Origin: Gimesia sp.
GTDB lineage: Bacteria > Planctomycetota > Planctomycetia > Planctomycetales > Planctomycetaceae
Direction of reading: 5' to 3'
Assembly (NCBI GenBank): GCA_002706765.1
Contig: PAJV01000071.1
Coordinates: forward strand, 1 to 64,000
Length of the DNA: 64,000 nucleotides
In this document: one piece after another, positions 1 through 64,000 of the stretch
How positions within the stretch are numbered: position 1 is the stretch's first letter
How the letters are laid out: each line of letters begins with the position of its first letter
Made by a program: the position numbers and the translations under genes
The notes under the pieces: generated by a model
What the model was told of the DNA's origin: nothing
The model's input: only the letters and a program-made list of their open reading frames with translations
Databases searched by the model: none

Positions 1-2094
1 CAGGATATTGTGGTCACGCAGTCTCTTATCGATATATAATACTGTATTACAGGGGGCATCGAATCCTGTCAGGAGCTTGTCCACACAGATAATGATTTCT
101 GGGTACGGTTTATTATCAAAATCGTCGATGGTACGTTCGAGATACTTTTTCTCTGATCCGAATTCATCCATCATCGCTTTCCAGAACTGTTGGATTTCTG
201 GAATATCCTCTTCTTCTATTGTCTCATTGTCCTCCCGTGTATCGGGGGGTGAGATTATCACACGAGAGGAAATCTTTCGTTCAGGGTATTCTTTCCCGAT
301 CTCTTCGAACAACTGGTGATATTTCAGAGCCATCGCTTTGCTGCTGACGGCAAACTGGCCCTTGAACTTAGTTCCCTTGAAGTTTTCGCAGAAATGAGTC
401 ACCAGATCGAATGCTATTTCATACAGCCGTTCAGAGGTTTTCGTGAGTTCCTCTTCCCGGCGAAACTTCTTCTTGAGGTCAGCCTTTTGTTCATCGGATA
501 AATCCTTGGTGATTCGGTCGAACCATTTGTCGATGGCTTTCTGGTCGCCGTGCAGTTCCGACATCCGGCCTTCGTACAGAATCGGAGTGACCGCCTTGTC
601 TTCGACCGCCTGTCGCATCGGGTAGCTGTGAATGAAGCCACCGAATTTCGTGGCGGTGCTCTTTTCTTTCTTCAATAACGGAGTGCCGGTGAAACCGATG
701 TAGCAGGCGTTGGGAAAAACCTGTTTCATTTTGGCATGAGCCAATCCATACTGACTTCGGTGACTTTCATCAACCAGCACAAAGACGTTATTACCCTCGT
801 CTCGCAGTTCGTGTGAAGATGCCGCCGATTCGAACTTGTCGATGATCGTGGTAATGATGTCGGCTTTGCCCTGTGACACCAGTTCCACAAGATGCTTCCC
901 GCTGTTTGCTCGCTCGACAGATTTTCGACAGGCGAGAAATGTCTTCCAGATTTGCCGGTCAAGATCGACACGATCCGTGACAATTATAACTTTGGGATTC
1001 TTGATCGACGGTTCTAGCGACAACGCCTTGGCAAGCATCACCATCGTCAGACTCTTACCACTACCAGTCGTGTGCCAGATCACCCCTCCCGGCCTTTGTT
1101 CATCACCCTTTGTTTTAGTGACACGGCCCAGCGTCTCGCCAATCGCAAAATACTGCTGATATCGGGCGATCTTTTTTTGGCTCTTATCAAAGACAATGTA
1201 CCGTAACGTCATTTCCAGCAGTCGTTCGGGTCGGAACAGACAGTAAAGCAGCCGATCTTGGGGAGATGGAAGTCGCTCTCCTGCTGCCAGCAGCTCTTTC
1301 ATTTTGGAGGCAATCCACGGTTTGCGGCTCTCAAACAGTCGATCAAGCTGCCCCTGTGAAAGTGGAGTATTGATCAGCTTTGCCAGCTTTACATCAAGAT
1401 CGCCAGCATACTCTTCTTTCCACGTAGACCAAAACTTTTCGGGAGTTCCGGCTGTAGCATATTTGCCTGCATTCTGGCAGATCGATCCAAGTAGTTGGGA
1501 ATAGACGAACAAACCGGGAATTTCGCCCAGTCTCTGATTACGAAGATGCTGGCTGATACCGACTTCAACCGCATCATGTTCGTCTGGACGCTTACACTCG
1601 ATCACAGCCAGCGGAATCCCATTTACGAACAATACGATATCAGGACGCCGCAATTCGTGGGAAGCAGTTCGTTCGACTTCGAACTCATCAGCAATGTGGT
1701 AGACGTTGTTTTCAGGATGTTCCCAATCGATATACTGGAGAGTGTAACTCCGCTTATTCCCATCGATTGTCTGTTCTTGGGCCTTGCCCAGTGTCGGGAG
1801 ATCGAACGCCTGCTCATTGGTTTTCACCAAACCATCGAAGGGAATGTTGGTTAGGGCGTCGACAACATTCTTGAGGTTGTTTTCAGTGAAGTCGTGCGTT
1901 TGATCTTTGAAGTTGATTTGGTTCAGCTTGCGGAGTTGATCAAGAAGAATGGATTCCAACACGACTCGGCTGCGTTTGCCGCCTCGAAGATCGAGTGCCT
2001 CTGTTGGCGTGAGGTACTGGTAGCCGACCTGTTGCAAAAGTTGTAATGCAGGCAGGTGGGAAACTAGATCTTCGAGGAACTCCGAAACTGGCAT
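1..2094 (-). CDS. hsdR: Type I restriction enzyme R subunit (HsdR), 3' end outside the window
   Basis: ATP-dependent translocase and nuclease subunit of a type I restriction-modification complex. The visible 698 codons begin MPVSEFLEDL at the ATG ending at 2094 and stay open to base 1. Near residues 148-166 there is a PD-(D/E)XK nuclease signature (DIVLFVNGIPLAVIECKRP). The helicase part follows with Walker A (GGVIWHTTGSGKS), a DEAD-type box (VDESHR), motif III-like FTGTPL, and KLLTGFDAP near the edge. The start lies 3 bases after the hsdS stop, and a purine-rich AAAGG in the end of hsdS can serve as ribosome site, so hsdM, hsdS and hsdR form one operon. Typical HsdR proteins are 800-1100 residues, so the C-terminal assembly domain is missing only because the window ends. 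Confidence 0.95.
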   Translation of the reverse strand, partial: MPVSEFLEDLVSHLPALQLLQQVGYQYLTPTEALDLRGGKRSRVVLESILLDQLRKLNQINFKDQTHDFTENNLKNVVDALTNIPFDGLVKTNEQAFDLPTLGKAQEQTIDGNKRSYTLQYIDWEHPENNVYHIADEFEVERTASHELRRPDIVLFVNGIPLAVIECKRPDEHDAVEVGISQHLRNQRLGEIPGLFVYSQLLGSICQNAGKYATAGTPEKFWSTWKEEYAGDLDVKLAKLINTPLSQGQLDRLFESRKPWIASKMKELLAAGERLPSPQDRLLYCLFRPERLLEMTLRYIVFDKSQKKIARYQQYFAIGETLGRVTKTKGDEQRPGGVIWHTTGSGKSLTMVMLAKALSLEPSIKNPKVIIVTDRVDLDRQIWKTFLACRKSVERANSGKHLVELVSQGKADIITTIIDKFESAASSHELRDEGNNVFVLVDESHRSQYGLAHAKMKQVFPNACYIGFTGTPLLKKEKSTATKFGGFIHSYPMRQAVEDKAVTPILYEGRMSELHGDQKAIDKWFDRITKDLSDEQKADLKKKFRREEELTKTSERLYEIAFDLVTHFCENFKGTKFKGQFAVSSKAMALKYHQLFEEIGKEYPERKISSRVIISPPDTREDNETIEEEDIPEIQQFWKAMMDEFGSEKKYLERTIDDFDNKPYPEIIICVDKLLTGFDAPCNTVLYIDKRLRDHNIL

Positions 2095-2097
2095 GTG

Positions 2098-3348
2098 TTA
2101 GCCTTTCACCGTTTCTTGGTCTGTGTTGACCCGGACTTTGCCGGTGAGAAGCTGTTGCATGAGCCCTTTCTTCTGTTCTCTAAGGTGATCCAACTTCTTA
2201 CGAAGATGCTCTATCTCTATATTTTGTGTGTCGAGAATTGCAGCAATTCTCTGTTGCTCTTCAAAACTGGGGAGGACTATCTTCATTGAATAAAAATCGC
2301 TGTCCGTTATATTCAGTAAACCGTGAGCACGCCCTCCGACTTGTGTAACCCCACGTAACTGTTTGTCCAATAATCGAGCTTCAAAAAAGTGGCAAAGATA
2401 GTTTGAATCACATGATTCATGTGTGATCCCAAAGCATATATAAAGAGTCGAAAGAACTCCCTGTGGGTATAAGTTAAGCCGTTTGATCGCCCCAAAAGGA
2501 TATCCTTTCATGGAACTTCGATTGTAGGCAAATTCCCCTCGTTTAAGCAGGTAATAACTAGCAAGGTTAGCACCGGCAACCGATCGATTGAAGAATTCTC
2601 GCTGATCGACAAGACCGAATTCACCCGAAGCCGTCAAAACATGCTCTTCGCCAACGGTGTTCTTACGTTTAATCTTTTCAACTATCTTCCCGAACCGAAA
2701 CATTTTCCAGTCCGAAGGCATATCTCCCAAAGGTGTGCTCTGACGAGACTTCGCTTTTACAAATTCCTTAAATCGCACCTTGCCAGTGAGGAGCTGCTGC
2801 ATGAGAGCTTGTTTGCGTTTCTGCATTGCGGCGATCAACTTCTCGGTCGATTCAATCCCCCGATCCCACGTCGAAAGAATGGCGGCGATCTTCTTCTGTT
2901 CGGAAAGGTGGGGAAGAGGCAGCTTGTATTCTTCGACCTCGCACTTCTGAGCATGCACAAAGCTCGTTTTGAAACCATGCGTCTTTGACTCAATTTGAGC
3001 GGTCAGTTGTTTTAGAGCAGCAAAGAGAAAATGGCGGTCATATGAATCGTCACGGGGCACTACCTTCCAAGTGTGGTAGTTCAGTACCGCTTTCTGTCCC
3101 CACCAGAAATGAGGACCAAATGAAACGCCACGACTACCAGACCATGCAAACAACAAATCTCCGTGGTTCACCTCAATCTTTGGATTGTACTCGCCTTCAA
3201 AGTAATTGAATTCTGTATTACCGTTGAGATTTTGGATACGAATGATCGGAAGGCCCGTTCTGGACCATTCCGTAGGCTTGAATCCACGTCCGTTTACCAG
3301 CTCGACGACATCACCAAGGCGGCGGCTTGGCCATTTTTGTAGTTTCAC
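2098..3348 (-). CDS. hsdS: Type I restriction-modification specificity subunit (HsdS)
   Basis: DNA-recognition subunit that sets the target of both the methyltransferase and the R subunit. The 416-residue protein has the classical two-half layout: target-recognition domain 1 (about residues 1-150), a conserved helical spacer ending LMQQLLTGKVRF, target-recognition domain 2 (about 205-370), and a second spacer ending LMQQLLTGKVRV. Both domains carry the typical 'lp.l.EQ..IAAIL' boundary (LSEQKKIAAILSTWD and FEEQQRIAAILDTQN). The start is a GTG that overlaps the hsdM stop as GTGA, implying translational coupling. The two halves should read the two parts of a bipartite site; the site itself cannot be read from sequence. 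Confidence 0.95.
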   Translation of the reverse strand: MKLQKWPSRRLGDVVELVNGRGFKPTEWSRTGLPIIRIQNLNGNTEFNYFEGEYNPKIEVNHGDLLFAWSGSRGVSFGPHFWWGQKAVLNYHTWKVVPRDDSYDRHFLFAALKQLTAQIESKTHGFKTSFVHAQKCEVEEYKLPLPHLSEQKKIAAILSTWDRGIESTEKLIAAMQKRKQALMQQLLTGKVRFKEFVKAKSRQSTPLGDMPSDWKMFRFGKIVEKIKRKNTVGEEHVLTASGEFGLVDQREFFNRSVAGANLASYYLLKRGEFAYNRSSMKGYPFGAIKRLNLYPQGVLSTLYICFGITHESCDSNYLCHFFEARLLDKQLRGVTQVGGRAHGLLNITDSDFYSMKIVLPSFEEQQRIAAILDTQNIEIEHLRKKLDHLREQKKGLMQQLLTGKVRVNTDQETVKG

Positions 3349-4874
3349 AATCCCAACTCCCCCAGATACTCCTGCATCTGTTCTTGGACTTGGGCTAATT
3401 CGGCGTCAAGAGAATCAATTTCCTCTTGTACGACCCGAATGTCGATTTCCTCTTCTTCCTCGAATGTGTCGACGTACCGGGGAATGTTCAAATTGAAGTC
3501 GTTCTCTTTGATCTCGTCGAAGTCGGCGACATAGGCGTACTTGTCCACATTCTTCCTTGACGTGTAAGTGGCGACGATCTTCTCGATGTGTTCGTCAGCC
3601 AATCTATTCTGGGTCTTGACATCATCATATTCCCGGCTGGCATCGATGAACATGACGGTCTTGTCCGACTTCTGTTTGCGGAAGACCAGAATGGCGGCAG
3701 GAATGCCAGTACCGTAGAACAGGTTGGCAGGCAGACCAACCACTGCATCAAGTAGGTTCTCTTCGATAAGTTGCTGGCGAATCTTTCCTTCGCTCGATCC
3801 CCGGAAAAGAACACCATGAGGAACAACCACTCCAACCCGTCCGCTGGTCTCGGTAATTGTTTCGATCATGTGCGAGATGAAAGCAAAGTCACCTTTGCTT
3901 TTGGGAGGCACCCCTCGATGAAAACGGTTGTAATGATCAGCCCCCGCATCATCTTGCCCCCACTTGTCAAGTGAGAACGGTGGATTGGCGACGACCACCT
4001 CAAACTTCATGAGTTTGTCGTCTGAAAGCAACTTGGGATTGCGGATTGTGTCGCCCCATTCGATGCGAGCATTGTCCATCCCGTGCAGGAACATATTCAT
4101 TTTGGCGAGTGCCCATGTCGCCCCTATGTTCTCCTGTCCCCAAAGGGAGAAGTCTTGAGAGCCGACCTGTTGACCGCATTTGATGAGAAGTGAGCCTGAG
4201 CCACAAGCTGGATCACAAATCCGCTCTCCCGGTTGTGGATCAACTAAACGAGCGAGGAGCTGAGAAACTTCCGGTGGCGTATAAAATTCACCAGCTTTTT
4301 TCCCGGCATTAGCGGCGAAACGTCCAATCAAATATTCGTAGGCATTGCCGATGACATCCATTGTCCCGACTCGACTAGGACGTAAATCGAGCCGAGGATC
4401 ACTAAAGTCTTCCAGAACCGATTTGAGTCGATTGTTCCGCTCTCTCGTCTGACCGAGGCTGGCTTCCGAATTGAAATCGATATTACGAAAGACACCTTCA
4501 AGCTTCTCTTTGTTCGAATCTTCTATTTCATCCAAAGCGGTATTGATGATCTCACCGATGTTGGCTTCATTGCGTTGCTCATACAAAGCCGTGAACGTGC
4601 AATGAGACGGCAGCACAAATCGCTCTCGCTTGAGCCGCCGTTCGATCCGCTCCCGTGCGGCCTTGCTTTTGGGATCACCGTATTCGGCAACAAGGGCATC
4701 ATAATGGTCCTGCCATACATCGGAAATGTATTTTACGAATAGCATTACAAGGATGTAGTTTTTATATTCCGAAGGATCTACCGCTCCCCGGAAGGTATCA
4801 CACGCTTTCCAGAGAATGCCGTTTATCTCAGACTGAGAGACTGTTGCTGACTGTTTTCCGTTTCCATTCGCCAT
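3345..4874 (-). CDS. hsdM: Type I restriction-modification DNA methyltransferase (HsdM)
   Basis: N6-adenine methyltransferase subunit, 509 residues, a normal length for HsdM. The N-terminal helical domain (residues 12-140) has the family pattern ILWKACDTFRG...YILVMLFVKYISD. The S-adenosylmethionine site is DPACGSGSLLI (about residue 220) and the catalytic motif IV is NPPF in VVANPPFSLDKWG (about residue 297). GEFYTPPEVSQLLARL precedes motif I as in other members. It is the first gene of the hsdMSR operon, with its start ATG at 4874 followed by MANGNGKQ. The 170-bp gap upstream should hold the operon promoter, shared divergently with the gene at 5095. Confidence 0.96.
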   Translation of the reverse strand: MANGNGKQSATVSQSEINGILWKACDTFRGAVDPSEYKNYILVMLFVKYISDVWQDHYDALVAEYGDPKSKAARERIERRLKRERFVLPSHCTFTALYEQRNEANIGEIINTALDEIEDSNKEKLEGVFRNIDFNSEASLGQTRERNNRLKSVLEDFSDPRLDLRPSRVGTMDVIGNAYEYLIGRFAANAGKKAGEFYTPPEVSQLLARLVDPQPGERICDPACGSGSLLIKCGQQVGSQDFSLWGQENIGATWALAKMNMFLHGMDNARIEWGDTIRNPKLLSDDKLMKFEVVVANPPFSLDKWGQDDAGADHYNRFHRGVPPKSKGDFAFISHMIETITETSGRVGVVVPHGVLFRGSSEGKIRQQLIEENLLDAVVGLPANLFYGTGIPAAILVFRKQKSDKTVMFIDASREYDDVKTQNRLADEHIEKIVATYTSRKNVDKYAYVADFDEIKENDFNLNIPRYVDTFEEEEEIDIRVVQEEIDSLDAELAQVQEQMQEYLGELGL

Positions 4875-5094
4875 ATGCTGTTAATTTTCAATAAAATTGC
4901 GGAGTTTGATACAGCAATCTAACAATTGCTAGAACAAGTTGACAAGTTTACAATGTTAACTGTAAGTGTCATACTTAGCAAGTATTTGCGAATAATGGAA
5001 ATGACGGAAATACTTTTCAGGTTTCTATTTCAGGACTGCTGGAATGGCCCGCCAACTAATCACGGTCTTAAACAATCCCGAGAGAGACGCCGAG

Positions 5095-5634
5095 ATGAAC
5101 GAGCAAGAAAATATTCCCATCTCTCGCTTTCAATGGTCCGCATTAAGCTCCCTCCAAGTTGGTCGATATGCAGAGCACTTGACAACAATGCGATTACTGG
5201 AGGCTGGCTTCGAAGTATTCACATCAGAGGTTGACGACCGAGGAATAGATCATCTCGTTCGTTATGCTCCCGGCAGATGTTTAGAGATCCAAGTAAAAGC
5301 TGTTCGAAATAGAAACCTGAGCTACATTGAAAAGAAGCATTTAGGAAAATCAGAAGAAGAAGTCGAACAGCGATTAATGAGTGGGTACTGTGTAGCATTC
5401 CTGCTTTTTGAAGAGGGAGTGGAACCAAATCTGTATTTGATTCCCGGATATGACTTCCTGAGTCCTAATGATCTGCTCAGAGAATATCCTGCTGATAAAT
5501 CAGTGGGGCCGAACTTTGCAATCTCGCCAACGAAAAAAGCTCAACCCATCCTAGACCGTTATAAATTAACGAATAAACTTCTTGCGGAATTTCTGAACCG
5601 CATAAAATTGTTTGATCAGACATCAGCGAGTTAA
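5095..5634 (+). CDS. PD-(D/E)XK-like protein of unknown function
   Basis: A 179-residue protein starting MNEQENIPISRFQWSAL; an in-frame ATG at 5044 is also possible, but the conserved part begins at 5095, preceded by GAGAGAG. Residues 23-70 look like a PD-(D/E)XK nuclease-fold core: VGRYAEHLTTMRLLEAGF, then DDRGIDHLVRY (acidic residue of the core) and CLEIQVKAVR (the E-x-K-like QVK strand). Such stand-alone proteins are common beside restriction and mobile-element genes, and they may be nucleases or inactive DNA-binding relatives. It is divergent from hsdM and precedes a ParB-like/methylase gene, suggesting a role in the same defence island. The precise activity is not known. Confidence 0.7.
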   Translation: MNEQENIPISRFQWSALSSLQVGRYAEHLTTMRLLEAGFEVFTSEVDDRGIDHLVRYAPGRCLEIQVKAVRNRNLSYIEKKHLGKSEEEVEQRLMSGYCVAFLLFEEGVEPNLYLIPGYDFLSPNDLLREYPADKSVGPNFAISPTKKAQPILDRYKLTNKLLAEFLNRIKLFDQTSAS

Positions 5635-5706
5635 ACCAAAGTTGTCGCTAAACAACATCGTCTCCCATCAACACGGTCCATCCTGATCAAGTTCGGTGAG
5701 CTCCAT

Positions 5707-7011
5707 ATGGCAAAGATAAAATCCGGATCCAGAATTGTGTGCAACGGCACCCCGAAATATCAGCCAATGCCTGATCTCTCGCCAGACGAATTTGAATTAC
5801 TGAAATCTGATATCAAGGAAAATGGTCTCCAGTACCCCATCATTCAAGATGAAGATGGTGTAACACTCGATGGGCATCAACGTGAGCGGGCATTACGAGA
5901 ACTAAAGATCAAAAATTACCCGGTTCAAGTAATTGGTGGCCTGAGCGAAGAAGAGAAGTGGCAATACGCATTGAGCGTCAACGTTAAGCGTAGGCACCTC
6001 ACATCGGCTCAAAAACGTGAATTGATCAAACAAGAGCTCAAACGGTCTCCTGATATTGCCAATAACTGGTTGGCGGAAATAGTTGGTGCCGACGTAAAAA
6101 CAGTTCAAGCAGTTCGACGAAAACTGATCTCAACTTTGGAAATTCCAGAGTTGAAAAAACTAAGAGGTAAGGACGGTAAACATCGCAGTGCCAGATACAA
6201 CCAGATAATCGCCAATACCCCAAAAGAACTGGAGATTGCCCGATCAGTGATTTCGGATTTGCCGTCTGAAAATGGTAGAATCCTCGACACGATCTCAGCC
6301 CAGCGACGTGCCAGACGAAACATCAAGTCTCTGGCTCGGAACATCAATGGCGTTGTAAAGCCATCCTCCAATAAAGACATTCGACTTTTTCATTGCCGGT
6401 TTCAGGATCTTGAGAAACAGGCAAAGTTGAAGCGAAATTGCGTTTCTCTGGTGCTGACTGATTTTCCTTACAATAAAGAATTCCTTCCACAACTGTCTCT
6501 ATTGAGCAGTTTTTGCAATCGAGTTTTGAAACCCGGCGGATTGCTGGTGACATATAGTGGTCAATATCATTTGCCAGAGGTGCTGGAGCGTCTGGGAGAA
6601 CATCTTATATACCGATGGCAGATGGCGTCGATCTGGAGTGGCGATTCTAACATGATCCATCCGCTCCAGATTGCATCCCAATGGAAACCAATACTGATTT
6701 TCTCGAAAGGTAAATGGACGAAAAAGAAACGTTGGTCGGATGTTTCGCTCGTTCAGGGAAAAGACAAATCGTTGCATGATTGGCAACAACATGAAGCTGA
6801 GATTGAGATGTTGGTGCGATATTTCTCAGAGCCCAGAGACCTTGTATGTGACTGTATGGCTGGCAGTTTCACGACAGCGGTTGCCTGTCTTAAAAACGGC
6901 AGAAAGTTCGTGGGATGTGATGTTTCTGCTGAATGTGTTGAAATTGGTCAAGCCAGATTGATGAAAGGACTGGCAACAAAGAAGCGTACCGGCAAGAAGT
7001 GCAAACCCTGA
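5707..7011 (+). CDS. ParB-like N-terminal domain fused to a DNA methylase-like domain with altered motifs
   Basis: A 434-residue two-domain protein. Residues 20-150 are ParB/sulfiredoxin-like: DGHQRERALRELKI, then LSVNVKRRHLTSAQKRELI and a helix-turn-helix-like WLAEIVGADVKTVQAVRRKL. Residues 225-425 follow the N4/N6 DNA-methylase plan of phage and plasmid ParB-methylase proteins: motif IV region LVLTDFPYNKEFL, LKPGGLLVTYSGQYHLPEVL, WKPILIFSKGKW, and the motif I region DLVCDCMAGSFTTAVACLKNGRKFVGCDVS. The normal DPPY is DFPY here, and the normal DPF.GSGTT is DCMAGSFTT, so activity is doubtful. It could be an orphan methylase, a regulator or a degraded phage gene. Confidence 0.8.
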   Translation: MAKIKSGSRIVCNGTPKYQPMPDLSPDEFELLKSDIKENGLQYPIIQDEDGVTLDGHQRERALRELKIKNYPVQVIGGLSEEEKWQYALSVNVKRRHLTSAQKRELIKQELKRSPDIANNWLAEIVGADVKTVQAVRRKLISTLEIPELKKLRGKDGKHRSARYNQIIANTPKELEIARSVISDLPSENGRILDTISAQRRARRNIKSLARNINGVVKPSSNKDIRLFHCRFQDLEKQAKLKRNCVSLVLTDFPYNKEFLPQLSLLSSFCNRVLKPGGLLVTYSGQYHLPEVLERLGEHLIYRWQMASIWSGDSNMIHPLQIASQWKPILIFSKGKWTKKKRWSDVSLVQGKDKSLHDWQQHEAEIEMLVRYFSEPRDLVCDCMAGSFTTAVACLKNGRKFVGCDVSAECVEIGQARLMKGLATKKRTGKKCKP

Positions 7012-7183
7012 TTTGATTCTATTTCACACATTTTTTATTAGCATATTCGGCCATAAATCAATATTCCGTAGTAGTTTTAGTGACTCCCTACCAAAGATAT
7101 TTTTATCCGGTGAGTAAATTATTTATCTGAGAGAAGCAACTGTTTTATTTGAAACTAAATATTAGAACTAACGATTGAGTTCA

Positions 7184-8230
7184 TCAAAAATCTCCCAGTC
7201 TGCCATTTACCCCCTCAGCCAAAACATCTTGCAAGAAGATAAAATCTTCATTTCCAATCATCTGTTGATTTACGGATTCCACGAACATATAGGTCATTGT
7301 TTCACTCAAACTGTTTGACTCAATTACTTGAATGGATTCTGAATTCCTAAGAAGAACTTTGCCCGGTTCAATACAACGCTTTAGTTCAAAATGTTCTCCT
7401 TGCCAATGACAAGATAATCCAATCCCCTCTGACCAATCTTCGAGTATTAGATCATCCACACCATAATACAATGGTGTCAACATCATAAGTTTGGAGTTGG
7501 AATTTCCGTATTTCGGAATCTGTCGAGATAACTCCGGGACTCGTTTTTGTTCATGCAGCAAGTGAAATTGGACTGACCATGACTGGTTGGCGAAAAAATG
7601 TTCATGCAAAGATTCGAGAATTTCAGCAAGATGCTTCGAGCCATATCCTCCTTTTGCCGTATCAACGATACCTATACTTGTCGATTCTCTACCAGCAATT
7701 TTCTGAATAAGTGATTCTGATAGTCTTTTAAGTATTAAATTTTGCTGACTCTGGCTAGTAGCGTAAGTGTAATTAAAGATGACAATATGTTCTTCCGGTA
7801 TTCCTGTAACAACTTTTGTGATGATTCCCGGCTGGCGACAACCTCGCAAAGGAAAAAGAATAACATCATGTTTGCAGCGAAGTAGGCTTGGAGCTAAATC
7901 TCTTACAAGAGTCAAGGTATAATTATCCAATGCAGACCGATCACAAATCTTATGTTTCTCTGCCCCTTTATATTCTGCAAGGAAACTATGTTCATCTGAG
8001 ATTGGAACTTCATCCAGAACGATATGGTCGACTGAGAATGGCATTGGGTTGTAATACAATAAATCTGTTTTAATCGAACCTTCATCCTCATTCTCTGTAG
8101 GGTTGTTTTCATTTGAAAACAAATAGGGGGCAGAGTTGCATGTAAACATACCCGAAGGTGCAATAAAAGCATCAAAAAGTGAATTGGTCATTTCATTGTT
8201 ATTATTGGAATTCAAAGCGATGTCCTCCAT
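7184..8230 (-). CDS. Phosphoribosyltransferase-like protein, last gene of a three-gene cassette
   Basis: A 348-residue soluble protein I cannot assign to a named family. Residues 105-215 resemble a type I phosphoribosyltransferase fold: VILFPLRGCRQPGIITKVVTG as an N-terminal strand-turn, and IGIVDTAKGGYGSKHLAEIL where the PRPP-binding loop (usually VDD..TGGT) would be. This match is by pattern only, and the usual paired acidic residues are partly replaced (VDTAKGG). Its ATG overlaps the end of the upstream RlmJ-like gene by 19 bases, so the two are probably translated together. A downstream effector or nucleotide-modifying role in a defence cassette is inference. Confidence 0.6.
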   Translation of the reverse strand: MEDIALNSNNNNEMTNSLFDAFIAPSGMFTCNSAPYLFSNENNPTENEDEGSIKTDLLYYNPMPFSVDHIVLDEVPISDEHSFLAEYKGAEKHKICDRSALDNYTLTLVRDLAPSLLRCKHDVILFPLRGCRQPGIITKVVTGIPEEHIVIFNYTYATSQSQQNLILKRLSESLIQKIAGRESTSIGIVDTAKGGYGSKHLAEILESLHEHFFANQSWSVQFHLLHEQKRVPELSRQIPKYGNSNSKLMMLTPLYYGVDDLILEDWSEGIGLSCHWQGEHFELKRCIEPGKVLLRNSESIQVIESNSLSETMTYMFVESVNQQMIGNEDFIFLQDVLAEGVNGRLGDF

Positions 8231-9057
8231 GATATAAATCGCTCACTAAGTGCCTCTTGACTTTTCCATAGTGAAATGCCCCTTACATAGACTAGCGAAA
8301 TCATGTTGCCATCTGCTTCTATACGTCCATGAAGAGCGAACCCTGAGTTATTTAATCTCTGTGTGATTACCTGTTCAACAACACGATGTGGATTATTATT
8401 GTTCGCACTGTATGAAGAGATTTGAAGAATAATTGGTTTCTCGATCTCTGCAAACGCAGTTGAGATCACATCGAGGTCTTCGGGGTACATAACCGCTCGA
8501 TCCTGACGATTGCAAGCGTCAGGTCCATGATGTTCAAATCGCATAGGATCAAATTCAGCGAATATGAGATCTGAATCGAAGTTCAGGAGTAAATCATTTC
8601 TTATACCAAGCCTCCAATCGTCTTCGTGAAGGTGAGATTTATTCAAACGACTTATTGTTTCAGGTAACTCAAGCCATGCTCCTATTTCTGTTGCAATGTA
8701 TTCGTTAGTTTCACATAACAACATAGAAAGTCTGTAGGGCCATACCTGTGATGTAAAATTAGCTGAGGATGGATAAGGGATACCATTTTTAGAGGAGAGT
8801 TGCTGCCAAGCATATTCGAAGAGGGATCTTGGGTGTTGAACCATTTCCATTCTGACTGAATCGAATGGACGGCGGGATCGTGTTCGGGAAGATCGTTCTT
8901 GCGTATAATCCACAGGTTGAGGTACTGTCCACGGTGCCATGCTGTGTGAGGATACGAATAGCAGGTGCTGTTGTGATGTTCTTGATAAATCCCCAAGAAT
9001 TTCACAAAGCACCCAGTGCTGCATTAGGTTTCCAAGATTTCCTATACATAATCCCAT
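8212..9057 (-). CDS. RlmJ-like methyltransferase-fold protein with altered catalytic motif
   Basis: A 281-residue protein whose layout recalls RlmJ, the 23S rRNA A2030 N6-methyltransferase. It shows GNLGNLMQHWVLCEIL near the start (RlmJ: GN.ADVLKH), IPYPSSANFTSQVWPYRLSM near residue 98 (RlmJ: YPGSP.IA...LR..D), an LCETN strand, and LIFAEFDPMRFEHHG near residue 165 where RlmJ has the catalytic DPPY. Here the motif is DPMRF, so standard adenine methylation may be lost or changed. It starts 4 bases after the 87-residue gene and overlaps the PRTase-like gene, so the three are one operon. It is clearly not the housekeeping RlmJ given its divergence and island setting. Confidence 0.6.
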   Translation of the reverse strand: MGLCIGNLGNLMQHWVLCEILGDLSRTSQQHLLFVSSHSMAPWTVPQPVDYTQERSSRTRSRRPFDSVRMEMVQHPRSLFEYAWQQLSSKNGIPYPSSANFTSQVWPYRLSMLLCETNEYIATEIGAWLELPETISRLNKSHLHEDDWRLGIRNDLLLNFDSDLIFAEFDPMRFEHHGPDACNRQDRAVMYPEDLDVISTAFAEIEKPIILQISSYSANNNNPHRVVEQVITQRLNNSGFALHGRIEADGNMISLVYVRGISLWKSQEALSERFISWRTSL

Positions 9058-9061
9058 ATAA

Positions 9062-9325
9062 TTATTGTGCCTTTAGCTCGTCGGCTTTCTCAAGCAACTC
9101 TGGATGTTTTTCTAGTAGTGATTGAAGCTGAGTGGTATCGAGTTCATGAATCGAATGATTTATTGTAATAGCTGGTCCACTTTCGTATTCAGTTGACTCG
9201 ACTACAAAGAACACTTTTTTATTAGAATCAAAATACAATGTTCGGTCTATTTCTTCTTTCATTCTTCGATCTCTGAAATACATGCTGACATTTTTGTGAT
9301 GAGATTCGGGCTTGAAGATTGGCAC
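9062..9325 (-). CDS. Small protein, first gene of the RlmJ-like/PRTase-like cassette
   Basis: An 87-residue protein of unknown family with a GTG start (reads MPIFKPESHH) preceded by AAAGGA at a good distance. The first half is predicted beta-rich (LYFDSNKKVFFVVEST, then SGPAITINHSIHELD). The last 25 residues form a charged amphipathic helix (LQSLLEKHPELLEKADELK). It is followed after 4 bases by the RlmJ-like gene. Small size and first position would fit a regulator, adaptor or antitoxin-like partner, but nothing in the sequence proves this. Confidence 0.6.
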   Translation of the reverse strand: MPIFKPESHHKNVSMYFRDRRMKEEIDRTLYFDSNKKVFFVVESTEYESGPAITINHSIHELDTTQLQSLLEKHPELLEKADELKAQ

Positions 9326-9413
9326 AATATATCCTTTCTTGTGGTAATAATAGATGCATCATGTCGCAACATAATAAAATTGATATGTATTCGGAAATAC
9401 TGATTCTTATGAA

Positions 9414-10367
9414 TCATGGCTTGATGAAATTGAGCCGTGAGCCTTCGATAATTCGATTTTTCGTGAATGCCAGATACTCTTGAGTATCAGATTTTAATCG
9501 CACACTACTCAACTCTAATTGATCTTGAATATCTTCGGTTAACTTTGAAATCCACTTATCTTGACCCGCATTTTTCTTTTCCTCTTTATTATTTTCGATT
9601 GCGGTTTCTATCTCAGCTATGAAATCTAATAATTCATCATGTAATGCATCACCCTTTTCTTTTATCTCAGATTTAGTAAGTTGTTGAATCAATTCAAGAA
9701 AATGGTTTGCAAAATCAATCGCTGTATTCATTAAGTCTGTTCCCTCTACATTTCCAACATGCTCTTCAACTATACCATTGCTATGGTGTCGGCAGATTGA
9801 ACTTCTTCGAGCCATAATTCTAGCCCACTCATTCGTGAATATTTGAATTGACCTTTCCAGAGTATCTAACCAATGTTCGCATCGCCTGCTATCAGCCCCT
9901 TCAAGATGCTCCAGTTCCGATTCATTATCTTCGATGTGTCTGATTAAAGCTTCCATTTTATCAAGGGTCAGTTGGTATTTTAGTGTTGGTGATAATTCAG
10001 GCTTTGGTGCGTCATCATGCATGTTCTCGTGCTTCATTTCTTCAAGATAGAATTGTCGAAGTGATTCAAGACCATTGAGATAAGATGACAATAGAAGAGA
10101 GTTTGTATTATCACGCAGTTCTTCACGTTGATTTCGCAGTTCTGCTGATTGCATAAATATTGCGACAACCACCCCCGCAACACCAATACCAGCAAAAAGA
10201 GTATTTAAACCTCCAAAAGCATCACCTCTAGTTCCAAAATCCTGAATTTGATCCCAATTGTTATTTAGATAGCCATTGTACAAAAAGAATATTATTGAAA
10301 TCCCTACTGCAACAACCAAGAATAGGACTATGTAAAACCATGGGTAAGATGAAGAACGTTTCGCCAT
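9414..10367 (-). CDS. Two-TM membrane protein with cytoplasmic coiled-coil region, putative abortive-infection type
   Basis: A 317-residue protein with a strong start (GGAG eight bases before the ATG). TM1 is residues 9-31 (FYIVLFLVVAVGISIIFFLY). A conserved loop GTRGDAFGGLNTLFAGIG leads into TM2 (GVAGVVVAIFMQS), followed by AELRNQREELRDNT, the start of a long charged helical domain. The GD.FGG.NTLF..L.F.G...TI..Q..EL pattern is typical of putative phage abortive-infection membrane proteins (putAbiC-like). A related head is found in the protein at 38053. Its position among restriction genes supports a defence role, but no effector activity can be read directly. Confidence 0.65.
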   Translation of the reverse strand: MAKRSSSYPWFYIVLFLVVAVGISIIFFLYNGYLNNNWDQIQDFGTRGDAFGGLNTLFAGIGVAGVVVAIFMQSAELRNQREELRDNTNSLLLSSYLNGLESLRQFYLEEMKHENMHDDAPKPELSPTLKYQLTLDKMEALIRHIEDNESELEHLEGADSRRCEHWLDTLERSIQIFTNEWARIMARRSSICRHHSNGIVEEHVGNVEGTDLMNTAIDFANHFLELIQQLTKSEIKEKGDALHDELLDFIAEIETAIENNKEEKKNAGQDKWISKLTEDIQDQLELSSVRLKSDTQEYLAFTKNRIIEGSRLNFIKP

Positions 10368-10435
10368 TTAAACATCTCCGGTAGAACATTTAGATTCGTT
10401 TTTATGCTTACAAATAAACTCAGTTGTAAGTGAAA

Positions 10436-10633
10436 TCACGTGTTAGTTAATTGTACATGCATGAAGTTACGAGTGTAGCGTGAAGCAGTACCAGCGTTGT
10501 GCTTCTCACACCTCCGAGTTAAATTTGTCGTAATGCCTGTATAAAAGGAATCGTCAGCACATCTCAGAATGTAAACAAACCAAGTTGTGGATTTTGTCGC
10601 TGCTCCATCTTCATTCGATTTTGCTTCAATCAT
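10436..10633 (-). pseudogene. Truncated GIY-YIG nuclease-like protein
   Basis: Residues 17-55 match the first part of small GIY-YIG (UPF0213/YhbQ-like) proteins: TWFVYILRCADDSFYTGIT (the GIY and YIG strands appear as VYI and YTG), then TNLTRRCEKHNAGTASRYTR. Intact members run on for 30 or more residues with a catalytic glutamate helix; here the frame stops after NFMHVQLTNT. It therefore lacks the metal-binding Glu and is probably inactive, although the ORF is clean. Its ATG overlaps the DUF6933 stop by 8 bases, so it may still be translated by coupling. Confidence 0.6.
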
Positions 10634-11144
10634 TTCTATGCGATTCTATCATCCTCTTAAACGCATCTTCTGGTCTGCCATATCCATCTGACTTTTTCTC
10701 TGCAATTGCCGACAGTAAAAAGTCATTCAGTTTAAATCCCACTTCATGTGGTGACATCTGATCTTTAATCAGCAAGATCTGAGCACATTCCACCAGTTGA
10801 TTCATCGAGCTTGTCACAGAACGATTCAATGCTTTCGAAAACTGAATGGTTTCGCTTTCTGGAGCAATAAATTTTCGGAATGCCCATTGATTGGCATCGT
10901 CGGCTGTGAAATCTCCGATACAGTTCATCGCACTTTCAGAAAACCGTTTTTGATTAGTAATGCCTTTAGCTGGCATTACACACGAATAAAGTGACTTGGT
11001 ATTACTCAGTAAAATATACTGACGGCGATTTGCAGGGAATATATGGCAGGACCAGTCAGCGAATGGATTCTCATGTAAGGGAAGTGCTTCTAATGTGCCT
11101 GTTTTGATTTTCTGATTGAGCTTTTGGGAGAGGCGGAAGATCAT
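10626..11144 (-). CDS. DUF6933 family protein
   Basis: A 172-residue soluble protein matching the DUF6933 pattern from the first residue: MIFRLSQKLNQKIKTG, ALPLHENPFADWSCHIF, RRQYILLSNTKSLYSCVM, ITNQKRF, then RFIAPES and FSKALNRSVTSSMNQLV. Members are common beside mobile and defence genes in diverse bacteria; their role is not established as far as I know. No clear ribosome site is seen before the ATG. A small N-terminal remnant of a second copy lies at 13328-13399, so the family has been duplicated or re-inserted in this island. Confidence 0.8.
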   Translation of the reverse strand: MIFRLSQKLNQKIKTGTLEALPLHENPFADWSCHIFPANRRQYILLSNTKSLYSCVMPAKGITNQKRFSESAMNCIGDFTADDANQWAFRKFIAPESETIQFSKALNRSVTSSMNQLVECAQILLIKDQMSPHEVGFKLNDFLLSAIAEKKSDGYGRPEDAFKRMIESHRND

Positions 11145-11664
11145 TGGAGTTCGCCAATATTAAGATTATGTTTTCTATGTTCGTAAAGCATACATTTTAT
11201 CTACCTAAATTACGAACAGGGACCACTCCCAGAAGTTGTAGATTTTCGAGACCACAATCTGCCTCCCAAGGTCCGAATGTCCTCCGTTAATGAGTTTCAT
11301 TGAAACATGAGACTTCCACAGCCTTCAATGCCTGTGTATTGCCACAAAACACTGCAAACACAGACATATTCGCACCACACTTCATCCGCTTAAAATCTCC
11401 ATTTCAGTCGCAATGTGGCACAAAAGCTATTCCGACACATTGCGACAACAAACTTCAATCTCGTTTTTGGTGGGAAATCCAATCTGCTCCCCGGAGCAGA
11501 GCAGGACACCGGCAACGGCTTCCGTCAGTCGCCGGTTGAAAAACTGGAGGTGGTGGAGTGATAGATCCTAAACAATCAACCGTCTCCAATTTCATCGATT
11601 AAACGTGGTCTGTTTGAATAACTCCATTTCACCGAGGTTTGACTGATTTCCCGAGACCGGGGAA
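11145..11664. other. 520-bp gap without a convincing gene
   Basis: The only open frame (11300-11539, plus) has no ribosome site, no recognisable family and an odd composition, so I do not call it. A hairpin with arms GACTGATTT and AATCAGTC lies at 11642-11667, just overlapping the stop of the GYF_2 gene. On the plus strand it is followed by TTTTATAAA, so it could act as a terminator in that direction. Nothing else stands out. Confidence 0.4.
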
Positions 11665-13200
11665 TCAGTCTTTTATAAACCGGGATGGGTTTATCGGTTG
11701 TCCCAACCCTTTTGGTGGACTGGACTGTTTGACGCTTGCAATACCGATCTTGAAAACTTGGCTTTCTTGACCTCGATGATCCAGATACTTGATGTAAACG
11801 AGCTTCGACTGGTCAAAGATTCGTTGATCTGAAATCGTCCCACGCCTCAAAAAATTCGTCTTCACAAGGTCTGTAACGGCGTTCCATTCATTCTGGTCGA
11901 ATGAGTAAAAGATATTCGTCGCCTTATTATCCATGACCCAGACTTGGTTGTGATTTGCTAAAAACACCGTTTGGCTGCTCTGAAAAGTCGCCGCTCCGTT
12001 CTCGCTGGCCGTGAGACGCCCCCTCGCATCAGCAAGAAGGTTGTCTGCGAACTTCTTGTCGATAAAGTACCGGTCGAACTTTCCAGTGACTGACGCTTCC
12101 AGTAGCTTTTCGAGATAGTTACGTTCTTTTCCCATATCTACGGTCGAACGATTTGGCATCTGGTCGGCAGAATAGAAATCTGCCAGATCAAGCAATGCAG
12201 GACCGAATTCGGGATGGGATTGAGCGAACTTTTCCAACGAATTGAGTCGTTCCTGTCCCGTTTCTAAACGGAGTGACACAAACTCAATCGCAGTGCTTGA
12301 AGGGAATTGCTCCTTCAACTTTCGTAATTCGTGTGCTGCCGCTTGGTAGCCGTTCTGCGACTTCAACAACGTAAGATAGGAATCGATTGGATCGATAAAG
12401 GGCTGGTCGAAGGACACATAGCGTTCGTAAGAGTCGAATGCTTGTCGAAAATCACCACTTAGCTCGTGGACACGAGCGTTGTGATAGAATTCGGATGGCG
12501 TTTTGGGCTCATTCTTTAGACCGCCGAGGTTACCAAGTTTGTCAATATTCCCTGAGATCTTCTTCGTTTCAGAAAGAATCTCACTCGTGTCTTTTTTGAT
12601 ATCTTGGACGGTCGATTCAATGCCAAGAAGTGTATTTTGAATTTGGGCGACGGCGGTGATGTTTGCACCAAGCACTCCGTTATCGCCGGAATCACACATA
12701 GCGGCGGCTCCATACCAGAATCCAAAAGCCAGCAACAAATAAACGGAAAATATCATTGCTTGATGGGGAATCATCAGATCCCAGTTGGATCGTTGTTCTT
12801 TCGAAAGTCGCCGCCACATTAGAAAAAATGTGATACCACACAGAGCAGTAATGATGGCGAGGTAACCATTGAACGGACCGAGAGGTGTGAGAAAATCAGC
12901 GGCAAGACCACAGATACCGCCAATCGCCGTAGCATATTTCCCACCATGTGCAAGCGATGACTGGAAAGAGATGCTTACTTTTTTCTCGTCGCTAGCTGGG
13001 ACTGGAGGAGTCGGCTTTCGTTGGGGTTTGTCGGGAAACAATCCCTTGATGCCACTTGCTGGTTTCCATTCATCCTTTCCTTCTGTCCAAGCGAGATCGG
13101 ACGGTTGAAGTTCGCCGGAATCAGCGAGTGCCTTTAACTGCTGGGACGTGACAGGACCGTATTTTTCGCCGCCTATTGCATAATGCCATTCTTTCGCCAT
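11665..13200 (-). CDS. GYF_2 (DUF4339) domain membrane protein with TPR-like region
   Basis: A 511-residue protein starting MAKEWHYAIGG (an upstream in-frame TTG exists but the GYF_2 domain begins at the ATG). Residues 1-52 are a GYF_2 domain (YGPVTSQQLKALADSGEL, DEWKPASGIKGLFP), a module associated with protein-protein contacts. Three or four TM segments follow (about residues 88-175, including AIGGICGLAADFLTPLG and MIFSVYLLLAFGFWYGAA). A short coiled coil (LGIESTVQDIKKDTSEIL) leads to a helical tetratricopeptide-like part (HNARVHELSGDFRQAFDSYERYV). GYF_2 membrane proteins of unknown role are frequent in planctomycetes. It probably faces the cytoplasm with both ends; function unknown. Confidence 0.75.
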   Translation of the reverse strand: MAKEWHYAIGGEKYGPVTSQQLKALADSGELQPSDLAWTEGKDEWKPASGIKGLFPDKPQRKPTPPVPASDEKKVSISFQSSLAHGGKYATAIGGICGLAADFLTPLGPFNGYLAIITALCGITFFLMWRRLSKEQRSNWDLMIPHQAMIFSVYLLLAFGFWYGAAAMCDSGDNGVLGANITAVAQIQNTLLGIESTVQDIKKDTSEILSETKKISGNIDKLGNLGGLKNEPKTPSEFYHNARVHELSGDFRQAFDSYERYVSFDQPFIDPIDSYLTLLKSQNGYQAAAHELRKLKEQFPSSTAIEFVSLRLETGQERLNSLEKFAQSHPEFGPALLDLADFYSADQMPNRSTVDMGKERNYLEKLLEASVTGKFDRYFIDKKFADNLLADARGRLTASENGAATFQSSQTVFLANHNQVWVMDNKATNIFYSFDQNEWNAVTDLVKTNFLRRGTISDQRIFDQSKLVYIKYLDHRGQESQVFKIGIASVKQSSPPKGLGQPINPSRFIKD

Positions 13201-13327
13201 AGTGTATTCCAATAGTTTTAGCGACTGACTGGGTTTCGTTGTCTTTCTGGTCCCTTCGCCCGGTAAATATTAGCGAAAAAAAAGCAGGAGACCCAAACTG
13301 AACGACATCTACAGATATGAGAGGAGT

Positions 13328-13399
13328 TCATACCGAAATTATAAAGACAACTTCAACCAACTTGCCAGTCTTGAGTCTTTGGGAGAGGCGAAAGATCAT
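13328..13399 (-). pseudogene. N-terminal remnant of a second DUF6933 gene
   Basis: The reverse strand from the ATG at 13399 reads MIFRLSQRLKTGKLVEVV and stops at 13328. It matches the start of the DUF6933 protein at 10626-11144 (MIFRLSQKLNQKIKTGTL) after a 5-residue in-frame deletion. The nucleotide block GGGAGAGGCGAAAGATCAT is almost the same at both loci. The remainder of the gene is gone. The flanks 13201-13327 and 13400-13523 hold nothing else I can support. Confidence 0.6.
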
Positions 13400-13523
13400 G
13401 ACAATTCTTATATTAAAATGGTTGTTTTTTCTTTCATGGTAGTATAATAAATCAGCCGTCTGTAGCAGGCACACAGATTGCTGTTATTCTATCTGACTTA
13501 TCCTTTTGGGATAAACTACAAAC

Positions 13524-14051
13524 ATGATCGCTTGTTACCGTTGTGCCTCCATCTTCTTATGCCTGCACTTAGCAGCCCCTTTTGCATTCTGTGATGATTC
13601 CGATCTCCTCTCCCAACTCCGCAATCTCCCCGAAGTCCATTCCGTCACTTCCACGACAACTGAATCCAAACCAAAACAGATCATCATTCATCTGCTGAAT
13701 TGGCACTTCATTTCCAAAGAGGATTTTGCTTCTGATCTTTCAAATTCATCAGATGGCAGATTATCAGAAGCTGAAATCGATAAACAGTATCTTGAATTTC
13801 TGAATGATGTGGAGGCAATTCAGAAAGAGCAAAAACAGATCCTGAGATTCTTGATCAAGAAACACAAATTTCAATCTGTTTATATGGAAGGGCTTACTGA
13901 GAAGAACCTGACTGCTTTCAATAGCTTCGTCAAGACGCTTCGGGAATTTGAAGTTCCAGAGGGTGATGGTGCTTTTGATCTATTTTTGAAAGAGCAGTAC
14001 AGACGGGTGTCGTTAGAAGAGATAATATGCGTAACCTCGGCAGTGCGATGA
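13524..14051 (+). pseudogene. Secreted protein of unknown function, apparently cut short
   Basis: A 175-residue ORF with an N-terminal signal peptide (hydrophobic residues 5-21, CASIFLCLHLAAPFAF, ending FCDDSD). The mature part has KQIIIHLLNWHFISKEDFA and EIDKQYLEFLNDVEAIQKEQ, then HKFQSVYMEGLTEKNL. I have the impression of longer planctomycete proteins of this kind that continue well beyond this point. The abrupt end within a charged helix (VSLEEIICVTSAVR) suggests a frameshift or truncation. No partner gene is evident, and the role is unknown. Confidence 0.5.
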
Positions 14052-14113
14052 GATGATTGAATCCGCTCCCAGTGATGTTGGGACATTTTCTGAGTGTTTC
14101 CTATGTGGCTTAT

Positions 14114-15181
14114 TCAACGTAGGGTGGGTTCGATGACGATCGGTTTCTCTTCTTCAGGACCATAAGTAATTTTACATTGCGGTAACTTCTTGGTCAGTGC
14201 ATTGATACCCGTTATGGTCACTTTAGTTTCTTTGAGATCAAGTAACTCCAATCGCTTAAACGATTCGAGATGCTTCAAACCAACATCGGTGATTTTTGTG
14301 CCATGTAGATCAAGTATTTTCAGGTTCTTGAACTTGCCGACATTCTGCAAACTACTGTCAGTTACAAGAGATCCCGGTAAATAAAGGGACACCAGTTTTT
14401 CAGAATCGGGTAGATGAATCAGTCCACTGCCAGTTACATGAGAATCAAGAAGTGATAGCGATGACAACTGTTTCATCTGACCTAGATGCTTGAGTCCATC
14501 GTCGGTGGTAAGTCTACCTCCCTTTAGTGTATTGATCTTAATCAGGTTTTTGATGTGTTCCAGACCTTTGTCGCCAGACTTTGTCGAGTGAAGACTAAGA
14601 TAGGTAAGGTTCCGTAGATTGGTGAGGTGCTTGAGCCCATCATCACCAACAGAAGTTTGAGAGATATTTAAAGTAGTCAAATTGGTAAGTTTAGCGAGAT
14701 GCTGCATACCCGCATTAGTGACAGGGGTTGATCTGAGATGAAGCTCTGAAAGTTGCTTCAAATCTTTCAATAATCGAAGTCCGTCATCAGTCACCTTCTC
14801 CTTCTCATAAAGACTAATCGTATACACAAAGAATGGTTCTGTAGGCAAGTTCTCCAGTCTCTTGGCGGCAACTTTCTTATCGTTAGCAAATACCGCTACT
14901 TGCCCCCCAATACTCAGTACCCACTCTGCCGCACGGCGGTCTGGGTTAGCATACATGACTCCTAAATTGTATTGTGCTTCGGCTTCTCCCTGTTCAGCAG
15001 CTTTGCGATACCGTTTAAACTCCTGACTTTCTTCTTGTTTCACCTTCTCGGATTGAATTGAGATGGAAGCTGATTTAGGTTGTGGGGCGACTCTTTGATC
15101 TTCCTGACATCCGTTAAGCATAAAACAAAAAACAACAAATGCAGCAGCACCAATCATCTCTTGCCACTTACCTTGAGACAT
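14114..15181 (-). CDS. Leucine-rich-repeat lipoprotein
   Basis: I place the start at the ATG ending at 15181 (MSQGKWQEMIG), which gives a clear lipoprotein signal with the lipobox MLNGC; an upstream frame extension to 15238 lacks sense. After a Ser/Gln-rich linker there is one Sel1-type helix pair (KAAEQGEAEAQYNLGVMY). From about residue 110 to the end come at least eight leucine-rich repeats of the planctomycete type (TDDGLKHL..LK.L..L.L..T.VTDAGL). It is likely anchored to a membrane and binds a protein partner. Such LRR lipoproteins are numerous in planctomycetes; the ligand is unknown. Confidence 0.8.
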   Translation of the reverse strand: MSQGKWQEMIGAAAFVVFCFMLNGCQEDQRVAPQPKSASISIQSEKVKQEESQEFKRYRKAAEQGEAEAQYNLGVMYANPDRRAAEWVLSIGGQVAVFANDKKVAAKRLENLPTEPFFVYTISLYEKEKVTDDGLRLLKDLKQLSELHLRSTPVTNAGMQHLAKLTNLTTLNISQTSVGDDGLKHLTNLRNLTYLSLHSTKSGDKGLEHIKNLIKINTLKGGRLTTDDGLKHLGQMKQLSSLSLLDSHVTGSGLIHLPDSEKLVSLYLPGSLVTDSSLQNVGKFKNLKILDLHGTKITDVGLKHLESFKRLELLDLKETKVTITGINALTKKLPQCKITYGPEEEKPIVIEPTLR

Positions 15182-15776
15182 GATTATTTCTCCCAGCCAA
15201 ATTGAATTGAAGAGAACTCGTGAGATGTTATCTTGCAACCAGACGAGACATATGTCAATCGGTCTTTAGAAAGTTACTGGATGCTGGTTGTTCCATGGTT
15301 AGTGGGGCAGTCACTACCGTCCGTTTCTGGGGCGTCGGTATTTATGCTCATGGATGGAAAGACGCTGCCAGAGAACCGGAGCGTTTTGGATCGTCCTCAT
15401 TGAATTTTAACAGGTGATGATCAGGTTCATCTATGATAGCGAGTTCGGGTGTCAGTCTGTCGGGATGATTGCTGAAATTCATTCCAGCATCTTCGTTCTC
15501 TGAGACAAATCTTAGCCGTTTTGTCTTTCAATTTCCGCACGTGTTCTGATTCTCCAATCTCATTGAAATTTGAGACTCAACTACATCAGCCATACAGCAA
15601 ATCTCAATAAAAGCCTATTATTTAAGGACTTTAGCTGCGAACGCTTTTGCCTGAATCAGTCTCAAAAGCCCATCCCAGCCCCCATCTCAATTCTCTTGAG
15701 ACACAGACCTACGCCCCTCAAAAATAATTGACACCCTTAAGTAAGTCGTCAACTCAACCTCAAAAGGAGACGGCTA
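15182..15776. promoter_or_regulatory. Long leader region of the mobile-element module with repeated TCTCAA/TTGAGA half-sites
   Basis: No convincing gene is present; the plus frame at 15220-15417 has no ribosome site or family. Between about 15555 and 15705 the half-site TCTCAA or its complement TTGAGA occurs at least five times, including two inverted pairs (near 15563-15577 and 15687-15703, the latter TCTCAATTCTCTTGAGA). These look like operator half-sites for a repressor of the downstream ardC-like gene. Copy 1 of the GACACCC motif is at 15730-15736, and a six-pair stem (15745-15750 with 15769-15774) overlaps the ribosome site AGGAG at 15765-15769. Confidence 0.45.
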
Positions 15777-16661
15777 GTGTCACGCAATCAGCAAATCCGA
15801 AGCGAAATCACAAATCAAATCATTTCTGCTCTGGAAAGTGGAACTCTGGCTTGGCGAAAACCTTGGAGTTCAGATCGCAACTGTGGTATGCCAAAGAATG
15901 TTGTTTCAGGTGATCTATATTCCGGCGTTAATCCTCTCTTACTGGGTCTTGCCAGTGAGCGTCATGGTTTTCAGTCTCGCCACTGGGGAACTTATAAGCA
16001 ATGGAGCGAACTTGGCGGGAAAGTAATGCGACGACCATCGCATGTTCCAAGTGGGCAGTGGGGAACAAAAATCGTCTTCTGCAAGCCGGTCACCAAGAAA
16101 CAAAATGATCATGACGAACCAGAAGAGACTTATTTTCTTCTTCGCACATATACGGTCTTCAACATCGACCAAGTTGAAGGAGATCACCTCGATTATCTTC
16201 GTGTCGGTTACAGCACTGACACCTGCAATTCAGAGAGCAACACTTTTGATGAAGCTGACGAATTGATCGAAGCAACCGAAGCTGATATCCGACATGGTGG
16301 AAATCAGGCGTACTACGATATCCCCGGAGACTACATCCAAGTCCCGAATCGAGATCAGTTTGCAGGATCTGCTTATTATGAAGTTCTATTCCACGAAATC
16401 GTTCATTGGACGGAAAAACGACTTAACTGGGATAGAAATAATAATGGATATGCTCTCGGCGAATTAATCGCAGAAATAGGAGCATGCTATATCTGCTCAG
16501 AGCTTAACATTCCAATGAATGATGAAAACCACCACGCCTATCTCGATGGCTGGCTCAAAAAAATGAAACAGGACTCATCCTTCATTTTCAAGGCTTCATC
16601 GCAAGCCTCAAAAGCGGCAGACTACATCATGTCATTCAAGCCAGTTGAGGTTTCCTGCTGA
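15777..16661 (+). CDS. ardC: ArdC-like antirestriction protein (ssDNA-binding and zincin domains)
   Basis: A 294-residue protein with a GTG start seven bases after AGGAG. The N-terminal part (residues 5-110) matches the ArdC ssDNA-binding domain: IISALESGTLAWRKPW, SGDLYSGVNPLLLGLA, WGTYKQWSELGGKV. The C-terminal part is a zincin-like metallopeptidase domain with HEIVH (residues about 209-213, the HExxH zinc site) and downstream ALGELIAEIGACYICSELN. ArdC proteins protect incoming plasmids or conjugative elements from restriction during transfer. It heads a row of small genes shared with integrative elements. The stop codon TGA overlaps a GACACCC motif copy. Confidence 0.9.
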   Translation: MSRNQQIRSEITNQIISALESGTLAWRKPWSSDRNCGMPKNVVSGDLYSGVNPLLLGLASERHGFQSRHWGTYKQWSELGGKVMRRPSHVPSGQWGTKIVFCKPVTKKQNDHDEPEETYFLLRTYTVFNIDQVEGDHLDYLRVGYSTDTCNSESNTFDEADELIEATEADIRHGGNQAYYDIPGDYIQVPNRDQFAGSAYYEVLFHEIVHWTEKRLNWDRNNNGYALGELIAEIGACYICSELNIPMNDENHHAYLDGWLKKMKQDSSFIFKASSQASKAADYIMSFKPVEVSC

Positions 16662-16677
16662 CACCCACAAGTAGATT

Positions 16678-16763
16678 GATCGCCGTCACTGATCGGTTCA
16701 GATCTCAGTGGTCTTTCAGTTGAGATCGAAGACCACTGTTAGTTCTGGATCAGGACGGCGATC
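16678..16763 (+). ncRNA. Nested perfect stems in the leader of the P-loop ATPase gene
   Basis: An outer 10-bp perfect inverted repeat (GATCGCCGTC at 16678-16687 with GACGGCGATC at 16754-16763) encloses an inner 10-bp perfect repeat (CAGTGGTCTT at 16706-16715 with AAGACCACTG at 16729-16738). It lies between GACACCC copies 2 and 3. It is followed by a short A-rich stretch, so on the plus strand it is not a classical U-tract terminator. It may be a structured leader, a protein-binding site or a small RNA. Confidence 0.45.
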
Positions 16764-16806
16764 ATTAAAAAATGACACCCGCAATTAATCTGAAAGGAAT
16801 AAAATA

Positions 16807-17700
16807 ATGGATACACCGACTACAGTTACTTCTCTGGAAAAGAAACAAGAACTCTTAGCTCATCATGTTCGTTTATTGACTAAGAAAATGAGCCATGCCT
16901 TGTTTGTATTTGGCTCTCAAGGTGGACTCGGCAAGAGTCGGACCATTCTACAAGTGCTGGATGAATATGGCGTAGATCCAATCATCATAAATTCACATAT
17001 CACGCCCCTCGCTCTATACGGGACTCTTTTTCAACATCGTGATGATGCTGTACTGTTTTTCGATGACGTTGACAGCATGTATTCATCTATGCCGCATTTG
17101 GGCTTGTTGAGGTCAGCACTCTGGGGAAATCCTCGTATCGTTACCTATGGAAGTTCTCAACTCAGCGACCTTCCATCAAGTTTTGAATTTACTTCTCGTT
17201 GCATTTTTGCTGCCAATGTCATTCCCAAAAATGATGCTTTTAAAGCCGTCCTCAGTCGCTGTGATCAGTTTGAGCTATCTGCAACTAACGGCGAAGTGAT
17301 CGAGATGATGCGTAATCTCTCTGCTCAGGGATTCCATGGAGTGACACCCGAAGAATGTGAAGCTGTGATCGACTACATCGAACAAAACGCAGAAGACCGT
17401 CAGCTATCACTGAGGCTTCTTGGACCAAGTCTGCGAAAGCTTAAATATGCTCGTGAGGAGGGCATCGACTGTCGTCCATTAATCAAAAGCCAGCTCATGT
17501 CGCTTGGAAGAAAGCAAGTGGCAACCAAGCGTCTCGACAATAAAACCGTCGATGCAAAAGTGATGAAGCAGGCGATGGAAAAACATCCAGAGTCCCCGGC
17601 TGATCAGCAGACTTTCTGGTGCGACAAAACTGGCAAGAGCAGGGCAAGTTTTTTCAGAGCTCGTCAACGATATCAGAAAATGCTCGATGAATCTGAATGA
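16807..17700 (+). CDS. P-loop ATPase of the mobile-element module
   Basis: A 297-residue protein with Walker A at about residues 37-46 (GSQGGLGKSRT) and Walker B at about 79-87 (AVLFFDDVDSMY). A sensor-1-like stretch (RCIFAANVIPKND) and an arginine-rich helix follow, so it is an AAA-type ATPase of the kind found on phages and plasmids. The C-terminal 60 residues look like a basic DNA-binding tail (KSRASFFRARQRYQKML). The ribosome site AAAGGAAT precedes the ATG. It is in line with the ardC-like gene upstream; roles in replication, partition or transfer are possible. The stop codon overlaps a GACACCG motif variant. Confidence 0.75.
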   Translation: MDTPTTVTSLEKKQELLAHHVRLLTKKMSHALFVFGSQGGLGKSRTILQVLDEYGVDPIIINSHITPLALYGTLFQHRDDAVLFFDDVDSMYSSMPHLGLLRSALWGNPRIVTYGSSQLSDLPSSFEFTSRCIFAANVIPKNDAFKAVLSRCDQFELSATNGEVIEMMRNLSAQGFHGVTPEECEAVIDYIEQNAEDRQLSLRLLGPSLRKLKYAREEGIDCRPLIKSQLMSLGRKQVATKRLDNKTVDAKVMKQAMEKHPESPADQQTFWCDKTGKSRASFFRARQRYQKMLDESE

Positions 17701-17845
17701 CACCGGCTATCAATCCATAAAGATGTTATTTCCAAGATCCCTTGAAAAAAAGTTTTGTCCTATTAGGTTGATATTATCAGGCTACGAAAACAAACCACAC
17801 TGCCCTTTGAGACAGTGGGGAAGCAGACACAAAGTTCATTGCTAG

Positions 17846-18193
17846 TTATTCTTCTGGAGTTACACGCCAGCCATTTTCTAGTAACTTTTTTCTAAGCACG
17901 CTTGGTCGTACCCCATCGTCATACTCAGCGTAAGTCTCTAATAGCAATCGTTTCGGTTTATCTTTTGGGGTCATACATTCTTCAACGATAAACTTTGAAC
18001 CTATTGAAAAAGTTACGCCTTCGTGAGTCAATTCATATTCTTTATATAGATAATCAAACTCACCTGATAAGTCATCACCTTCGGCATAGTCATTTTCCGA
18101 TTCGATTTCTTTCTTCGCATACATCAAGGTACTACCAGTTCTCATGTCTTCAACTTTAAGTTCTATTTCATATTTCTTTTTAGTTTCTGTCAT
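17846..18193 (-). CDS. Small hypothetical protein, related to the one at 38985
   Basis: A 115-residue, charged, beta-rich protein (KKKYEIELKVEDMRTGSTLM, KKEIESENDYAEGDDLSGEF) with no signal or TM segment. It lies on the opposite strand to its neighbours, between GACACCC copies 4 and 5, as if inserted into the module. The N-terminal half aligns by eye with the protein at 38985-39293 (VEFEVRDMEIGG..., IESEYRYNVGDVFNE). I do not recognise a named family. A hairpin CACTG/CAGTG near 17800-17818 downstream of its stop may be its terminator. Confidence 0.55.
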   Translation of the reverse strand: MTETKKKYEIELKVEDMRTGSTLMYAKKEIESENDYAEGDDLSGEFDYLYKEYELTHEGVTFSIGSKFIVEECMTPKDKPKRLLLETYAEYDDGVRPSVLRKKLLENGWRVTPEE

Positions 18194-18381
18194 CGCAAAG
18201 CCCTATCTTTTTTTGTTGGAAATGCTTTCCACAGAGGAAAGAATGATAGCATTCTAATTCAATTATAAAGCAAAAGATACTTCGACAGACAGGTAAGCCA
18301 ATGCGTTCGAATCAATTCAGAAATTGGCTAATAGAGAAGAAGAAGTTGGATATGAAGTTATCCCCATCTGACACCCAACAG

Positions 18382-18411
18382 ATGATTGTTCAACTAAACA
18401 CAATCATTTTT
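18382..18411 (+). terminator. Hairpin plus T-run upstream of the plasmid-related gene
   Basis: ATGATTGT at 18382-18389 pairs with ACAATCAT at 18400-18407, followed by TTTTT. It lies just after GACACCC copy 5 and just before the ribosome site (AGAAGGGAA) of the gene at 18425, so it would act as an intrinsic terminator or attenuator in that gene's leader. Confidence 0.5.
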
Positions 18412-18424
18412 AGAAGGGAACATA

Positions 18425-18712
18425 ATGATTCAAAAAAGCAAACCACTCTTCCAGCTAGGCAAAACAGTCGCCACTCATGGAGCTCTTGATGCTCTCCAGC
18501 CAAACAATCAGTCACCGTTGGAATTCTTTGAAAGACATTCTTTTGGCGACTGGAACGAACTGTCCCCAGAAGACCGAGAAGCCAATGAACTGGCCTTAAA
18601 AAATGGCGACCGCATTTTCAGTGTGTACCATCTCAATGACAAAACAAAGATCTGGATAATCACGGAAGCTGATCGGTCTGCCACCACGATTCTTCTACCC
18701 GAAGAATACTGA
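18425..18712 (+). CDS. Conserved integrative-element protein ('plasmid-related protein')
   Basis: A 95-residue protein of a family regularly found in integrative and conjugative elements: LFQLGKTVATHGALDALQ, FERHSFGDWNELSPEDREAN, RIFSVYHLNDKTKIWIIT, and the very typical end EADRSATTILLPEEY. No enzymatic motif is known to me; the family is annotated only by occurrence. The ribosome site AGAAGGGAA precedes the ATG. It lies between the P-loop ATPase and the acidic 71-residue protein, each separated by a GACACCC-containing leader. Confidence 0.8.
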   Translation: MIQKSKPLFQLGKTVATHGALDALQPNNQSPLEFFERHSFGDWNELSPEDREANELALKNGDRIFSVYHLNDKTKIWIITEADRSATTILLPEEY

Positions 18713-18769
18713 AATCGACACCCTCAATCACATTGTGCTTAACATCAAATATCTTTTCAGGAGAAACAA

Positions 18770-18985
18770 ATGATGGACGACCAGTTAGATTCATTCATGG
18801 AGAGTCATTTGAACGGCAACTATGGCGACATTCTGGATGAACAAACGGCTGATGAGTTCGCCGAAGAGTACGACGAAGAATTTCCATTTGACGAACCTTG
18901 GGACGATATTCTCCAGCAGCAAGAACTCGAAGATTTCGAGCAGGCAGACGAATACTTCGGCTTCTTCGGCTACGACGAGTTCTAA
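18770..18985 (+). CDS. Extremely acidic small protein, candidate DNA mimic
   Basis: A 71-residue protein with 26 Asp or Glu and no Lys or Arg (counted by eye), for example EQTADEFAEEYDEEFPFDEP and EDFEQADEYFGFFGYDEF. A good ribosome site (AGGAG six bases before the ATG) supports translation. The composition resembles DNA-mimic antirestriction proteins such as ArdA and Ocr, although it is shorter and I see no family match. The nearby ardC-like gene and the type I restriction operon in the same island make an antirestriction role a reasonable guess. It could also be a disordered acidic chaperone-like protein. Confidence 0.65.
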   Translation: MMDDQLDSFMESHLNGNYGDILDEQTADEFAEEYDEEFPFDEPWDDILQQQELEDFEQADEYFGFFGYDEF

Positions 18986-19018
18986 ACTCTGAGTTCCAGA
19001 TACCAGACACCCACAAGG

Positions 19019-19064
19019 CTGTTGTGAGAATCATTGTGATTCTCTCAGCAGTTTTTTCTTTTTT
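19019..19064 (+). terminator. Intrinsic terminator after the acidic protein gene
   Basis: GAGAATCA at 19026-19033 pairs with TGATTCTC at 19037-19044. The stem extends outward (CTG at 19019-19021 with CAG at 19049-19051) and is followed by TTTTTTCTTTTTTA. It follows GACACCC copy 7 and precedes the gene at 19078, so copy 7 lies upstream of a terminator. Confidence 0.7.
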
Positions 19065-19077
19065 ACTGGAGATCTAT

Positions 19078-19434
19078 ATGGGCTGGACATTTCCAACAGG
19101 TGTATCAAGACAGGAGCTAATTCGACAGAGAACGAGACCTTGGGAACGAGAACTCAATGGTGTTCTTGTTAAATCAACTTGTCTTGCCTTTTGTTTTAAG
19201 GGTGGCAAATGTTCGGGAGTCTTGTGGGCCGTCTGGGAGCGGACATTTGAACGTGAAGGGGAGCAGGTTGAAAGAACTCAACGCTGGATCACCTGTGATC
19301 TCATTACATATGAGGGGGACGAATGGAACGGTAAGAATATAGATGAATTTCAGACTCACCATTTCTACGTTTCTCCTCAGAAGCATTTGGAATTGGTCTC
19401 TACAGAACGGTACGGCGAAAATGCAGACTGGTGA
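19078..19434 (+). CDS. Small conserved integrative-element protein
   Basis: A 118-residue protein starting MGWTFPTGVSRQELIRQRT, with GGAG at a suitable distance; the frame is open upstream but the family-like start is here. It contains VLVKSTCLAFCFKGG and VLWAVWERTF, then ITCDLITYEGDEWNGK. Proteins beginning MGW-x-F/Y with 'sR.ELI' are, as I recall, common in islands and conjugative elements and have no known function. It lies in line with the plasmid-related and acidic genes. Confidence 0.65.
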   Translation: MGWTFPTGVSRQELIRQRTRPWERELNGVLVKSTCLAFCFKGGKCSGVLWAVWERTFEREGEQVERTQRWITCDLITYEGDEWNGKNIDEFQTHHFYVSPQKHLELVSTERYGENADW

Positions 19435-19560
19435 TCTCAAGTGAGACATCGCCATCAAGAAAGGCTCAAAAAGAGGCGTCAACGTAAGTCTCAAGGTCTC
19501 ACTAAATGACACCCTCATGACCTGTGTACAAATCACTTATCACTTTTTCAGGAGATGCCA

Positions 19561-19806
19561 ATGACAGATCAGACTGAATCAATTCGCCGGAAAATGACAC
19601 AAAGTATTAATGCTGTGGAAGGAAGTCGGGAGTACCTTGAGGCCAAGCATGGACAGGTTTTCGATAGTACAGAGCTACAGCAGGAGTTTTTAGTCGAAGG
19701 ATTTATGGCCCCCTTTGTGCTGGCAAGACGAAAATCGGATGGCATAAGGGGAACGTTGAAATTTCAACACTCTCCACGTTTCTATTTCAGTTTCGAACCT
19801 GAGTGA
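19561..19806 (+). CDS. Small conserved integrative-element protein
   Basis: An 81-residue protein: MTDQTESIRRKMTQSINA, REYLEAKHGQVFDSTELQQE, FLVEGFMAPFVLARRKSDG and the end FQHSPRFYFSFEPE. I recall the pattern 'E..HG.VwdT.EL..dF.v.gF.AP.v.vrRksDg..GsL.FqH.PRfYF' from integrative-element cargo. The function is unknown. I chose the second ATG (19561) because GGAG abuts the first ATG at 19555 too closely. GACACCC copy 8 is 47 bases upstream. Confidence 0.7.
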   Translation: MTDQTESIRRKMTQSINAVEGSREYLEAKHGQVFDSTELQQEFLVEGFMAPFVLARRKSDGIRGTLKFQHSPRFYFSFEPE

Positions 19807-19874
19807 TCAACAACTTGTGTCCGGGAGTCACGGAGGACTCCCGACACCTTCTATTAATTACGGGAGATCTGAAT

Positions 19875-19988
19875 GTGAACAAAAAGAAACAGAGGCCCAA
19901 AGACAGAACCAGAATTAAACTCAAGCTCCATCGTTTTCCCAAGAGAACTTACTATGGAAAGGGGACTCGGCGTCAGATGAGATGCTGA
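19875..19988 (+). CDS. Very small basic protein (37 aa)
   Basis: A GTG start eight bases after GGGAG opens a 37-codon frame, VNKKKQRPKDRTRIKLKLHR and on to RRQMRC, rich in Lys and Arg. It lies between GACACCT copy 9 and GACACCC copy 10, as do its larger neighbours, which supports it as a real gene unit. It could be a small nucleic-acid-binding protein. Confidence is limited by size. Confidence 0.4.
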   Translation: MNKKKQRPKDRTRIKLKLHRFPKRTYYGKGTRRQMRC

Positions 19989-20051
19989 GGGAAAGACACC
20001 CGGAGAGAACTTGTCAGATTGACAACTAGGTTCTATCAACTCACACTTCAC

Positions 20052-20762
20052 TTAGTCAATGAGTTTCCAGTCTTCGGCAAAGTCATTTCCAATCAAGTCA
20101 CTGACAATTTGATTAAATCTAGTTCCACCTCCCAAAAGTTTTACGATTTCTTCGAAAATCAAAACATGACATGCACGTATCACTGGTCCGGTTTTTCCGA
20201 ATTTCCATTTTTCCCATACTTTCTGACGAACCATTAGCAACCACGTGTCTGACATTGGAAGACTCTTCCCTTCATACGATGCTGATATATCTACCTTATC
20301 TTTTTCCTGCATCTCTAAATGAGAATCAAAAGAATCAAACCTTTTGTCGAGTATTGCGATCATACTTCCTGAAACCCGTGGCGGTTCATGCTTATCTTTC
20401 TTGCATGGCATCAAAAAACGTTTCTGAAAAGCCCCCGTTGTCATTCGAGTCGTTCCAAGCTTGATCTCCATGCCCATACCCTTTGTTTTGTCTGCAAGCA
20501 GGCAATCAATTCTGCTTTCACCATCTACTCCATAATCAGAATTGTTGATTCGAATTCTCTGTATCGAAACATGGTCTTCTACATTTAATTCATCCGCAAA
20601 ATCATGGCTTTTCAATAAGTTACGGAGTGAGACTGTTTGGTCACCAAAGCCTCTACATGTGATTTCCGAATATTTACCATTAGCTAACAGATCTCTCATG
20701 ATTGATGCTACGAGTGGTTCACCTATGTGATGCAAGCATAATGGAGAACTCTTCATGATCAT
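20052..20762 (-). CDS. PD-(D/E)XK-like protein of unknown function
   Basis: A 236-residue protein with a nuclease-like core near residues 80-105: GESRIDCLLADKTKG then MEIKLGTTRM, i.e. D-x(n)-E-x-K. The N-terminus (PLCLHHIGEPLVASIMRDLL) and C-terminus are helical. It lies opposite to the surrounding genes, between GACACCC copies 10 and 11, like the minus-strand gene at 17846, and may be later cargo. A defence nuclease or a nuclease-fold helper are both possible. Confidence 0.6.
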   Translation of the reverse strand: MIMKSSPLCLHHIGEPLVASIMRDLLANGKYSEITCRGFGDQTVSLRNLLKSHDFADELNVEDHVSIQRIRINNSDYGVDGESRIDCLLADKTKGMGMEIKLGTTRMTTGAFQKRFLMPCKKDKHEPPRVSGSMIAILDKRFDSFDSHLEMQEKDKVDISASYEGKSLPMSDTWLLMVRQKVWEKWKFGKTGPVIRACHVLIFEEIVKLLGGGTRFNQIVSDLIGNDFAEDWKLID

Positions 20763-20975
20763 TCACTCATTCTAAGAAATCGAGTTATCTCACTGACATG
20801 AACGCAGTAATTGTAAACAGTCAATAATCTCTGATTCTGGGGTTTGATCCGCTGTAAATCTAGGTCGATCCTGTCTCTCATATCTGTAACGTGTCTCCTG
20901 TAATCTACACTTTACAAATTCTGACACCCATAAGCCATCTGTCCGAAACAGAAATTCAATATGGGAGTCATACAG

Positions 20976-21578
20976 ATGGCGAAATCAACAGCGGTTTACA
21001 TGCGAGTTTCTACAAAGGATCAGAAGCACGCCAGTCAGTCACCAGATCTGGAACGTTGGTGCGAAGCCAATGGTGGCGAAGTGATCTGGTTTCGAGATAC
21101 ATTTTCAGGAAGGACAATGAGCCGTCCGGGAATGGATCAACTTCTCGAATCTCTTCGCATGGGGAAACTGGACCGGATTGTGGTCTGGCGTCTTGATCGT
21201 CTAGGGAGAACGACCAAGGGACTTTGCCAGCTCTTCGACGAACTCCGAGAACGCCGAGTTGATCTCGTCAGTTTGAAAGATGGATTCTCATTGGAGTCTC
21301 CAGCAGGTCGATTACATGCACGCATCCTTGCATCGGTCGCTGAGTACGAAACTGAGATCAGAGCCGAACGTGTTGCGGCAGGGCAAGCAGTCGCAAGAAA
21401 GAACGGAAAGAGATGGGGCGGAAGCGAGAAGGGCTGGCGTTGGAAGGTAACTGACGATCAAGTCAATGCCATCCATGAGATGAAACATGCTGGCAAAGCA
21501 ATCACAAAGATCGCTCGTGTGACTGGGCTATCAAGACCAACGATCTACCGAGTCCTGCGGGAAGTACAGCCACTTTAA
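20976..21578 (+). CDS. Serine recombinase (resolvase/invertase family)
   Basis: A 200-residue small serine recombinase. It starts MAKSTAVYMRVSTKDQ with the catalytic Ser in RVST. Further catalytic-domain signatures are WRLDRLGRT (conserved arginines), SLKDGFSLESPAGRLHARIL and EYETEIRAERVAAG. The C-terminal helix-turn-helix is KAITKIARVTGLSRPTIYRVL. The second ATG (20976) is chosen because GGGAG lies just before it; an ATG at 20961 is in frame. The leader can fold CCATCTGT (20935-20942) onto ACAGATGG (20972-20979), covering the start codon. It acts in site-specific recombination, perhaps on the repeat immediately downstream. Confidence 0.92.
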   Translation: MAKSTAVYMRVSTKDQKHASQSPDLERWCEANGGEVIWFRDTFSGRTMSRPGMDQLLESLRMGKLDRIVVWRLDRLGRTTKGLCQLFDELRERRVDLVSLKDGFSLESPAGRLHARILASVAEYETEIRAERVAAGQAVARKNGKRWGGSEKGWRWKVTDDQVNAIHEMKHAGKAITKIARVTGLSRPTIYRVLREVQPL

Positions 21579-21591
21579 TGGAGTGGCTGCA

Positions 21592-21778
21592 CACATCAGA
21601 TTGAGATCAAAGCGTGCACTTGTGTTACAAAAAATGAATAGCCGAATTGTTGGATAGTTTATGTTAAAAAGTTACCCCCGGTGGGGGCTAATAATGGACT
21701 AAGCCCCCTATGGTTTATATACAACCTTCGTGGGACGACGAATCGTCTATGCGAAGTTGGTTGCAAAAAATGAATATT
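21592..21778. repeat. Direct repeat DR1 (about 185 bp), downstream of the serine recombinase
   Basis: This non-coding stretch is about 85 percent identical by eye to 27059-27245 at a constant offset of 5467 bases, with no gaps over the first 160 bases. The core 21622-21718 is above 90 percent. It starts 13 bases after the recombinase stop. It includes a CCCCCGGTGGGGG hairpin (near 21675-21687) and a conserved GCCCCCTATGGTTTATATAC stretch. The rest of the gap to 21957 is AT-rich without further signals. Confidence 0.75.
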
Positions 21779-21957
21779 TTATTGGTGGGTTCGGTTGAGA
21801 TTAACTTGAAAAACAATTGAGGAAGAGGTATTCCATTATAATGGCGGTTGAATAACAAGATGTGTATAAACCGTAATCATTGTTTTTATACTCTTAAATA
21901 TTTTTTCAATTCACCGGAGGAAATTAGATTGGTAAATGCCATTTTTTCTGTTTTTTA

Positions 21958-24900
21958 TTAATCTTTAGGCGATAAAAGCATATTGATTTTTTCAACATAT
22001 TTTTTCAGCAAAGAGACTGTATCGTCAACATGATTGTCTAAGCGTGTTGATTTATGCATATCATCTAAATACTTTCTTCTATCATTTCTAGCATCAAGTC
22101 CTTCGATTCCTGCATTCAAATTCTGAATCATATTTTTCTGTCTAAATGCGAGTGAATTTTCTTCTACTTCTTTACTGAGTGATGCATTTTCACTTTTTTT
22201 ACTTGTAAATCTCCGCCACAAAGCAAATGCAACAGTAATGTTTGCATACGAATTTAGAATTCTGCCATACCGAAAAAGATCAAGCCGGACCACACGATGA
22301 GCATCCTCTAAAATCCGATCAGCAAGAGTTGGCATACCGTATGGTGCATAACTAAAACATATATACGGTAAGTCATTATCAACCGAATATTCAATTTTAT
22401 TATTTTGAGTAATAGAACTTAGTTTTGCGAAAATCATCACTTCGATTAATTTTATTCTTATTTCATAATACCAAGTCGTCCACCAGACATTTTTTCTGTT
22501 TACTTTAAGCATCTCATTCGCTCGATCTAGAGATTGCCATCCATCCTCTAGTGATAACAAGGAGCTTTGTAACTCTTTAGGTGACTTTGAATATTTCTTG
22601 CAATTCGCACACAGCTGTTCAAAATTGGGAGTTTCATGCCCTATTATTTCTTTGATTATATCAGATTGGTACTCTCCTAGAGTTGAGGCAGCTCCTTTTT
22701 CATTTCTTATGACGAAGAGTGCCTCTTGTATTAAAACTTCGGATCTATGAAGTTCAATAATCGCTTGCTCCATCGCTCCCCTCGAATGTCTTGTTTGTGA
22801 CAAAGCTGCTTCTGCCTCATTGAGTCGACGGTGTGCTTTTCGATAATCTTTTTCCTTATTAAAGGCGACCGCCAAACCTTCTTGAGTCAATAGCCTTTGG
22901 CGATCTTCATACCATTCAGATACATTATATTTATCTAAAGACCTCACAGAGAGAGGCAATGGCCACACACTTTCACCTACATGTTTCTGTAGTATTCTCG
23001 CAGCTTGAAATGCTCGAGAAGCTCGATTAAAAGATTTAGCTGCTTTATCATGAAAATCGCTTATTTTTCCGATGGCTTCGTCATGAGCACTAATCACAAG
23101 GTATGACTGGCCAACTGCTAGGGCAAGCTGCTGCTCTCTTTGAAGTGTTTTTATTACCCTGCCGATAACTGCTTGGAATTGATTTGATTTTTTAATATTA
23201 TTGTCTTTTGATAAATAATTGATCCATTTATCAAGTTCTATTATTTTCTCAGATTCGTCATATAACGAAGTCGACGATTTCAAAATTGAGCTAGGAAATT
23301 TTAACCTCTTATAAATCATGTCGAAGCATTTACTCGAAAAGGAATATGATCGAATTGCGATCCCGAGGATTGATAGTTCATTCCAAGATGAAATCCATTC
23401 AGATAATAATTCGTGAGAGCCCAATCCTATCCCCCGAGGATTTAATACATAGTTAAGACATTTTGCTCTTTCAATTGGGTCAGAACTCATAAGCATATTT
23501 TGATAATCAGAAACTGTTACAACAAATTTGTCGGGATTATGGGTTCGTGCATACTGAGCAATTCTAAGCTGATGATGTCTCTTAATAGCTATGGTATTTT
23601 CTCCAACTTCACGAGCAAGATCACGATTCATTCTTAGAGATGTTTCCCATATTCGAAAAATGATATCTCTCACTTTATTGAAATTGTTCTGTATAAATTT
23701 TCTATTTGATTCCAATTCATTCAATAATATCTTTAGATGAATCTCTCGTAACACATAAAGCTCATGACAGATACCTTTTGAGAACCCCCATGAAAGAATA
23801 GCTGGTCTTGCAACCTCCAGAACTCTAGTAATATCTCCAAGACAAGTAAATATTCTTAAAACTGATTGATTAGCTTCACCGATATCATTCCTTTTTATCA
23901 GAGCAGTTGCTTCATTTATTCTGTGATAAATTATTTCAAATGCAGTTATCGGGTCATCGGAGGCAGCAAATAATCTGTGATACCATTTAGCTAACCCATC
24001 ATGAATGGATGATAAATCATCATCTAAAATTTGATTATTTTTGAGTAAATCCTTTCTTAAAAGATTTCTTATATCGCAATGCATCCATATAAAACCGCCT
24101 TTTTTGCGTCTCAGAACTTGTCGTTTTTGTAGTTCTTCAATCCACTCATCAGCTTGGTAGCTCCATTTTTCAGTTGTATCTTGTCCTTTATTAAATGGCC
24201 AAGACCAAACCATAGAAGGATAACGCAATCTGTTTACTAAGCATAAACAAAATAGAAATCTCAATTTGCTCGAATCGTCGTCTATCCATTCAATAGCTTT
24301 TTTTACGATATCTTTCTGGTCGATTAAATAGGTATTCTTTGAGTGTTCCGTTTCAGACAATTCATATTCATTAATATTAATAATCCTTGAGTCTGATAAA
24401 TTATGGGGATAGTCATAATTGATATTTTCGTGTCCAGTAATACGTGATACGAAAGGCCCATCATAGCAAAGAAGCACAACTGTAACATTGGGGCATTCTT
24501 TTTTACAAAGTCTTTGAATCAGGTTCCTAAATGAATCTCCGTTTGCAGTGAATCCAAAAGAATTATCTGATTCAGCATATTCAGATTTCGGTTCATCAGA
24601 TTCAGTCTTATCGAGCCAGCCATTTGCATAATCATACTCATATTCAGAAAGCACATTTCCAGCTCCACTTCGGGCATTGAGAAATATTACCCACTCACAG
24701 TCTGGGCTATTAGTCAACCTAGATATCTCATGGATTTGAGCATCCTCAATTCTTTGCCGATCCGAATGCTCTCTCAAGAGTAATACTGGAATCCATGTTA
24801 TGATTCCTGCTTTGCGTGAAATCGTATGTACCAATACTTCAAACAGAGAATTACAATCCCGTATCTCATCAAGATCAATCCAAACAGCTTGTCGAGGGCC

Positions 24901-26430
24901 ATCAATTTCCTTAGCAAATATGTCAGCAGCAATAGTTGTTGCTCCAAAGGTTGTATCTCTCTCCCCATGGACAATAATAAATTTAAGATTATCGCTATCA
25001 TTTTTTTTATGAAAACAGAGATTGATTGCCTCTTCTAATTCATTCCTAAGATCTTGTTCATAATTGGGATCTCGATTGCTCTTTAGAGAAACCGCTAAAG
25101 AAGTCTCAGGTGGAACTGGTACTCTTGGTGGAGAAGGAGGAATGCAACCTCTTGGAGGCAGTCCTCTGGTAATTATTTGGAAAAGTTCTAAAAACAAGAG
25201 TCCCGGATATTGATGATTTATAACTTCGTAAGTGATTTGATCGATAGATGGCGGTTTTTTCTCTAAGATTATTTTGAGTTTATTTTTGGTATCTTCTACT
25301 GATTTCGCACGTCCACATATCCAAAATACTTTAAAATTGGTAAGGACTTCGGCTGCATTAGCAATTAGAGAAAGGATCCGTTTATCCTTAGCGGAAGAAC
25401 CGATAACGAAAAGATAACGAGCTGCTGATATGGACTTTGAATTACTATCGCTATTACGAATTGCTTCTTTCCATCTATCAGTTGAGATGTATTGATCTGC
25501 CAAATAAGAACAGAAATGCCTCATGTCATCGTCTGACGGAGGTTGATCAAGTGAGTAGTCTGCTCGCAAACCATAACGGCCACCATGAAGTTTGACTAAA
25601 CAATTTAAGCCTTGCATGTCTCGATAAGAAGGGAGCCCACTTTCAAGGTGAACATCAAAGACAGTCAATTCATTAAATGTTTGTTCAAATGCATGTTCGA
25701 CAAGAGTATCAAAATTAGTTGTTAAAACCGTTGTGATTCTTAAAGGACCAGTTAGTAACGCCAGCATTACATGGCCTAGAGTTGATTTTTTCTGTGAAAC
25801 AACACGTAAAAAAAAAGTATCGATAATATCGTAGTCTGGATGGTTAAGAGTCAGTTTTGATTCTTCTTCGTCATAATTTAATCGAGATAAAAATAAAAGA
25901 GCAGACCGCCACTCCGCCGATGCACCATAACCTTCTTGCAAGATGTCTAACTCACTAGTCTCACTTACCCCATTCTTTTTGCTCTCAATTGCTTGATCTA
26001 GTGCGGCTTTAAGTTTCAATGACCATTCAACCAGATCTTCTTCAAATTCATCTGGTTTACTCTTTGTGCTTTGAGGTACAGCAAAAGGTGGCCAATCATC
26101 TCGTCCGGGTAGCCAACGGAATTTTTTTTGTTCTCTTATTTTTTCGAAATTAATTCTTAATTCGTTATTTCCATGTTTGTATGTGGCACTTCTCAAATTT
26201 AATCCGAATGCCATGGAAATACATTTTATTAAGTATCCATGTAACTCATGGATAATTGGAACTCCAGATGGTGCCGACAGGCCGGCTCCAATAAGTGGAA
26301 TACACCCCAAGCCCTCATCACGAGCTTTACGTATTTCTTTTAAGAAATTAAGTTCTTCAAAAGAGCTTTTTTGTTCGCTGTTAATAGAGAATTTAGGGTT
26401 TGACTCAACAGGATTATCAGATGCTGACAT
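21958..26430 (-). CDS. SIR2-STAND (NLR-like) defence protein, 1490 aa
   Basis: A giant AT-rich gene. Residues about 30-300 are a SIR2-like domain: IPLIGAGLSAPSGVP (GAGxSxxSG), TVLTTNFDTLVEHAF (TxNFD) and VKLHGGRYGLRADY (catalytic-type His). From about residue 450 there is a STAND NTPase-like region with IIVHGERDTTFGATTIAADI in place of Walker A and CEWVIFLNARSG in place of Walker B; the Walker A lysine is absent. Residues 850-1490 are helical repeats, the usual sensor part. SIR2-STAND proteins (Avs5-type) deplete NAD on sensing phage proteins; similarity to Avs5 is by architecture only. It is flanked by the two direct repeats. Confidence 0.85.
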   Translation of the reverse strand: MSASDNPVESNPKFSINSEQKSSFEELNFLKEIRKARDEGLGCIPLIGAGLSAPSGVPIIHELHGYLIKCISMAFGLNLRSATYKHGNNELRINFEKIREQKKFRWLPGRDDWPPFAVPQSTKSKPDEFEEDLVEWSLKLKAALDQAIESKKNGVSETSELDILQEGYGASAEWRSALLFLSRLNYDEEESKLTLNHPDYDIIDTFFLRVVSQKKSTLGHVMLALLTGPLRITTVLTTNFDTLVEHAFEQTFNELTVFDVHLESGLPSYRDMQGLNCLVKLHGGRYGLRADYSLDQPPSDDDMRHFCSYLADQYISTDRWKEAIRNSDSNSKSISAARYLFVIGSSAKDKRILSLIANAAEVLTNFKVFWICGRAKSVEDTKNKLKIILEKKPPSIDQITYEVINHQYPGLLFLELFQIITRGLPPRGCIPPSPPRVPVPPETSLAVSLKSNRDPNYEQDLRNELEEAINLCFHKKNDSDNLKFIIVHGERDTTFGATTIAADIFAKEIDGPRQAVWIDLDEIRDCNSLFEVLVHTISRKAGIITWIPVLLLREHSDRQRIEDAQIHEISRLTNSPDCEWVIFLNARSGAGNVLSEYEYDYANGWLDKTESDEPKSEYAESDNSFGFTANGDSFRNLIQRLCKKECPNVTVVLLCYDGPFVSRITGHENINYDYPHNLSDSRIININEYELSETEHSKNTYLIDQKDIVKKAIEWIDDDSSKLRFLFCLCLVNRLRYPSMVWSWPFNKGQDTTEKWSYQADEWIEELQKRQVLRRKKGGFIWMHCDIRNLLRKDLLKNNQILDDDLSSIHDGLAKWYHRLFAASDDPITAFEIIYHRINEATALIKRNDIGEANQSVLRIFTCLGDITRVLEVARPAILSWGFSKGICHELYVLREIHLKILLNELESNRKFIQNNFNKVRDIIFRIWETSLRMNRDLAREVGENTIAIKRHHQLRIAQYARTHNPDKFVVTVSDYQNMLMSSDPIERAKCLNYVLNPRGIGLGSHELLSEWISSWNELSILGIAIRSYSFSSKCFDMIYKRLKFPSSILKSSTSLYDESEKIIELDKWINYLSKDNNIKKSNQFQAVIGRVIKTLQREQQLALAVGQSYLVISAHDEAIGKISDFHDKAAKSFNRASRAFQAARILQKHVGESVWPLPLSVRSLDKYNVSEWYEDRQRLLTQEGLAVAFNKEKDYRKAHRRLNEAEAALSQTRHSRGAMEQAIIELHRSEVLIQEALFVIRNEKGAASTLGEYQSDIIKEIIGHETPNFEQLCANCKKYSKSPKELQSSLLSLEDGWQSLDRANEMLKVNRKNVWWTTWYYEIRIKLIEVMIFAKLSSITQNNKIEYSVDNDLPYICFSYAPYGMPTLADRILEDAHRVVRLDLFRYGRILNSYANITVAFALWRRFTSKKSENASLSKEVEENSLAFRQKNMIQNLNAGIEGLDARNDRRKYLDDMHKSTRLDNHVDDTVSLLKKYVEKINMLLSPKD

Positions 26431-26566
26431 GTGTCTCCACTAACTAATTCCAAAGAGTGAGTGAATTTGGATTCTTGGGTGCCAATCAATTTTCACCACT
26501 GTACACAAATATCAACGGGTGTTCAACTACTGATGTGACACATATGCCGATTGATATTTAGAACAC

Positions 26567-27010
26567 TTGATATCCCCAAAATATATCCTAACTAAAGTGT
26601 CTGATGTTGATCTGGAGAACTGTAAGATCTTCATTGAGCAGGGGAAGGGCAGTAAGGACAGGAATGTTCTGTTTGGCAAGACGTTCGCCACTGCCCTGAA
26701 AACTCACATTGCCAACCGTCCTGTCAACCGCTGGTTGTTCCAATCGAAACGAGCATCCAAGTTTTCAACCCGTCGTGTTCAGCAGATTTTGAAGAAATAC
26801 TCTGAGGAAGCAGGAGTTAATGCAACTCCCCATACGTTTCGTCACCAAGCGATAACTTGGCTCACAAAGCACTCAAGATTGGCAGACGCTGAACTGCAAC
26901 CGATTACCGGTCATGCACGTCGGGAAACCCTGAGCATTTACCAGCACGTGGCTCTGGATAAACAACTGGAGGAAAAATACCAACAGACGATGCGGCAGGT
27001 CGACCTCTGA
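26567..27010 (+). pseudogene. Tyrosine recombinase (integrase), N-terminally truncated remnant
   Basis: Only the C-terminal catalytic half remains: VSDVDLENCKIFIEQGKGSKDRNV (Lys of the beta-hairpin), then ATPHTFRHQAITWL (HxxR), and ITGHARRETLSIYQHVAL (second His and the nucleophile Tyr). The first catalytic Arg motif (usually GLRxSEL) and the core-binding domain are missing upstream, where the 26431-26566 gap holds no matching frame. The frame begins at a TTG with no ribosome site. It probably represents the end of a former integrase of the island. Its stop is 48 bases before DR2. Confidence 0.8.
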
Positions 27011-27058
27011 GATTAAGACACCTGCGATCAAGGTGTGTCATTTATCTGATCTGAATCG

Positions 27059-27245
27059 CACATCAGATTGAGCTCGAAAGGGGCATTGGTGTTACAAAAA
27101 AGTAATAGCCGAATTGTTGGATAGTTTATGTGAAAAAGTTGCCCCCGGTGAGGGTTAATAATGGACCAAGCCCCCTATAGTTTATATACGAGGTGCTTGG
27201 GACAAAAATTCGTCTATGCAAAGTTGGTAACAAAAATTGGATTTT
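27059..27245. repeat. Direct repeat DR2 (about 185 bp), downstream of the integrase remnant
   Basis: The partner of 21592-21778. Both copies follow a recombinase gene in the same orientation, and together they bracket the SIR2-STAND gene and the integrase remnant. Between the integrase stop and DR2 there is an imperfect inverted repeat with arms GACACCT and AGGTGTGTC (27017-27039), the first arm matching the GACACCC motif family. From 27246 to 27414 I see nothing else. Confidence 0.75.
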
Positions 27246-27414
27246 CTGGCAGGCTGATGCTTATGAAATTATCTTGAAAAGATTTTAAGAAAGGCGAGTC
27301 TGTAAATATCGCCGATTGAAAATTGAAGCGGTTCAGATAGGCGAATTTCGCTGGAGTTTTTCATACCGGCGATATCAAACATCTTTTGAGCTTTGAAAAA
27401 TACATGGATCTAGT

Positions 27415-27714
27415 TCAATCGCTGATTGAATCGCTCTCTCCAGCTATTAGATTGGTAAAACCCGCAGTATCAATTTCATCCTTTGTTGCCCATTTTGCAC
27501 CAGTGGACAAAGCAAGGGAACTCTGTAATTGCTCAACATAATACTCTGGGGATTCTGGAAATAAAGCTGATTCAACAGAGATCTCCTCAAAATTCAGCCA
27601 AACAGAACCACATTCATCACAAAGTAAAGCAATCGTTTTGTTATCGCTACACATCCTGAATCCAATCAAGCCAGTACGGCAGATCGGACACAATTCTTCA
27701 ATGTAGTAAAACAT
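27415..27714 (-). CDS. Small zinc-ribbon protein
   Basis: A 99-residue protein starting MFYYIEELCPICRTG. The strong ribosome site CGGAGGAG seven bases before this ATG fixes the start, although the frame is open to 27819. Two CxxC knuckles (CPIC near residue 9 and CDEC near residue 33) form a rubredoxin-like zinc ribbon in a segment with LIGFRMCSDNKTIALLCDEC and SVWLNFEEI. I recognise this as a common planctomycete type of unknown role. The tail is acidic and probably flexible. Confidence 0.65.
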   Translation of the reverse strand: MFYYIEELCPICRTGLIGFRMCSDNKTIALLCDECGSVWLNFEEISVESALFPESPEYYVEQLQSSLALSTGAKWATKDEIDTAGFTNLIAGESDSISD

Positions 27715-27815
27715 ACTCTTACTCCTCCGGTATGTCGGAATATGGTCTTTTGTGAATTGATCAGACCAAACGTCTGAACCGAACAGCTTTTGCCTCAAGC
27801 AACAAAATTTCTCAT

Positions 27816-28106
27816 TCAATCTGTGGTAGATGCCGCAATCACCACAATCTGATTGCCGTCAGGATTCGATACCGACCAGAGAAAAGAACCCCACCATTCA
27901 TCTCCAGCCTCGAAATAATTTGACCAATTCGTCGGCCACTGAAAAATAATCGAGTCTTCTGAACCACAGATGATAACGTTCAGGAATTTATCAAATAATT
28001 CTCTCAAGTCATCTGTTGAAATTCCTATTCTGTGTGGAGGGGATGAAAACGCATGCCCTATTCTGTACCGATTGCGACTGACGGACTCCGACTTGTCCTT
28101 ATGCAT
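27816..28106 (-). CDS. Small hypothetical protein with WWG-FLW motif
   Basis: A 96-residue protein (HKDKSESVSRNRYRIGHAF, then IIFQWPTNWSNYFEAGDEWW, GSFLWSVSN and QIVVIAASTTD at the end). It has no signal peptide. The tryptophan-rich middle and the end pattern resemble small planctomycete proteins I cannot name. Its C-terminal coding segment of about 40 bases is repeated at 29433-29472 as a remnant. The downstream zinc-ribbon gene could be co-transcribed. Confidence 0.55.
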   Translation of the reverse strand: MHKDKSESVSRNRYRIGHAFSSPPHRIGISTDDLRELFDKFLNVIICGSEDSIIFQWPTNWSNYFEAGDEWWGSFLWSVSNPDGNQIVVIAASTTD

Positions 28107-28190
28107 CGTACTCAGTTATTTTGAGAAGTTCAGGCAGAGTCTTTTGCCTGATGCCCTCAAAAGAGCCACTGTACCACCACCGTTACAGTT

Positions 28191-28934
28191 CTAATCCGTC
28201 TTGCTGCTGTTATCGTTGGTGATATACGGTGGTCTGTAATCCCCTTGGATAATCTCTTTTATCTCTTCGTTGGTGAGATACGGTGGTCCGTGACCCCATT
28301 TTGAGACAATCTGCATTACATTTCCTTCAGACAGAGAGACCCCCCCAGAGGCTGTACTCTTCTCCAAATGCTCCTTGATGGTGTCGTTAGTTTTACGGAT
28401 ATATTCAAAACTACTATTGTCACTCTCCCATATTTGAAAACCGCTCACGTCATCGAGATCGTCTGCACCGGTCAGCCTGAAAGAGGAATATGTCGAATAA
28501 TCTTTGTTTCCTGTAGATAATATTGAGCAGTAAAGATCTGAATGCGGATATGCATAAAGCGATTTAGTTAAACATGAATAATATTTTTTATTGTTCATGA
28601 TGTTATTTACATCTGACAAAGATTGAACAGACAGCGTTCCCGTTACATAGTTTCGATTTTCCTTGAGTAAAAACGTTCCGTTATCCCAGACTGCAAAGGT
28701 AATTTCGGGCTGAAACAGATCGTTGTACGATGCGAAACGAGTTTGAAAAACTGCGATCATTGGCTTATTGAAAAAATAAGCAGGAAGATCAGATGAAATA
28801 TCAGACTCATCTGAGAACTGTGGTAATTCCTCTATCGGACGGGAAGTGTTGGTCGAAATTCCACGGTGACAACTAGAAAGACAAGTACAAAATAATAATA
28901 ATGAGATAAGTGATATGATGTAACGGACATACAT
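28191..28934 (-). CDS. Lipoprotein of unknown function
   Basis: I choose the ATG ending at 28934 (MYVRYIISLISLLLF), with GAGAGGTG before it; the lipobox is CLSSC. The 247-residue protein has no family I recognise; it ends with two GPPYLTNEEI / RPPYITND-like repeats. The frame continues upstream to an ATG at 29141 that has its own ribosome site (AGGTGA). That extra stretch (KLATLSTEQKQLLESFSDAG, DFIHFECDQDTSNYETHRK) looks like the start of a different small soluble protein, so it may be a truncated gene fused in frame to this one. Confidence 0.55.
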   Translation of the reverse strand: MYVRYIISLISLLLFCTCLSSCHRGISTNTSRPIEELPQFSDESDISSDLPAYFFNKPMIAVFQTRFASYNDLFQPEITFAVWDNGTFLLKENRNYVTGTLSVQSLSDVNNIMNNKKYYSCLTKSLYAYPHSDLYCSILSTGNKDYSTYSSFRLTGADDLDDVSGFQIWESDNSSFEYIRKTNDTIKEHLEKSTASGGVSLSEGNVMQIVSKWGHGPPYLTNEEIKEIIQGDYRPPYITNDNSSKTD

Positions 28935-29141
28935 TCCGCACCTCTCTTTAAGTGAAATATATACTATTACACGGACACGACGTTGAAGCTCTTTAAATCC
29001 CAGAATGACTGCCTTGCGATGTGTTTCATAATTGGACGTATCTTGGTCGCACTCGAAGTGGATGAAATCAACAACTCCTCCTGCATCAGAGAAACTTTCA
29101 AGCAGTTGTTTCTGCTCTGTGGATAGAGTTGCGAGTTTCAT

Positions 29142-29536
29142 TTGTCACCTAAAGTGAGACTGTATAAAATGTTAGATGGATTTACTATACCGATATGGTT
29201 TGATTTTACCACTAGATTGTTTCACTCAGGGACATGGTGACCTCGTACACGTCAAACTGCTTTACAGGATAACTTGAATTACGTTGTTTTGATCGGATTT
29301 GGTTCTATGGCTTATAAACAATGGCACTCAAACGGGCATGTCATAGAACTAGAACATGGATGGTGGTCGGGGGCAGCAAAGGTGACCATCGATGGCCAAT
29401 TAGAGTTAGATACAGTCGATTAAATCTTCATCTTCAATCTGTGGTTGATGCCGCAATCACCACAATCTGGTTCTCTGAACGTGTCCCCGAAGATTAAGCA
29501 GGTATATTCACAACAATATGTGCCAGTTATTTAAGA
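29142..29536. other. Remnant-rich gap with two gene fragments
   Basis: A short plus-strand frame at 29307-29423 (MAYKQWHSNGHVIELEHGWW, 38 aa) reads like the beginning of a longer protein (W..G..IELEHG.WSG...VTIDG) and ends early. On the minus strand 29420-29530 reads TYCCEYTCLIFGDTF and DCGDCGINHRLKMKI, a cysteine-rich tail with no start. The block 29433-29472 is nearly identical to 27816-27856. These look like leftovers of rearrangement. Confidence 0.4.
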
Positions 29537-29923
29537 ATGCAAACAATGAAAGTCCATATTATCTATGAAATGAGGCTTTCCGAAGTCGCTTTGGTTTCAC
29601 GTAAAAAGCCTGCACCAGAACGAATCTGGATTGCGATCGGAGAAATTCCTCTAGTGGATGAAGATGATGATTTAGACGAATTCGTTTTAGAGCCTATATA
29701 TGAATTCAATCCTGAAACAGGAAAGAAAGAGTTAAGTACACGCTACTTCATGGGGGCTTTTTCAGCAGACCACATGCTCAATGTTCAACAGTCCCATAAA
29801 TTAATTAAGCTGATGGATTTTTTAGAAGGAGGGGATGAAGGTCTCGATTTCGTCAAAAATATGCATGACATATTCATCCAATTAGGGCATGAAGTAATTC
29901 TTATTGAAACGGTTGACTATTAG
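29537..29923 (+). CDS. Hypothetical protein, 128 aa
   Basis: A soluble, acidic protein (MKVHIIYEMRLSEVALVSRK, PLVDEDDDLDEFVLEP, FMGAFSADHMLNVQQSHKLI, IFIQLGHEVILIET). No family recognised; no strong ribosome site; the start may be at 29546. The fold looks alpha/beta. It sits among immunity-like small proteins and could be one, but that is a guess. Confidence 0.5.
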   Translation: MQTMKVHIIYEMRLSEVALVSRKKPAPERIWIAIGEIPLVDEDDDLDEFVLEPIYEFNPETGKKELSTRYFMGAFSADHMLNVQQSHKLIKLMDFLEGGDEGLDFVKNMHDIFIQLGHEVILIETVDY

Positions 29924-30117
29924 ACAATACCCCGGAGATAAGGGGGCAAAATAAACCGACAAATTAGCTCAGAAAAATAGATACGAACATATCACAAAAA
30001 GAATTCAAATGTTCCTGTCCGACAGGTAAAATGAAGTCATACTTCGAATCTACATCATGTTGCTGAGTGGTTCACAAGACGTTGGTATAATGCACCTTAA
30101 ATCTGGAGCTATTGGAT

Positions 30118-31257
30118 ATGACATACACGACATTCCCTGTTTCGCCGGATGTTACTCCCAAAACACCACCAGAGAAAGTGGACTACATTGGTAAGTTGAG
30201 AGTTGCCCTTCGACGACCAATTGAAGCGACATGGCTTCCTCGTGAACCACTTGTTGCCTGTGATGATGACCATGCTTTGATAACGGCAATGAAACTATCC
30301 TTTTACGATCACTTTCCATTACGACTATCACCAGACTCGATCTGGATCACACTGGCTCGTGGCTTTGCACTTCATGTGAATGAAAACGCCGAAGCTTTAC
30401 GACACCGTTTTGTCTCACATTCGGGGAAGCAAGATCTGAAAGTATGTCGCATGGACTTTATGCCGGGCGAAGATAATCCGTGGCCAGAAGTTTTTGAGGA
30501 GTTCAGCGATCAGATTGCTGAACAGACCGGGGGCATGTCCGAACTGGTCCAAGCAGACTTTAGCACAACCGGGCCAGTGGAGCGTGCTGTTTCAAATCTG
30601 ATGGCGATGGAAACGTTCAAGTCATATTTTGAGTACATCTTGTATGCAGGATGCGGGACTCCCTCAATCACGCTCACTGGAACGATTGAAGATTGGGAAA
30701 AGCTGCGGCAACGGGTGCAGCGATTTGCTGACTATGGGCTGAATGATTGGATCAATGCACTCGATCCGGTTCTTGAAGAGTTTGTTGATGCTAAAAAAGG
30801 GCAGGTAAATACTGATTTCTGGAAGTCTATGTTCCGCTATAACAGTGGATCAGGTCCTGCGGTCATGACCGGGTGGGCCAATGTACTGTTTCCTTATTTC
30901 AAGAATTCCGAATCAGAGAAGCTCTATCCAAATCCGTTTCTGAATGACTGGCGAGAGCGATTGACCATAGATGATCAACAGGACTGGCAAGAACGTGGAG
31001 GGAATCCGCAGGGAGTCGGTTTGGCTGCTATTCCATCCTGCTTCACGTCTGTTCCTCTCACGGTCTTCTGGGGCAAGGAAGAAGCAAAGATGCGACTAGT
31101 CGGTGGACTTCTTGGTGTTTCTCAAAACAGCGACTCTTTAGAAGTCGAACCAGAGTGTGGGTGGGTTGTCGTCTATGAAGAACCTATCGACACGCTTTCC
31201 GCTGAATACCATTTTCTTGAGGAGCAACAGCGTTACCGGGAATCAAGGGGAAATTAA
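30118..31257 (+). CDS. DUF4419 domain protein
   Basis: A 379-residue protein with the DUF4419 pattern throughout: DDHALITAMKLSFYDHFPLR, LSPDSIWITLARGFALHVN, AEALRHRFVSHSGKQDL, FSTTGPVERAVSNLMAMETF, YILYAGCGTPSITLTGTIED, WANVLFPYF and AAIPSCFTSVPLTVFWGKEE. The start ATG at 30118 is preceded by GGAG at about ten bases; an in-frame TTG is at 30112. DUF4419 proteins occur in bacteria and fungi and have no settled function. It is a single gene, with no obvious operon partner. Confidence 0.88.
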   Translation: MTYTTFPVSPDVTPKTPPEKVDYIGKLRVALRRPIEATWLPREPLVACDDDHALITAMKLSFYDHFPLRLSPDSIWITLARGFALHVNENAEALRHRFVSHSGKQDLKVCRMDFMPGEDNPWPEVFEEFSDQIAEQTGGMSELVQADFSTTGPVERAVSNLMAMETFKSYFEYILYAGCGTPSITLTGTIEDWEKLRQRVQRFADYGLNDWINALDPVLEEFVDAKKGQVNTDFWKSMFRYNSGSGPAVMTGWANVLFPYFKNSESEKLYPNPFLNDWRERLTIDDQQDWQERGGNPQGVGLAAIPSCFTSVPLTVFWGKEEAKMRLVGGLLGVSQNSDSLEVEPECGWVVVYEEPIDTLSAEYHFLEEQQRYRESRGN

Positions 31258-31326
31258 CCATTCATTCTGGCATGAAAGAAAGTCGTTAAGCCTGTAGCTG
31301 TTGTCATTCGTGTGGACAGAGCATCA

Positions 31327-31597
31327 TGAAATGCTTGGAGTGGAAATCACCGACTTCACAAGAAGTGTGGGAGCAATTTGGTTATTGGAGATCTGGAAGA
31401 TCTACCTTTATTTAAATATTGGTCAGTACCAGTACCGGATATGGGAAGAAATCGTGCTGCTCGAACGTTGGATAAGAGATTATAATTTCATCAGGCCTAA
31501 AATTCACTGGATTGCTGGACTCCGTTATCGAAAGCGTAGCAGATCAGACATGAGTACAACAAAAGTTATGTCTTATGAATGGTGTCATTCATTGTGA
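31327..31597 (+). pseudogene. Probable degraded small gene
   Basis: No single frame makes sense here. The ATG at 31327 reads MKCLEWKSPTSQEVWEQFGY; a different frame then continues GDLEDLPLFKYWSVPVPDMG and stops near 31480; a third frame follows. The composition looks coding and the frames would join with one-base shifts, so I read it as a frameshifted remnant of a small protein of unknown family. Confidence 0.3.
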
Positions 31598-31669
31598 AGA
31601 GGTCATCCATAGTGAGGTGAGCTATTCAAAAATGTAAAAATTCATTTAAGCCAAAAGCTGGTATGGTCT

Positions 31670-32305
31670 ATGATGGAAAGTGATACAAACTGCCCTATCA
31701 AACATGCAATCATTTCAATGGTCGAACAGTCTTTTCCCAACAAAATAATAATCGATTATGAAGATTCATTATGGGCAGAAGAAACACAAGTATTATTAAA
31801 TGAAATCCTTGGAAAGCATTGGCATGACTTAGAGGAAAACAATTTAATAAAATATTCTTACGCTATTTACTGGCTTGGTCCTCAAACATGCGTCCAAGTG
31901 TTGCCAGCATTAATGAAAATTATATTAATAAAAGATTTTGACTGTGAATTCGTAACGGAAAATACAATCAAGCTGCTCACAAAATCTGGCAAGTATTCAA
32001 ATTATAGTGCTCTCGACATTTTAGAGTCGAGCTTGAAGCGAATTCTTGAAGAGGACCTTTATGTGCCGGATATATTGTCTCCTCTGATACATAAACTTCA
32101 ATCTAAACTAAATGAGTCCATTCAAGCGTTATCCGAAGATCACGACATTGAGCAAGCTTTTGTATCTCGCTTTGAGAATATGAAGGACCTACTAACCACT
32201 CAACAACACGAGCTAATTCATTATTTTCTTTTATATCTATCAGGCTCACAAATGCCAGATCTGGAAACTCGTGATGCAGCGAAAAATGCAGCATTGTATT
32301 GGTAA
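31670..32305 (+). CDS. DUF6714-like protein
   Basis: A 211-residue AT-rich gene. Residues 30-90 follow the pattern I associate with DUF6714: DSLWAEETQVLLNEILGKHW, HDLEENNLIKYSYAIYWLGP, QTCVQVLPALMKIILI. The C-terminal half is helical (LLTTQQHELIHYFLLYLSGS). Such proteins are often found beside toxin-immunity and defence genes; their role is not known to me. The start is one of two adjacent ATG codons. Confidence 0.6.
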   Translation: MMESDTNCPIKHAIISMVEQSFPNKIIIDYEDSLWAEETQVLLNEILGKHWHDLEENNLIKYSYAIYWLGPQTCVQVLPALMKIILIKDFDCEFVTENTIKLLTKSGKYSNYSALDILESSLKRILEEDLYVPDILSPLIHKLQSKLNESIQALSEDHDIEQAFVSRFENMKDLLTTQQHELIHYFLLYLSGSQMPDLETRDAAKNAALYW

Positions 32306-32383
32306 TATCTCGACTCTTCCTCAAATCGAATGGTAATGATAATTTACCCATTAGAAGACGTATTTGTGAGTTCAAGCTCGTTG

Positions 32384-33451
32384 CTACTTAGACAAATCGA
32401 AGTTCCTGATGCACCAGATGCCCTCACTATCTTTGCCCTCAGAAACAGGAGCAGAAAAGAACAATTCATGAGTGGCAGGACAATATCTGGGAAATCTCCC
32501 AATCACCAATTCTCCATCTACTTCGATCTGTTTTTCATATTTCGCAAATACATCGTCTTTCACTGAGTCTCTGGTAAGGACGATGAATTCACCGAACGCT
32601 CCATGAGCGGTATTAGTGCGTTTTGTAAGTATCAGCGATAAACCATCGTCAGTCACAAAGGGAGTAGTTGCCGGGATCGGATTGGGATGAGGAAGGATGC
32701 GATGTATCTTTGCGATATCCCATTTAGAAGATCTGTTTTTGCGAGTGACAACCCAATGACCTTTCTGATCATCAGCAGGACCATAGCAGGACAAATATAA
32801 TGAAAGCCCATCTGGAGAAAGACACGGAGTCATTAAAATGCCCATATCAAGAAGTTCTCGAATTTCTCTCGGTGGTGGAAAATCACTCTTAATGTTGTCT
32901 CGGGTAGAGAAGAATAATTTCCTTCCCATATCCTGATTACCAAGTTTTAATGAGCGACAAAGAACCATATACAGTCCATCTTCGGTTGTGGAGGGCATGA
33001 AACCGTCGAACAATCTGGATTGCTTTTGGAATGGCTCGTCTACATTCTTTCGTTGAGCCTCCCAGATGGCATCATCTCTCGTCCAGTAAATGGTTAAGCC
33101 ATCTTTGGAAATCCAAGGAGCGAAATTGGGAGAAGCGATATTCAATTCATCCAGAGCGACAACCTTGGGGTTTGGGGACGCACCATTCTGGGATGTTTCG
33201 ATTTTCAGAACTGTCTCCAGATCAAGGTGGTAACTCAATGTTACTTTTTGACCGGCTTTGAGATTGGATATGTCGGCACTTTTACTGACATCAAGCTCTG
33301 TGGTTTTGCCCTTTCTTTCAACAGTGATCTTGTTGTTCTTTACGTCGACTGATTTGATAGTAGCTTCAATCGAAACGACTTCTGCGTTTACATTATTGAT
33401 TGCCATAAACAAGGTCATGACAAAGCAAATAGTGGCTAACGTGCTGTACAT
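32384..33451 (-). CDS. Secreted PD40/TolB-like beta-propeller protein, copy B
   Basis: A 355-residue protein with a signal peptide (MYSTLATICFVMTLFMAINN). Residues 25-85 form a small beta-rich domain (VVSIEATIKSVDVKNNKITV, LKAGQKVTLSYHL). The rest carries WD40-like PD40 repeats (SKDGLTIYWTRDD, SPDGLSLYLSCYG, TDDGLSLILTKRT). It is a tandem paralogue of the gene at 33522-34589: same length, same order of domains. A periplasmic or surface location is likely. Function unknown. Confidence 0.75.
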   Translation of the reverse strand: MYSTLATICFVMTLFMAINNVNAEVVSIEATIKSVDVKNNKITVERKGKTTELDVSKSADISNLKAGQKVTLSYHLDLETVLKIETSQNGASPNPKVVALDELNIASPNFAPWISKDGLTIYWTRDDAIWEAQRKNVDEPFQKQSRLFDGFMPSTTEDGLYMVLCRSLKLGNQDMGRKLFFSTRDNIKSDFPPPREIRELLDMGILMTPCLSPDGLSLYLSCYGPADDQKGHWVVTRKNRSSKWDIAKIHRILPHPNPIPATTPFVTDDGLSLILTKRTNTAHGAFGEFIVLTRDSVKDDVFAKYEKQIEVDGELVIGRFPRYCPATHELFFSAPVSEGKDSEGIWCIRNFDLSK

Positions 33452-33521
33452 TCTGGTTACCTTTAAATTCGAGTCTTGTTGAACCTGTGATTTAGTGATC
33501 AGGATTGAAAGTTGGGGGCAA

Positions 33522-34589
33522 TCATTTCACCTCCGGTATCACTTTCTCAGGATTAAAGTTCTTCAACACCATCAATTTCAACTCACCATTTCCATTTTCT
33601 GGCTCTCCTGCAAAAAATAATTCATTAGTCGTTTCGACATATCTTGGGAATATTCCCCGAACAGTGTTTTCATTAAGATTCAAAATACTGGCAGAATGAA
33701 ATCCTCCATCTGCGTCTTTCCCAGAGTGGATGATGATGTTCGATCCTTGAGAAATGTCTTTACTGGTACAAAATAAATATTTCCCATCACGTGAAACATA
33801 AGGATATTTCATTTTGCCGATTTGAGTTAATTTCAGTGGTTCAGGCTTACTCCAGTTTGAAGACTTGGTTTTTCTGGTCATGAACTGAATCTGAGCTCCA
33901 AACCCTTTCCTCATGCTATCGCAGTAAAGAGTCAGACCATCAGATGAGAGGCAAGGACCTGCAAGAAACCCACCTTCGAGCACAGCGGAAGTAATTCTCG
34001 ATGGTCTCTTGAAATTATCCTCAACAGAACTTCTTGTTGTTCGATAGAGTCCTCTATTTAGGAAAAGGATCATTTCGAGTCCGTCATCTGAAACAGTAAA
34101 GTCCATCGCAGGAATCAGACGCTTGGGATTTTCGAACAACGACTCTGCATCATTCCTCGTAGCACTCCATACCCAGCGAGTTTGTTGTGATGGTTCTTTA
34201 GTGGTGAAAAAAATTGTCAAACCATCTAAGGAAAGCCATGGATTGCTTTCCTCTCCATTTGTATCAAGCTCATTTAAAACGACCAGTTCTGGTTTCTTTT
34301 CGACAGGTGAAAGGACATCTATTTCAAGGACAATTCCCAATGTGTCATGGAATTTCAGTTTGACATCTTGTCCTGCCTGTAATGAACTTGAATTTAATGG
34401 TTTGTTCTTTGCCGTGATTTTGGTGTTTTTGCTGAGCTCCAGATCCAAAGTATTATCTTTGTCGATCACCGAGATTGTACGTTTTGTTGGATCGACGGAT
34501 TTGATCTTGCCGTCGATTGATTTCTCGGCAGCATGAACTGTGGCTGCAATGAGTAAGACAGCAATAACTGATACGTAAAATCGAAACAT
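33522..34589 (-). CDS. Secreted PD40/TolB-like beta-propeller protein, copy A
   Basis: A 355-residue protein, signal peptide MFRFYVSVIAVLLIAATVHA. The N-terminal domain (SIDGKIKSVDPTKRTISVID, LQAGQDVKLKFHD) and PD40 repeats (SLDGLTIFFTTKE, SSDGLTLYCDSMR, SRDGKYLFCTSKD) match copy B. The two genes lie 70 bases apart on the same strand and arose by duplication. A ribosome site AAAGGAG lies upstream of the ATG. Confidence 0.75.
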   Translation of the reverse strand: MFRFYVSVIAVLLIAATVHAAEKSIDGKIKSVDPTKRTISVIDKDNTLDLELSKNTKITAKNKPLNSSSLQAGQDVKLKFHDTLGIVLEIDVLSPVEKKPELVVLNELDTNGEESNPWLSLDGLTIFFTTKEPSQQTRWVWSATRNDAESLFENPKRLIPAMDFTVSDDGLEMILFLNRGLYRTTRSSVEDNFKRPSRITSAVLEGGFLAGPCLSSDGLTLYCDSMRKGFGAQIQFMTRKTKSSNWSKPEPLKLTQIGKMKYPYVSRDGKYLFCTSKDISQGSNIIIHSGKDADGGFHSASILNLNENTVRGIFPRYVETTNELFFAGEPENGNGELKLMVLKNFNPEKVIPEVK

Positions 34590-34612
34590 TATCGTCTCCT
34601 TTGTAAGGGGGA

Positions 34613-35152
34613 TTAATTTCTAATCACTGAATTGCAATTGGGGCAAATCACACCGGTAGTCTCAAACGCTCCAAAACTTGGTTCTCTTACAATTGTCCCA
34701 CAGCCATGGCACTGGCTCAGGTCATTGCCATGACCACAGTTCCAGCAGGTGTCGTTTCCATGCTCCACTCTTGCTCCGCATCTTGGACACTGGAAACGCC
34801 AATGAGCAGGAGGAATGAAATCAGTGACAGGTTCTCTCAATCCGCCAATTCTTTGAGTCCAAGAGTCTGTATTGAAGGGAGGCGGCAAGCCATCAAAATA
34901 TGGATCGCCACCTTTGGCGATGTATTTCCGATAGGCTGGATCATGGCCGTAACAGACAGCCCCGATCAATCGCACGCCCGTCCAACTGAAAAGTAGAAGA
35001 CCAAGTGGTCCGGCGATGCCACCTAGCACGCAAGGAATGAAGCCCCAGTTCACGCCAAGGATACCCGTGAAGTAAAACAACAAAAATCCACCTATAAAAC
35101 CGACAAGCCCCAAACGAGCTACGATCACAAGTCTGGAGGTCCTAGTGCTCAT
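34613..35152 (-). CDS. Membrane protein with C-terminal zinc ribbons
   Basis: A 179-residue protein. Two TM segments near residues 12-60 (VARLGLVGFIGGFLLFYFTG and GGIAGPLGLLLFSWTGVRLI), then a soluble part with four to six CxxC knuckles: CPRCGARVEHGNDTCWNCGH, QCHGCGTIV and VICPNCNSVI. The start overlaps the end of the gene at 35142 by 11 bases, so they are translated together. Probably a planctomycete-specific membrane protein of unknown role. Confidence 0.65.
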   Translation of the reverse strand: MSTRTSRLVIVARLGLVGFIGGFLLFYFTGILGVNWGFIPCVLGGIAGPLGLLLFSWTGVRLIGAVCYGHDPAYRKYIAKGGDPYFDGLPPPFNTDSWTQRIGGLREPVTDFIPPAHWRFQCPRCGARVEHGNDTCWNCGHGNDLSQCHGCGTIVREPSFGAFETTGVICPNCNSVIRN

Positions 35153-35438
35153 CTGAATTGCCTCTGTAGATCAAACCAGCAATGACAAGCCAGAAACAGA
35201 GTGATCCACCCCACCCCCAGTAACTGAAAAACACAGCTTTGAAGGCGGCTTCCAGATTGGCAACAAAAGGCCAAACTGTGAGGACTGCTGGCAGGAGAAA
35301 AACAGCAGCGATTAACAGAAAGATAACGCCAGCTAAATCGCCCTCAGTATTTCTTGGCTCGACATATCCGCAATGCCGACAGATCGGACGCATTTCCCCC
35401 GGTGGTAATTCTCTTCCGCATCTATTACACATATCCAT
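35142..35438 (-). CDS. Small zinc-ribbon membrane protein
   Basis: A 98-residue protein starting MDMCNRCGRELPPGEM; the ATG at 35438 is eight bases after GGGGAG. A zinc ribbon (CNRCG and CRHCG) is followed by two TM segments (VIFLLIAAVFLLPAVLTVWP and FFSYWGWGGSLCFWLVIAGL). It overlaps the next zinc-ribbon membrane gene and forms a pair with it. Confidence 0.65.
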   Translation of the reverse strand: MDMCNRCGRELPPGEMRPICRHCGYVEPRNTEGDLAGVIFLLIAAVFLLPAVLTVWPFVANLEAAFKAVFFSYWGWGGSLCFWLVIAGLIYRGNSDEH

Positions 35439-35492
35439 GCCTGAGTCTCCCCGCAAATTGAGATAGTGTTGATAGTCATTCGATTCAGTGTT

Positions 35493-36530
35493 CTATTGGG
35501 GTGTCACTTTTATCTCTCTTTCCTTCCCAAATCGCTGAACTTTCAAGACGATCTCCTTACCGAGCTCACATTCGCTTAGTGCTTTTAATGTTTCATCTAC
35601 ATTCGATACTTTCTCGCCATCTACTGACAACAATACGTCACCTTTGCGAACACCTGCTTCTTGAGCAGCACTTCCGGTGATGACCTGTTGAGCAATAATG
35701 CGATTTCCAATTTGCTTCAAAGCGATCCCAAATGAAGGCGGAAACTCCGCAGTGATCTCAATTTGTTTAACAGCGAAGGGAAGATCACCAAAATAGGCGA
35801 TGGCGATCATCGTGTTGTTCTTGATCGAATCTGGATCAACTTTAAACTGATACTCTTGGTGTTCTGATTTTTTCTGATTCACTTTCAGGAGAGAATCAAA
35901 CTGCTTACTGTTTGCAGATCTTGAGAAAGCATTGACATCTCCAGCAGATGCACTTTTCTCAGGTGTACTCTTGCCATGTATGGAAACTCCGATTAAATCT
36001 CCACCAGGTCTAGCTGTTAACTGGAGCATCCCTTCCGAGTGACCAAGTAGATCGATGCGAACTGAATATGGAGGGCGAATCAACCGGGGGAGAGGGGCTT
36101 GAACTTTCTTGGTTTTGTCCGGCGTCAGTACGAGAACACCTTCATCTTCGTCGATACTAAGAGACTGACCAATTTGCTTCTTAGCTTGGTCATTTAAGTG
36201 AGCAGGAAGTAGCTGAGTCGTTTTTTTGATCGTTGCGAAATCATAAACAACATTGAGTCGACCATCATCGAGCTTGGTTACTTTTGCATTACCAAAAGAA
36301 TCCAGTTTGATTTCCTCGCCTTTGACATCACCATCTCGTTCATGAGATTCAGCGATCTCCCGGCTGTCGATGGTGAGCGTGCAATTGCCATCTTCATTAA
36401 CTGATAGTTGAAGTGAATTGATTGAGAGTGGAGCGTCGTCTGCCGCATTGAGCTCGTGGAGTGGGCTCAGAAGGAGCGAGAGGGAGAAAAAGAGAGCGAG
36501 TGCGATTTGTTGAATGGATTTATTTGTCAT
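35493..36530 (-). CDS. Secreted PDZ domain protein
   Basis: A 345-residue protein with a signal peptide (IQQIALALFFSLSLLLSPLH). The middle (residues 30-240) is a beta-rich domain I do not recognise. Residues 255-345 form a PDZ domain: FGIALKQIGNRIIAQQVITG, SAAQEAGVRKGDVLLSVDGE and the end VLKVQRFGKEREIKVTP. It is likely periplasmic and peptide-binding; without a protease domain it is probably an adaptor. Its upstream sequence contains TGACACCCC on the same strand (36587-36596), matching the motif family of the mobile module. Confidence 0.75.
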   Translation of the reverse strand: MTNKSIQQIALALFFSLSLLLSPLHELNAADDAPLSINSLQLSVNEDGNCTLTIDSREIAESHERDGDVKGEEIKLDSFGNAKVTKLDDGRLNVVYDFATIKKTTQLLPAHLNDQAKKQIGQSLSIDEDEGVLVLTPDKTKKVQAPLPRLIRPPYSVRIDLLGHSEGMLQLTARPGGDLIGVSIHGKSTPEKSASAGDVNAFSRSANSKQFDSLLKVNQKKSEHQEYQFKVDPDSIKNNTMIAIAYFGDLPFAVKQIEITAEFPPSFGIALKQIGNRIIAQQVITGSAAQEAGVRKGDVLLSVDGEKVSNVDETLKALSECELGKEIVLKVQRFGKEREIKVTPQ

Positions 36531-37047
36531 CTGCTGAAACCCTTTGTTTTAAAGTTGCTTTGAGATAGTTCTGCTCAGCAACTCTTGGGGTGTCAGCTAC
36601 GACATAATTAAAGAGAGGCGTCAAACCAAGACCACCTCACACGCCCGCCAAGGCGTAGACCAGCAGTACATGGCCGACGCCTCCGTAACGGAGGCGATCG
36701 CCCAGCACTGCTTCTGGTCTTTAGAGCCTATTGGCCTAAACTTGGCGGTTTGTGAGGAAGCAGAACCGACGTTCGCACGTCGTATCAATTGTCAGAAATG
36801 GCCTTTAAAGGCCGACTAATATCTCCTTTTAGTTTTGAAATTTGGGCTTCGATCCGAAGACGAAGCTACTGAACTTATATTACAGTTAGTCTTCACTTCT
36901 TTCTACAGAAATGAGGTGAATTTTTATACCCCGATTAACTACGCTGCCTGATGCAATCAGTGGCTTTCAGCATCATTTTTGGAGCAGCCTGACTATTAAC
37001 ATAACAAACAAGGGACCTGATTCATCAGTGATAATTATGAAAAGAAA
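36531..37047. other. Gene-free stretch with a GC-rich, hairpin-dense core
   Basis: No frame here is convincing. From about 36615 to 36815 the sequence is clearly more GC-rich than its surroundings and packed with small inverted repeats: CGCCTCC/GGAGGCG (36680-36700), CGACG/CGTCG (36770-36785) and GGCCTTTAAAGGCC (near 36800). It may be a structured RNA or a recombination site. The rest is AT-rich. Confidence 0.4.
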
Positions 37048-37075
37048 AAAGCCCCCTGATCAATCAGAGGGCTTT
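37048..37075. terminator. Terminator hairpin downstream of the gene at 37094
   Basis: AAAGCCC at 37048-37054 pairs with GGGCTTT at 37069-37075, with an inner CTGA/TCAG part. It is flanked by A-runs on its left, which read as a T-run on the minus strand, so it fits as terminator for the minus-strand pair at 37094-37984. Confidence 0.7.
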
Positions 37076-37093
37076 CTGCATTTGAGCCTGTTT

Positions 37094-37414
37094 TCACTTG
37101 GGCTCAGGCTGGGTTCCTATTTGAAAAACGCCATCTTCTCTCATTTTATTTCTGGCTGCTTCAAACTTAACCCTCTGGACACTTTCGTTCTGTTTGTGCA
37201 ATTCAGATGATTCCTGACCATCTAAATCAAGCTGATATCTTAAACCCTCCACCTCTTGACACAATGCCATAACGCTAAACGAAAGGAATGTAATGCTTGT
37301 ACGTAGCCTGTCGTCTTCTACACTTTTTAAGTCGGGGTTCTCCCAAAGCGTTTCAGCTAAATTAAAGACCTCTTGTAGTTCTTTTTTCATTGACTCATCT
37401 TTCGTAGAAATCAT
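37094..37414 (-). CDS. Hypothetical helical protein, 106 aa
   Basis: A soluble, mostly helical protein (KKELQEVFNLAETLWENPD, RLRTSITFLSFSVMALCQEV, ELHKQNESVQRVKFEAARNK). No family recognised. It follows the gene at 37421 after 6 bases in the same direction, so the two are one operon ending at the hairpin at 37048-37075. Confidence 0.55.
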   Translation of the reverse strand: MISTKDESMKKELQEVFNLAETLWENPDLKSVEDDRLRTSITFLSFSVMALCQEVEGLRYQLDLDGQESSELHKQNESVQRVKFEAARNKMREDGVFQIGTQPEPK

Positions 37415-37420
37415 TAGTTG

Positions 37421-37984
37421 TTATTGCTCGCAATTATTCCATCGATCCATTCTTGTTGGGTATTTGGAAATATAATCTTGCTTACAAATTTCAAATTCGT
37501 CTTGTGTCCATTCATAATCATATTTTGATAAATGTGCTAATACTTGTTGAGCGTATCTCTTCATCTCCACACTGTTTTCGAAGGCTAGACTGTGTTCTAT
37601 TTCTCTGCTATCACCAACCAGAAGAAAAGGAATAACTTTTTGTGTTGTAAAAGTTGATATCACTCCTGATGTAGTCTCGTCAAACTCATTGCAAAATGCT
37701 TCGTAAATTGAGTTTTCATTAAAATCACGTTCCGGTGACATTCCAATCAGTACATTTAATACGCCTACCTGATGCCCATTTACTTGCATACTGTGATAAC
37801 AAAGATTTGGGCGAAATATGACTGAACCGATTGGAAGCTGTTCTAATTCTTTTATCTTTGAACTTTCCATGCGGATAATCCAACAGAATTTTCTCATGTT
37901 GTCTTCTCCAGCTTTCGTTGGAACAAAGATTCCATATCCGGGAGGGAGATCCTTTATTAGTCTGGGGTCAAATCTTTGATTCAT
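37421..37984 (-). CDS. Hypothetical protein, 187 aa
   Basis: The start is placed at MNQRFDPRLIKDLPPGYGIF, after AGAAA; the open frame extends 14 codons further. The protein contains DNMRKFCWIIRMESSKIKEL, VIFRPNLCYHSMQVNGHQVG and VIPFLLVGDSREIEHSLAFE, an alpha/beta pattern with no family I recognise. It is the first gene of a two-gene unit, divergent from the two-TM protein at 38053 (68 bases between starts), so they may share regulation. Confidence 0.55.
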   Translation of the reverse strand: MNQRFDPRLIKDLPPGYGIFVPTKAGEDNMRKFCWIIRMESSKIKELEQLPIGSVIFRPNLCYHSMQVNGHQVGVLNVLIGMSPERDFNENSIYEAFCNEFDETTSGVISTFTTQKVIPFLLVGDSREIEHSLAFENSVEMKRYAQQVLAHLSKYDYEWTQDEFEICKQDYISKYPTRMDRWNNCEQ

Positions 37985-38052
37985 TGCATTTTCTTTCACT
38001 ACTGATAAGTGTAATGTTATGCACATAACACAGAAGTTCTAATTTTGTCCAT

Positions 38053-38886
38053 ATGACAAGCAGTAATTATACAGGTAAAGCACAATCAACAATGACAGAA
38101 GATAAAAAAATAATTGACGATGAAAAATCACCAAGCCCATGGTGGATATTGCTTGCCGCAGTCGTTGTGATTGCTGTTCTATTTTTTTTCTGGCTTTCAG
38201 TCACAAGCTTTATTACCGAACCAGATAAGCAAGGTCAATTTGGCGATATGTTCGGGGCAGCCAATACCCTTTTCTCAGGGCTGGCTTTTGCAGGAATCAT
38301 CTATACGATTTGGTTACAGAGAACTGAATTGAAATTGCAACGGAAAACTTTGATCAAAACCAATGAAGAAATGACACTCTCACGAGAAGCACATCAAAGT
38401 ACTTGCAATATCATGTCTACTCAACTTGAGATTTCAAAAAGCACTGCCAAACTTGAGAATGCAAGATATAGAAAAGAAGTCTTGCCTCGTTTAATCAACA
38501 ATCGAGTGAATGAAAGAACTGGTTTCCTTGGAGACGATCACATACAATGTAGGTTAAACATCGACAACATCGGCAAGAGAATATTATCAGTTAGCATAAT
38601 TCATCTAACAAAAGATTTAGAGAACATAGAACTCGAAGTTAAATATCCTGTAATAGAATCCAAGGCTACTTTTGTTGTAAATTTCAGTTGTCGCATTCCT
38701 CAAAAATATGATGGGAGTTGGGAGAATTTCGAAATTAACTTCACAACTGAGGATGACAGTAAATGGAAATGCAAGTTCTCTACTTTTGTAAATGAGGTCA
38801 AGCCGCTTCCAATTATTTTTGAGCCTGCAATTGAGTTATATAATTCACTATCCAATGAGCATCTTGACCAAAACACTGAGAGTTAG
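38053..38886 (+). CDS. Two-TM membrane protein, putative abortive-infection type
   Basis: A 277-residue protein. TM1 is WWILLAAVVVIAVLFFFWLS. The conserved loop GQFGDMFGAANTLFSGLAFA leads into TM2, followed by YTIWLQRTELKLQRKTLIKT and a coiled coil. This head matches that of the protein at 9414-10367 (GDAFGGLNTLFAG). The C-terminal 130 residues are beta-rich (IQCRLNIDNIGKRILSVSII), unlike the helical tail of the other. An alternative start is at 38092. A defence role is inferred from family and setting only. Confidence 0.65.
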   Translation: MTSSNYTGKAQSTMTEDKKIIDDEKSPSPWWILLAAVVVIAVLFFFWLSVTSFITEPDKQGQFGDMFGAANTLFSGLAFAGIIYTIWLQRTELKLQRKTLIKTNEEMTLSREAHQSTCNIMSTQLEISKSTAKLENARYRKEVLPRLINNRVNERTGFLGDDHIQCRLNIDNIGKRILSVSIIHLTKDLENIELEVKYPVIESKATFVVNFSCRIPQKYDGSWENFEINFTTEDDSKWKCKFSTFVNEVKPLPIIFEPAIELYNSLSNEHLDQNTES

Positions 38887-38888
38887 AT

Positions 38889-38947
38889 AGCCGAAACAAA
38901 TTGGATACAAAACAGACAAATAAAAAAGCCGCCAGTTCCGAGAACTG
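38889..38947. terminator. Repeat element with terminator hairpin after the two-TM gene
   Basis: The stretch 38889-38930 (AGCC..., GGATACAAA, CAAATAAAAAAGCC) matches 39532-39567. It is followed by a hairpin CAGTTC/GAACTG at 38933-38947. It is therefore both the terminator region of the gene at 38053 and one arm of a direct repeat that brackets the gene at 38985. Confidence 0.5.
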
Positions 38948-38984
38948 AGGGCAAACACAAAAAGAAGTCAGAGTCTGTTACCTA

Positions 38985-39293
38985 CTAAATCCTAATATCT
39001 CTTACCTTCCAATTTCCATCATCTTTAAATTTGTCTTTGATTTCACTAAATTGGTTTTCACCATGCACTGGATACCAATCCAACTTCAAAACATCACCTG
39101 ACTCAACCTCTTTGACCTCTATTTCCTTATCGAGGTCGAGGTAAGCCTTCTCATTAAATACATCACCTACGTTGTACCTATACTCTGATTCGATTTTATT
39201 GATGGTGGTGGCAGAGAAACTCTTGCCACCAATTTCCATATCTCTAACCTCAAACTCTACCTTGTACATAATTGCTTTCTTTTTTACGTCCAT
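38985..39293 (-). CDS. Small hypothetical protein, related to the one at 17846
   Basis: A 102-residue protein starting MDVKKKAIMYKVEFEV; GGGAGAG five bases before fixes the ATG at 39293 (an upstream GTG exists). The charged beta-rich sequence (DMEIGGKSFSATTINKIESE, YRYNVGDVFNEKAYLDLDKE) aligns in its first half with the protein at 17846-18193. It lies alone between two direct repeat arms next to tRNA-Lys, so it may be the last cargo gene of the island. Confidence 0.55.
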   Translation of the reverse strand: MDVKKKAIMYKVEFEVRDMEIGGKSFSATTINKIESEYRYNVGDVFNEKAYLDLDKEIEVKEVESGDVLKLDWYPVHGENQFSEIKDKFKDDGNWKVRDIRI

Positions 39294-39531
39294 TAACTCT
39301 CCCTGTAATTCAAATTTATCCACATTAACGTTTACTCTTTCTGCCTTAGACTTTTGACCCCAGTTACCCTATTATATTCACTAAGTTGACATATATTCAT
39401 ACTATTTGCGACATTTTTCCCAGAACCCCCAAAATAGACTTACATGCTAGTGTTTTTGTGCCTGTATCCTCTTGGTTGTTTTAAGTGCTTCAGTGCTTTG
39501 ATTTAGCCAAAAAGGATACAAAAAACATAAC

Positions 39532-39567
39532 AGCCAAAAGGATACAAATCGGCAAATAAAAAAAGCC
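39532..39567. repeat. Direct repeat arm beside tRNA-Lys
   Basis: AGCCAAAAGGATACAAA at 39532-39548 is preceded by a partial copy at 39505-39522. The whole arm through AAAGCC at 39567 matches 38889-38930. It lies in the 3' flank of the tRNA gene. Confidence 0.5.
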
Positions 39568-39592
39568 ATAACTCGTTGTGAGTTATGGCTTT
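39562..39592 (-). terminator. Terminator of tRNA-Lys
   Basis: A perfect 13-bp stem (AAAGCCATAACTC at 39562-39574, GAGTTATGGCTTT at 39580-39592) with a 5-base loop lies 6 bases after the 3' end of the tRNA on the minus strand, followed by TTT on that strand. Confidence 0.8.
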
Positions 39593-39597
39593 AAAAG

Positions 39598-39670
<73 letters not shown>

Positions 39671-39864
39671 TTGTTCAGACGCGTATTCTAGTAGGGTGAA
39701 ATTCATCCGACAAGAGTCGCGCGGCTACTTCTCTCTGGTGATAAGAATAATTATCGTCCGAGAGATCGACTTACATCGCTAAACTTAATTCAAAATCAGG
39801 AACCGACTGCGATTTCACAGCCGGTTCCCGAATAAACTTTCCATACCGTACAGGCAGGCCCGGA

Positions 39865-41569
<1,705 letters not shown>

Positions 41570-42646
41570 ATGAGACGCTTACCATCTGTGAACATGACCG
41601 TCTGTCTGATTTCCGCTCTGGCGCTCTGCTTTGTCTGTCAGAATCAGACGTCTGGAAAAGGACCTGAAAAAACCACTCCCGAACAACCGGGGCTCGTGAT
41701 GCAGGAATTCATTTACGACCAGGCGCCCTTTCCGTCGTGCCATGCTTCGACGATTGCCGAGACACCCGAAGGGCTGGTATGTGCTTTTTTTGGTGGAACG
41801 GCTGAGAAGAACCCCGATGTCGAAATCTGGCTATCACGCAATACCGGGGAGGGCTGGTCGGCTCCCGTGAGTGTCGCGGATGGAGTACAGGACGATTCAA
41901 AACGCTGGCCGTGCTGGAACCCGGTTCTGTTTCAGACGAAGCCCGGCACACTGCTGCTGTTTTATAAGGTGGGACCTAACCCGAGTGAATGGTGGGGGAT
42001 GATGAAGGTTTCCCACGATCATGGTAAGTCCTGGAGCAAGGCGAGTCGTCTGCCTGACGGATTTGTCGGGCCGGTCAAGAACAAACCGTTTCTGTTGTCG
42101 GATGGCACATTACTCTGTCCCGCAAGTACGGAGCACGATGGCTGGCAGGTCCAGATGGAATGGACGCCTGACCTGGGAAAAACGTGGCATCGAACAGGGC
42201 CTTTGAATGATGGTCGTGAAATTGGAGCAATCCAGCCTTCCGTCCTTCAGTATGGGGATCGACTGCAGATTCTCTGTCGCAGCAGACAGGGGAAGATCGT
42301 GGAAGCCTGGTCAGACGACAATGGTCGTTCCTGGAGCAAAGTCACGCCGACCTCGCTGCCTAATCCTAATAGTGGAACTGATGCAGTCACTCTCAAAGAT
42401 GGCCGGGCGCTGCTGGTTTATAATCCCACTCAAAAGGGACGCAGCCCACTGCATGTCGCGATTTCAGAAGATGGCAAACACTGGAAAACCGGACTGGTAC
42501 TGGAAGACCAGAAAGGTGAATACTCTTACCCGGCTGTGATCCAGACCTCTGATGGCAAAGTCCATATCACCTATACCTGGAAGCGTGAACTGGTCAAACA
42601 TGTGGTCATTGACCCCGCTCAACTGGAACTCAAAGAGATCAATTGA
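41570..42646 (+). CDS. Secreted sialidase-like (BNR repeat) protein
   Basis: A 358-residue protein with an N-terminal signal peptide (MTVCLISALALCFVCQ). It is a six-bladed propeller of the sialidase superfamily with several Asp-box motifs: SHDHGKSWSK, SDDNGRSWSK, and weaker ones at LSRNTGEGWS and SEDGKHWK. Blade sequences such as HASTIAETPEGLVCAFFGGT and NPVLFQTKPGTLLLFYK are typical of planctomycete members, which may act on sulfated or uronic polysaccharides rather than sialic acid. It sits 12 bases before the acyltransferase gene, suggesting co-transcription. Confidence 0.85.
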   Translation: MRRLPSVNMTVCLISALALCFVCQNQTSGKGPEKTTPEQPGLVMQEFIYDQAPFPSCHASTIAETPEGLVCAFFGGTAEKNPDVEIWLSRNTGEGWSAPVSVADGVQDDSKRWPCWNPVLFQTKPGTLLLFYKVGPNPSEWWGMMKVSHDHGKSWSKASRLPDGFVGPVKNKPFLLSDGTLLCPASTEHDGWQVQMEWTPDLGKTWHRTGPLNDGREIGAIQPSVLQYGDRLQILCRSRQGKIVEAWSDDNGRSWSKVTPTSLPNPNSGTDAVTLKDGRALLVYNPTQKGRSPLHVAISEDGKHWKTGLVLEDQKGEYSYPAVIQTSDGKVHITYTWKRELVKHVVIDPAQLELKEIN

Positions 42647-42658
42647 GAGGCGGAGCAA

Positions 42659-43345
42659 TTGGCTGAAGTAACCCAGGTTTCTCCTCCCCGCAGAAATCGC
42701 AGGAATTTTCTCTGGATTCTGTTTCAATGGATTCTGCAGGCTTTCTTTGCGATCTGGTTGCGCTATCAGTCGCGGGGCAAGGAGAACTTACCGGCAGAGT
42801 CGGGCGGCTTGCTGGTAAGCAACCACCAGAGTTTTCTCGACCCGCTGTTGATAGGTCTGCCTCTCAGTCGGCCCGTCAGCTTTATGGCCCGTGATTCACT
42901 GTTTCGAATTCCGATTCTGGGTCCTTTCATGCGCTATGAATTCGTAATCCCCATCAGTCGCAGGTCCGCCAGTTCACAGAGCTTTCGCGCTGCTATTCTG
43001 AATATTGAAAGCGGGAACTACGTCGGTATCTTCCCGGAGGGAACACGCACGACCGATGGTGCCGTCCAGCGTTTCAAACCAGGATTCCTGGCTTTATTAA
43101 GACGGACGGACTGCGCTGTTTATCCCATTGGAATCGCGGGAGCTTTTCGTGCATTACCGCGAGGTGCGTATTTCCTGCGTCCCCGTTCGGTACGAGTTGT
43201 GTTTGGAGAACCGATTTCCGCAGAACTGATTCGTGGCTATTGTGAGCGTGGTGCTGAAAAAGAGCTGCTGGAACTGACCCACCAGCGTGTGGTCGCATGT
43301 CAGCGGCAGGCTGAATCCTGGCTGAATCCTGATTTCACCAGTTGA
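42659..43345 (+). CDS. 1-acylglycerol-3-phosphate acyltransferase (PlsC-like)
   Basis: A 228-residue membrane-associated acyltransferase. The catalytic HxxxxD motif is in SNHQSFLDPLLIG; the phosphate-binding motif is FPEGTRT; ARDSLFRIPILGPFMRYEFV and IPISR lie between. A hydrophobic anchor (ILFQWILQAFFAIWL) precedes. The start is a TTG after GAGGCGGAG. It would make phosphatidic acid from lysophosphatidic acid in phospholipid synthesis; a related lysophospholipid substrate is possible. Confidence 0.88.
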   Translation: MAEVTQVSPPRRNRRNFLWILFQWILQAFFAIWLRYQSRGKENLPAESGGLLVSNHQSFLDPLLIGLPLSRPVSFMARDSLFRIPILGPFMRYEFVIPISRRSASSQSFRAAILNIESGNYVGIFPEGTRTTDGAVQRFKPGFLALLRRTDCAVYPIGIAGAFRALPRGAYFLRPRSVRVVFGEPISAELIRGYCERGAEKELLELTHQRVVACQRQAESWLNPDFTS

Positions 43346-43462
43346 TTTCTGACCGAGAAGGGATTGTCAATCCACGCGAACTCTACTATGTTCTGCGTTA
43401 AATCGATTCAACAGCGATATTCATCCCGATTCTCTTCTACTCCAGCTTGATCAGGTATTCTC

Positions 43463-44812
43463 ATGTCAGAACGGATTCTCAGTATTTCCGGTTTACGCGG
43501 CGTGGTTGGTAACGGACTGACTCCCGATTATTTAACCAGGTTTGCCGCTGCAGTCGGTACGATTGCGAACCAGGGAACAGTCGTCCTCTCGCGCGATGGT
43601 CGAGGCAGTGGTGAGATGGTACGCCATGCTGTGATCAGCGGATTGCTGGCAACGGGCTGTCGCGTGATTGATGCGGGGATTGCTACCACTCCCACCTGCG
43701 GTGTACTGGTGACGCACTTAAAAGCAGCCGGGGGAATTCAAATTACTGCCAGCCATAATCCCATCCCGTGGAATGGATTGAAGCCGTTTTCCTCTGAAGG
43801 GTCCGTGTATAATCAGGAGCAGGGTGAAAAGCTGCTGTCTGTCCTGAATAACGAAGCATTTAATTATGTCGGCTGGGACCAGTTGGGCACAGTTGAAACG
43901 CTGGACGATGCCGCCGGTCCTCACATGGCCCGGGTCTACGAATTAATCGACCGGGACCAGATAAAACAACGTCAATTCAAGGTCGTACTGGACTGCAACC
44001 ATGGCTCGGGGGCTGTGTCGACTCCCCGGTTTCTGGAGTCACTCGGGTGCGAAGTCATCGTGCTGGGAGGTACGGCAGACGGTAATTTCGCTCATACACC
44101 TGAACCCCTCAAAGAGAATCTGACCAGCCTGAGCGATGCTGTTGTAAAGGCAGGAGCTGATGCGGGATTTGCCCAGGACCCCGATGCGGATCGCCTGGCG
44201 ATCGTGGATGAAACAGGCCGCTACATCGGAGAAGAACTCACACTGGCGCTGGCCGCTGATTATGTACTCGCACGGACTACGGGGCCTGTGGTCGTGAATG
44301 GATCAACCAGTCGCGTGACTGCTGACATCGCTGCAAAATATCATTGCCCCTTCTTTCGCTCTTACGTGGGGGAAGCCCATGTCTGTGCCAAAATGAAACT
44401 GGAAACCGCGATTCTTGGCGGCGAAGGGAACGGAGGCGTCATTGACCCGAAGGTCGGATATGTGCGTGACAGTTATGTCAGCATGGCTTACGTACTGGCC
44501 GGACTGGCTGCTGCGGGACAGAAGTTGAGCGTCTGGGCGGACTCGCTCCCGCAATACAGTATTGTAAAGAATAAAATCACCTGCCCCCGCGAAAAAGTGG
44601 AAGCAGCCTGCCAGGCGCTGAAAGCACATTTTGACTCGGCAACCGCTTCCGAGGGGGATGGTCTGCGACTGGACTGGGATGACCGCTGGGTGCAGGTCAG
44701 GGCCAGCAATACCGAACCGATCATCCGCGTGATTGCAGAAGCTCCGAAGAACGAGACAGCGGAAGCACTCTGTGAATCAGCGATGCAGATTGTCGCGGAA
44801 GCAGTCAAATGA
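43463..44812 (+). CDS. glmM: Phosphoglucosamine mutase (or phosphomannomutase)
   Basis: A 449-residue alpha-D-phosphohexomutase. It begins SISGLRGVVGNGLTPDYL; the active-site Ser loop is ITASHNPIPWNG; the metal loop is DPDADRLAIVDE; the sugar loop is GGEGNGGVIDP; the C-terminal phosphate loop is RASNTEPIIRVIAEA. The short length and GEGNGG loop favour GlmM, which makes glucosamine-1-phosphate for cell-envelope precursors. It is followed by a strong terminator. Confidence 0.88.
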   Translation: MSERILSISGLRGVVGNGLTPDYLTRFAAAVGTIANQGTVVLSRDGRGSGEMVRHAVISGLLATGCRVIDAGIATTPTCGVLVTHLKAAGGIQITASHNPIPWNGLKPFSSEGSVYNQEQGEKLLSVLNNEAFNYVGWDQLGTVETLDDAAGPHMARVYELIDRDQIKQRQFKVVLDCNHGSGAVSTPRFLESLGCEVIVLGGTADGNFAHTPEPLKENLTSLSDAVVKAGADAGFAQDPDADRLAIVDETGRYIGEELTLALAADYVLARTTGPVVVNGSTSRVTADIAAKYHCPFFRSYVGEAHVCAKMKLETAILGGEGNGGVIDPKVGYVRDSYVSMAYVLAGLAAAGQKLSVWADSLPQYSIVKNKITCPREKVEAACQALKAHFDSATASEGDGLRLDWDDRWVQVRASNTEPIIRVIAEAPKNETAEALCESAMQIVAEAVK

Positions 44813-44820
44813 GATAAAAA

Positions 44821-44856
44821 AATGGAGTAAACATTCAGCAGGATGTTTACTCCATT
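44821..44856. terminator. Bidirectional intrinsic terminator between glmM and the epimerase gene
   Basis: AATGGAGTAAACAT at 44821-44834 pairs perfectly with ATGTTTACTCCATT at 44843-44856, with A-runs on the left and TTTACTTTA on the right, so it serves both converging genes. Confidence 0.85.
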
Positions 44857-44886
44857 TTACTTTAGTCTGAATCAGGTGAGGCAGGA

Positions 44887-45729
44887 CTAACCTTCCCAGC
44901 GTGATTTCATGAACTCCAGGCCTTTTGTAGCCAGATGTTCTTCTGAAGGGAACATTTTCCGCCAGATGCGAGTGGCAGCTGCCAGGTCGGGCAAAGCCAG
45001 CCCGAAGGCTTCGATCGTCAACCAGCCATCGTAGTTGACTTCTTTCAGAGCCGAAAATGTCTCATCCCAGTTGACGCCCCCTTCGCCGGGAGTCGAGCGG
45101 TCATTTTCTGAAATGTGCACGTGGACCATCTGGTCGGCACAGGTTTTAACAGCAGAAGTGATACTTTTCTCTTCGATGTTCGCGTGAAAGGAATCGTACA
45201 TCATTTTGAGATACGGATGATTGACTTCGCGAGTGAACTGAGAGCAGTCTTCGGCGGTATTCAGGAAGTAGCATTCAAAGCGATTCAGGTATTCGCAGAC
45301 CAGCATGACCTTGTGTTCCTGAGCATAGTCGGCTGCTTTGGACAGAGTCTCTTTACCATACTTCCACTCCTCGGCGGTGCGACCTGCGCCGGAAAATTCT
45401 CCCAGTGCGGAGTGGATTGGTCCACACAGATGAGTAGAACCGGCGGCAGCGCACATATCAATCATACGCTTCAGACGTTCCAGGCCGGCTTCGCGGATTT
45501 TTACATCGCCGGAGATGGGGTTTTCTTCCGGAGTACAGACTGTCACAGCCGTACTCTCCAGACCGAGTTCTGACAGTTTCTTTCCCACCTGGGCAAACTT
45601 TTTTTCATCTGCTTCAAATACGGGAAGCTCAACCCCATCGTATCCCCAGCCTTTAATCTGTTCCAGAAGTCCAAAATGAGATTCGTTCACGTCCGAGGTC
45701 CAGAGCAGCATGTTTAAGCCGTACTTCAT
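44887..45729 (-). CDS. Sugar phosphate isomerase/epimerase (xylose isomerase-like TIM barrel)
   Basis: A 280-residue TIM-barrel protein of the AP endonuclease 2 family. Characteristic stretches are GLNMLLWTSDVNESHFGLLE, WGYDGVELPVFEAD, MVLVCEYLNRFECYFLNTAE with the catalytic Glu, MMYDSFHANIEEKS, VHVHISENDRSTPGEG and YDGWLTIEAFG with a second Glu. These four metal ligands (E, D, H, E) fit D-tagatose 3-epimerase/D-psicose epimerase-like enzymes. The true substrate is unknown. Confidence 0.85.
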   Translation of the reverse strand: MKYGLNMLLWTSDVNESHFGLLEQIKGWGYDGVELPVFEADEKKFAQVGKKLSELGLESTAVTVCTPEENPISGDVKIREAGLERLKRMIDMCAAAGSTHLCGPIHSALGEFSGAGRTAEEWKYGKETLSKAADYAQEHKVMLVCEYLNRFECYFLNTAEDCSQFTREVNHPYLKMMYDSFHANIEEKSITSAVKTCADQMVHVHISENDRSTPGEGGVNWDETFSALKEVNYDGWLTIEAFGLALPDLAAATRIWRKMFPSEEHLATKGLEFMKSRWEG

Positions 45730-45755
45730 TGTTGTTATCTTTCAATCAATTGAGA

Positions 45756-46460
45756 TTAAAAATGCTCAGGCGGCAATAAATCGTGGAGACGCTTTTCGAC
45801 GATCTTCCGCCCCGTATTTAAAACTGAAATCGTTTCTGCCGGCAATGGTTGTAGTTTGACCCGATTCATGACCTGATTCAAGCGTACCAGCATTCTTTGT
45901 GAATCGAGATAATCTCTTAAAAATGCTTCTTTAGAAAATTGAGCCAGCCAGAGCTTCAGCTTATCTGTTTCTTTCGTTGCCATTTTATTCGTTGCGATTT
46001 CGGTCTGCAGGGGGTCTATCTCACTGAAGGCAGCATAATACTGATCTATGAGCCCCGGGTTCTGTTCGATCAAAACGCGATCCAGTAACAACTCGGTGAC
46101 GATATGCCCCAGGAAACCGACACGGGCCGTTTCGTCATGGGTAAAGATCTGGCGGAATAAAATCGACATGTCAGTACTGATTTCCAGAAAGCCCTGAGTG
46201 GAATGGAACCAGTGATCGTCGTCGAGATGCTGTTTGATCCCTGAAGCAAGTTCTGCTTCAATTGACGATTCTTCGCTGACAAAAGGGGTGACATTTTTGA
46301 TACGCAGTCGTGCTCGTCGATCGACGACGGACATCAGATCGGGCAGGGCAGTACCTACCATAAAATAGGGACGGTCGACAAACCGCATTCCATGTGCAAA
46401 ATAATTCATACCGACATATTCACCATTAGACTTCAGGCTATACTGAGGGGTTTGTTCCAT
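45756..46460 (-). CDS. Hypothetical protein, distantly ACP-phosphodiesterase-like
   Basis: A 234-residue helical protein. The pattern MNYFAHGMRFVDRPYFMVGT, GIKQHLDDDHWFHS and VGFLGHIVTELLLDRVLI, with conserved His and Asp residues, recalls ACP phosphodiesterase (MNFLAHL..., GI..H...D). I infer only a possible metal-dependent hydrolase. The start may be the internal ATG at 46409, where the conserved part begins. Confidence 0.55.
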   Translation of the reverse strand: MEQTPQYSLKSNGEYVGMNYFAHGMRFVDRPYFMVGTALPDLMSVVDRRARLRIKNVTPFVSEESSIEAELASGIKQHLDDDHWFHSTQGFLEISTDMSILFRQIFTHDETARVGFLGHIVTELLLDRVLIEQNPGLIDQYYAAFSEIDPLQTEIATNKMATKETDKLKLWLAQFSKEAFLRDYLDSQRMLVRLNQVMNRVKLQPLPAETISVLNTGRKIVEKRLHDLLPPEHF

Positions 46461-46646
46461 CCTAGCTCATCTGAAATCAAATTCACAGTATGGTGATGTC
46501 GGCCTGAATGTGCGGTATTGCCGAATTTTCATCGATCCCTTCATTCAGAAGCAGAGTCTCATGATTGGATACTGATTCCGGTATGCGTATAATGCCTGAG
46601 AAATAACTATACTCAATCTGCTTTGGTTACGATCTGAAAGAAAGAA

Positions 46647-47507
46647 ATGCCTGAATCGCCTCTCAACCTGATGTTTCTGCTGCGTGATCAAAGTTCGCAT
46701 ATCCAGTCGGCCTGGGAGCAAATTCACAATTATATTCAGGCACAGACTTCGGTGTATGTTTCTTCCGTATCGGTGATTGAAGATTTTATTCCCGATGACT
46801 CCGAAGCCGATCTGGTGGTCGTCCTGGGAGGAGACGGTGCCATTCTTCGTGCCTGTCGACAGATGCGACTGAAGCAGTTGCCGATGATTGGTGTCAATCT
46901 GGGGCGGCTGGGATTCCTGGCAGACCTCACACCGGAGGGATTCTGCAAAAATTTCTCACTGTTGCTGGATCGAAAATATCGTATTGTCGAACACCTGATG
47001 TTTGAGTGCAAACACTTTCGCTCAAATGGAACCGTCAATTCTTACCTGGGCTTAAACGAAGTCGTGATCAGTTCAGCCGGAGCGATGGCTATGATTGATG
47101 TCGAATTAGCCATCGATAATGAACTGGTCACTACTTACAGTGGCGATGGACTTATTATCAGCACCCCCGTGGGATCGACTGCGCACAGCCTGTCTGCCGG
47201 CGGTCCCATTTTAAAACAGGACCTGCAGGCCTTTGTCATCACACCAATCTGTCCACACACCCCCTCTAATCGTCCCCTGGTTGATAATGCCAATGCCCTG
47301 TATTCACTGGCTGCTGCGAATGTACCTGAAGGGGCAATGCTGGTCATTGACGGACAAATTAAAGTTCCCTATTCCTCAGGTGATCGGCTCGAACTGACCC
47401 GGGCTCCCGTCACATTCAAACTGGCGCGGATCCCGGGATTCAACTATTATTCAAGGCTCAATCGCAAGCTCGGTTGGGGGGGACAACCCAAATATGGGGC
47501 AGAATAA
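46647..47507 (+). CDS. nadK: NAD kinase
   Basis: A 286-residue kinase making NADP from NAD. The GGDG motif is in VVLGGDGAILRACRQM; GVNLGRLGFLADLTPE follows; the NAD-binding region is LGLNEVVIS... and TYSGDGLIISTPVGSTAHSL, then AGGPIL. The C-terminal part has VIDGQIKVPYSSGDRLEL. All expected parts of a bacterial NadK are present and the length is normal. It is a single gene, divergent from 45756. Confidence 0.94.
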   Translation: MPESPLNLMFLLRDQSSHIQSAWEQIHNYIQAQTSVYVSSVSVIEDFIPDDSEADLVVVLGGDGAILRACRQMRLKQLPMIGVNLGRLGFLADLTPEGFCKNFSLLLDRKYRIVEHLMFECKHFRSNGTVNSYLGLNEVVISSAGAMAMIDVELAIDNELVTTYSGDGLIISTPVGSTAHSLSAGGPILKQDLQAFVITPICPHTPSNRPLVDNANALYSLAAANVPEGAMLVIDGQIKVPYSSGDRLELTRAPVTFKLARIPGFNYYSRLNRKLGWGGQPKYGAE

Positions 47508-47630
47508 GGTTTTCTATCAGAATTTCTACTCCTGAACGTAAAAATGCCCTCCCCATAAATTTGCGGATCTGCTAACTTTCACACAGGTTAAGGAGATTTA
47601 TCAACCAGTTTAATAGGGAAGGAGTCCCTG

Positions 47631-48575
47631 ATGCGGTCTTTTGTGTTGTGTGTGGTATCCATTTTCGTCTGCCAGGCCCTGGCACCAGTATCTGTCTTAC
47701 ACGCGGAAGAAGACACAAAGACCTATTCCCTGCGCTTTAAATTCACTCCCGGTGAATTCGTGCATTATTCAGTCGACGCACAGAATCAGTTCACCGTCCA
47801 ACTCAACCAGAATCGTGAAACCACAGTCAACTCGGCTCAAACCCAGAAACACTATCGCGTGGTTGCTGTCGACGAATCAGGCAACGCTACTCTCGAAACG
47901 ATGATTGATCGTGTGCAGATGAGTGTGCAGTTTAATGATGGGGTTCCTGCAACATTTGACAGCAGCAATCCCCAGGAAAAAGATCTGGCCCAGTATGGTC
48001 CTATCCGCAAAACGATCGGAAATCCCTCACGCATTGTGTATTCCCCCGTGGGTGAAGTGATCTCAGTCCTGGAACTGCAAAAAAATGCCAACGGATCCAT
48101 TTTCAAGGAAGTTGACAAGAAGAATGCCAAACACGCGGACAAAGATCAGACACGCAATCTGGGTTTTTTGATTCCCCTTCCGGAACAGTCAGTGAAAATT
48201 GGCGAAAGCTGGAACGAAAACTACAAAGTGGAAATCTCAATTGACAAAACGTTACGTAAGAAAGTTCCGATCCGTCGAGTCTTTACCCTGGAATCAGTGC
48301 AGGACCAGGTCGCTGTAATTACCTTCAAAACGAAAATCATGGAACGGCTCAATGATCCGAATTCGAGTGCGCAATTAATCCAGAAGACCCCTGCAGGAAC
48401 CATCAAACTTGATCTGGAGAAAGGGGTGATTGTTTCTCAGAACGTTTCTCTGGACAAAGCCCAGGTTGGTGTATTCGGTGGGAAAGGTGCGATGCGAGCC
48501 GTATCTCGCGTCGTAGAGACTCTGATCGAGCCGGCAGAGGTGGCACAGAAATCAGCTGATACAGCCTCCAAGTGA
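47631..48575 (+). CDS. Secreted DUF6263-like protein
   Basis: A 314-residue protein with a signal peptide (RSFVLCVVSIFVCQALAPVS). The mature part is beta-rich: YSLRFKFTPGEFVHYSVDAQ, HYRVVAVDESGNATLETMID, SVQFNDGVPATFDSSN and GPIRKTIGNPSRIVYSPVGE. This is a DUF6263 pattern common in planctomycetes, probably periplasmic with a lipid- or ligand-binding barrel. A terminator follows at 48596. Confidence 0.72.
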   Translation: MRSFVLCVVSIFVCQALAPVSVLHAEEDTKTYSLRFKFTPGEFVHYSVDAQNQFTVQLNQNRETTVNSAQTQKHYRVVAVDESGNATLETMIDRVQMSVQFNDGVPATFDSSNPQEKDLAQYGPIRKTIGNPSRIVYSPVGEVISVLELQKNANGSIFKEVDKKNAKHADKDQTRNLGFLIPLPEQSVKIGESWNENYKVEISIDKTLRKKVPIRRVFTLESVQDQVAVITFKTKIMERLNDPNSSAQLIQKTPAGTIKLDLEKGVIVSQNVSLDKAQVGVFGGKGAMRAVSRVVETLIEPAEVAQKSADTASK

Positions 48576-48595
48576 TCGAAAGAGACGCACTGCAT

Positions 48596-48634
48596 GACGT
48601 TTTTCGACCGGAACCGGAAAACGTCCTTTTTTTT
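48596..48634 (+). terminator. Intrinsic terminator after the DUF6263-like gene
   Basis: GACGTTTT at 48596-48603 pairs with AAAACGTC at 48618-48625, with an inner CCGG/CCGG part, followed by an unbroken run of eight T. The rest of the gap to 48915 holds no gene and must contain the promoter of the cyclase-domain gene. Confidence 0.85.
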
Positions 48635-48915
48635 AAGAGCCGATCAGGGGTTGTGTGTTGACGCTGGCGATAAATATTTTACACTTAGAGATCGCCGTAA
48701 AGGTATGTAAATCCTTGCATTCAACCATTTCGCGTAGCCATCAGCTCTGTCTCATGCCCATGTGAACACAGACTGTACAGTTTCCCTGCCTGCAGTGTTC
48801 TTACACCGCGCTTAATGCAGTAAATGCTATCTTAATAAATGGTCAAATACCTGAAATGGTACGAGCAACGAAATCACTGTGTCATTAACCACCAGCGCTG
48901 CGATTGAGACCGGAC

Positions 48916-49845
48916 ATGAAACGGGTAGAGCTTTCTCCACAATTGACCAGCTTATTAAAAGCGGCCAAGCGACTGGCCAGTGATTGTGAGATTGAAGTTG
49001 TCTTCCTGTTAGCTGACATTCCATACGACTTCCTCGAAATCAGCAAATCGCTGGGAAAACTGCATCTGGTTGTTTCCTCAGATAAACCTGACGTGCAACG
49101 GGCTGCCCAGGAAGACGGGATTGCTTTGGTTCCCCTGATTCATGAACCGCAAACCCGTCAGGTACAGATCAGCCAGGCCATCCTGGAAGCGATCGCAGAT
49201 GAAATCCTGGCTTCCGGCGATCGAATCATTGCCCTTTATGCTGGATTTGAACGGGAACACGCCGATTCACTCAGCATTGTCAGCCTGGCCGATCATCTGG
49301 CAAAGCTGACTTCGCGAGATTTACAACGCCTGGAAACCAAAGTCCCTCTGCAGACATTACGGGCAGTCGTTGACCTGGCTGTAGAAATTGGTCGCGAAGG
49401 GCGTGAAGGCAAACCTGTGGGTGCCTTGTTCGTAGTTGGTAACCATCGGAAGGTCATCGCCGCATCACACGAACAGGTTCATGATCCCTTCAAAGGCTAC
49501 TCGCAGAAAGACCGCCTGGTCAGCAACCCGCGCGTCAAAGAGAGCATGAAAGAGCTTGCTCAGATTGACGGCGCCTTTATCATCAGTTCCGATGGCGTTG
49601 TGCAGTCGGCCGGTCGAATTTTAAATGCCTCTGCAGAAGGGCTAACCCTTTCCAAAGGCCTGGGAGCACGGCACTGGGCGGCAGCGGCCATCTCAAAAGA
49701 AACCGGGGCAATCGCGATTGCCGTTTCGGAGTCAACCGGGACGGTACGCATTTTTCAGGACGGCTATGTCGTTCTCCGCATCGAACCAATGAGCAGTGCC
49801 ATGAAATGGTTCGATTTTGATACTGAACCTCCCCAGTCAGAATAA
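48916..49845 (+). CDS. Diadenylate cyclase (DAC) domain protein
   Basis: A 309-residue protein (start at MKRVELSPQL; a TTG lies 12 bases upstream). The C-terminal 150 residues are a DisA_N/DAC domain: GALFVVGNHRKVI, the DGA motif in AQIDGAFIISSDGVV, and LGARHWAAAAISKETGAIAI where the RHR motif of c-di-AMP synthases reads RHW. IAVSESTGTVRIFQDG follows. The N-terminal part (residues 1-150) is alpha/beta and contains an LLADIPYDFLEISKS-like strand. It likely makes c-di-AMP; the RHW change makes this less certain. This arrangement is common in planctomycetes. Confidence 0.82.
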   Translation: MKRVELSPQLTSLLKAAKRLASDCEIEVVFLLADIPYDFLEISKSLGKLHLVVSSDKPDVQRAAQEDGIALVPLIHEPQTRQVQISQAILEAIADEILASGDRIIALYAGFEREHADSLSIVSLADHLAKLTSRDLQRLETKVPLQTLRAVVDLAVEIGREGREGKPVGALFVVGNHRKVIAASHEQVHDPFKGYSQKDRLVSNPRVKESMKELAQIDGAFIISSDGVVQSAGRILNASAEGLTLSKGLGARHWAAAAISKETGAIAIAVSESTGTVRIFQDGYVVLRIEPMSSAMKWFDFDTEPPQSE

Positions 49846-50115
49846 GCTCTGCGTTTTCTGAATGTCGTATCAATAGCTCTATCATCATCTTTTGCAAGCA
49901 GATACGTAAATTTTCGCAAATATTCTCTTCCCCTGGATTGTAATTTTTGCTATGAAACCCCCGCATGTTGTGGTGTTTAACTCCAGACAGTGAGGGAAAC
50001 CACATTTTGCAGCATCCAAAGTAGTAGAAAACTAACTGGATTTCATGCAGTATGCTGAATTCCAGTCGTTGATTTCTGCAGAACTTATGAGCTTATTCAT
50101 CGGGAAGGGAGTCCC

Positions 50116-52839
50116 ATGTCGAATGTAGCAATCAAACTGGTCGCGGTCGCCGGAGTTGTAGGTCTCGGCGTTTTAATGTTCCTTCAGGCACAAAAGGGAA
50201 TTCAGTCCGGTAGCCTGGAACATCAGATGAGTCAGTTGAGTGTTCTGGACTCAGAGCAGAAGCCGGCAACACCAGAAGCATCACTCGGCGAACCCGATTC
50301 CGATGCCTTGAATCAGGTTCCCTCCGAGTTTCCTGAAATGGCATCACGCGATGCCCTCCCTCTGAAAGCAGAGAAATCGATTAAAGACGATTCCCCGTTT
50401 GCCCCCAACTCGAATTCTCCGCTCTCCAAAATTAAACTTACTGCTGCCACAGAGGAACCTGCATCAGGCGATCTTGAATCAGCGGCCGCCAGCGAATTTG
50501 AACCCGTTGAAAAAGCGGAACTCCTTTCACCTGTGAAAGGGTTGGACTTCCGTGAATCACCGGAAATGAATGCTCCTGATCTGTCAGAGACTCCTTTCAC
50601 ACGCACTGCAGAGTCCCCCACAGCCTTTCAGAAAGAATCGACCTCACCCTCGGCACCGATTCTCCCTGAATTTGATGCTGGCCCTCAGTTTGGCCCCATC
50701 GCAGCGGTGGATGCGACCGCCGCAAAAGAAAACCCGGTAACCAAAGTTCCTCCACGAGAAGCATTTCCCGAGGCATCCAGTTCCAAAAATCCGTTTGACG
50801 AACCAGCTGATAAAAAGCCAGCGACTCTTCCTGAACCTGCCAGGGGAAACCTGGAACCACTTCCTGAAGAAAGCCCCTTCGCAACAGACAGCTTACCGGC
50901 AAAAATGGAGTTCCCCGAAAACGGCCCCGGTCCAGTAGAGACTCTCGAAACTCCCACGCCGGCAGTCGAGTTCAATCCCTTTGAAGATACTCCCAGAAAG
51001 GAGCCGAAACCGGTTCCTGTACCGGAAACTGAATCAGAAAAACCGATCCTCACTCCAGTCGTGGAACCCGAGTTCAATCCGTTTCAGTCTGAACCAGCTG
51101 CTGCTCCTTCCAAACCGGTGATGGAAACAAAGGCTGATACCGCTGTTGTTCCCGAGCCGGAACCCGAGAAATTGCCTGAAACCAGGCCCGCACCATTCTC
51201 AGTAGAACCGCCTGCGAAAGTCAAAGTGAACCCTGTTCCTGAAACAGAAAGTTCCGATGTCGTTATCATCAAAAAACGGCAGGTAGAACCAGATCTGCAA
51301 GAGCCCCCTCTGTTTCCCACAGAAGAAAAGAACGCAGAGGCAGGCACATCGCAACCACAGCCGATTGAGATTTCACCGGCTGAAGAACCGAAGCCGCTGA
51401 GCCTGGTTGATGGTAAGCAGCCTTTGACTGAGAAGCCGATCGCCCCCGCAGTCCACCTGAAAACACAGTCTCCTAAAATGACCATTCAAAAGATGGCGCC
51501 CCCGGAAGCCGTACTCGGGCAGCCCTTCATTTATCATGTGCTTGTAAAGAACAGTGGAACGACGTCTGCCCAGTCCGTAATTGTCGAAGATCGGATTCCC
51601 ACAGGGGCAAAGCTGACGGGAACGATCCCCCGTGCAGAGCAGATTGATGACCGGATCATCTGGCGCCTGGGTGAGATGGGGCCTGGTTCTGAAAAGAAAA
51701 TATCAATCCGTGTTATTCCGGAACAGCCCGGACAAATCGGCAGTGTTGCCACTGTCAATTTTGTAACCGAAGTCGCATCCGAAACAAAAATCACTTCTCC
51801 CAAACTGGTCATTCAATCGGATCAACCAGCAGCAGTAAAACCAGGGGACATTGCCGTCGTCAATTATACGATTACCAATAACGGAACGGGTGATGCAAAA
51901 AATGTCTATGTTCGCAGCATTATCCCACCCCAGTTTTCACACCCGGGAGGAGACGATCTCGAATACAGCGTCGGTGTCATTCCCGCAGGTGAAACCAAAC
52001 AAATCCAACTGCAGCTCAAAGCAGTTAAACCAGGCGCTGGCAAAAATATTTCCAGCGTGGTGGGTGATGGAAATCTGAAAGCAGAAACGGAAGTCCCCCT
52101 GAAAGTCATCGGGAACGGCGAGCAGTTTCTGTTGACTCGCAAAGGTCCGAAAAACAGATACCTGGGCAGCAAAGGTGAGTATGAAAACTCGATTACCAAT
52201 AACACCGAAAAAACGATTGAGAACATCTCAATTTTTGAATCGATTCCTCCCGGTATGAAGTTTCTTTCCGCATCGGAAAACGGGAAATACGATCAGGTTC
52301 GGAATGTCGTTCAGTGGGATCTTATAGAACTGGCTGCTGGCAGTACTCAGATATTGTCGATTGAACTGGAACCGACAGAAGTTGGAAAAAAGATCAGCAC
52401 ACTTCAGGTCGTCACCGATAACAACACTCAGTTTTCTGCTAATCTTCAATCGGAAACGGTCGTGGTTGGACAGTCATTACTGAAAGTCGAAACCAGCGAA
52501 TTAACTGGTCCGCTGGAAGTCGGCGAGAAGATGGCGATGCAGATACAGCTCATCAACCAGGGAAGCGCCTCTGCGACGAACGTCGAATTCCGGATCAAAA
52601 TTCCCAAAGAGCTGGTATTCGTAGCAGCGAAAGGCCCAGGACGTTATCAGCAGGCGGGTTCTTATGTCATCTTTGAACCCACTCAGGAACTGGCAGCGAA
52701 ACAGTCTTTAAATTTTGAACTGACACTGGCCGCGCGAGATAAAGGTGACGCCCGAGTATTAGTTCAGGTCCAGTCAAAACAGATGGAAAAGCCTCTCAAC
52801 CAGGAAGAGGCCATCCCGGTACTCGATAAACTGCAATGA
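50116..52839 (+). CDS. Large secreted DUF11-repeat protein
   Basis: A 907-residue protein with an N-terminal signal anchor (VAIKLVAVAGVVGLGVLMFL). Residues 40-450 form a low-complexity Pro/Glu/Ser-rich linker (for example PEPEPEKLPETRPAPF) with repeated NPFED/NPFQS-like elements. Residues 455-905 hold about four DUF11/CARDB-like beta-sandwich repeats, each with a pattern such as YHVLVKNSGTTSAQSVIVED, INYTITNNGTGDAKNVYVRS and IQLINQGSASATNVEFRIKI. Such proteins are typical planctomycete cell-surface or periplasmic proteins of unknown function. A terminator hairpin follows. Confidence 0.85.
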   Translation: MSNVAIKLVAVAGVVGLGVLMFLQAQKGIQSGSLEHQMSQLSVLDSEQKPATPEASLGEPDSDALNQVPSEFPEMASRDALPLKAEKSIKDDSPFAPNSNSPLSKIKLTAATEEPASGDLESAAASEFEPVEKAELLSPVKGLDFRESPEMNAPDLSETPFTRTAESPTAFQKESTSPSAPILPEFDAGPQFGPIAAVDATAAKENPVTKVPPREAFPEASSSKNPFDEPADKKPATLPEPARGNLEPLPEESPFATDSLPAKMEFPENGPGPVETLETPTPAVEFNPFEDTPRKEPKPVPVPETESEKPILTPVVEPEFNPFQSEPAAAPSKPVMETKADTAVVPEPEPEKLPETRPAPFSVEPPAKVKVNPVPETESSDVVIIKKRQVEPDLQEPPLFPTEEKNAEAGTSQPQPIEISPAEEPKPLSLVDGKQPLTEKPIAPAVHLKTQSPKMTIQKMAPPEAVLGQPFIYHVLVKNSGTTSAQSVIVEDRIPTGAKLTGTIPRAEQIDDRIIWRLGEMGPGSEKKISIRVIPEQPGQIGSVATVNFVTEVASETKITSPKLVIQSDQPAAVKPGDIAVVNYTITNNGTGDAKNVYVRSIIPPQFSHPGGDDLEYSVGVIPAGETKQIQLQLKAVKPGAGKNISSVVGDGNLKAETEVPLKVIGNGEQFLLTRKGPKNRYLGSKGEYENSITNNTEKTIENISIFESIPPGMKFLSASENGKYDQVRNVVQWDLIELAAGSTQILSIELEPTEVGKKISTLQVVTDNNTQFSANLQSETVVVGQSLLKVETSELTGPLEVGEKMAMQIQLINQGSASATNVEFRIKIPKELVFVAAKGPGRYQQAGSYVIFEPTQELAAKQSLNFELTLAARDKGDARVLVQVQSKQMEKPLNQEEAIPVLDKLQ

Positions 52840-52846
52840 ATAAAGC

Positions 52847-52870
52847 CCTCCTGAGAAATAACTCAGGAGG
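52847..52870. terminator. Terminator hairpin between the DUF11 and HNH genes
   Basis: CCTCCTGAG at 52847-52855 pairs perfectly with CTCAGGAGG at 52862-52870 around AAATAA. It lies 8 bases after the DUF11-gene stop and just before the end of the converging HNH gene. No long T-run is seen on either side, so it may be a weak terminator. Confidence 0.6.
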
Positions 52871-52881
52871 ACCTGTCTGCT

Positions 52882-53478
52882 TTAAGTCTCCAGTTCTACA
52901 TTCCAGTAGGTCTCGCTGATAAATCGAGACCAGCTGTCAATCCGCATGTTCTGCATTGCATAGAATGGTTTCCATTTCGGCCGAACAGGCTCCTTCTGCA
53001 GCTGCATCCCGGCCTGGCCCGGCGTACGAGCCGCTTTACGTGAATTGCATTCCACACAAGCCAGCACGCAGTTACTCCAGGAAGTCTCACCTCCCTGGGA
53101 ACGGGGAGTGACGTGGTCGATCGTCAATTCTTCACTGCCGGGCTGACAGCCACAATACTGGCAGGTGAAATGGTCACGTTTAAAAACGTTCCTGCGACTG
53201 AACGTCACCACATTGCGGGGAACCCGGTCGTATTTCAAAAGTGTAATGACTTCCGGAACTCGAAACCGGGAATGACTGCTCTGGATTGCCAGCTCATCAT
53301 CCTCTGGTTTGAGCTGGGCCCAGTCAGCCCAGGAATAGGTCTGATAGTCAGACGGATCAACAATCCGCGCCGTCTCATTCCAGATTTTGACCACAGCCCG
53401 GGCAACTGTCGTTACACCGACGGGCTGCCAGTTTCGGTTGAGTATCAGCGTTGGTCGCTCCAGCGTTGATGACACCAT
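52882..53478 (-). CDS. HNH endonuclease
   Basis: The start is the ATG at 53478 (MVSSTLERPTLILNRNWQPV); the frame is open further upstream, but that part overlaps the tRNA-His region. The 198-residue protein has LKYDRVPRNVVTFSRRNVFK then CQYCGCQPGSEELTIDHVTP and SNCVLACVECNSRKAARTPG. This is a four-Cys zinc site plus the HNH core with IDHVTPRSQGG. Members of this family are widespread in planctomycetes and other bacteria as single genes beside housekeeping genes; the cellular role is unclear. Confidence 0.9.
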   Translation of the reverse strand: MVSSTLERPTLILNRNWQPVGVTTVARAVVKIWNETARIVDPSDYQTYSWADWAQLKPEDDELAIQSSHSRFRVPEVITLLKYDRVPRNVVTFSRRNVFKRDHFTCQYCGCQPGSEELTIDHVTPRSQGGETSWSNCVLACVECNSRKAARTPGQAGMQLQKEPVRPKWKPFYAMQNMRIDSWSRFISETYWNVELET

Positions 53479-53504
53479 GTTGGGGATCCTGTCTTTACTA
53501 AAGG

Positions 53505-53579
53505 GGTGTTCGGGGGGAATTGAACCCGCCTCCTTAACAGTCACAGTGTTATGTGCGAACCCATTACACTACGAACACC
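53505..53579 (-). tRNA. tRNA-His (anticodon GTG)
   Basis: 75 bases with an encoded extra G at position -1 facing the discriminator C, as expected for tRNA-His. The acceptor is GTGTTCG/CGAACAC; anticodon stem TAACA/TGTTA with loop CTGTGAC gives GTG. One C-C mismatch in the T stem is apparent. It is the last gene of a five-tRNA cluster. Confidence 0.9.
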
Positions 53580-53601
53580 ATATCGAATCTGATTACAAAG
53601 C

Positions 53602-53686
53602 GGAAGGCATGGGATTCGAACCCACACACCCTGGCAGGCACACGCATTAGCAGTGCGGTCCGGCAAACCGTATCCGGCTACCTTCC
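53602..53686 (-). tRNA. tRNA-Ser (anticodon GCT)
   Basis: 85 bases with a long variable arm. Acceptor GGAAGGT with GCCTTCC; anticodon loop CTGCTAA gives GCT; T-arm GGGTTCGAATCCC. Confidence 0.93.
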
Positions 53687-53773
53687 AATCACATATAATT
53701 CACCGTTTTTTCATCTTTCTCACTGCAGGTTTTACTCCTGTTTCTCAACTGCAGACGGTCTGTTTTCGGAAGC

Positions 53774-53858
53774 GGAAGCCGTGGGACTCGAACCCACAAG
53801 CACTTTTTCAGCGCCCTCTGTTTTCAAGACAGAGCCCTCATCCAGCCGGATAACTTCC
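53774..53858 (-). tRNA. tRNA-Ser (anticodon TGA)
   Basis: 85 bases with a long variable arm. Acceptor GGAAGTT with GGCTTCC; anticodon stem TCTGT/ACAGA around CTTGAAA gives TGA; T-arm GGGTTCGAGTCCC. Confidence 0.93.
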
Positions 53859-53917
53859 TGATCTGTTTCAACGACTGGCTCACCCAGGATTCCAGCCATA
53901 ACTTATTTTTCACTGAA

Positions 53918-53990
53918 TACCCCGTGCGGGAATTGAACCCGGCATCTCCGGCGTGAAAGGCCAGTATCCTGTCCGTTAGACGAACGGGGC
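53918..53990 (-). tRNA. tRNA-Glu (anticodon TTC)
   Basis: 73 bases. Acceptor GCCCCGT with ACGGGGT (a G-T wobble at the first pair); anticodon loop CTTTCAC gives TTC; T-arm CGGGTTCAATTCCCG. Confidence 0.92.
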
Positions 53991-54008
53991 GTATTTTAAA
54001 AAAAGAAG

Positions 54009-54080
54009 TGGATCGGGAGGTGCTCGAATCCTCGTCTGCGGTTCTTCAGACCGCCGCTAAACCATCTCAGCTACCGATCC
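54009..54080 (-). tRNA. tRNA-Phe (anticodon GAA)
   Basis: 72 bases. Acceptor GGATCGG with CCGATCC; anticodon stem GCGGT/ACCGC around CTGAAGA gives GAA; discriminator A. It is the first gene of the tRNA cluster in transcription order. Confidence 0.92.
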
Positions 54081-54592
54081 CTGTAAAAAAAGCCTGATAT
54101 CGTAAAACACCAGGTCTTTGAAAAGTAATCAATTCAGACAGAACCTACTGGTGTCATTCACGGCACGGGAAACTGAATTCGGATTCTCTACCCGAATTGA
54201 GATCGCTCTCTGTCCGTTCAGAATGCTTTGATAGATTGAAGAAAATCACACCCACACCTGTAAGTCAGCTCAATTCCGTTTCTTATATTGTGTTCAATTA
54301 CATACTAAGACGGAAAAACAGCACAAAAGTTCGCTCTGTCGTTGATCTTTTTGGAGAATCTAAAAAAACCACTGGAATCTGCCAGAAAGCTCAGTCCTTA
54401 GGGAAACTGAGACCTGAATATCTTTCTCTAGACCCTTACACGCATTTTTATAAAAAGAGCGAGTATTCAGCAGATCACTCTTGACCTGACACAACATTTA
54501 ATATCATATATTATATATCATATCAAATAATTAACCGTCTCTAACGGGATTTTCCTTATCGACCCATTCTGATTTTATGAGGAGCGCACTCA
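54081..54592. promoter_or_regulatory. 512-bp region before the DUF1559 gene with an AT palindrome
   Basis: It holds the promoter of the tRNA cluster (leftward) and of the DUF1559 gene (rightward). The plus frame at 54197-54484 has no family or ribosome site and is rejected. At 54499-54524 the sequence TATCATATATTATATATCAT resembles a site before the GntR gene (57144-57171), and may be an operator. Confidence 0.45.
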
Positions 54593-55687
54593 ATGTCATC
54601 GGGCAGACTTAAGAAACGCGTCGGCTTTACTTTGATCGAATTACTGGTTGTCATCGCGATTATTGCCATCCTGATTGCACTTCTGTTGCCGGCGGTACAG
54701 CAGGCACGCGAGGCTGCCCGTCGTTCAACCTGCAAAAACAATATGAAGCAACTTGGACTGGCTCTTCACAACTATCATGACACGTTTCAGACATTCGTAC
54801 ATATGATGGGGGGCACGGCCAACGGTCGTTGTTTCGGTGGTGCGCCTGTAACCGATGGATGCTCCACTAATACTTTTGGAACAGGAAACGAAAGTCGGAT
54901 CAGCGGTTTTGTCGGTCTGCTTCCCTATTTTGATCAGGCGCCCTTGTTCAATCAAATCTCTTCTCCTCTGGGTAGTTATCCTGCGTTTGGAGCATCACGT
55001 GATGACAGTGGTTACGCCCCCTGGAAAGCTAAGATCCCTGTGATTCTCTGTCCTTCAAATCCCACTCCTGCTGACTATCGTGGTTTCGGCTGGACTGTTC
55101 CCCAGAGTTATGTCTTCTGCATGGGGGATACAATTAATAACTGGGGAGTTCGCAATACACGTGGCATCTTCGGATTTCAATCCAATACAAAAATGCGAGA
55201 TATTATTGATGGCAGCAGTAATACCATTATGCTGGCCGAACGGGGAATCTACTCTGGAAATGCCCGCGATGTCCGTGGCCTGGCAGCGAATGGTATCAGC
55301 TCAGTCTTGACGGCTCCTAACACCTGTTTTACTACAGCCAGCGGCGGTTTGTATAACACCGGCCAAAGTGTGCAGAAAGACCGTCACATGGGCGGGATGT
55401 GGCAACACGGACAACCTCATTTTGCCGGTTTCTGTGCCGTGCTCCCGCCCAACAGTCCATCGTGTATGTCCAATACCCATGGTGACAGTTGGGCCCTCGC
55501 CAGTTCCAGCAGCTATCATGAAGGAGGGGCACATATCCTGCTGGCGGATGGTGCCGTACGCTTTATCAGTGAAAACATCGATACGGGGAATCTGGCGCTG
55601 GCACCTGCTACCAGCGGCCCCAGCCATTATGGAATCTGGGGGGCGCTGGGAACCAAACAGGGAGCAGAAACCATTGGTGAGTATTAA
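54593..55687 (+). CDS. DUF1559 prepilin-like protein
   Basis: A 364-residue planctomycete-type protein. A type IV pilin-like N-terminal methylation site and helix (VGFTLIELLVVIAIIAILIA) is followed by LLLPAVQQAREAARRSTCKN and NMKQLGLALHNYHDTF, the DUF1559 signature. The C-terminal HxxGG...DG box is in SYHEGGAHILLADGAVRFIS. These proteins are exported and likely build pseudopilus-like or surface structures; numbers per genome are high. The ribosome site GAGGAG lies about six bases before the ATG. Confidence 0.95.
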   Translation: MSSGRLKKRVGFTLIELLVVIAIIAILIALLLPAVQQAREAARRSTCKNNMKQLGLALHNYHDTFQTFVHMMGGTANGRCFGGAPVTDGCSTNTFGTGNESRISGFVGLLPYFDQAPLFNQISSPLGSYPAFGASRDDSGYAPWKAKIPVILCPSNPTPADYRGFGWTVPQSYVFCMGDTINNWGVRNTRGIFGFQSNTKMRDIIDGSSNTIMLAERGIYSGNARDVRGLAANGISSVLTAPNTCFTTASGGLYNTGQSVQKDRHMGGMWQHGQPHFAGFCAVLPPNSPSCMSNTHGDSWALASSSSYHEGGAHILLADGAVRFISENIDTGNLALAPATSGPSHYGIWGALGTKQGAETIGEY

Positions 55688-55756
55688 ACGCTGATGAAAA
55701 CTATCATCGTCTACCGGTTTCATTTTTTCCTGCTTGCAATCCAATGGTATTTGATC

Positions 55757-56287
55757 ATGGCTTCTCCGAAAACCTGTCGATTTTCCCTGTATCTGTTTGC
55801 GTTTCTCTCTTTGAGCCTGACAGTCGGTTGTTCCTCGAATTCCCCCGACACTCCAGAAACGGTCCCTGTTGCAGGCTCCGTCTCATTTCAGGGGAAGCCG
55901 CTCCCCGGTGCATCGGTGATCTTTATGAATCCCGATGCAACATCTCCGCAGACAGGAACACTCAACTCCATCACCGATGATTCAGGGAAATTTGAACTCA
56001 AATCCTACTTCGGCGCGCGAACCGTTAAAAACGGTGCCGTCCCGGGGACTTACAAAGTGACCATTCTTAAAATGGTTCCTCCGGGGGAAATGACTGAAAA
56101 TGAATACGAGGCTAAAGTAGCGGAGGCCGACAGGATCGTATCTGGTGGAGGCATATTGACTGCGGATCAGACACCGCCAGAGTTACAGCAGCTCATCCCT
56201 CGAAAATATTCTGATGCATCACTCTCCCAACTCGAAGCGAAAGTGATGCCGAACCAGGAAAACGAGTTCCAGTTCGATCTTAAATAA
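55757..56287 (+). CDS. Lipoprotein with carboxypeptidase-regulatory-like fold
   Basis: I start at MASPKTCRFSLYLFAFLSLS, ending in lipobox LTVGC; the frame opens 63 bases earlier. The mature 150 residues are a beta-sandwich of the kind found in planctomycete operons with DUF1559: VAGSVSFQGKPLPGASVIFM, DSGKFELKSYFGARTVKNGA, VPGTYKVTILKMVPPGE. It is 69 bases after the DUF1559 gene, so the two form a unit, as they often do in planctomycetes. Confidence 0.82.
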   Translation: MASPKTCRFSLYLFAFLSLSLTVGCSSNSPDTPETVPVAGSVSFQGKPLPGASVIFMNPDATSPQTGTLNSITDDSGKFELKSYFGARTVKNGAVPGTYKVTILKMVPPGEMTENEYEAKVAEADRIVSGGGILTADQTPPELQQLIPRKYSDASLSQLEAKVMPNQENEFQFDLK

Positions 56288-56309
56288 AGCAAGCAGACAG
56301 GTGGAAGTC

Positions 56310-57005
56310 CTACTCCTTCTGCGTTTTTTCCCGTGTGAGCGTTTCGACCAGGTTGGCTGTCTTGCGAATATGCTGCTCCATTTCCTGGGCCGCTTTTTCA
56401 CAGTCATTTGCCTGCAGGGAACGGATAATCTCCTGGTGATCGGAAAGCGCGATTTCCTGAGCCTGACTTTCGTTGTCTACCACTTCACGGATAGCCTGCA
56501 CCAGCGTGTTATATCGCAGTAATTCATCTTGTAACCGGGTACTGCCACAATGTGCTGCAATCAGCGAATGCAGCCGAATATCCAGTGACATTGCTTTTTG
56601 CGACCAGTTGCTGTTGCGTTTTTCATTGCTGATCGACACAAATTCCTCTGAAAGCTCCGCCAGAAACCGTGGTTCAATTTTCCCACATGCAGTCCGGACC
56701 GCTTCCACTTCAAGAATTCGTCTCAACTGGTAAATCTCACGTATCTGCGTGACACCAAATTCCCGCATTACGGCACCTCGATTGGGAAGATTTTCCACAA
56801 TCCCAATTGAGGCCAGTTCCACCAGTGCTTCCCGGACAGGAGTCGCGCTCACGCCGAATTGCTCAGCCAGATTCTGAATCACCATTCGATGACCGACTGG
56901 AAACTCTCCCCGGATGACCGCTGTCAGAATTCGTTGTACCACAACTTCGCGGATATTTCCCCGGGGCACCATCGAAAACGAGCCGGGCAGATTAGTAGTC
57001 GACAT
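56310..57005 (-). CDS. GntR family transcriptional regulator (FCD domain)
   Basis: A 231-residue regulator. The N-terminal winged helix is VVVQRILTAVIRGEFPVGHR, NLAEQFGVSATPVREALVEL and VENLPNRGAVMREFGV. The C-terminal FCD ligand domain has REIYQLRRILEVEAVRTACG, SLDIRLHSLIAAHCGSTRLQ and SDHQEIIRSLQANDCEKAAQ with metal-ligand Asp/His residues. It most likely binds a sugar acid or similar small molecule. It sits between the DUF1559 unit and the DUF1501/DUF1549 pair, both with a shared AT palindrome in reach. Confidence 0.92.
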   Translation of the reverse strand: MSTTNLPGSFSMVPRGNIREVVVQRILTAVIRGEFPVGHRMVIQNLAEQFGVSATPVREALVELASIGIVENLPNRGAVMREFGVTQIREIYQLRRILEVEAVRTACGKIEPRFLAELSEEFVSISNEKRNSNWSQKAMSLDIRLHSLIAAHCGSTRLQDELLRYNTLVQAIREVVDNESQAQEIALSDHQEIIRSLQANDCEKAAQEMEQHIRKTANLVETLTREKTQKE

Positions 57006-57143
57006 ATTTGATCCTTGATCAGCCTGTTACAGGCCAGAAGTGCGAACTCTAAAGCAAACCACAATTAACCATCGTGTCTCTGGAACTGATATACCAAGCC
57101 CCAATACCCTTGGAGACGCTTTAGTAAAATGGGAGAGTGTCTA

Positions 57144-57171
57144 GATATGATGTAATATTATATATAATATA
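57144..57171. promoter_or_regulatory. AT-rich palindrome upstream of the GntR gene, candidate operator
   Basis: GATATGATGTAATATTATAT and following TAATAT form a near-palindrome about 140 bases before the GntR start. Related AT palindromes lie at 54499-54524 (before the DUF1559 gene, in inverted form) and AATATTATAT at 62069-62078 (before the large cytochrome-domain gene). Low complexity lowers confidence. Confidence 0.35.
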
Positions 57172-57255
57172 CCCACGCGAGAAAAGTGGGAGGCCGCGCA
57201 CTTCAGAAAAATAAGAATGGCCTGGGCTCAACCAAACCTGAATCTCAGACTATTA

Positions 57256-58647
57256 TCAGGCAATGATGTTTTGTACAACATCGCCCGCAACGTCCGTCAG
57301 CCGGAAATCCCGACCGGAATAATGATAGGTCAACCGCTCGTGATTGATGCCCATCAGATGCAGAATCGTCGCATGCAGATCGTGGACATGAACCTTATCC
57401 TGCATGGCGCGGAAGCCGAATTCATCGGACTCCCCATGGACGGTTCCTCCTTTGATGCCACCACCGGCCAGCCACATGCAGAACCCGAAGGGATTATGAT
57501 CGCGACCATTAATTCCGCCTTGCGCAGTCGGGGTGCGCCCAAACTCGCCTCCCCACACAACCAGTGTTTCATCCAGCAGCCCGCGCTGCTTAAGATCGGT
57601 CAGCAACTGAGCGATCGGCTGGTCAATGTCCTTGCACAACCGTTCGTTGCTTTTATCGTGATTGCTGTGCGTGTCCCAGGGCTGTCGATTCCCATAGTAA
57701 ACCTGCACAAACCGCACGCCACGCTCACTCAATCGACGTGATAATAAACAGGCCTTGGAGAACTCGCTATTTCCATACGCTTCCTGAAGCTTCTCCGGCT
57801 CACGCGAAATATCAAACGCATCCGTCGCTGCGAACTGCATCCGGTATGCCAGTTCCATCGATTTGATCCGTGTCTCCAGTTCATTGTCGCCGGCGCGTTT
57901 CACCAGATGCTGCTGATTGATCGCCTGAACCAGATCCAACTGCTTCTTCTGTTCTGCAGAGGACAGGACTTCATTTTTCAGATAGGGAATCATCTGTTCG
58001 GGATTCAGGTCTTTATTGTTGATATGTGTGGCCTGATGTTTGCCGGGCAGAAAGGCACTGCCCCATAATTTGGGACCAACCACAGGTTTCCCCGGGCACA
58101 ATGCCAGGAATCCAGGCAGGTTCTGATTCTCCGTTCCCAGCCCGTAAGTCAGCCACGATCCCAGACTGGGACGCGTCGGGGTCAGCGTTCCCAGGTTCAT
58201 CATGCATAATGCCGGCGCATGATTCGGAAAGTCGGTATGCATCGAGCGAATCACTGCCATGTCGTCGATGTGCTCTGCAATTTTTGAAAAATGCTCTGAG
58301 ACCGGGATCCCGGATTTCCCCGCGTTAATGAATTTGACCGGGGAAGGCAGCAGTCCCGTTGTTTTTGAAGCAGTCCGGATATCTGCCGAAGCAGGCCGCT
58401 GACCTTCATATTTCTTCAACAGTGGTTTCGGGTCAAACGTATCGACCTGCGATGGACCTCCACTCATAAACAGAAAGATCACCCGCTTCGCTTTGGGTGC
58501 GAAATGAGGCGTCTGCTGTGACGATTTCTGAGACGCCCCCTCAACGGCTGACAGCATGCCAGCCAGGCTCATCATGCCAAAACCACTGCCGACTTTTTCC
58601 AGAATTTCGCGACGGCTGAACAGATCCTGCCCGTTTAAATTCATCAT
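57256..58647 (-). CDS. DUF1501 protein (sulfatase-like fold)
   Basis: A 463-residue protein with a Tat-like start (LFSRREILEKVGSGFGMMSL). The DUF1501 pattern is KRVIFLFMSGGPSQVDTFDP, GIPVSEHFSKIAEHIDDMAV and IRSMHTDFPNHAPALCMMNL, and at the end LLDETLVVWGGEFGRTPTAQ with GRDHNPFGFCMWLAGGGIKG. The fold is alkaline-phosphatase/sulfatase-like. It follows the DUF1549/DUF1553 gene in the same direction by 58 bases, the usual planctomycete pair, thought to act on external polysaccharide or organic matter; the true reaction is unknown. Confidence 0.93.
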   Translation of the reverse strand: MMNLNGQDLFSRREILEKVGSGFGMMSLAGMLSAVEGASQKSSQQTPHFAPKAKRVIFLFMSGGPSQVDTFDPKPLLKKYEGQRPASADIRTASKTTGLLPSPVKFINAGKSGIPVSEHFSKIAEHIDDMAVIRSMHTDFPNHAPALCMMNLGTLTPTRPSLGSWLTYGLGTENQNLPGFLALCPGKPVVGPKLWGSAFLPGKHQATHINNKDLNPEQMIPYLKNEVLSSAEQKKQLDLVQAINQQHLVKRAGDNELETRIKSMELAYRMQFAATDAFDISREPEKLQEAYGNSEFSKACLLSRRLSERGVRFVQVYYGNRQPWDTHSNHDKSNERLCKDIDQPIAQLLTDLKQRGLLDETLVVWGGEFGRTPTAQGGINGRDHNPFGFCMWLAGGGIKGGTVHGESDEFGFRAMQDKVHVHDLHATILHLMGINHERLTYHYSGRDFRLTDVAGDVVQNIIA

Positions 58648-58705
58648 GTTTCAGATCTCATTATCATTTTGAAAGAATCGCTGACGAACCAGGGAACTTC
58701 CCCAC

Positions 58706-61700
58706 TCAGTCAACATACATCATTTCATTACTGCAGAGTAACGCCAGACAATAGCGCTGCCAGCCTGTCAATTGTTTCGGGTCGATGTCCTGACGTCCTT
58801 CATAAACGCCGTTATGTTTGTTCCCTGTGATATCAGCAGCTTGTGACAGGTTCGGATTGTCTGTTCGCAAAGGCCAGCAGGAAAGAGGGTCGGAAGCCAG
58901 GATCGAAGCCACATAGTCTGCATGCGACACTTGATCCTGCTTCAGTTTCGCTGCAGAGAAATGTTTCTGTACTTCCTCGGTATTCAAGGCACGATTGAAT
59001 ACTGCCACAGCGCCCAGTTGTCCCTGGAAATTCGAGAAATTGTCACTGCGCCCCGCAATAATCAACTCCGTCACCCCCTCAGTATAGCCGGGTTCTGCTT
59101 CCCCCAGGATTTCCGGTTCCGGGTTGCCATTCAGATAGACGGCAATCTGTTTCTGATCGCGGACCAACACCACATGATTCCATGTCCCCGGCTGAATAAC
59201 GGTCGTTCCAAATAAGGAATCGCGTTTTAAATCACCATTGTAAAAGAACAGACGACCGGCCCTGTTCGGGCGATACTTACCGGCGATTCCCAGATGGTCA
59301 CCCGCCGCTTTCGCAGCCGAATCTTTCCCGCGTGAAAAGAAATAACCGGTAATAATCCGCTGTTCGTTGGGAATCTGATTCTTTACCCACAGTTCTACCG
59401 AATAGGAATCTCCCAGCTCTTTCACATCGGCTTTCATACGCTTGCCGGCGAAGGTCGGAATCTGCTCAACCTCACTCTCTTGCTCGCCTGCAGAACCTCC
59501 CTCTTCCAGGAACTTAAGACCTATCTGCAGTTCAGCCTGAGTTGGCTCTCGTGAGAACAGCAGACGATAAACATCGTTGACCCGCTTTTCAGAAGACTCA
59601 CCTTCCAGCCGGGTCGCCAACTGCTGGGCCTGCTGTCTTACGAAAGGAGAATTCAATACAAACAGCTGCTGAAGTGGTGTCGTGGTTTTGGAGCGTCGCG
59701 CCGCATGAATCGCAGGATCGGGAAAATCATAAGACTGCAGGAACGTACTCAATTTATGCCGGGAAACCGTTGCATAGATTCCCCGTCGCTGAAACGTGGG
59801 ATCATCAATGTCACCCGAGGGACCCGTCTGCCGGGCATCCAGGTTATTCCCAGCTGCCAGGAGCGCATCACGGTAAATCTCGGCTTCCAGACGACGACGA
59901 TTGAAATATGAGAGCAGCCGGTTGTTCGGGTCCTGTTTCTTCTGCGCTTCCGTCAGTTCAACCCTGGAAGTCTGCTGATACGTCGCCGACAGCATGATCA
60001 GGCGATGCAGTTTCTTCATCGACCAGCCCTCGTCCATGAACCAGACAGCCAGATCATCCAGCAGTTCCGGATGGCTGGGCAGGGAGCCGGTCTTTCCATA
60101 ATTACTGGGAGTATCGACCAGTCCTTCACCAAAATGATGCTGCCAGATCCGATTCACCATCACCCGTGCGGTCAGGGGATTCTCTCGATTCGCAATTTTC
60201 TGCGCCAGTTCCAGCCGACCACTGCCATTCTGAAATGGCTCTGGTTGACCGTCCGACAGTACCCGCACAAATCGACGGGGAACCAGTTCTCCCAGGTTGG
60301 CCGCGTTCCCTCGAATGAAGACATTCAAATCGCGAGGCTTGGGATAGTAGACGATTTTCATCTTATCTTCCGTGATCTCTTCCACCCGCACCTGTTCTTC
60401 GGTGAGGGCATCTGCCAGGGGCAGCTCAAATCCGGGTGTTGATTTCTTGATTTCTTCCGCTTGCGCTTTATTTTCTTTAATGCTCTTATTATGAGCGGCA
60501 ATCAACTCTGTATTCTGCTTCAACTCTTCAGGGGGAACCGGATATTTGACTGTCGTCTGCTTTTTCAGATCCGGTCGAGAAGCAATCAGCGGGAACTCGG
60601 TACTACCAGCCTGTTTGATGATCTGCTTCAGCTCCGTATTGCGTTTCGTCAACGCTTTGACCTGCGCAGCCAGATCCGTATTCGTCTTGGTTAACGCATC
60701 CACTTTATCCCGGGCAGGCTGTGTTTTAGCCACTTCTTCTTCAGGAATAATCGGCCGCGTGGTCTGCCGTACAGAAGCAAAAACTCCTGCGATCCCATAA
60801 TAGTCTTCCACGGTCAGGGGATCATACTTGTGATCGTGGCAGCGGGCACAGGCCATCGTCAGCCCCAGCAATCCCCGGCACAAACTGTCGACGCGGTCTT
60901 CCCAGTCATCTGCATAGCGGTTTTCCAAGGTCACCTGTGACAGAGCGACCTCCTTGTGATAGGAAGGCCCCAGCCCCATGAACCCCAGGGCAGGGTAGTC
61001 TTCGGGTCCGGTTTCCGGTAGAAAGTCGGTCGCCAGTTGACGTATCACAAATTCATCGTAAGGCATATCTGCATTGAACGCTTTAATCACCCAGTCCCGA
61101 TAGCGATAGGCGTGCGGAAACGGACCGTTGTGAGGTCCCATGTTCGTATTGTCTTCCGCGTAGCGCGCCACATCCAGCCAGTGTCGACCCCAGCGTTCGC
61201 CGTAATGTGGTGACTGCAGTAACTGATCGATCACCCGTGCATACGCATCCGGAGATTCATCTTTCACAAACGCATCCACTTCTGCAGGCGTCGGGGGCAG
61301 TCCGATCAGATCGAAATAGGCACGCCGGATTAATGTCTGCTTTGTAGCAGCGGGTGCGGGAGTAAAACCTTTCGCTTCCTGCGCCGCCAGAATGAATGCG
61401 TCGATTTTATTTTTCGGCCAGTCTTTCTGTTTCACTTCAGGGGCAGGGTAATGCCGTGGTGGTTGAAACGACCAGAACTCCCGTGCCTTGTCGAAATCGA
61501 TTTCCGTCTTCGTCGCTTTACTGGAAGCCTCGGTCCGCGGGTCAGCTGCCCCCATCGCGATCCATTTTTCGAAGTCGGCGATAATCTTATCCGGCAGCTT
61601 CCCTTTGGGAGGCATCTGGTAACTGTCTTCGCCATACTTCATCGTTTCCAGCATCAGACTCTCACCCGGTTTTCCCGGTACCAGCGCCGTCCCCGAATCA

Positions 61701-61939
61701 CCACCCTCCAGCAGCCCCTGTTTCGAATCGACCAGCAGGCTCCCTTTCAGATTCTTCGAATCCGCTGAATGGCATTCGTAACAATGCTGAATCAGCACAG
61801 GCCGGATCTTCTTCTCAAAGAAATCCAGTTGCTGCTGAGTCAGTTCAGAATCGGCAGCAGAGAGCGGAAAAGCGGAGCAGAGAAACAGGCTCGTGCATAC
61901 AATGACAGCTGTCACTTTTCGCAAAGTTTTCATAGTCAT
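58706..61939 (-). CDS. Large secreted cytochrome-c/DUF1549/DUF1553 protein with LamG-like insert
   Basis: A 1077-residue protein. The start (61939, MTMKTLRKV) gives a signal peptide; the frame extends to 62005. In order: a planctomycete cytochrome-c domain with heme motif CYECHSADSKNLKG (near residue 55), DUF1549 (IDAFILAAQEAKGFTPAPAA, YGERWGRHWLDVARYAEDN, and a second CARCHDHKYDP), a coiled-coil part, DUF1553 (NPLTARVMVNRIWQHHFGEG, RRLEAEIYRDALLAAG), then a concanavalin/LamG-like domain (YSVELWVKNQIPNEQRIITG) near residues 890-1030. It pairs with DUF1501. A periplasmic redox and polymer-degradation role is inferred. Confidence 0.92.
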   Translation of the reverse strand: MTMKTLRKVTAVIVCTSLFLCSAFPLSAADSELTQQQLDFFEKKIRPVLIQHCYECHSADSKNLKGSLLVDSKQGLLEGGDSGTALVPGKPGESLMLETMKYGEDSYQMPPKGKLPDKIIADFEKWIAMGAADPRTEASSKATKTEIDFDKAREFWSFQPPRHYPAPEVKQKDWPKNKIDAFILAAQEAKGFTPAPAATKQTLIRRAYFDLIGLPPTPAEVDAFVKDESPDAYARVIDQLLQSPHYGERWGRHWLDVARYAEDNTNMGPHNGPFPHAYRYRDWVIKAFNADMPYDEFVIRQLATDFLPETGPEDYPALGFMGLGPSYHKEVALSQVTLENRYADDWEDRVDSLCRGLLGLTMACARCHDHKYDPLTVEDYYGIAGVFASVRQTTRPIIPEEEVAKTQPARDKVDALTKTNTDLAAQVKALTKRNTELKQIIKQAGSTEFPLIASRPDLKKQTTVKYPVPPEELKQNTELIAAHNKSIKENKAQAEEIKKSTPGFELPLADALTEEQVRVEEITEDKMKIVYYPKPRDLNVFIRGNAANLGELVPRRFVRVLSDGQPEPFQNGSGRLELAQKIANRENPLTARVMVNRIWQHHFGEGLVDTPSNYGKTGSLPSHPELLDDLAVWFMDEGWSMKKLHRLIMLSATYQQTSRVELTEAQKKQDPNNRLLSYFNRRRLEAEIYRDALLAAGNNLDARQTGPSGDIDDPTFQRRGIYATVSRHKLSTFLQSYDFPDPAIHAARRSKTTTPLQQLFVLNSPFVRQQAQQLATRLEGESSEKRVNDVYRLLFSREPTQAELQIGLKFLEEGGSAGEQESEVEQIPTFAGKRMKADVKELGDSYSVELWVKNQIPNEQRIITGYFFSRGKDSAAKAAGDHLGIAGKYRPNRAGRLFFYNGDLKRDSLFGTTVIQPGTWNHVVLVRDQKQIAVYLNGNPEPEILGEAEPGYTEGVTELIIAGRSDNFSNFQGQLGAVAVFNRALNTEEVQKHFSAAKLKQDQVSHADYVASILASDPLSCWPLRTDNPNLSQAADITGNKHNGVYEGRQDIDPKQLTGWQRYCLALLCSNEMMYVD

Positions 61940-62277
61940 GTCTACGATGTTAGAGTCAGGTGGGATTAAGCCGCGCAGGCTGGGGGTGACTCTTCTGTAT
62001 CTCATTAAGCAGTAATCAGATACATCAAGTCAGCTTTATATCCTATCGGGAATTCTGCCGAATAACAATATTATATTTAAAAAAGCCTGCCAATCGGGGA
62101 ATATTCACAGATTTCCACTGTGTCCCTCAATATACTCCATGAACCTGTATTGAATGAGCCTGAACTCAAGGGTAGTCTAAAGAGACACTTCGGTCACTCA
62201 GAACGACCATCGTGGCGGGCATTCCGTTTCAAGTCATTTTACTCTGATTCCAAGCACCATTGATGTAAGGACTTGCC

Positions 62278-63474
62278 ATGTTCCCGAAGATGCCGCATCC
62301 TGCTCTGCCAGCGATCCTTTTCATTGCGATTCTCAGTGGATCATTTAGCGGTCTGCCCGCAGCCGATCCTCCAAAGCAGACACCCAAGGCTCCCGGCTTC
62401 ACAATCCCTTATATCGATCTCGATGCCCAGTCGCATCGACAGACCGTCGTCGACCGCGAAGAAGGTCAGTACCTCGGCCACCCTACCACCGTTCTCCTCG
62501 AAGACAACAAGACCATCCTCTGCGTTTATCCCAAAGGACACGGGAAGGGGGGCATCGTTTATAAACGCTCCACCGATGCCGGTAAAACCTGGAGCGACCG
62601 TCTGCCCACTCCCGCCTCCTGGGCAACTTCACGTGAAGTCCCGACGCTGCATCGGGTCGTCGATGCAGCTGGCAAAAAACGCATCATCATGTTCTCCGGT
62701 CTCTATCCCGCCCGCATGGCCGTCTCCGAGGATGACGGCCAGACCTGGAGCGAACTCAAACCCATCGGCGACTGGGGCGGCATCGTCGTCATGGGAGGTG
62801 TCGAACCGCTCAAGACCGGACCCGGACATTACATGGCCCTGTTCCACGATGACGGTCGCTTCATCTCTAAAGATTCCAAACAGGAATCACCGGTCGTGTT
62901 CACACTCTATAAAACCCTCTCCACCGATGGTGGCTTAACCTGGTCCCAACCCGAAGCCATTCACAAATCATCCGAATATCATATCTGCGAACCCGGCATC
63001 ATTCGCTCGCCCGATGGCAAACAGCTCGCCGTCCTGCTCCGCGAAAACAGTCGCCGCCACAATTCGCAAATCATCTTCTCCAACGATGAAGGCAAGACCT
63101 GGACCGAACCCCGCGATCTGCCCGGCTCTTTGAACGGCGATCGACACACTGGTAAATACGATCCCGTCAGCGGACGTTTGCTCACATCCTTCCGCAGCAA
63201 CACACCCAAAGGTCACACCGCGCCTACCGAAGGAGACTGGGTCGCCTGGGTCGGCACGTACGATGATCTCGTCAACGGCAAAGAAGGTCAGTACCACGTG
63301 CGTCTCAAAGACAACACCAAAGGAGCCGACTGCGCCTATCCCGGCGTCGAAGTCCTCCCCGATGGCACCTTCATCATCACCACCTACGGACACTGGGAAA
63401 AAGACAAAGCCCCCTACATCCTCAGCATCCAACTCAAACTGGCCGAACTCGACGAACTCGCCAAAAGCCATTAA
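62278..63474 (+). CDS. Secreted sialidase-like (BNR repeat) protein
   Basis: A 398-residue protein with a signal peptide (PALPAILFIAILSGSFSGLP). Asp-box motifs: STDAGKTWSD, SEDDGQTWSE, STDGGLTWSQ and SNDEGKTWTE. The GH33-like catalytic arginines may be in GHPTTVLLEDNKTILC and similar loops, but the substrate cannot be told. It is divergent from the cytochrome-domain gene with a 340-bp gap; planctomycete sialidase-like proteins are commonly linked to such loci. Confidence 0.88.
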   Translation: MFPKMPHPALPAILFIAILSGSFSGLPAADPPKQTPKAPGFTIPYIDLDAQSHRQTVVDREEGQYLGHPTTVLLEDNKTILCVYPKGHGKGGIVYKRSTDAGKTWSDRLPTPASWATSREVPTLHRVVDAAGKKRIIMFSGLYPARMAVSEDDGQTWSELKPIGDWGGIVVMGGVEPLKTGPGHYMALFHDDGRFISKDSKQESPVVFTLYKTLSTDGGLTWSQPEAIHKSSEYHICEPGIIRSPDGKQLAVLLRENSRRHNSQIIFSNDEGKTWTEPRDLPGSLNGDRHTGKYDPVSGRLLTSFRSNTPKGHTAPTEGDWVAWVGTYDDLVNGKEGQYHVRLKDNTKGADCAYPGVEVLPDGTFIITTYGHWEKDKAPYILSIQLKLAELDELAKSH

Positions 63475-63507
63475 ACGAATCCATTCTCAACTATTTTAAA
63501 CGTTTCG

Positions 63508-63832
63508 GGTGGTCCCGAATGCAATTCGGGATTGCCGCAGGCAACAGGAAACTGACAGTGTAAGCCCGCAATGAAGAGTAACCTTCTCATCCTCAATCCC
63601 ATTCACAAACTACGCCGTCTCTAACATTGCATCTTCATCGTCCACCACCAGCTTCCGGGACGAATCATCGGGTGACCCCGAATGCAATTCGGGGTTGTCG
63701 CCAGACAACAGGAGGTCACAGTGAAAGCCCTCAATAAAGAGCATCCCGCTCCACCTCATCCCATTTACAAACTACGCCGACTCTAACATTACGTCTTCAT
63801 CGTCCACAACCAGTTTCCGGGAAGAATCCACA
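63508..63832. repeat. Tandem imperfect duplication (about 162 bp) containing paired hairpins
   Basis: Unit 1 (63508-63669) and unit 2 (63670-63832) share the hairpin CCCGAATGCAATTCGGG, a following small hairpin, and the stretch ACAAACTACGCCG...CTCTAACATT...TCTTCATCGTCCAC. The latter is the 3' end of the MFS gene in unit 2, so unit 1 carries a decayed copy of the gene's last 20 or so codons. The small hairpin is TTGCC-GCA-GGCAA in unit 1 and TTGTC-GCCA-GACAA in unit 2, a compensatory change. Confidence 0.75.
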
Positions 63833-64000
63833 AACAGCGACGCCACCCCTGCAATGAAAAACGCAATCGCACACGTGACAAACGCCATGTTCCAGTGATG
63901 CTCCTCCCCATTCGCGGTATTCACGGTAATTACCGCGATCATCAACGAAGGTGCGACCGCCGCCCCCAGGTTGCCCCACATGTTTCCCCAGCCCAGCACC
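63772..64000 (-). CDS. MFS transporter, C-terminal end only
   Basis: The last 75 codons of a major facilitator superfamily permease; the rest lies beyond the right edge. Visible are two TM segments, GWGNMWGNLGAAVAPSLMIA (with the typical GNxG... helix) and MAFVTCAIAFFIAGVASLFV, and a cytoplasmic tail DSSRKLVVDDEDVMLESA. The family with 'GNxGGaxsP' in this helix includes anion:cation and sugar-acid (hexuronate-type) transporters; substrate unknown. Its 3' end is duplicated downstream. Confidence 0.75.
   Translation of the reverse strand, partial: VLGWGNMWGNLGAAVAPSLMIAVITVNTANGEEHHWNMAFVTCAIAFFIAGVASLFVDSSRKLVVDDEDVMLESA

What the first reader, a model, noticed from the sequence alone, without database searches (positions are those of the whole stretch)
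15730..20929. GACACCC motif before nearly every gene of an integrative-element module
Nine exact GACACCC heptamers and two one-base variants occur on the plus strand in 5.2 kb, all in gaps or overlapping stop codons, most with a loose Y-A-W-K tail. About 0.3 would be expected by chance on this strand. Three copies lie upstream of terminator-like or strongly folded leaders (16678, 18382, 19019), so an antitermination, RNA-processing or protein-binding role is conceivable. Minus-strand genes at 17846 and 20052 look inserted between units, as if the motif marks cassette borders. I know of no described element like this.
Basis: partly seen in the sequence, partly recalled or inferred. Interest (0 to 1): 0.75.

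Follow-up and report, generated by a model that had tools for sequence, protein, structure and literature searches.

The report
Element-specific gene-start signal in planctomycete islands
A family of planctomycete genomic islands puts the same short, directional DNA word about 50 bases before many of its genes, and each island family spells that word its own way, which points to a private gene-expression signal whose reader is not yet known.

Summary
The interval has ten plus-strand GACACCC (not nine; the tenth is inside the ATPase gene) against about 0.22 expected from the genome-wide rate. GACACCC is one spelling of a 12-14-nt signal, roughly CACC-NN-YNA. A second island in this genome spells it GGACACCGGCAAG. 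Over 21 loci I see nine spellings (five from one locus each): 263 core copies on the gene strand, 19 on the other; 154 are followed by an ORF start, median 53 nt on. Two loci reached only through an RNA model carry a new spelling before nine genes each. In the four gene exchanges checked, the signal matches the recipient element. It also precedes far-end genes on the opposite strand and a covarying RNA without Rfam match. Leaders pair with their own ribosome-binding side more than swapped leaders do. I favour a dedicated element-specific promoter followed by a structured leader (0.4); RNA-level control (0.28) and a stoperator-like repressor site (0.18) remain open. No reader was identified, and 10 of 29 ATPase-bearing regions lack the array. 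A cassette-border role is poorly supported.

The parts
15730..15750 (+). Leader signal GACACCCTTAAG plus GTC at positions 19-21, 47 nt before ardC
   Evidence: leader folds with its 5' arm pairing the SD side
15777..16661 (+). ardC (ArdcN + MPTase-PolyVal domains)
   Evidence: Pfam
16660..16773 (+). Signal GACACCCACAAG overlapping the ardC stop, then a strong hairpin without ORF (114 nt in all, MFE -49.2 kcal/mol); it takes the place of the larger structured RNA of other element types
16774..16785 (+). Signal GACACCCGCAAT, 33 nt before the ATPase gene
16807..17700 (+). P-loop ATPase, C-terminus HTH-like by eye (no Pfam match; phrog_1250)
17699..17710 (+). Variant signal GACACCGGCTAT overlapping the ATPase stop; its gene (102 aa in five relatives) is absent here, minus-strand ORF 17846-18193 follows
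18370..18381 (+). Signal GACACCCAACAG, 55 nt before the 95-aa gene 18425-18712; leader hairpin ATGATTGT...ACAATCAT
18717..18728 (+). Signal GACACCCTCAAT, 53 nt before the 71-aa gene 18770-18985
19006..19017 (+). Signal GACACCCACAAG, 72 nt before gene 19078-19434; terminator-like hairpin in between
19508..19519 (+). Signal GACACCCTCATG, 53 nt before the 81-aa reading (from 19561) of ORF 19555-19806
19843..19854 (+). Variant signal GACACCTTCTAT, 32 nt before a 37-aa ORF with relatives in L059, L060, L074
19995..20006 (+). Signal GACACCCGGAGA followed by a hairpin (by eye); minus-strand ORF 20052-20762 follows
20923..20934 (+). Signal GACACCCATAAG, 53 nt before the 200-aa reading (from 20976) of the serine recombinase ORF 20961-21578; CCATCTGT pairs ACAGATG at the start codon
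36583..36594 (-). Far-end signal GACACCCCAAGA, 64 nt before the PDZ-domain gene 35493-36530 (minus strand)
35494..35505 (-). Far-end signal GACACCCCAATA overlapping the end of the previous gene; an ATG 67 nt on lies in frame in ORF 35145-35456 (minus strand; counted by hand)
36600..36850 (-). Second structured RNA (about 250 nt) directly upstream of the far-end signal

Best explanation
The signal is the recognition core of a dedicated, element-specific promoter that gives most genes, and the element's structured RNA, their own transcription start, followed by a roughly 50-nt structured leader carrying the ribosome-binding site. A factor carried by, or co-evolving with, the element reads it, so each element family changed its copies together, as phages change their promoter spellings. 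Shown: the directional motif, its element-specific spelling, its spacing to starts, its match to the recipient element in four gene exchanges, its place before a covarying RNA and behind some terminator-like hairpins, and folded leaders. Inferred: that it acts as DNA, that transcription starts there, and that an element-linked factor reads it.
For: Direction and spacing: 263 core copies forward vs 19 reverse in 21 loci; 154 have an ORF start 28-115 nt on, median 53 nt, 117 of 154 within 44-58 nt. Compact 12-14-nt signal with sharp edges; long for a protein-single-strand-RNA site (general knowledge). Spelling agrees within an element and differs between elements. In 17 genus genomes GGACACCGGNAA occurs 10-21 times in the four with a B-type element and 1-6 times in the other 13. 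Two loci reached only through the RNA model carry a new spelling before 9 genes each (9 of 14 and 9 of 10 pattern matches). Exchanged genes with the recipient's spelling: L055 ArdC, L074 ATPase, L080 ATPase and L080 recombinase; the L080 recombinase leader keeps the 108-109-nt spacing and the hairpin of B-type leaders but has the D spelling. Terminator-like hairpins end shortly before the signal at three places in L062 and one in L080 and, by eye, at far-end genes in L013 and L085; if they terminate, transcription must restart nearby. The RNA unit starts with the signal and ends in a closing stem plus U-rich tail.
Against: No conserved AT-rich -10-like box. In the window sigma-70-like sites are fewer than in shuffles (3 vs 10.1); the only plus-strand one ends 5 nt before the first copy. 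Terminator-like sites are not enriched overall: 9 of 132 leaders upstream, 6 of 132 between signal and start, 17 of 400 random windows; the tool scan lists none on the plus strand of the window module. Upstream of recombinase signals a TTTACA-like stretch is shared by types A, D and F (by eye), so conventional promoters may lie there. In the L013/L085 pair the leader is more conserved than the upstream 60 nt (0.94 vs 0.72), but in the other far-end gene the two ranges overlap (0.65-0.79 vs 0.58-0.82, six pairs). No sigma factor or polymerase among 19 far-end and cargo proteins scanned. Leader pairing is not predicted by a promoter alone. Many copies overlap the previous stop codon, so one long operon remains possible. 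Recombinases of L055, L057 and L059 have no signal within 130 nt of the called start.
Confidence: 0.4

Rival explanations
1. RNA-level leader switch: the signal acts in the mRNA as a tag at the foot of a hairpin that covers the ribosome-binding site (or, in some leaders, forms a terminator). An element-specific RNA-binding protein or antitermination factor opens or closes all leaders together.
For: Leader segment 13-26 pairs with its own SD/start segment better than with swapped partners: -6.17 vs -5.03 kcal/mol, sd 0.23, 0 of 5000 permutations (1 of 5000 within types), n = 75 non-redundant of 104 regular of 132 leaders; 141 host-gene leaders show no effect (-5.23 vs -5.27). Without ArdC leaders n = 69, 7 of 5000. 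Fold z-scores: mean -0.95, 33 of 132 below -2 (redundant set, no host control for this measure). The arms change together in ArdC leaders (CCGUC/GACGG, GCGUC/GACGC, GUCGU/ACGAC). Type-A leaders at 19006 and homologues have a terminator-like hairpin between signal and gene.
Against: ArdC leaders alone (n = 6) are not significant (331 of 5000). The signal is long and element-specific for an RNA-protein site. The signal itself pairs with its own 3' segment more than with swapped ones (-4.92 vs -4.39, 8 of 3000), so it is not simply single-stranded. Terminator-like hairpins upstream of signals are not explained.
Confidence: 0.28
2. Stoperator-like DNA site: an element-encoded repressor binds the asymmetric sites in gaps and blocks elongation (and the first promoter), giving coordinated silencing and exclusion of sister elements.
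For: Short asymmetric sites, many per element, oriented with transcription also where far-end genes run the other way, often overlapping stop codons, family-specific consensus: features reported for mycobacteriophage stoperators (passages of PMC9283540, and PMC6550527). A sigma-70-like site ends 5 nt before the first copy in the window.
Against: One site per gene at a near-constant 53 nt from the start codon, and leader pairing, are not part of that model. No conserved repressor was found. The ATPase and the recombinase do not follow the spelling.
Confidence: 0.18
3. Recombination or cassette-border site used to add, lose or swap gene units, as in integrons.
For: Units are gained or lost as signal + gene (135-aa unit absent in L055, extra unit at 11693 in L058, 71-aa/95-aa order swapped between types). 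16 of the 19 loci carry a gene of the serine recombinase family.
Against: Recombinase subfamily does not follow the spelling (by eye). Gene order is mostly conserved. The signal is tied to start codons and also leads far-end genes on the other strand.
Confidence: 0.06

Closest known systems
Mycobacteriophage (cluster A, L5-like) stoperators
   Same: Short asymmetric sites, many copies, mostly one orientation with transcription, short intergenic gaps, phage-specific consensus (passages)
   Different: Here typically one per gene at about 53 nt from the start codon, followed by folded leaders, and also before a structured RNA; no repressor known; core CACC-NN-YNA with element-specific tails
Start-associated sequences of cluster K mycobacteriophages
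   Same: 13-bp asymmetric repeats, 11-19 copies per genome, tied to translation starts; about half with inverted repeats upstream (passages)
   Different: Those lie typically 3-7 bp before the start codon; here about 53 nt, upstream of the leader hairpin
Phage-specific promoter sets (T7, T3, SP6 polymerases; recalled)
   Same: Compact directional signal repeated before genes and changed together between relatives
   Different: No polymerase gene among the proteins scanned; no TATA-like melting region seen
Integron attC cassette arrays (recalled)
   Same: Same-strand gene units separated by a repeated short sequence
   Different: Signal sits before genes at fixed distance; gene order largely conserved; no integron integrase was searched for

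Membership tests
Stoperators | Asymmetric short sites in one orientation relative to transcription | tested here: met
   263 forward vs 19 reverse on the module strand, 10 of the 19 in L061 and L064; far-end copies oriented with their own genes
Stoperators | Family-specific consensus shared by the sites of one genome or element | tested here: met
   nine spellings, five of them from one locus each
Stoperators | Cognate repressor encoded by the element that binds the sites | tested here: inconclusive
   no repressor family among proteins scanned; not every ORF was scanned; binding not testable
Start-associated sequences | Located typically 3-7 bp before the start codon | tested here: not met
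   median 53 nt; paper passage
Sigma-70 promoter | TTGACA/TATAAT hexamers spaced 16-18 | tested here: not met
   (3 found, 10.1 expected; window only); no second conserved hexamer
Dedicated promoter (alternative sigma or element polymerase) | Primary transcript 5' ends just downstream of the signal | not testable with these tools
   no transcriptome available
RNA attenuation leader | Conserved binding site coupled to SD-sequestering or terminator hairpins | tested here: inconclusive
   pairing with the SD side above swapped controls; terminator-like hairpins in 6 of 132 leaders
Integron cassette array | attC sites recombined by a tyrosine integrase IntI | not tested
   a 147-aa phage-integrase ORF lies in the window; no IntI search made

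The most novel reading that the evidence does not exclude
These planctomycete elements run a private gene-expression system: their own promoter-leader code read by an element-borne factor, with each element family evolving a new spelling that its copies follow, plus two structured RNAs of their own, so that co-resident elements (three loci in one genome) are expressed independently.
Probability: 0.35. Interest if true: 0.85.

Novelty: new variant of a known kind. Interest (0 to 1): 0.68.

Why it matters
It also exposes a family of integrative elements in planctomycetes recognisable by the signal plus ardC, and two covarying RNAs without Rfam match in the loci searched. If the signal is a promoter, it would be a dedicated promoter specificity carried by small islands; if it is an RNA switch, it would be a regulon of linked translational leaders.

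Tried and rejected
Sigma-70 promoter: rejected for the window and by the profiles. Sigma-54 and ECF layouts: compared by eye with recalled consensus; spacing does not fit (a weak YGTY box begins 11 nt after GACACC; recalled ECF spacers are about 16). Guide RNA: in the modules of C13, L062 and L033 the repeated words of 8-10 nt had no reverse copy, but in the wider 14-kb stretches of L073, L076, L079, L080 and L081 there were 1-3, so a guide is unlikely rather than excluded. Pairing of the signal with the SD: noticed by eye in L033 (CCTGTTA/TAACAGG); on the pooled set the effect is small but present (8 of 3000). Rfam: no match in the window module (E up to 1), only tRNA/tmRNA in seven element loci and only tRNA in window, L013 and L085, both at gathering thresholds. 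Plasmids: one weak ATPase hit. Viral contigs: two distant ATPase hits; their most repeated words showed no such signal.

Loci without an array: 32 regions around ATPase matches, 29 distinct (three pairs judged the same contig from equal contig lengths); 19 carry the array and 10 do not (L036, L063, L066-L070, L075, L077, L082). Seven of the ten are weak matches (E 1e-20 to 1e-35), but L063 (3e-147), L082 (3e-103, partly masked) and L036 (51% identity) are good ones and count against universality.

Core-gene counts with tight per-type patterns, signal -30 to 130 nt before the called start: ArdC 15 of 18, ATPase 14 of 19, recombinase 11 of 17, 95-aa 7 of 16, 81-aa 10 of 14, GW gene 9 of 13, 71-aa 11 of 12, 132-aa 7 of 10, 102-aa 7 of 7, 135-aa 5 of 5, 200-aa 3 of 3. 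Some misses come from tight patterns or wrong automatic starts, and some hits lie inside a start called too early.
Full report
CHECK OF THE OBSERVATION. The window holds 16 GACACCC on both strands (shuffles: mean 5.15, maximum 11). Ten lie on the + strand between 15730 and 20929. Nine lie in gaps or overlap stop codons; 17343 lies inside the ATPase ORF. Two one-base variants at 17699 and 19843 fit the same pattern. Genome-wide the heptamer occurs 679 times in 7.9 Mb on both strands, so about 0.22 is expected on one strand of the interval. The cluster is not chance.

THE SIGNAL IS WIDER THAN THE HEPTAMER. The window region matches a second island of the same genome (contig C13). Reading that island showed units led not by GACACCC but by GGACACCGGCAAG and close variants (11 copies), and its only GACACCC in the module is the one inside the ATPase gene. 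Searches with the ATPases (alignment A1, later A2) found relatives in 14 of 150 family genomes, 13 of 170 order genomes, 7 of 392 phylum genomes and 6 of 241 genomes of a second family, sets that overlap and used different E limits, and in 4 named contigs (Laterigemmans baculatus, a Planctomycetaceae MAG, a Schlesneria MAG, a MAG labelled Nealsonbacteria). Of 29 distinct regions examined, 19 carry a signal array and 10 do not.

ELEMENT-SPECIFIC SPELLINGS. Within an element the copies largely agree; between elements the tail, and sometimes the core, differ: A GACACCC(A/G)CAAG (window, L056, L057, L059, L060, L074); B GGACACCGGCAAG (C13, L055, L058, L073, L034); C GGACACCGGCCAG (L065); D CGGACACCAACTAC (L064, L080, L081); F GACACCCGNA (L061); G (G/A)ACACCTGTTAG (L033); H TACCCACTA(C/T) (L062); I (N)ACACCCGCAA (L076); J GGCACCCCCTAG (L103, L104). 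C, F, G, H and I rest on one locus each, and F is close to A. The shared frame is roughly CACC-NN-YNA. The profiles have sharp edges; a weak YGTY box sits at positions 18-21 in types A, D and F. Upstream letters are conserved only next to the signal (AG in B, TAACG in D), except that recombinase leaders of types A, D and F share a TTTACA-like stretch further upstream (by eye). Over 21 loci there are 263 core copies on the module strand, some of them inside genes, and 19 on the other (5 each in L061 and L064). 154 are followed by an ORF start at 28-115 nt, median 53 nt, 117 of 154 within 44-58 nt. The patterns for G, H, I and J were read from the loci themselves, so their counts describe rather than test; for the GACACC types the shuffled means were 0.6-3.1 per locus against 3-17 observed, the weakest being L061 (9 forward, 5 reverse, shuffled maximum 6). 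As a host background, GGACACCGGNAA occurs 10-21 times in the four genus genomes with a B-type element and 1-6 times in the other 13 of 17.

OUT-OF-SAMPLE CHECK. A covariance model of the RNA unit that follows ardC (built from 8 loci) found, besides known loci, two places in 170 order genomes to which the ATPase search had not led: G050:C8 and G131:C31 (G050 has a weak ATPase match 42 kb away on the same contig). Both RNA units begin with GGCACCCCCTAG. The same word with tail variants is followed by an ORF start at 47-73 nt in 9 of 14 pattern matches in L103 and 9 of 10 in L104, and has no match on the other strand there.

THE SIGNAL FOLLOWS THE ELEMENT, NOT THE GENE. Trees place the ArdC of L055 (B spelling) outside the B ArdC group, and the ATPases of L074 (A) and L080 (D) with other types. 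Recombinases fall by eye into three subfamilies that cut across spellings. In the four cases with a signal before the exchanged gene (L055 ArdC, L074 ATPase, L080 ATPase, L080 recombinase) the word is the recipient's. The L080 recombinase leader has the same 108-109-nt spacing and a matching hairpin as the B leaders but the D word. This argues for selection by a trans factor of the element. The trees are small, several rows have long branches (L055 and L062 in the ArdC tree are flagged), and the recombinases of L055, L057 and L059 have no signal within 130 nt of the called start.

NOT ONE OPERON ONLY. The signal also leads genes on the opposite strand about 8-20 kb away, at the other end of islands: C13 (3 copies), G119 (2), G150, G038, G042 (1 each), G700 (2), and in the window at 36594 and 35505. 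Two of the C13 and G119 copies lie just behind terminator-like hairpins by eye. In L062 such hairpins end before three signals. Overall terminator-like sites are not enriched (9 upstream and 6 between, of 132 leaders; 17 of 400 random windows), and the tool scan of the window lists none on the plus strand of the module.

LEADERS FOLD. After the signal, 132 leaders fold with mean z -0.95, 33 below -2 (redundant set, no host control for z). In 75 non-redundant regular leaders (of 104 regular, of 132) the segment after the signal pairs with its own SD/start segment better than with swapped partners (0 of 5000 permutations; within types 1 of 5000); 141 host leaders chosen automatically show no such effect. 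Without ArdC leaders the effect remains (7 of 5000, n = 69); ArdC alone (n = 6) is not significant (331 of 5000). The signal itself also pairs slightly with its own 3' segment (8 of 3000).

STRUCTURED RNAS. The unit between ardC and the next gene in types B, C, D and I is an RNA of about 205-224 nt (MFE -69 to -91 kcal/mol for the stretches folded) starting with the signal. On 8 sequences 91.2% of cells pair (shuffled 79.9 +- 1.1), with 57 cells changed on both sides (shuffled 21.0 +- 3.6, 0 of 500; at most 14 when slid). The model also finds it in L034 and L061, which were not used to build it. Type A has a 110-114-nt hairpin there. A second RNA of about 250 nt lies at the far end, in the window at 36600-36850 (minus strand), upstream of the far-end signal: 92.2% paired vs 85.4%, 33 vs 11.3 cells (0 of 500; at most 9 when slid). 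Neither has an Rfam match. Both structures were derived from the same 8 sequences on which they were counted, which favours them.

MECHANISM. Three readings fit: a dedicated promoter with structured leader (0.4), an RNA-level leader switch (0.28), and a stoperator-like repressor site (0.18). The promoter reading best explains one signal per gene and per RNA, the near-constant short leader, far-end genes on the other strand and signals behind terminator-like hairpins. The RNA reading best explains SD-side pairing. The stoperator reading best explains a long asymmetric family-specific word in gaps. All need an unidentified reader; no sigma factor, polymerase or repressor family was found among the proteins scanned: 9 module-region proteins of the window, 2 of the C13 module, 9 at the G119 island, 10 at the window's far end and the 1490-aa SIR2-like protein, not every ORF of every island.

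KNOWN RELATIVES. From passages of PMC9283540 and PMC6550527, stoperators are 13-mer asymmetric sites, more than twenty per phage genome, oriented with transcription, in short intergenic spaces, with phage-specific consensus. From passages of PMC3203893, start-associated sequences are 13-bp repeats typically 3-7 bp before start codons. Searches for a description of this element or signal returned none that I recognised from the listings; most subscription papers are not held, so this is weak evidence of absence.

Noticed in passing
L014:1011-1233 (-); also L055, L058, L064, L065, L080, L081, L076, L034, L061, L103, L104: A covarying RNA of about 205-224 nt after ardC, beginning with the element signal (in L061 a weak variant) and, in the eight aligned copies, ending in a U-rich tail; no Rfam match; found in 8 of 170 order genomes.
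   Followed up: yes
window 36600-36850 (-); L013:585-850 (+); L084, L085, L086, L091, L093, L062: A second covarying RNA of about 250 nt at the far end of the islands (three copies folded: MFE -100 to -117 kcal/mol), without Rfam match in window, L013 and L085.
   Followed up: partly
L058:6536/6602 and 7881/7947; L055, L073, L065, L062 and C13 equivalents: Before ardC the signal is doubled, two copies 60-66 nt apart with different sequence between them.
   Followed up: no
G000 contig C13 near 83880-83770: A degenerate left end resembling the type-A element, whose ardC leader appears to lack the GACACCC letters.
   Followed up: no
window 21958-26430 (-): A 1490-aa protein with weak SIR2-type defence matches beside the module.
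   Followed up: no
L104 (reverse strand) 11703 onward: A signal-led 153-aa protein whose start looks like an excisionase-type HTH (by eye); a possible reader, not scanned.
   Followed up: no
L074 14775 onward and L065 13144 onward (oriented coordinates): A gene family of about 241-246 aa led by the signal stands where other elements have the recombinase.
   Followed up: no
recombinase leaders in the window, L056, L060, L064, L081, L061: A shared TGTAA...TTTACA-like stretch 7-45 nt upstream of the signal across types A, D and F (by eye).
   Followed up: no
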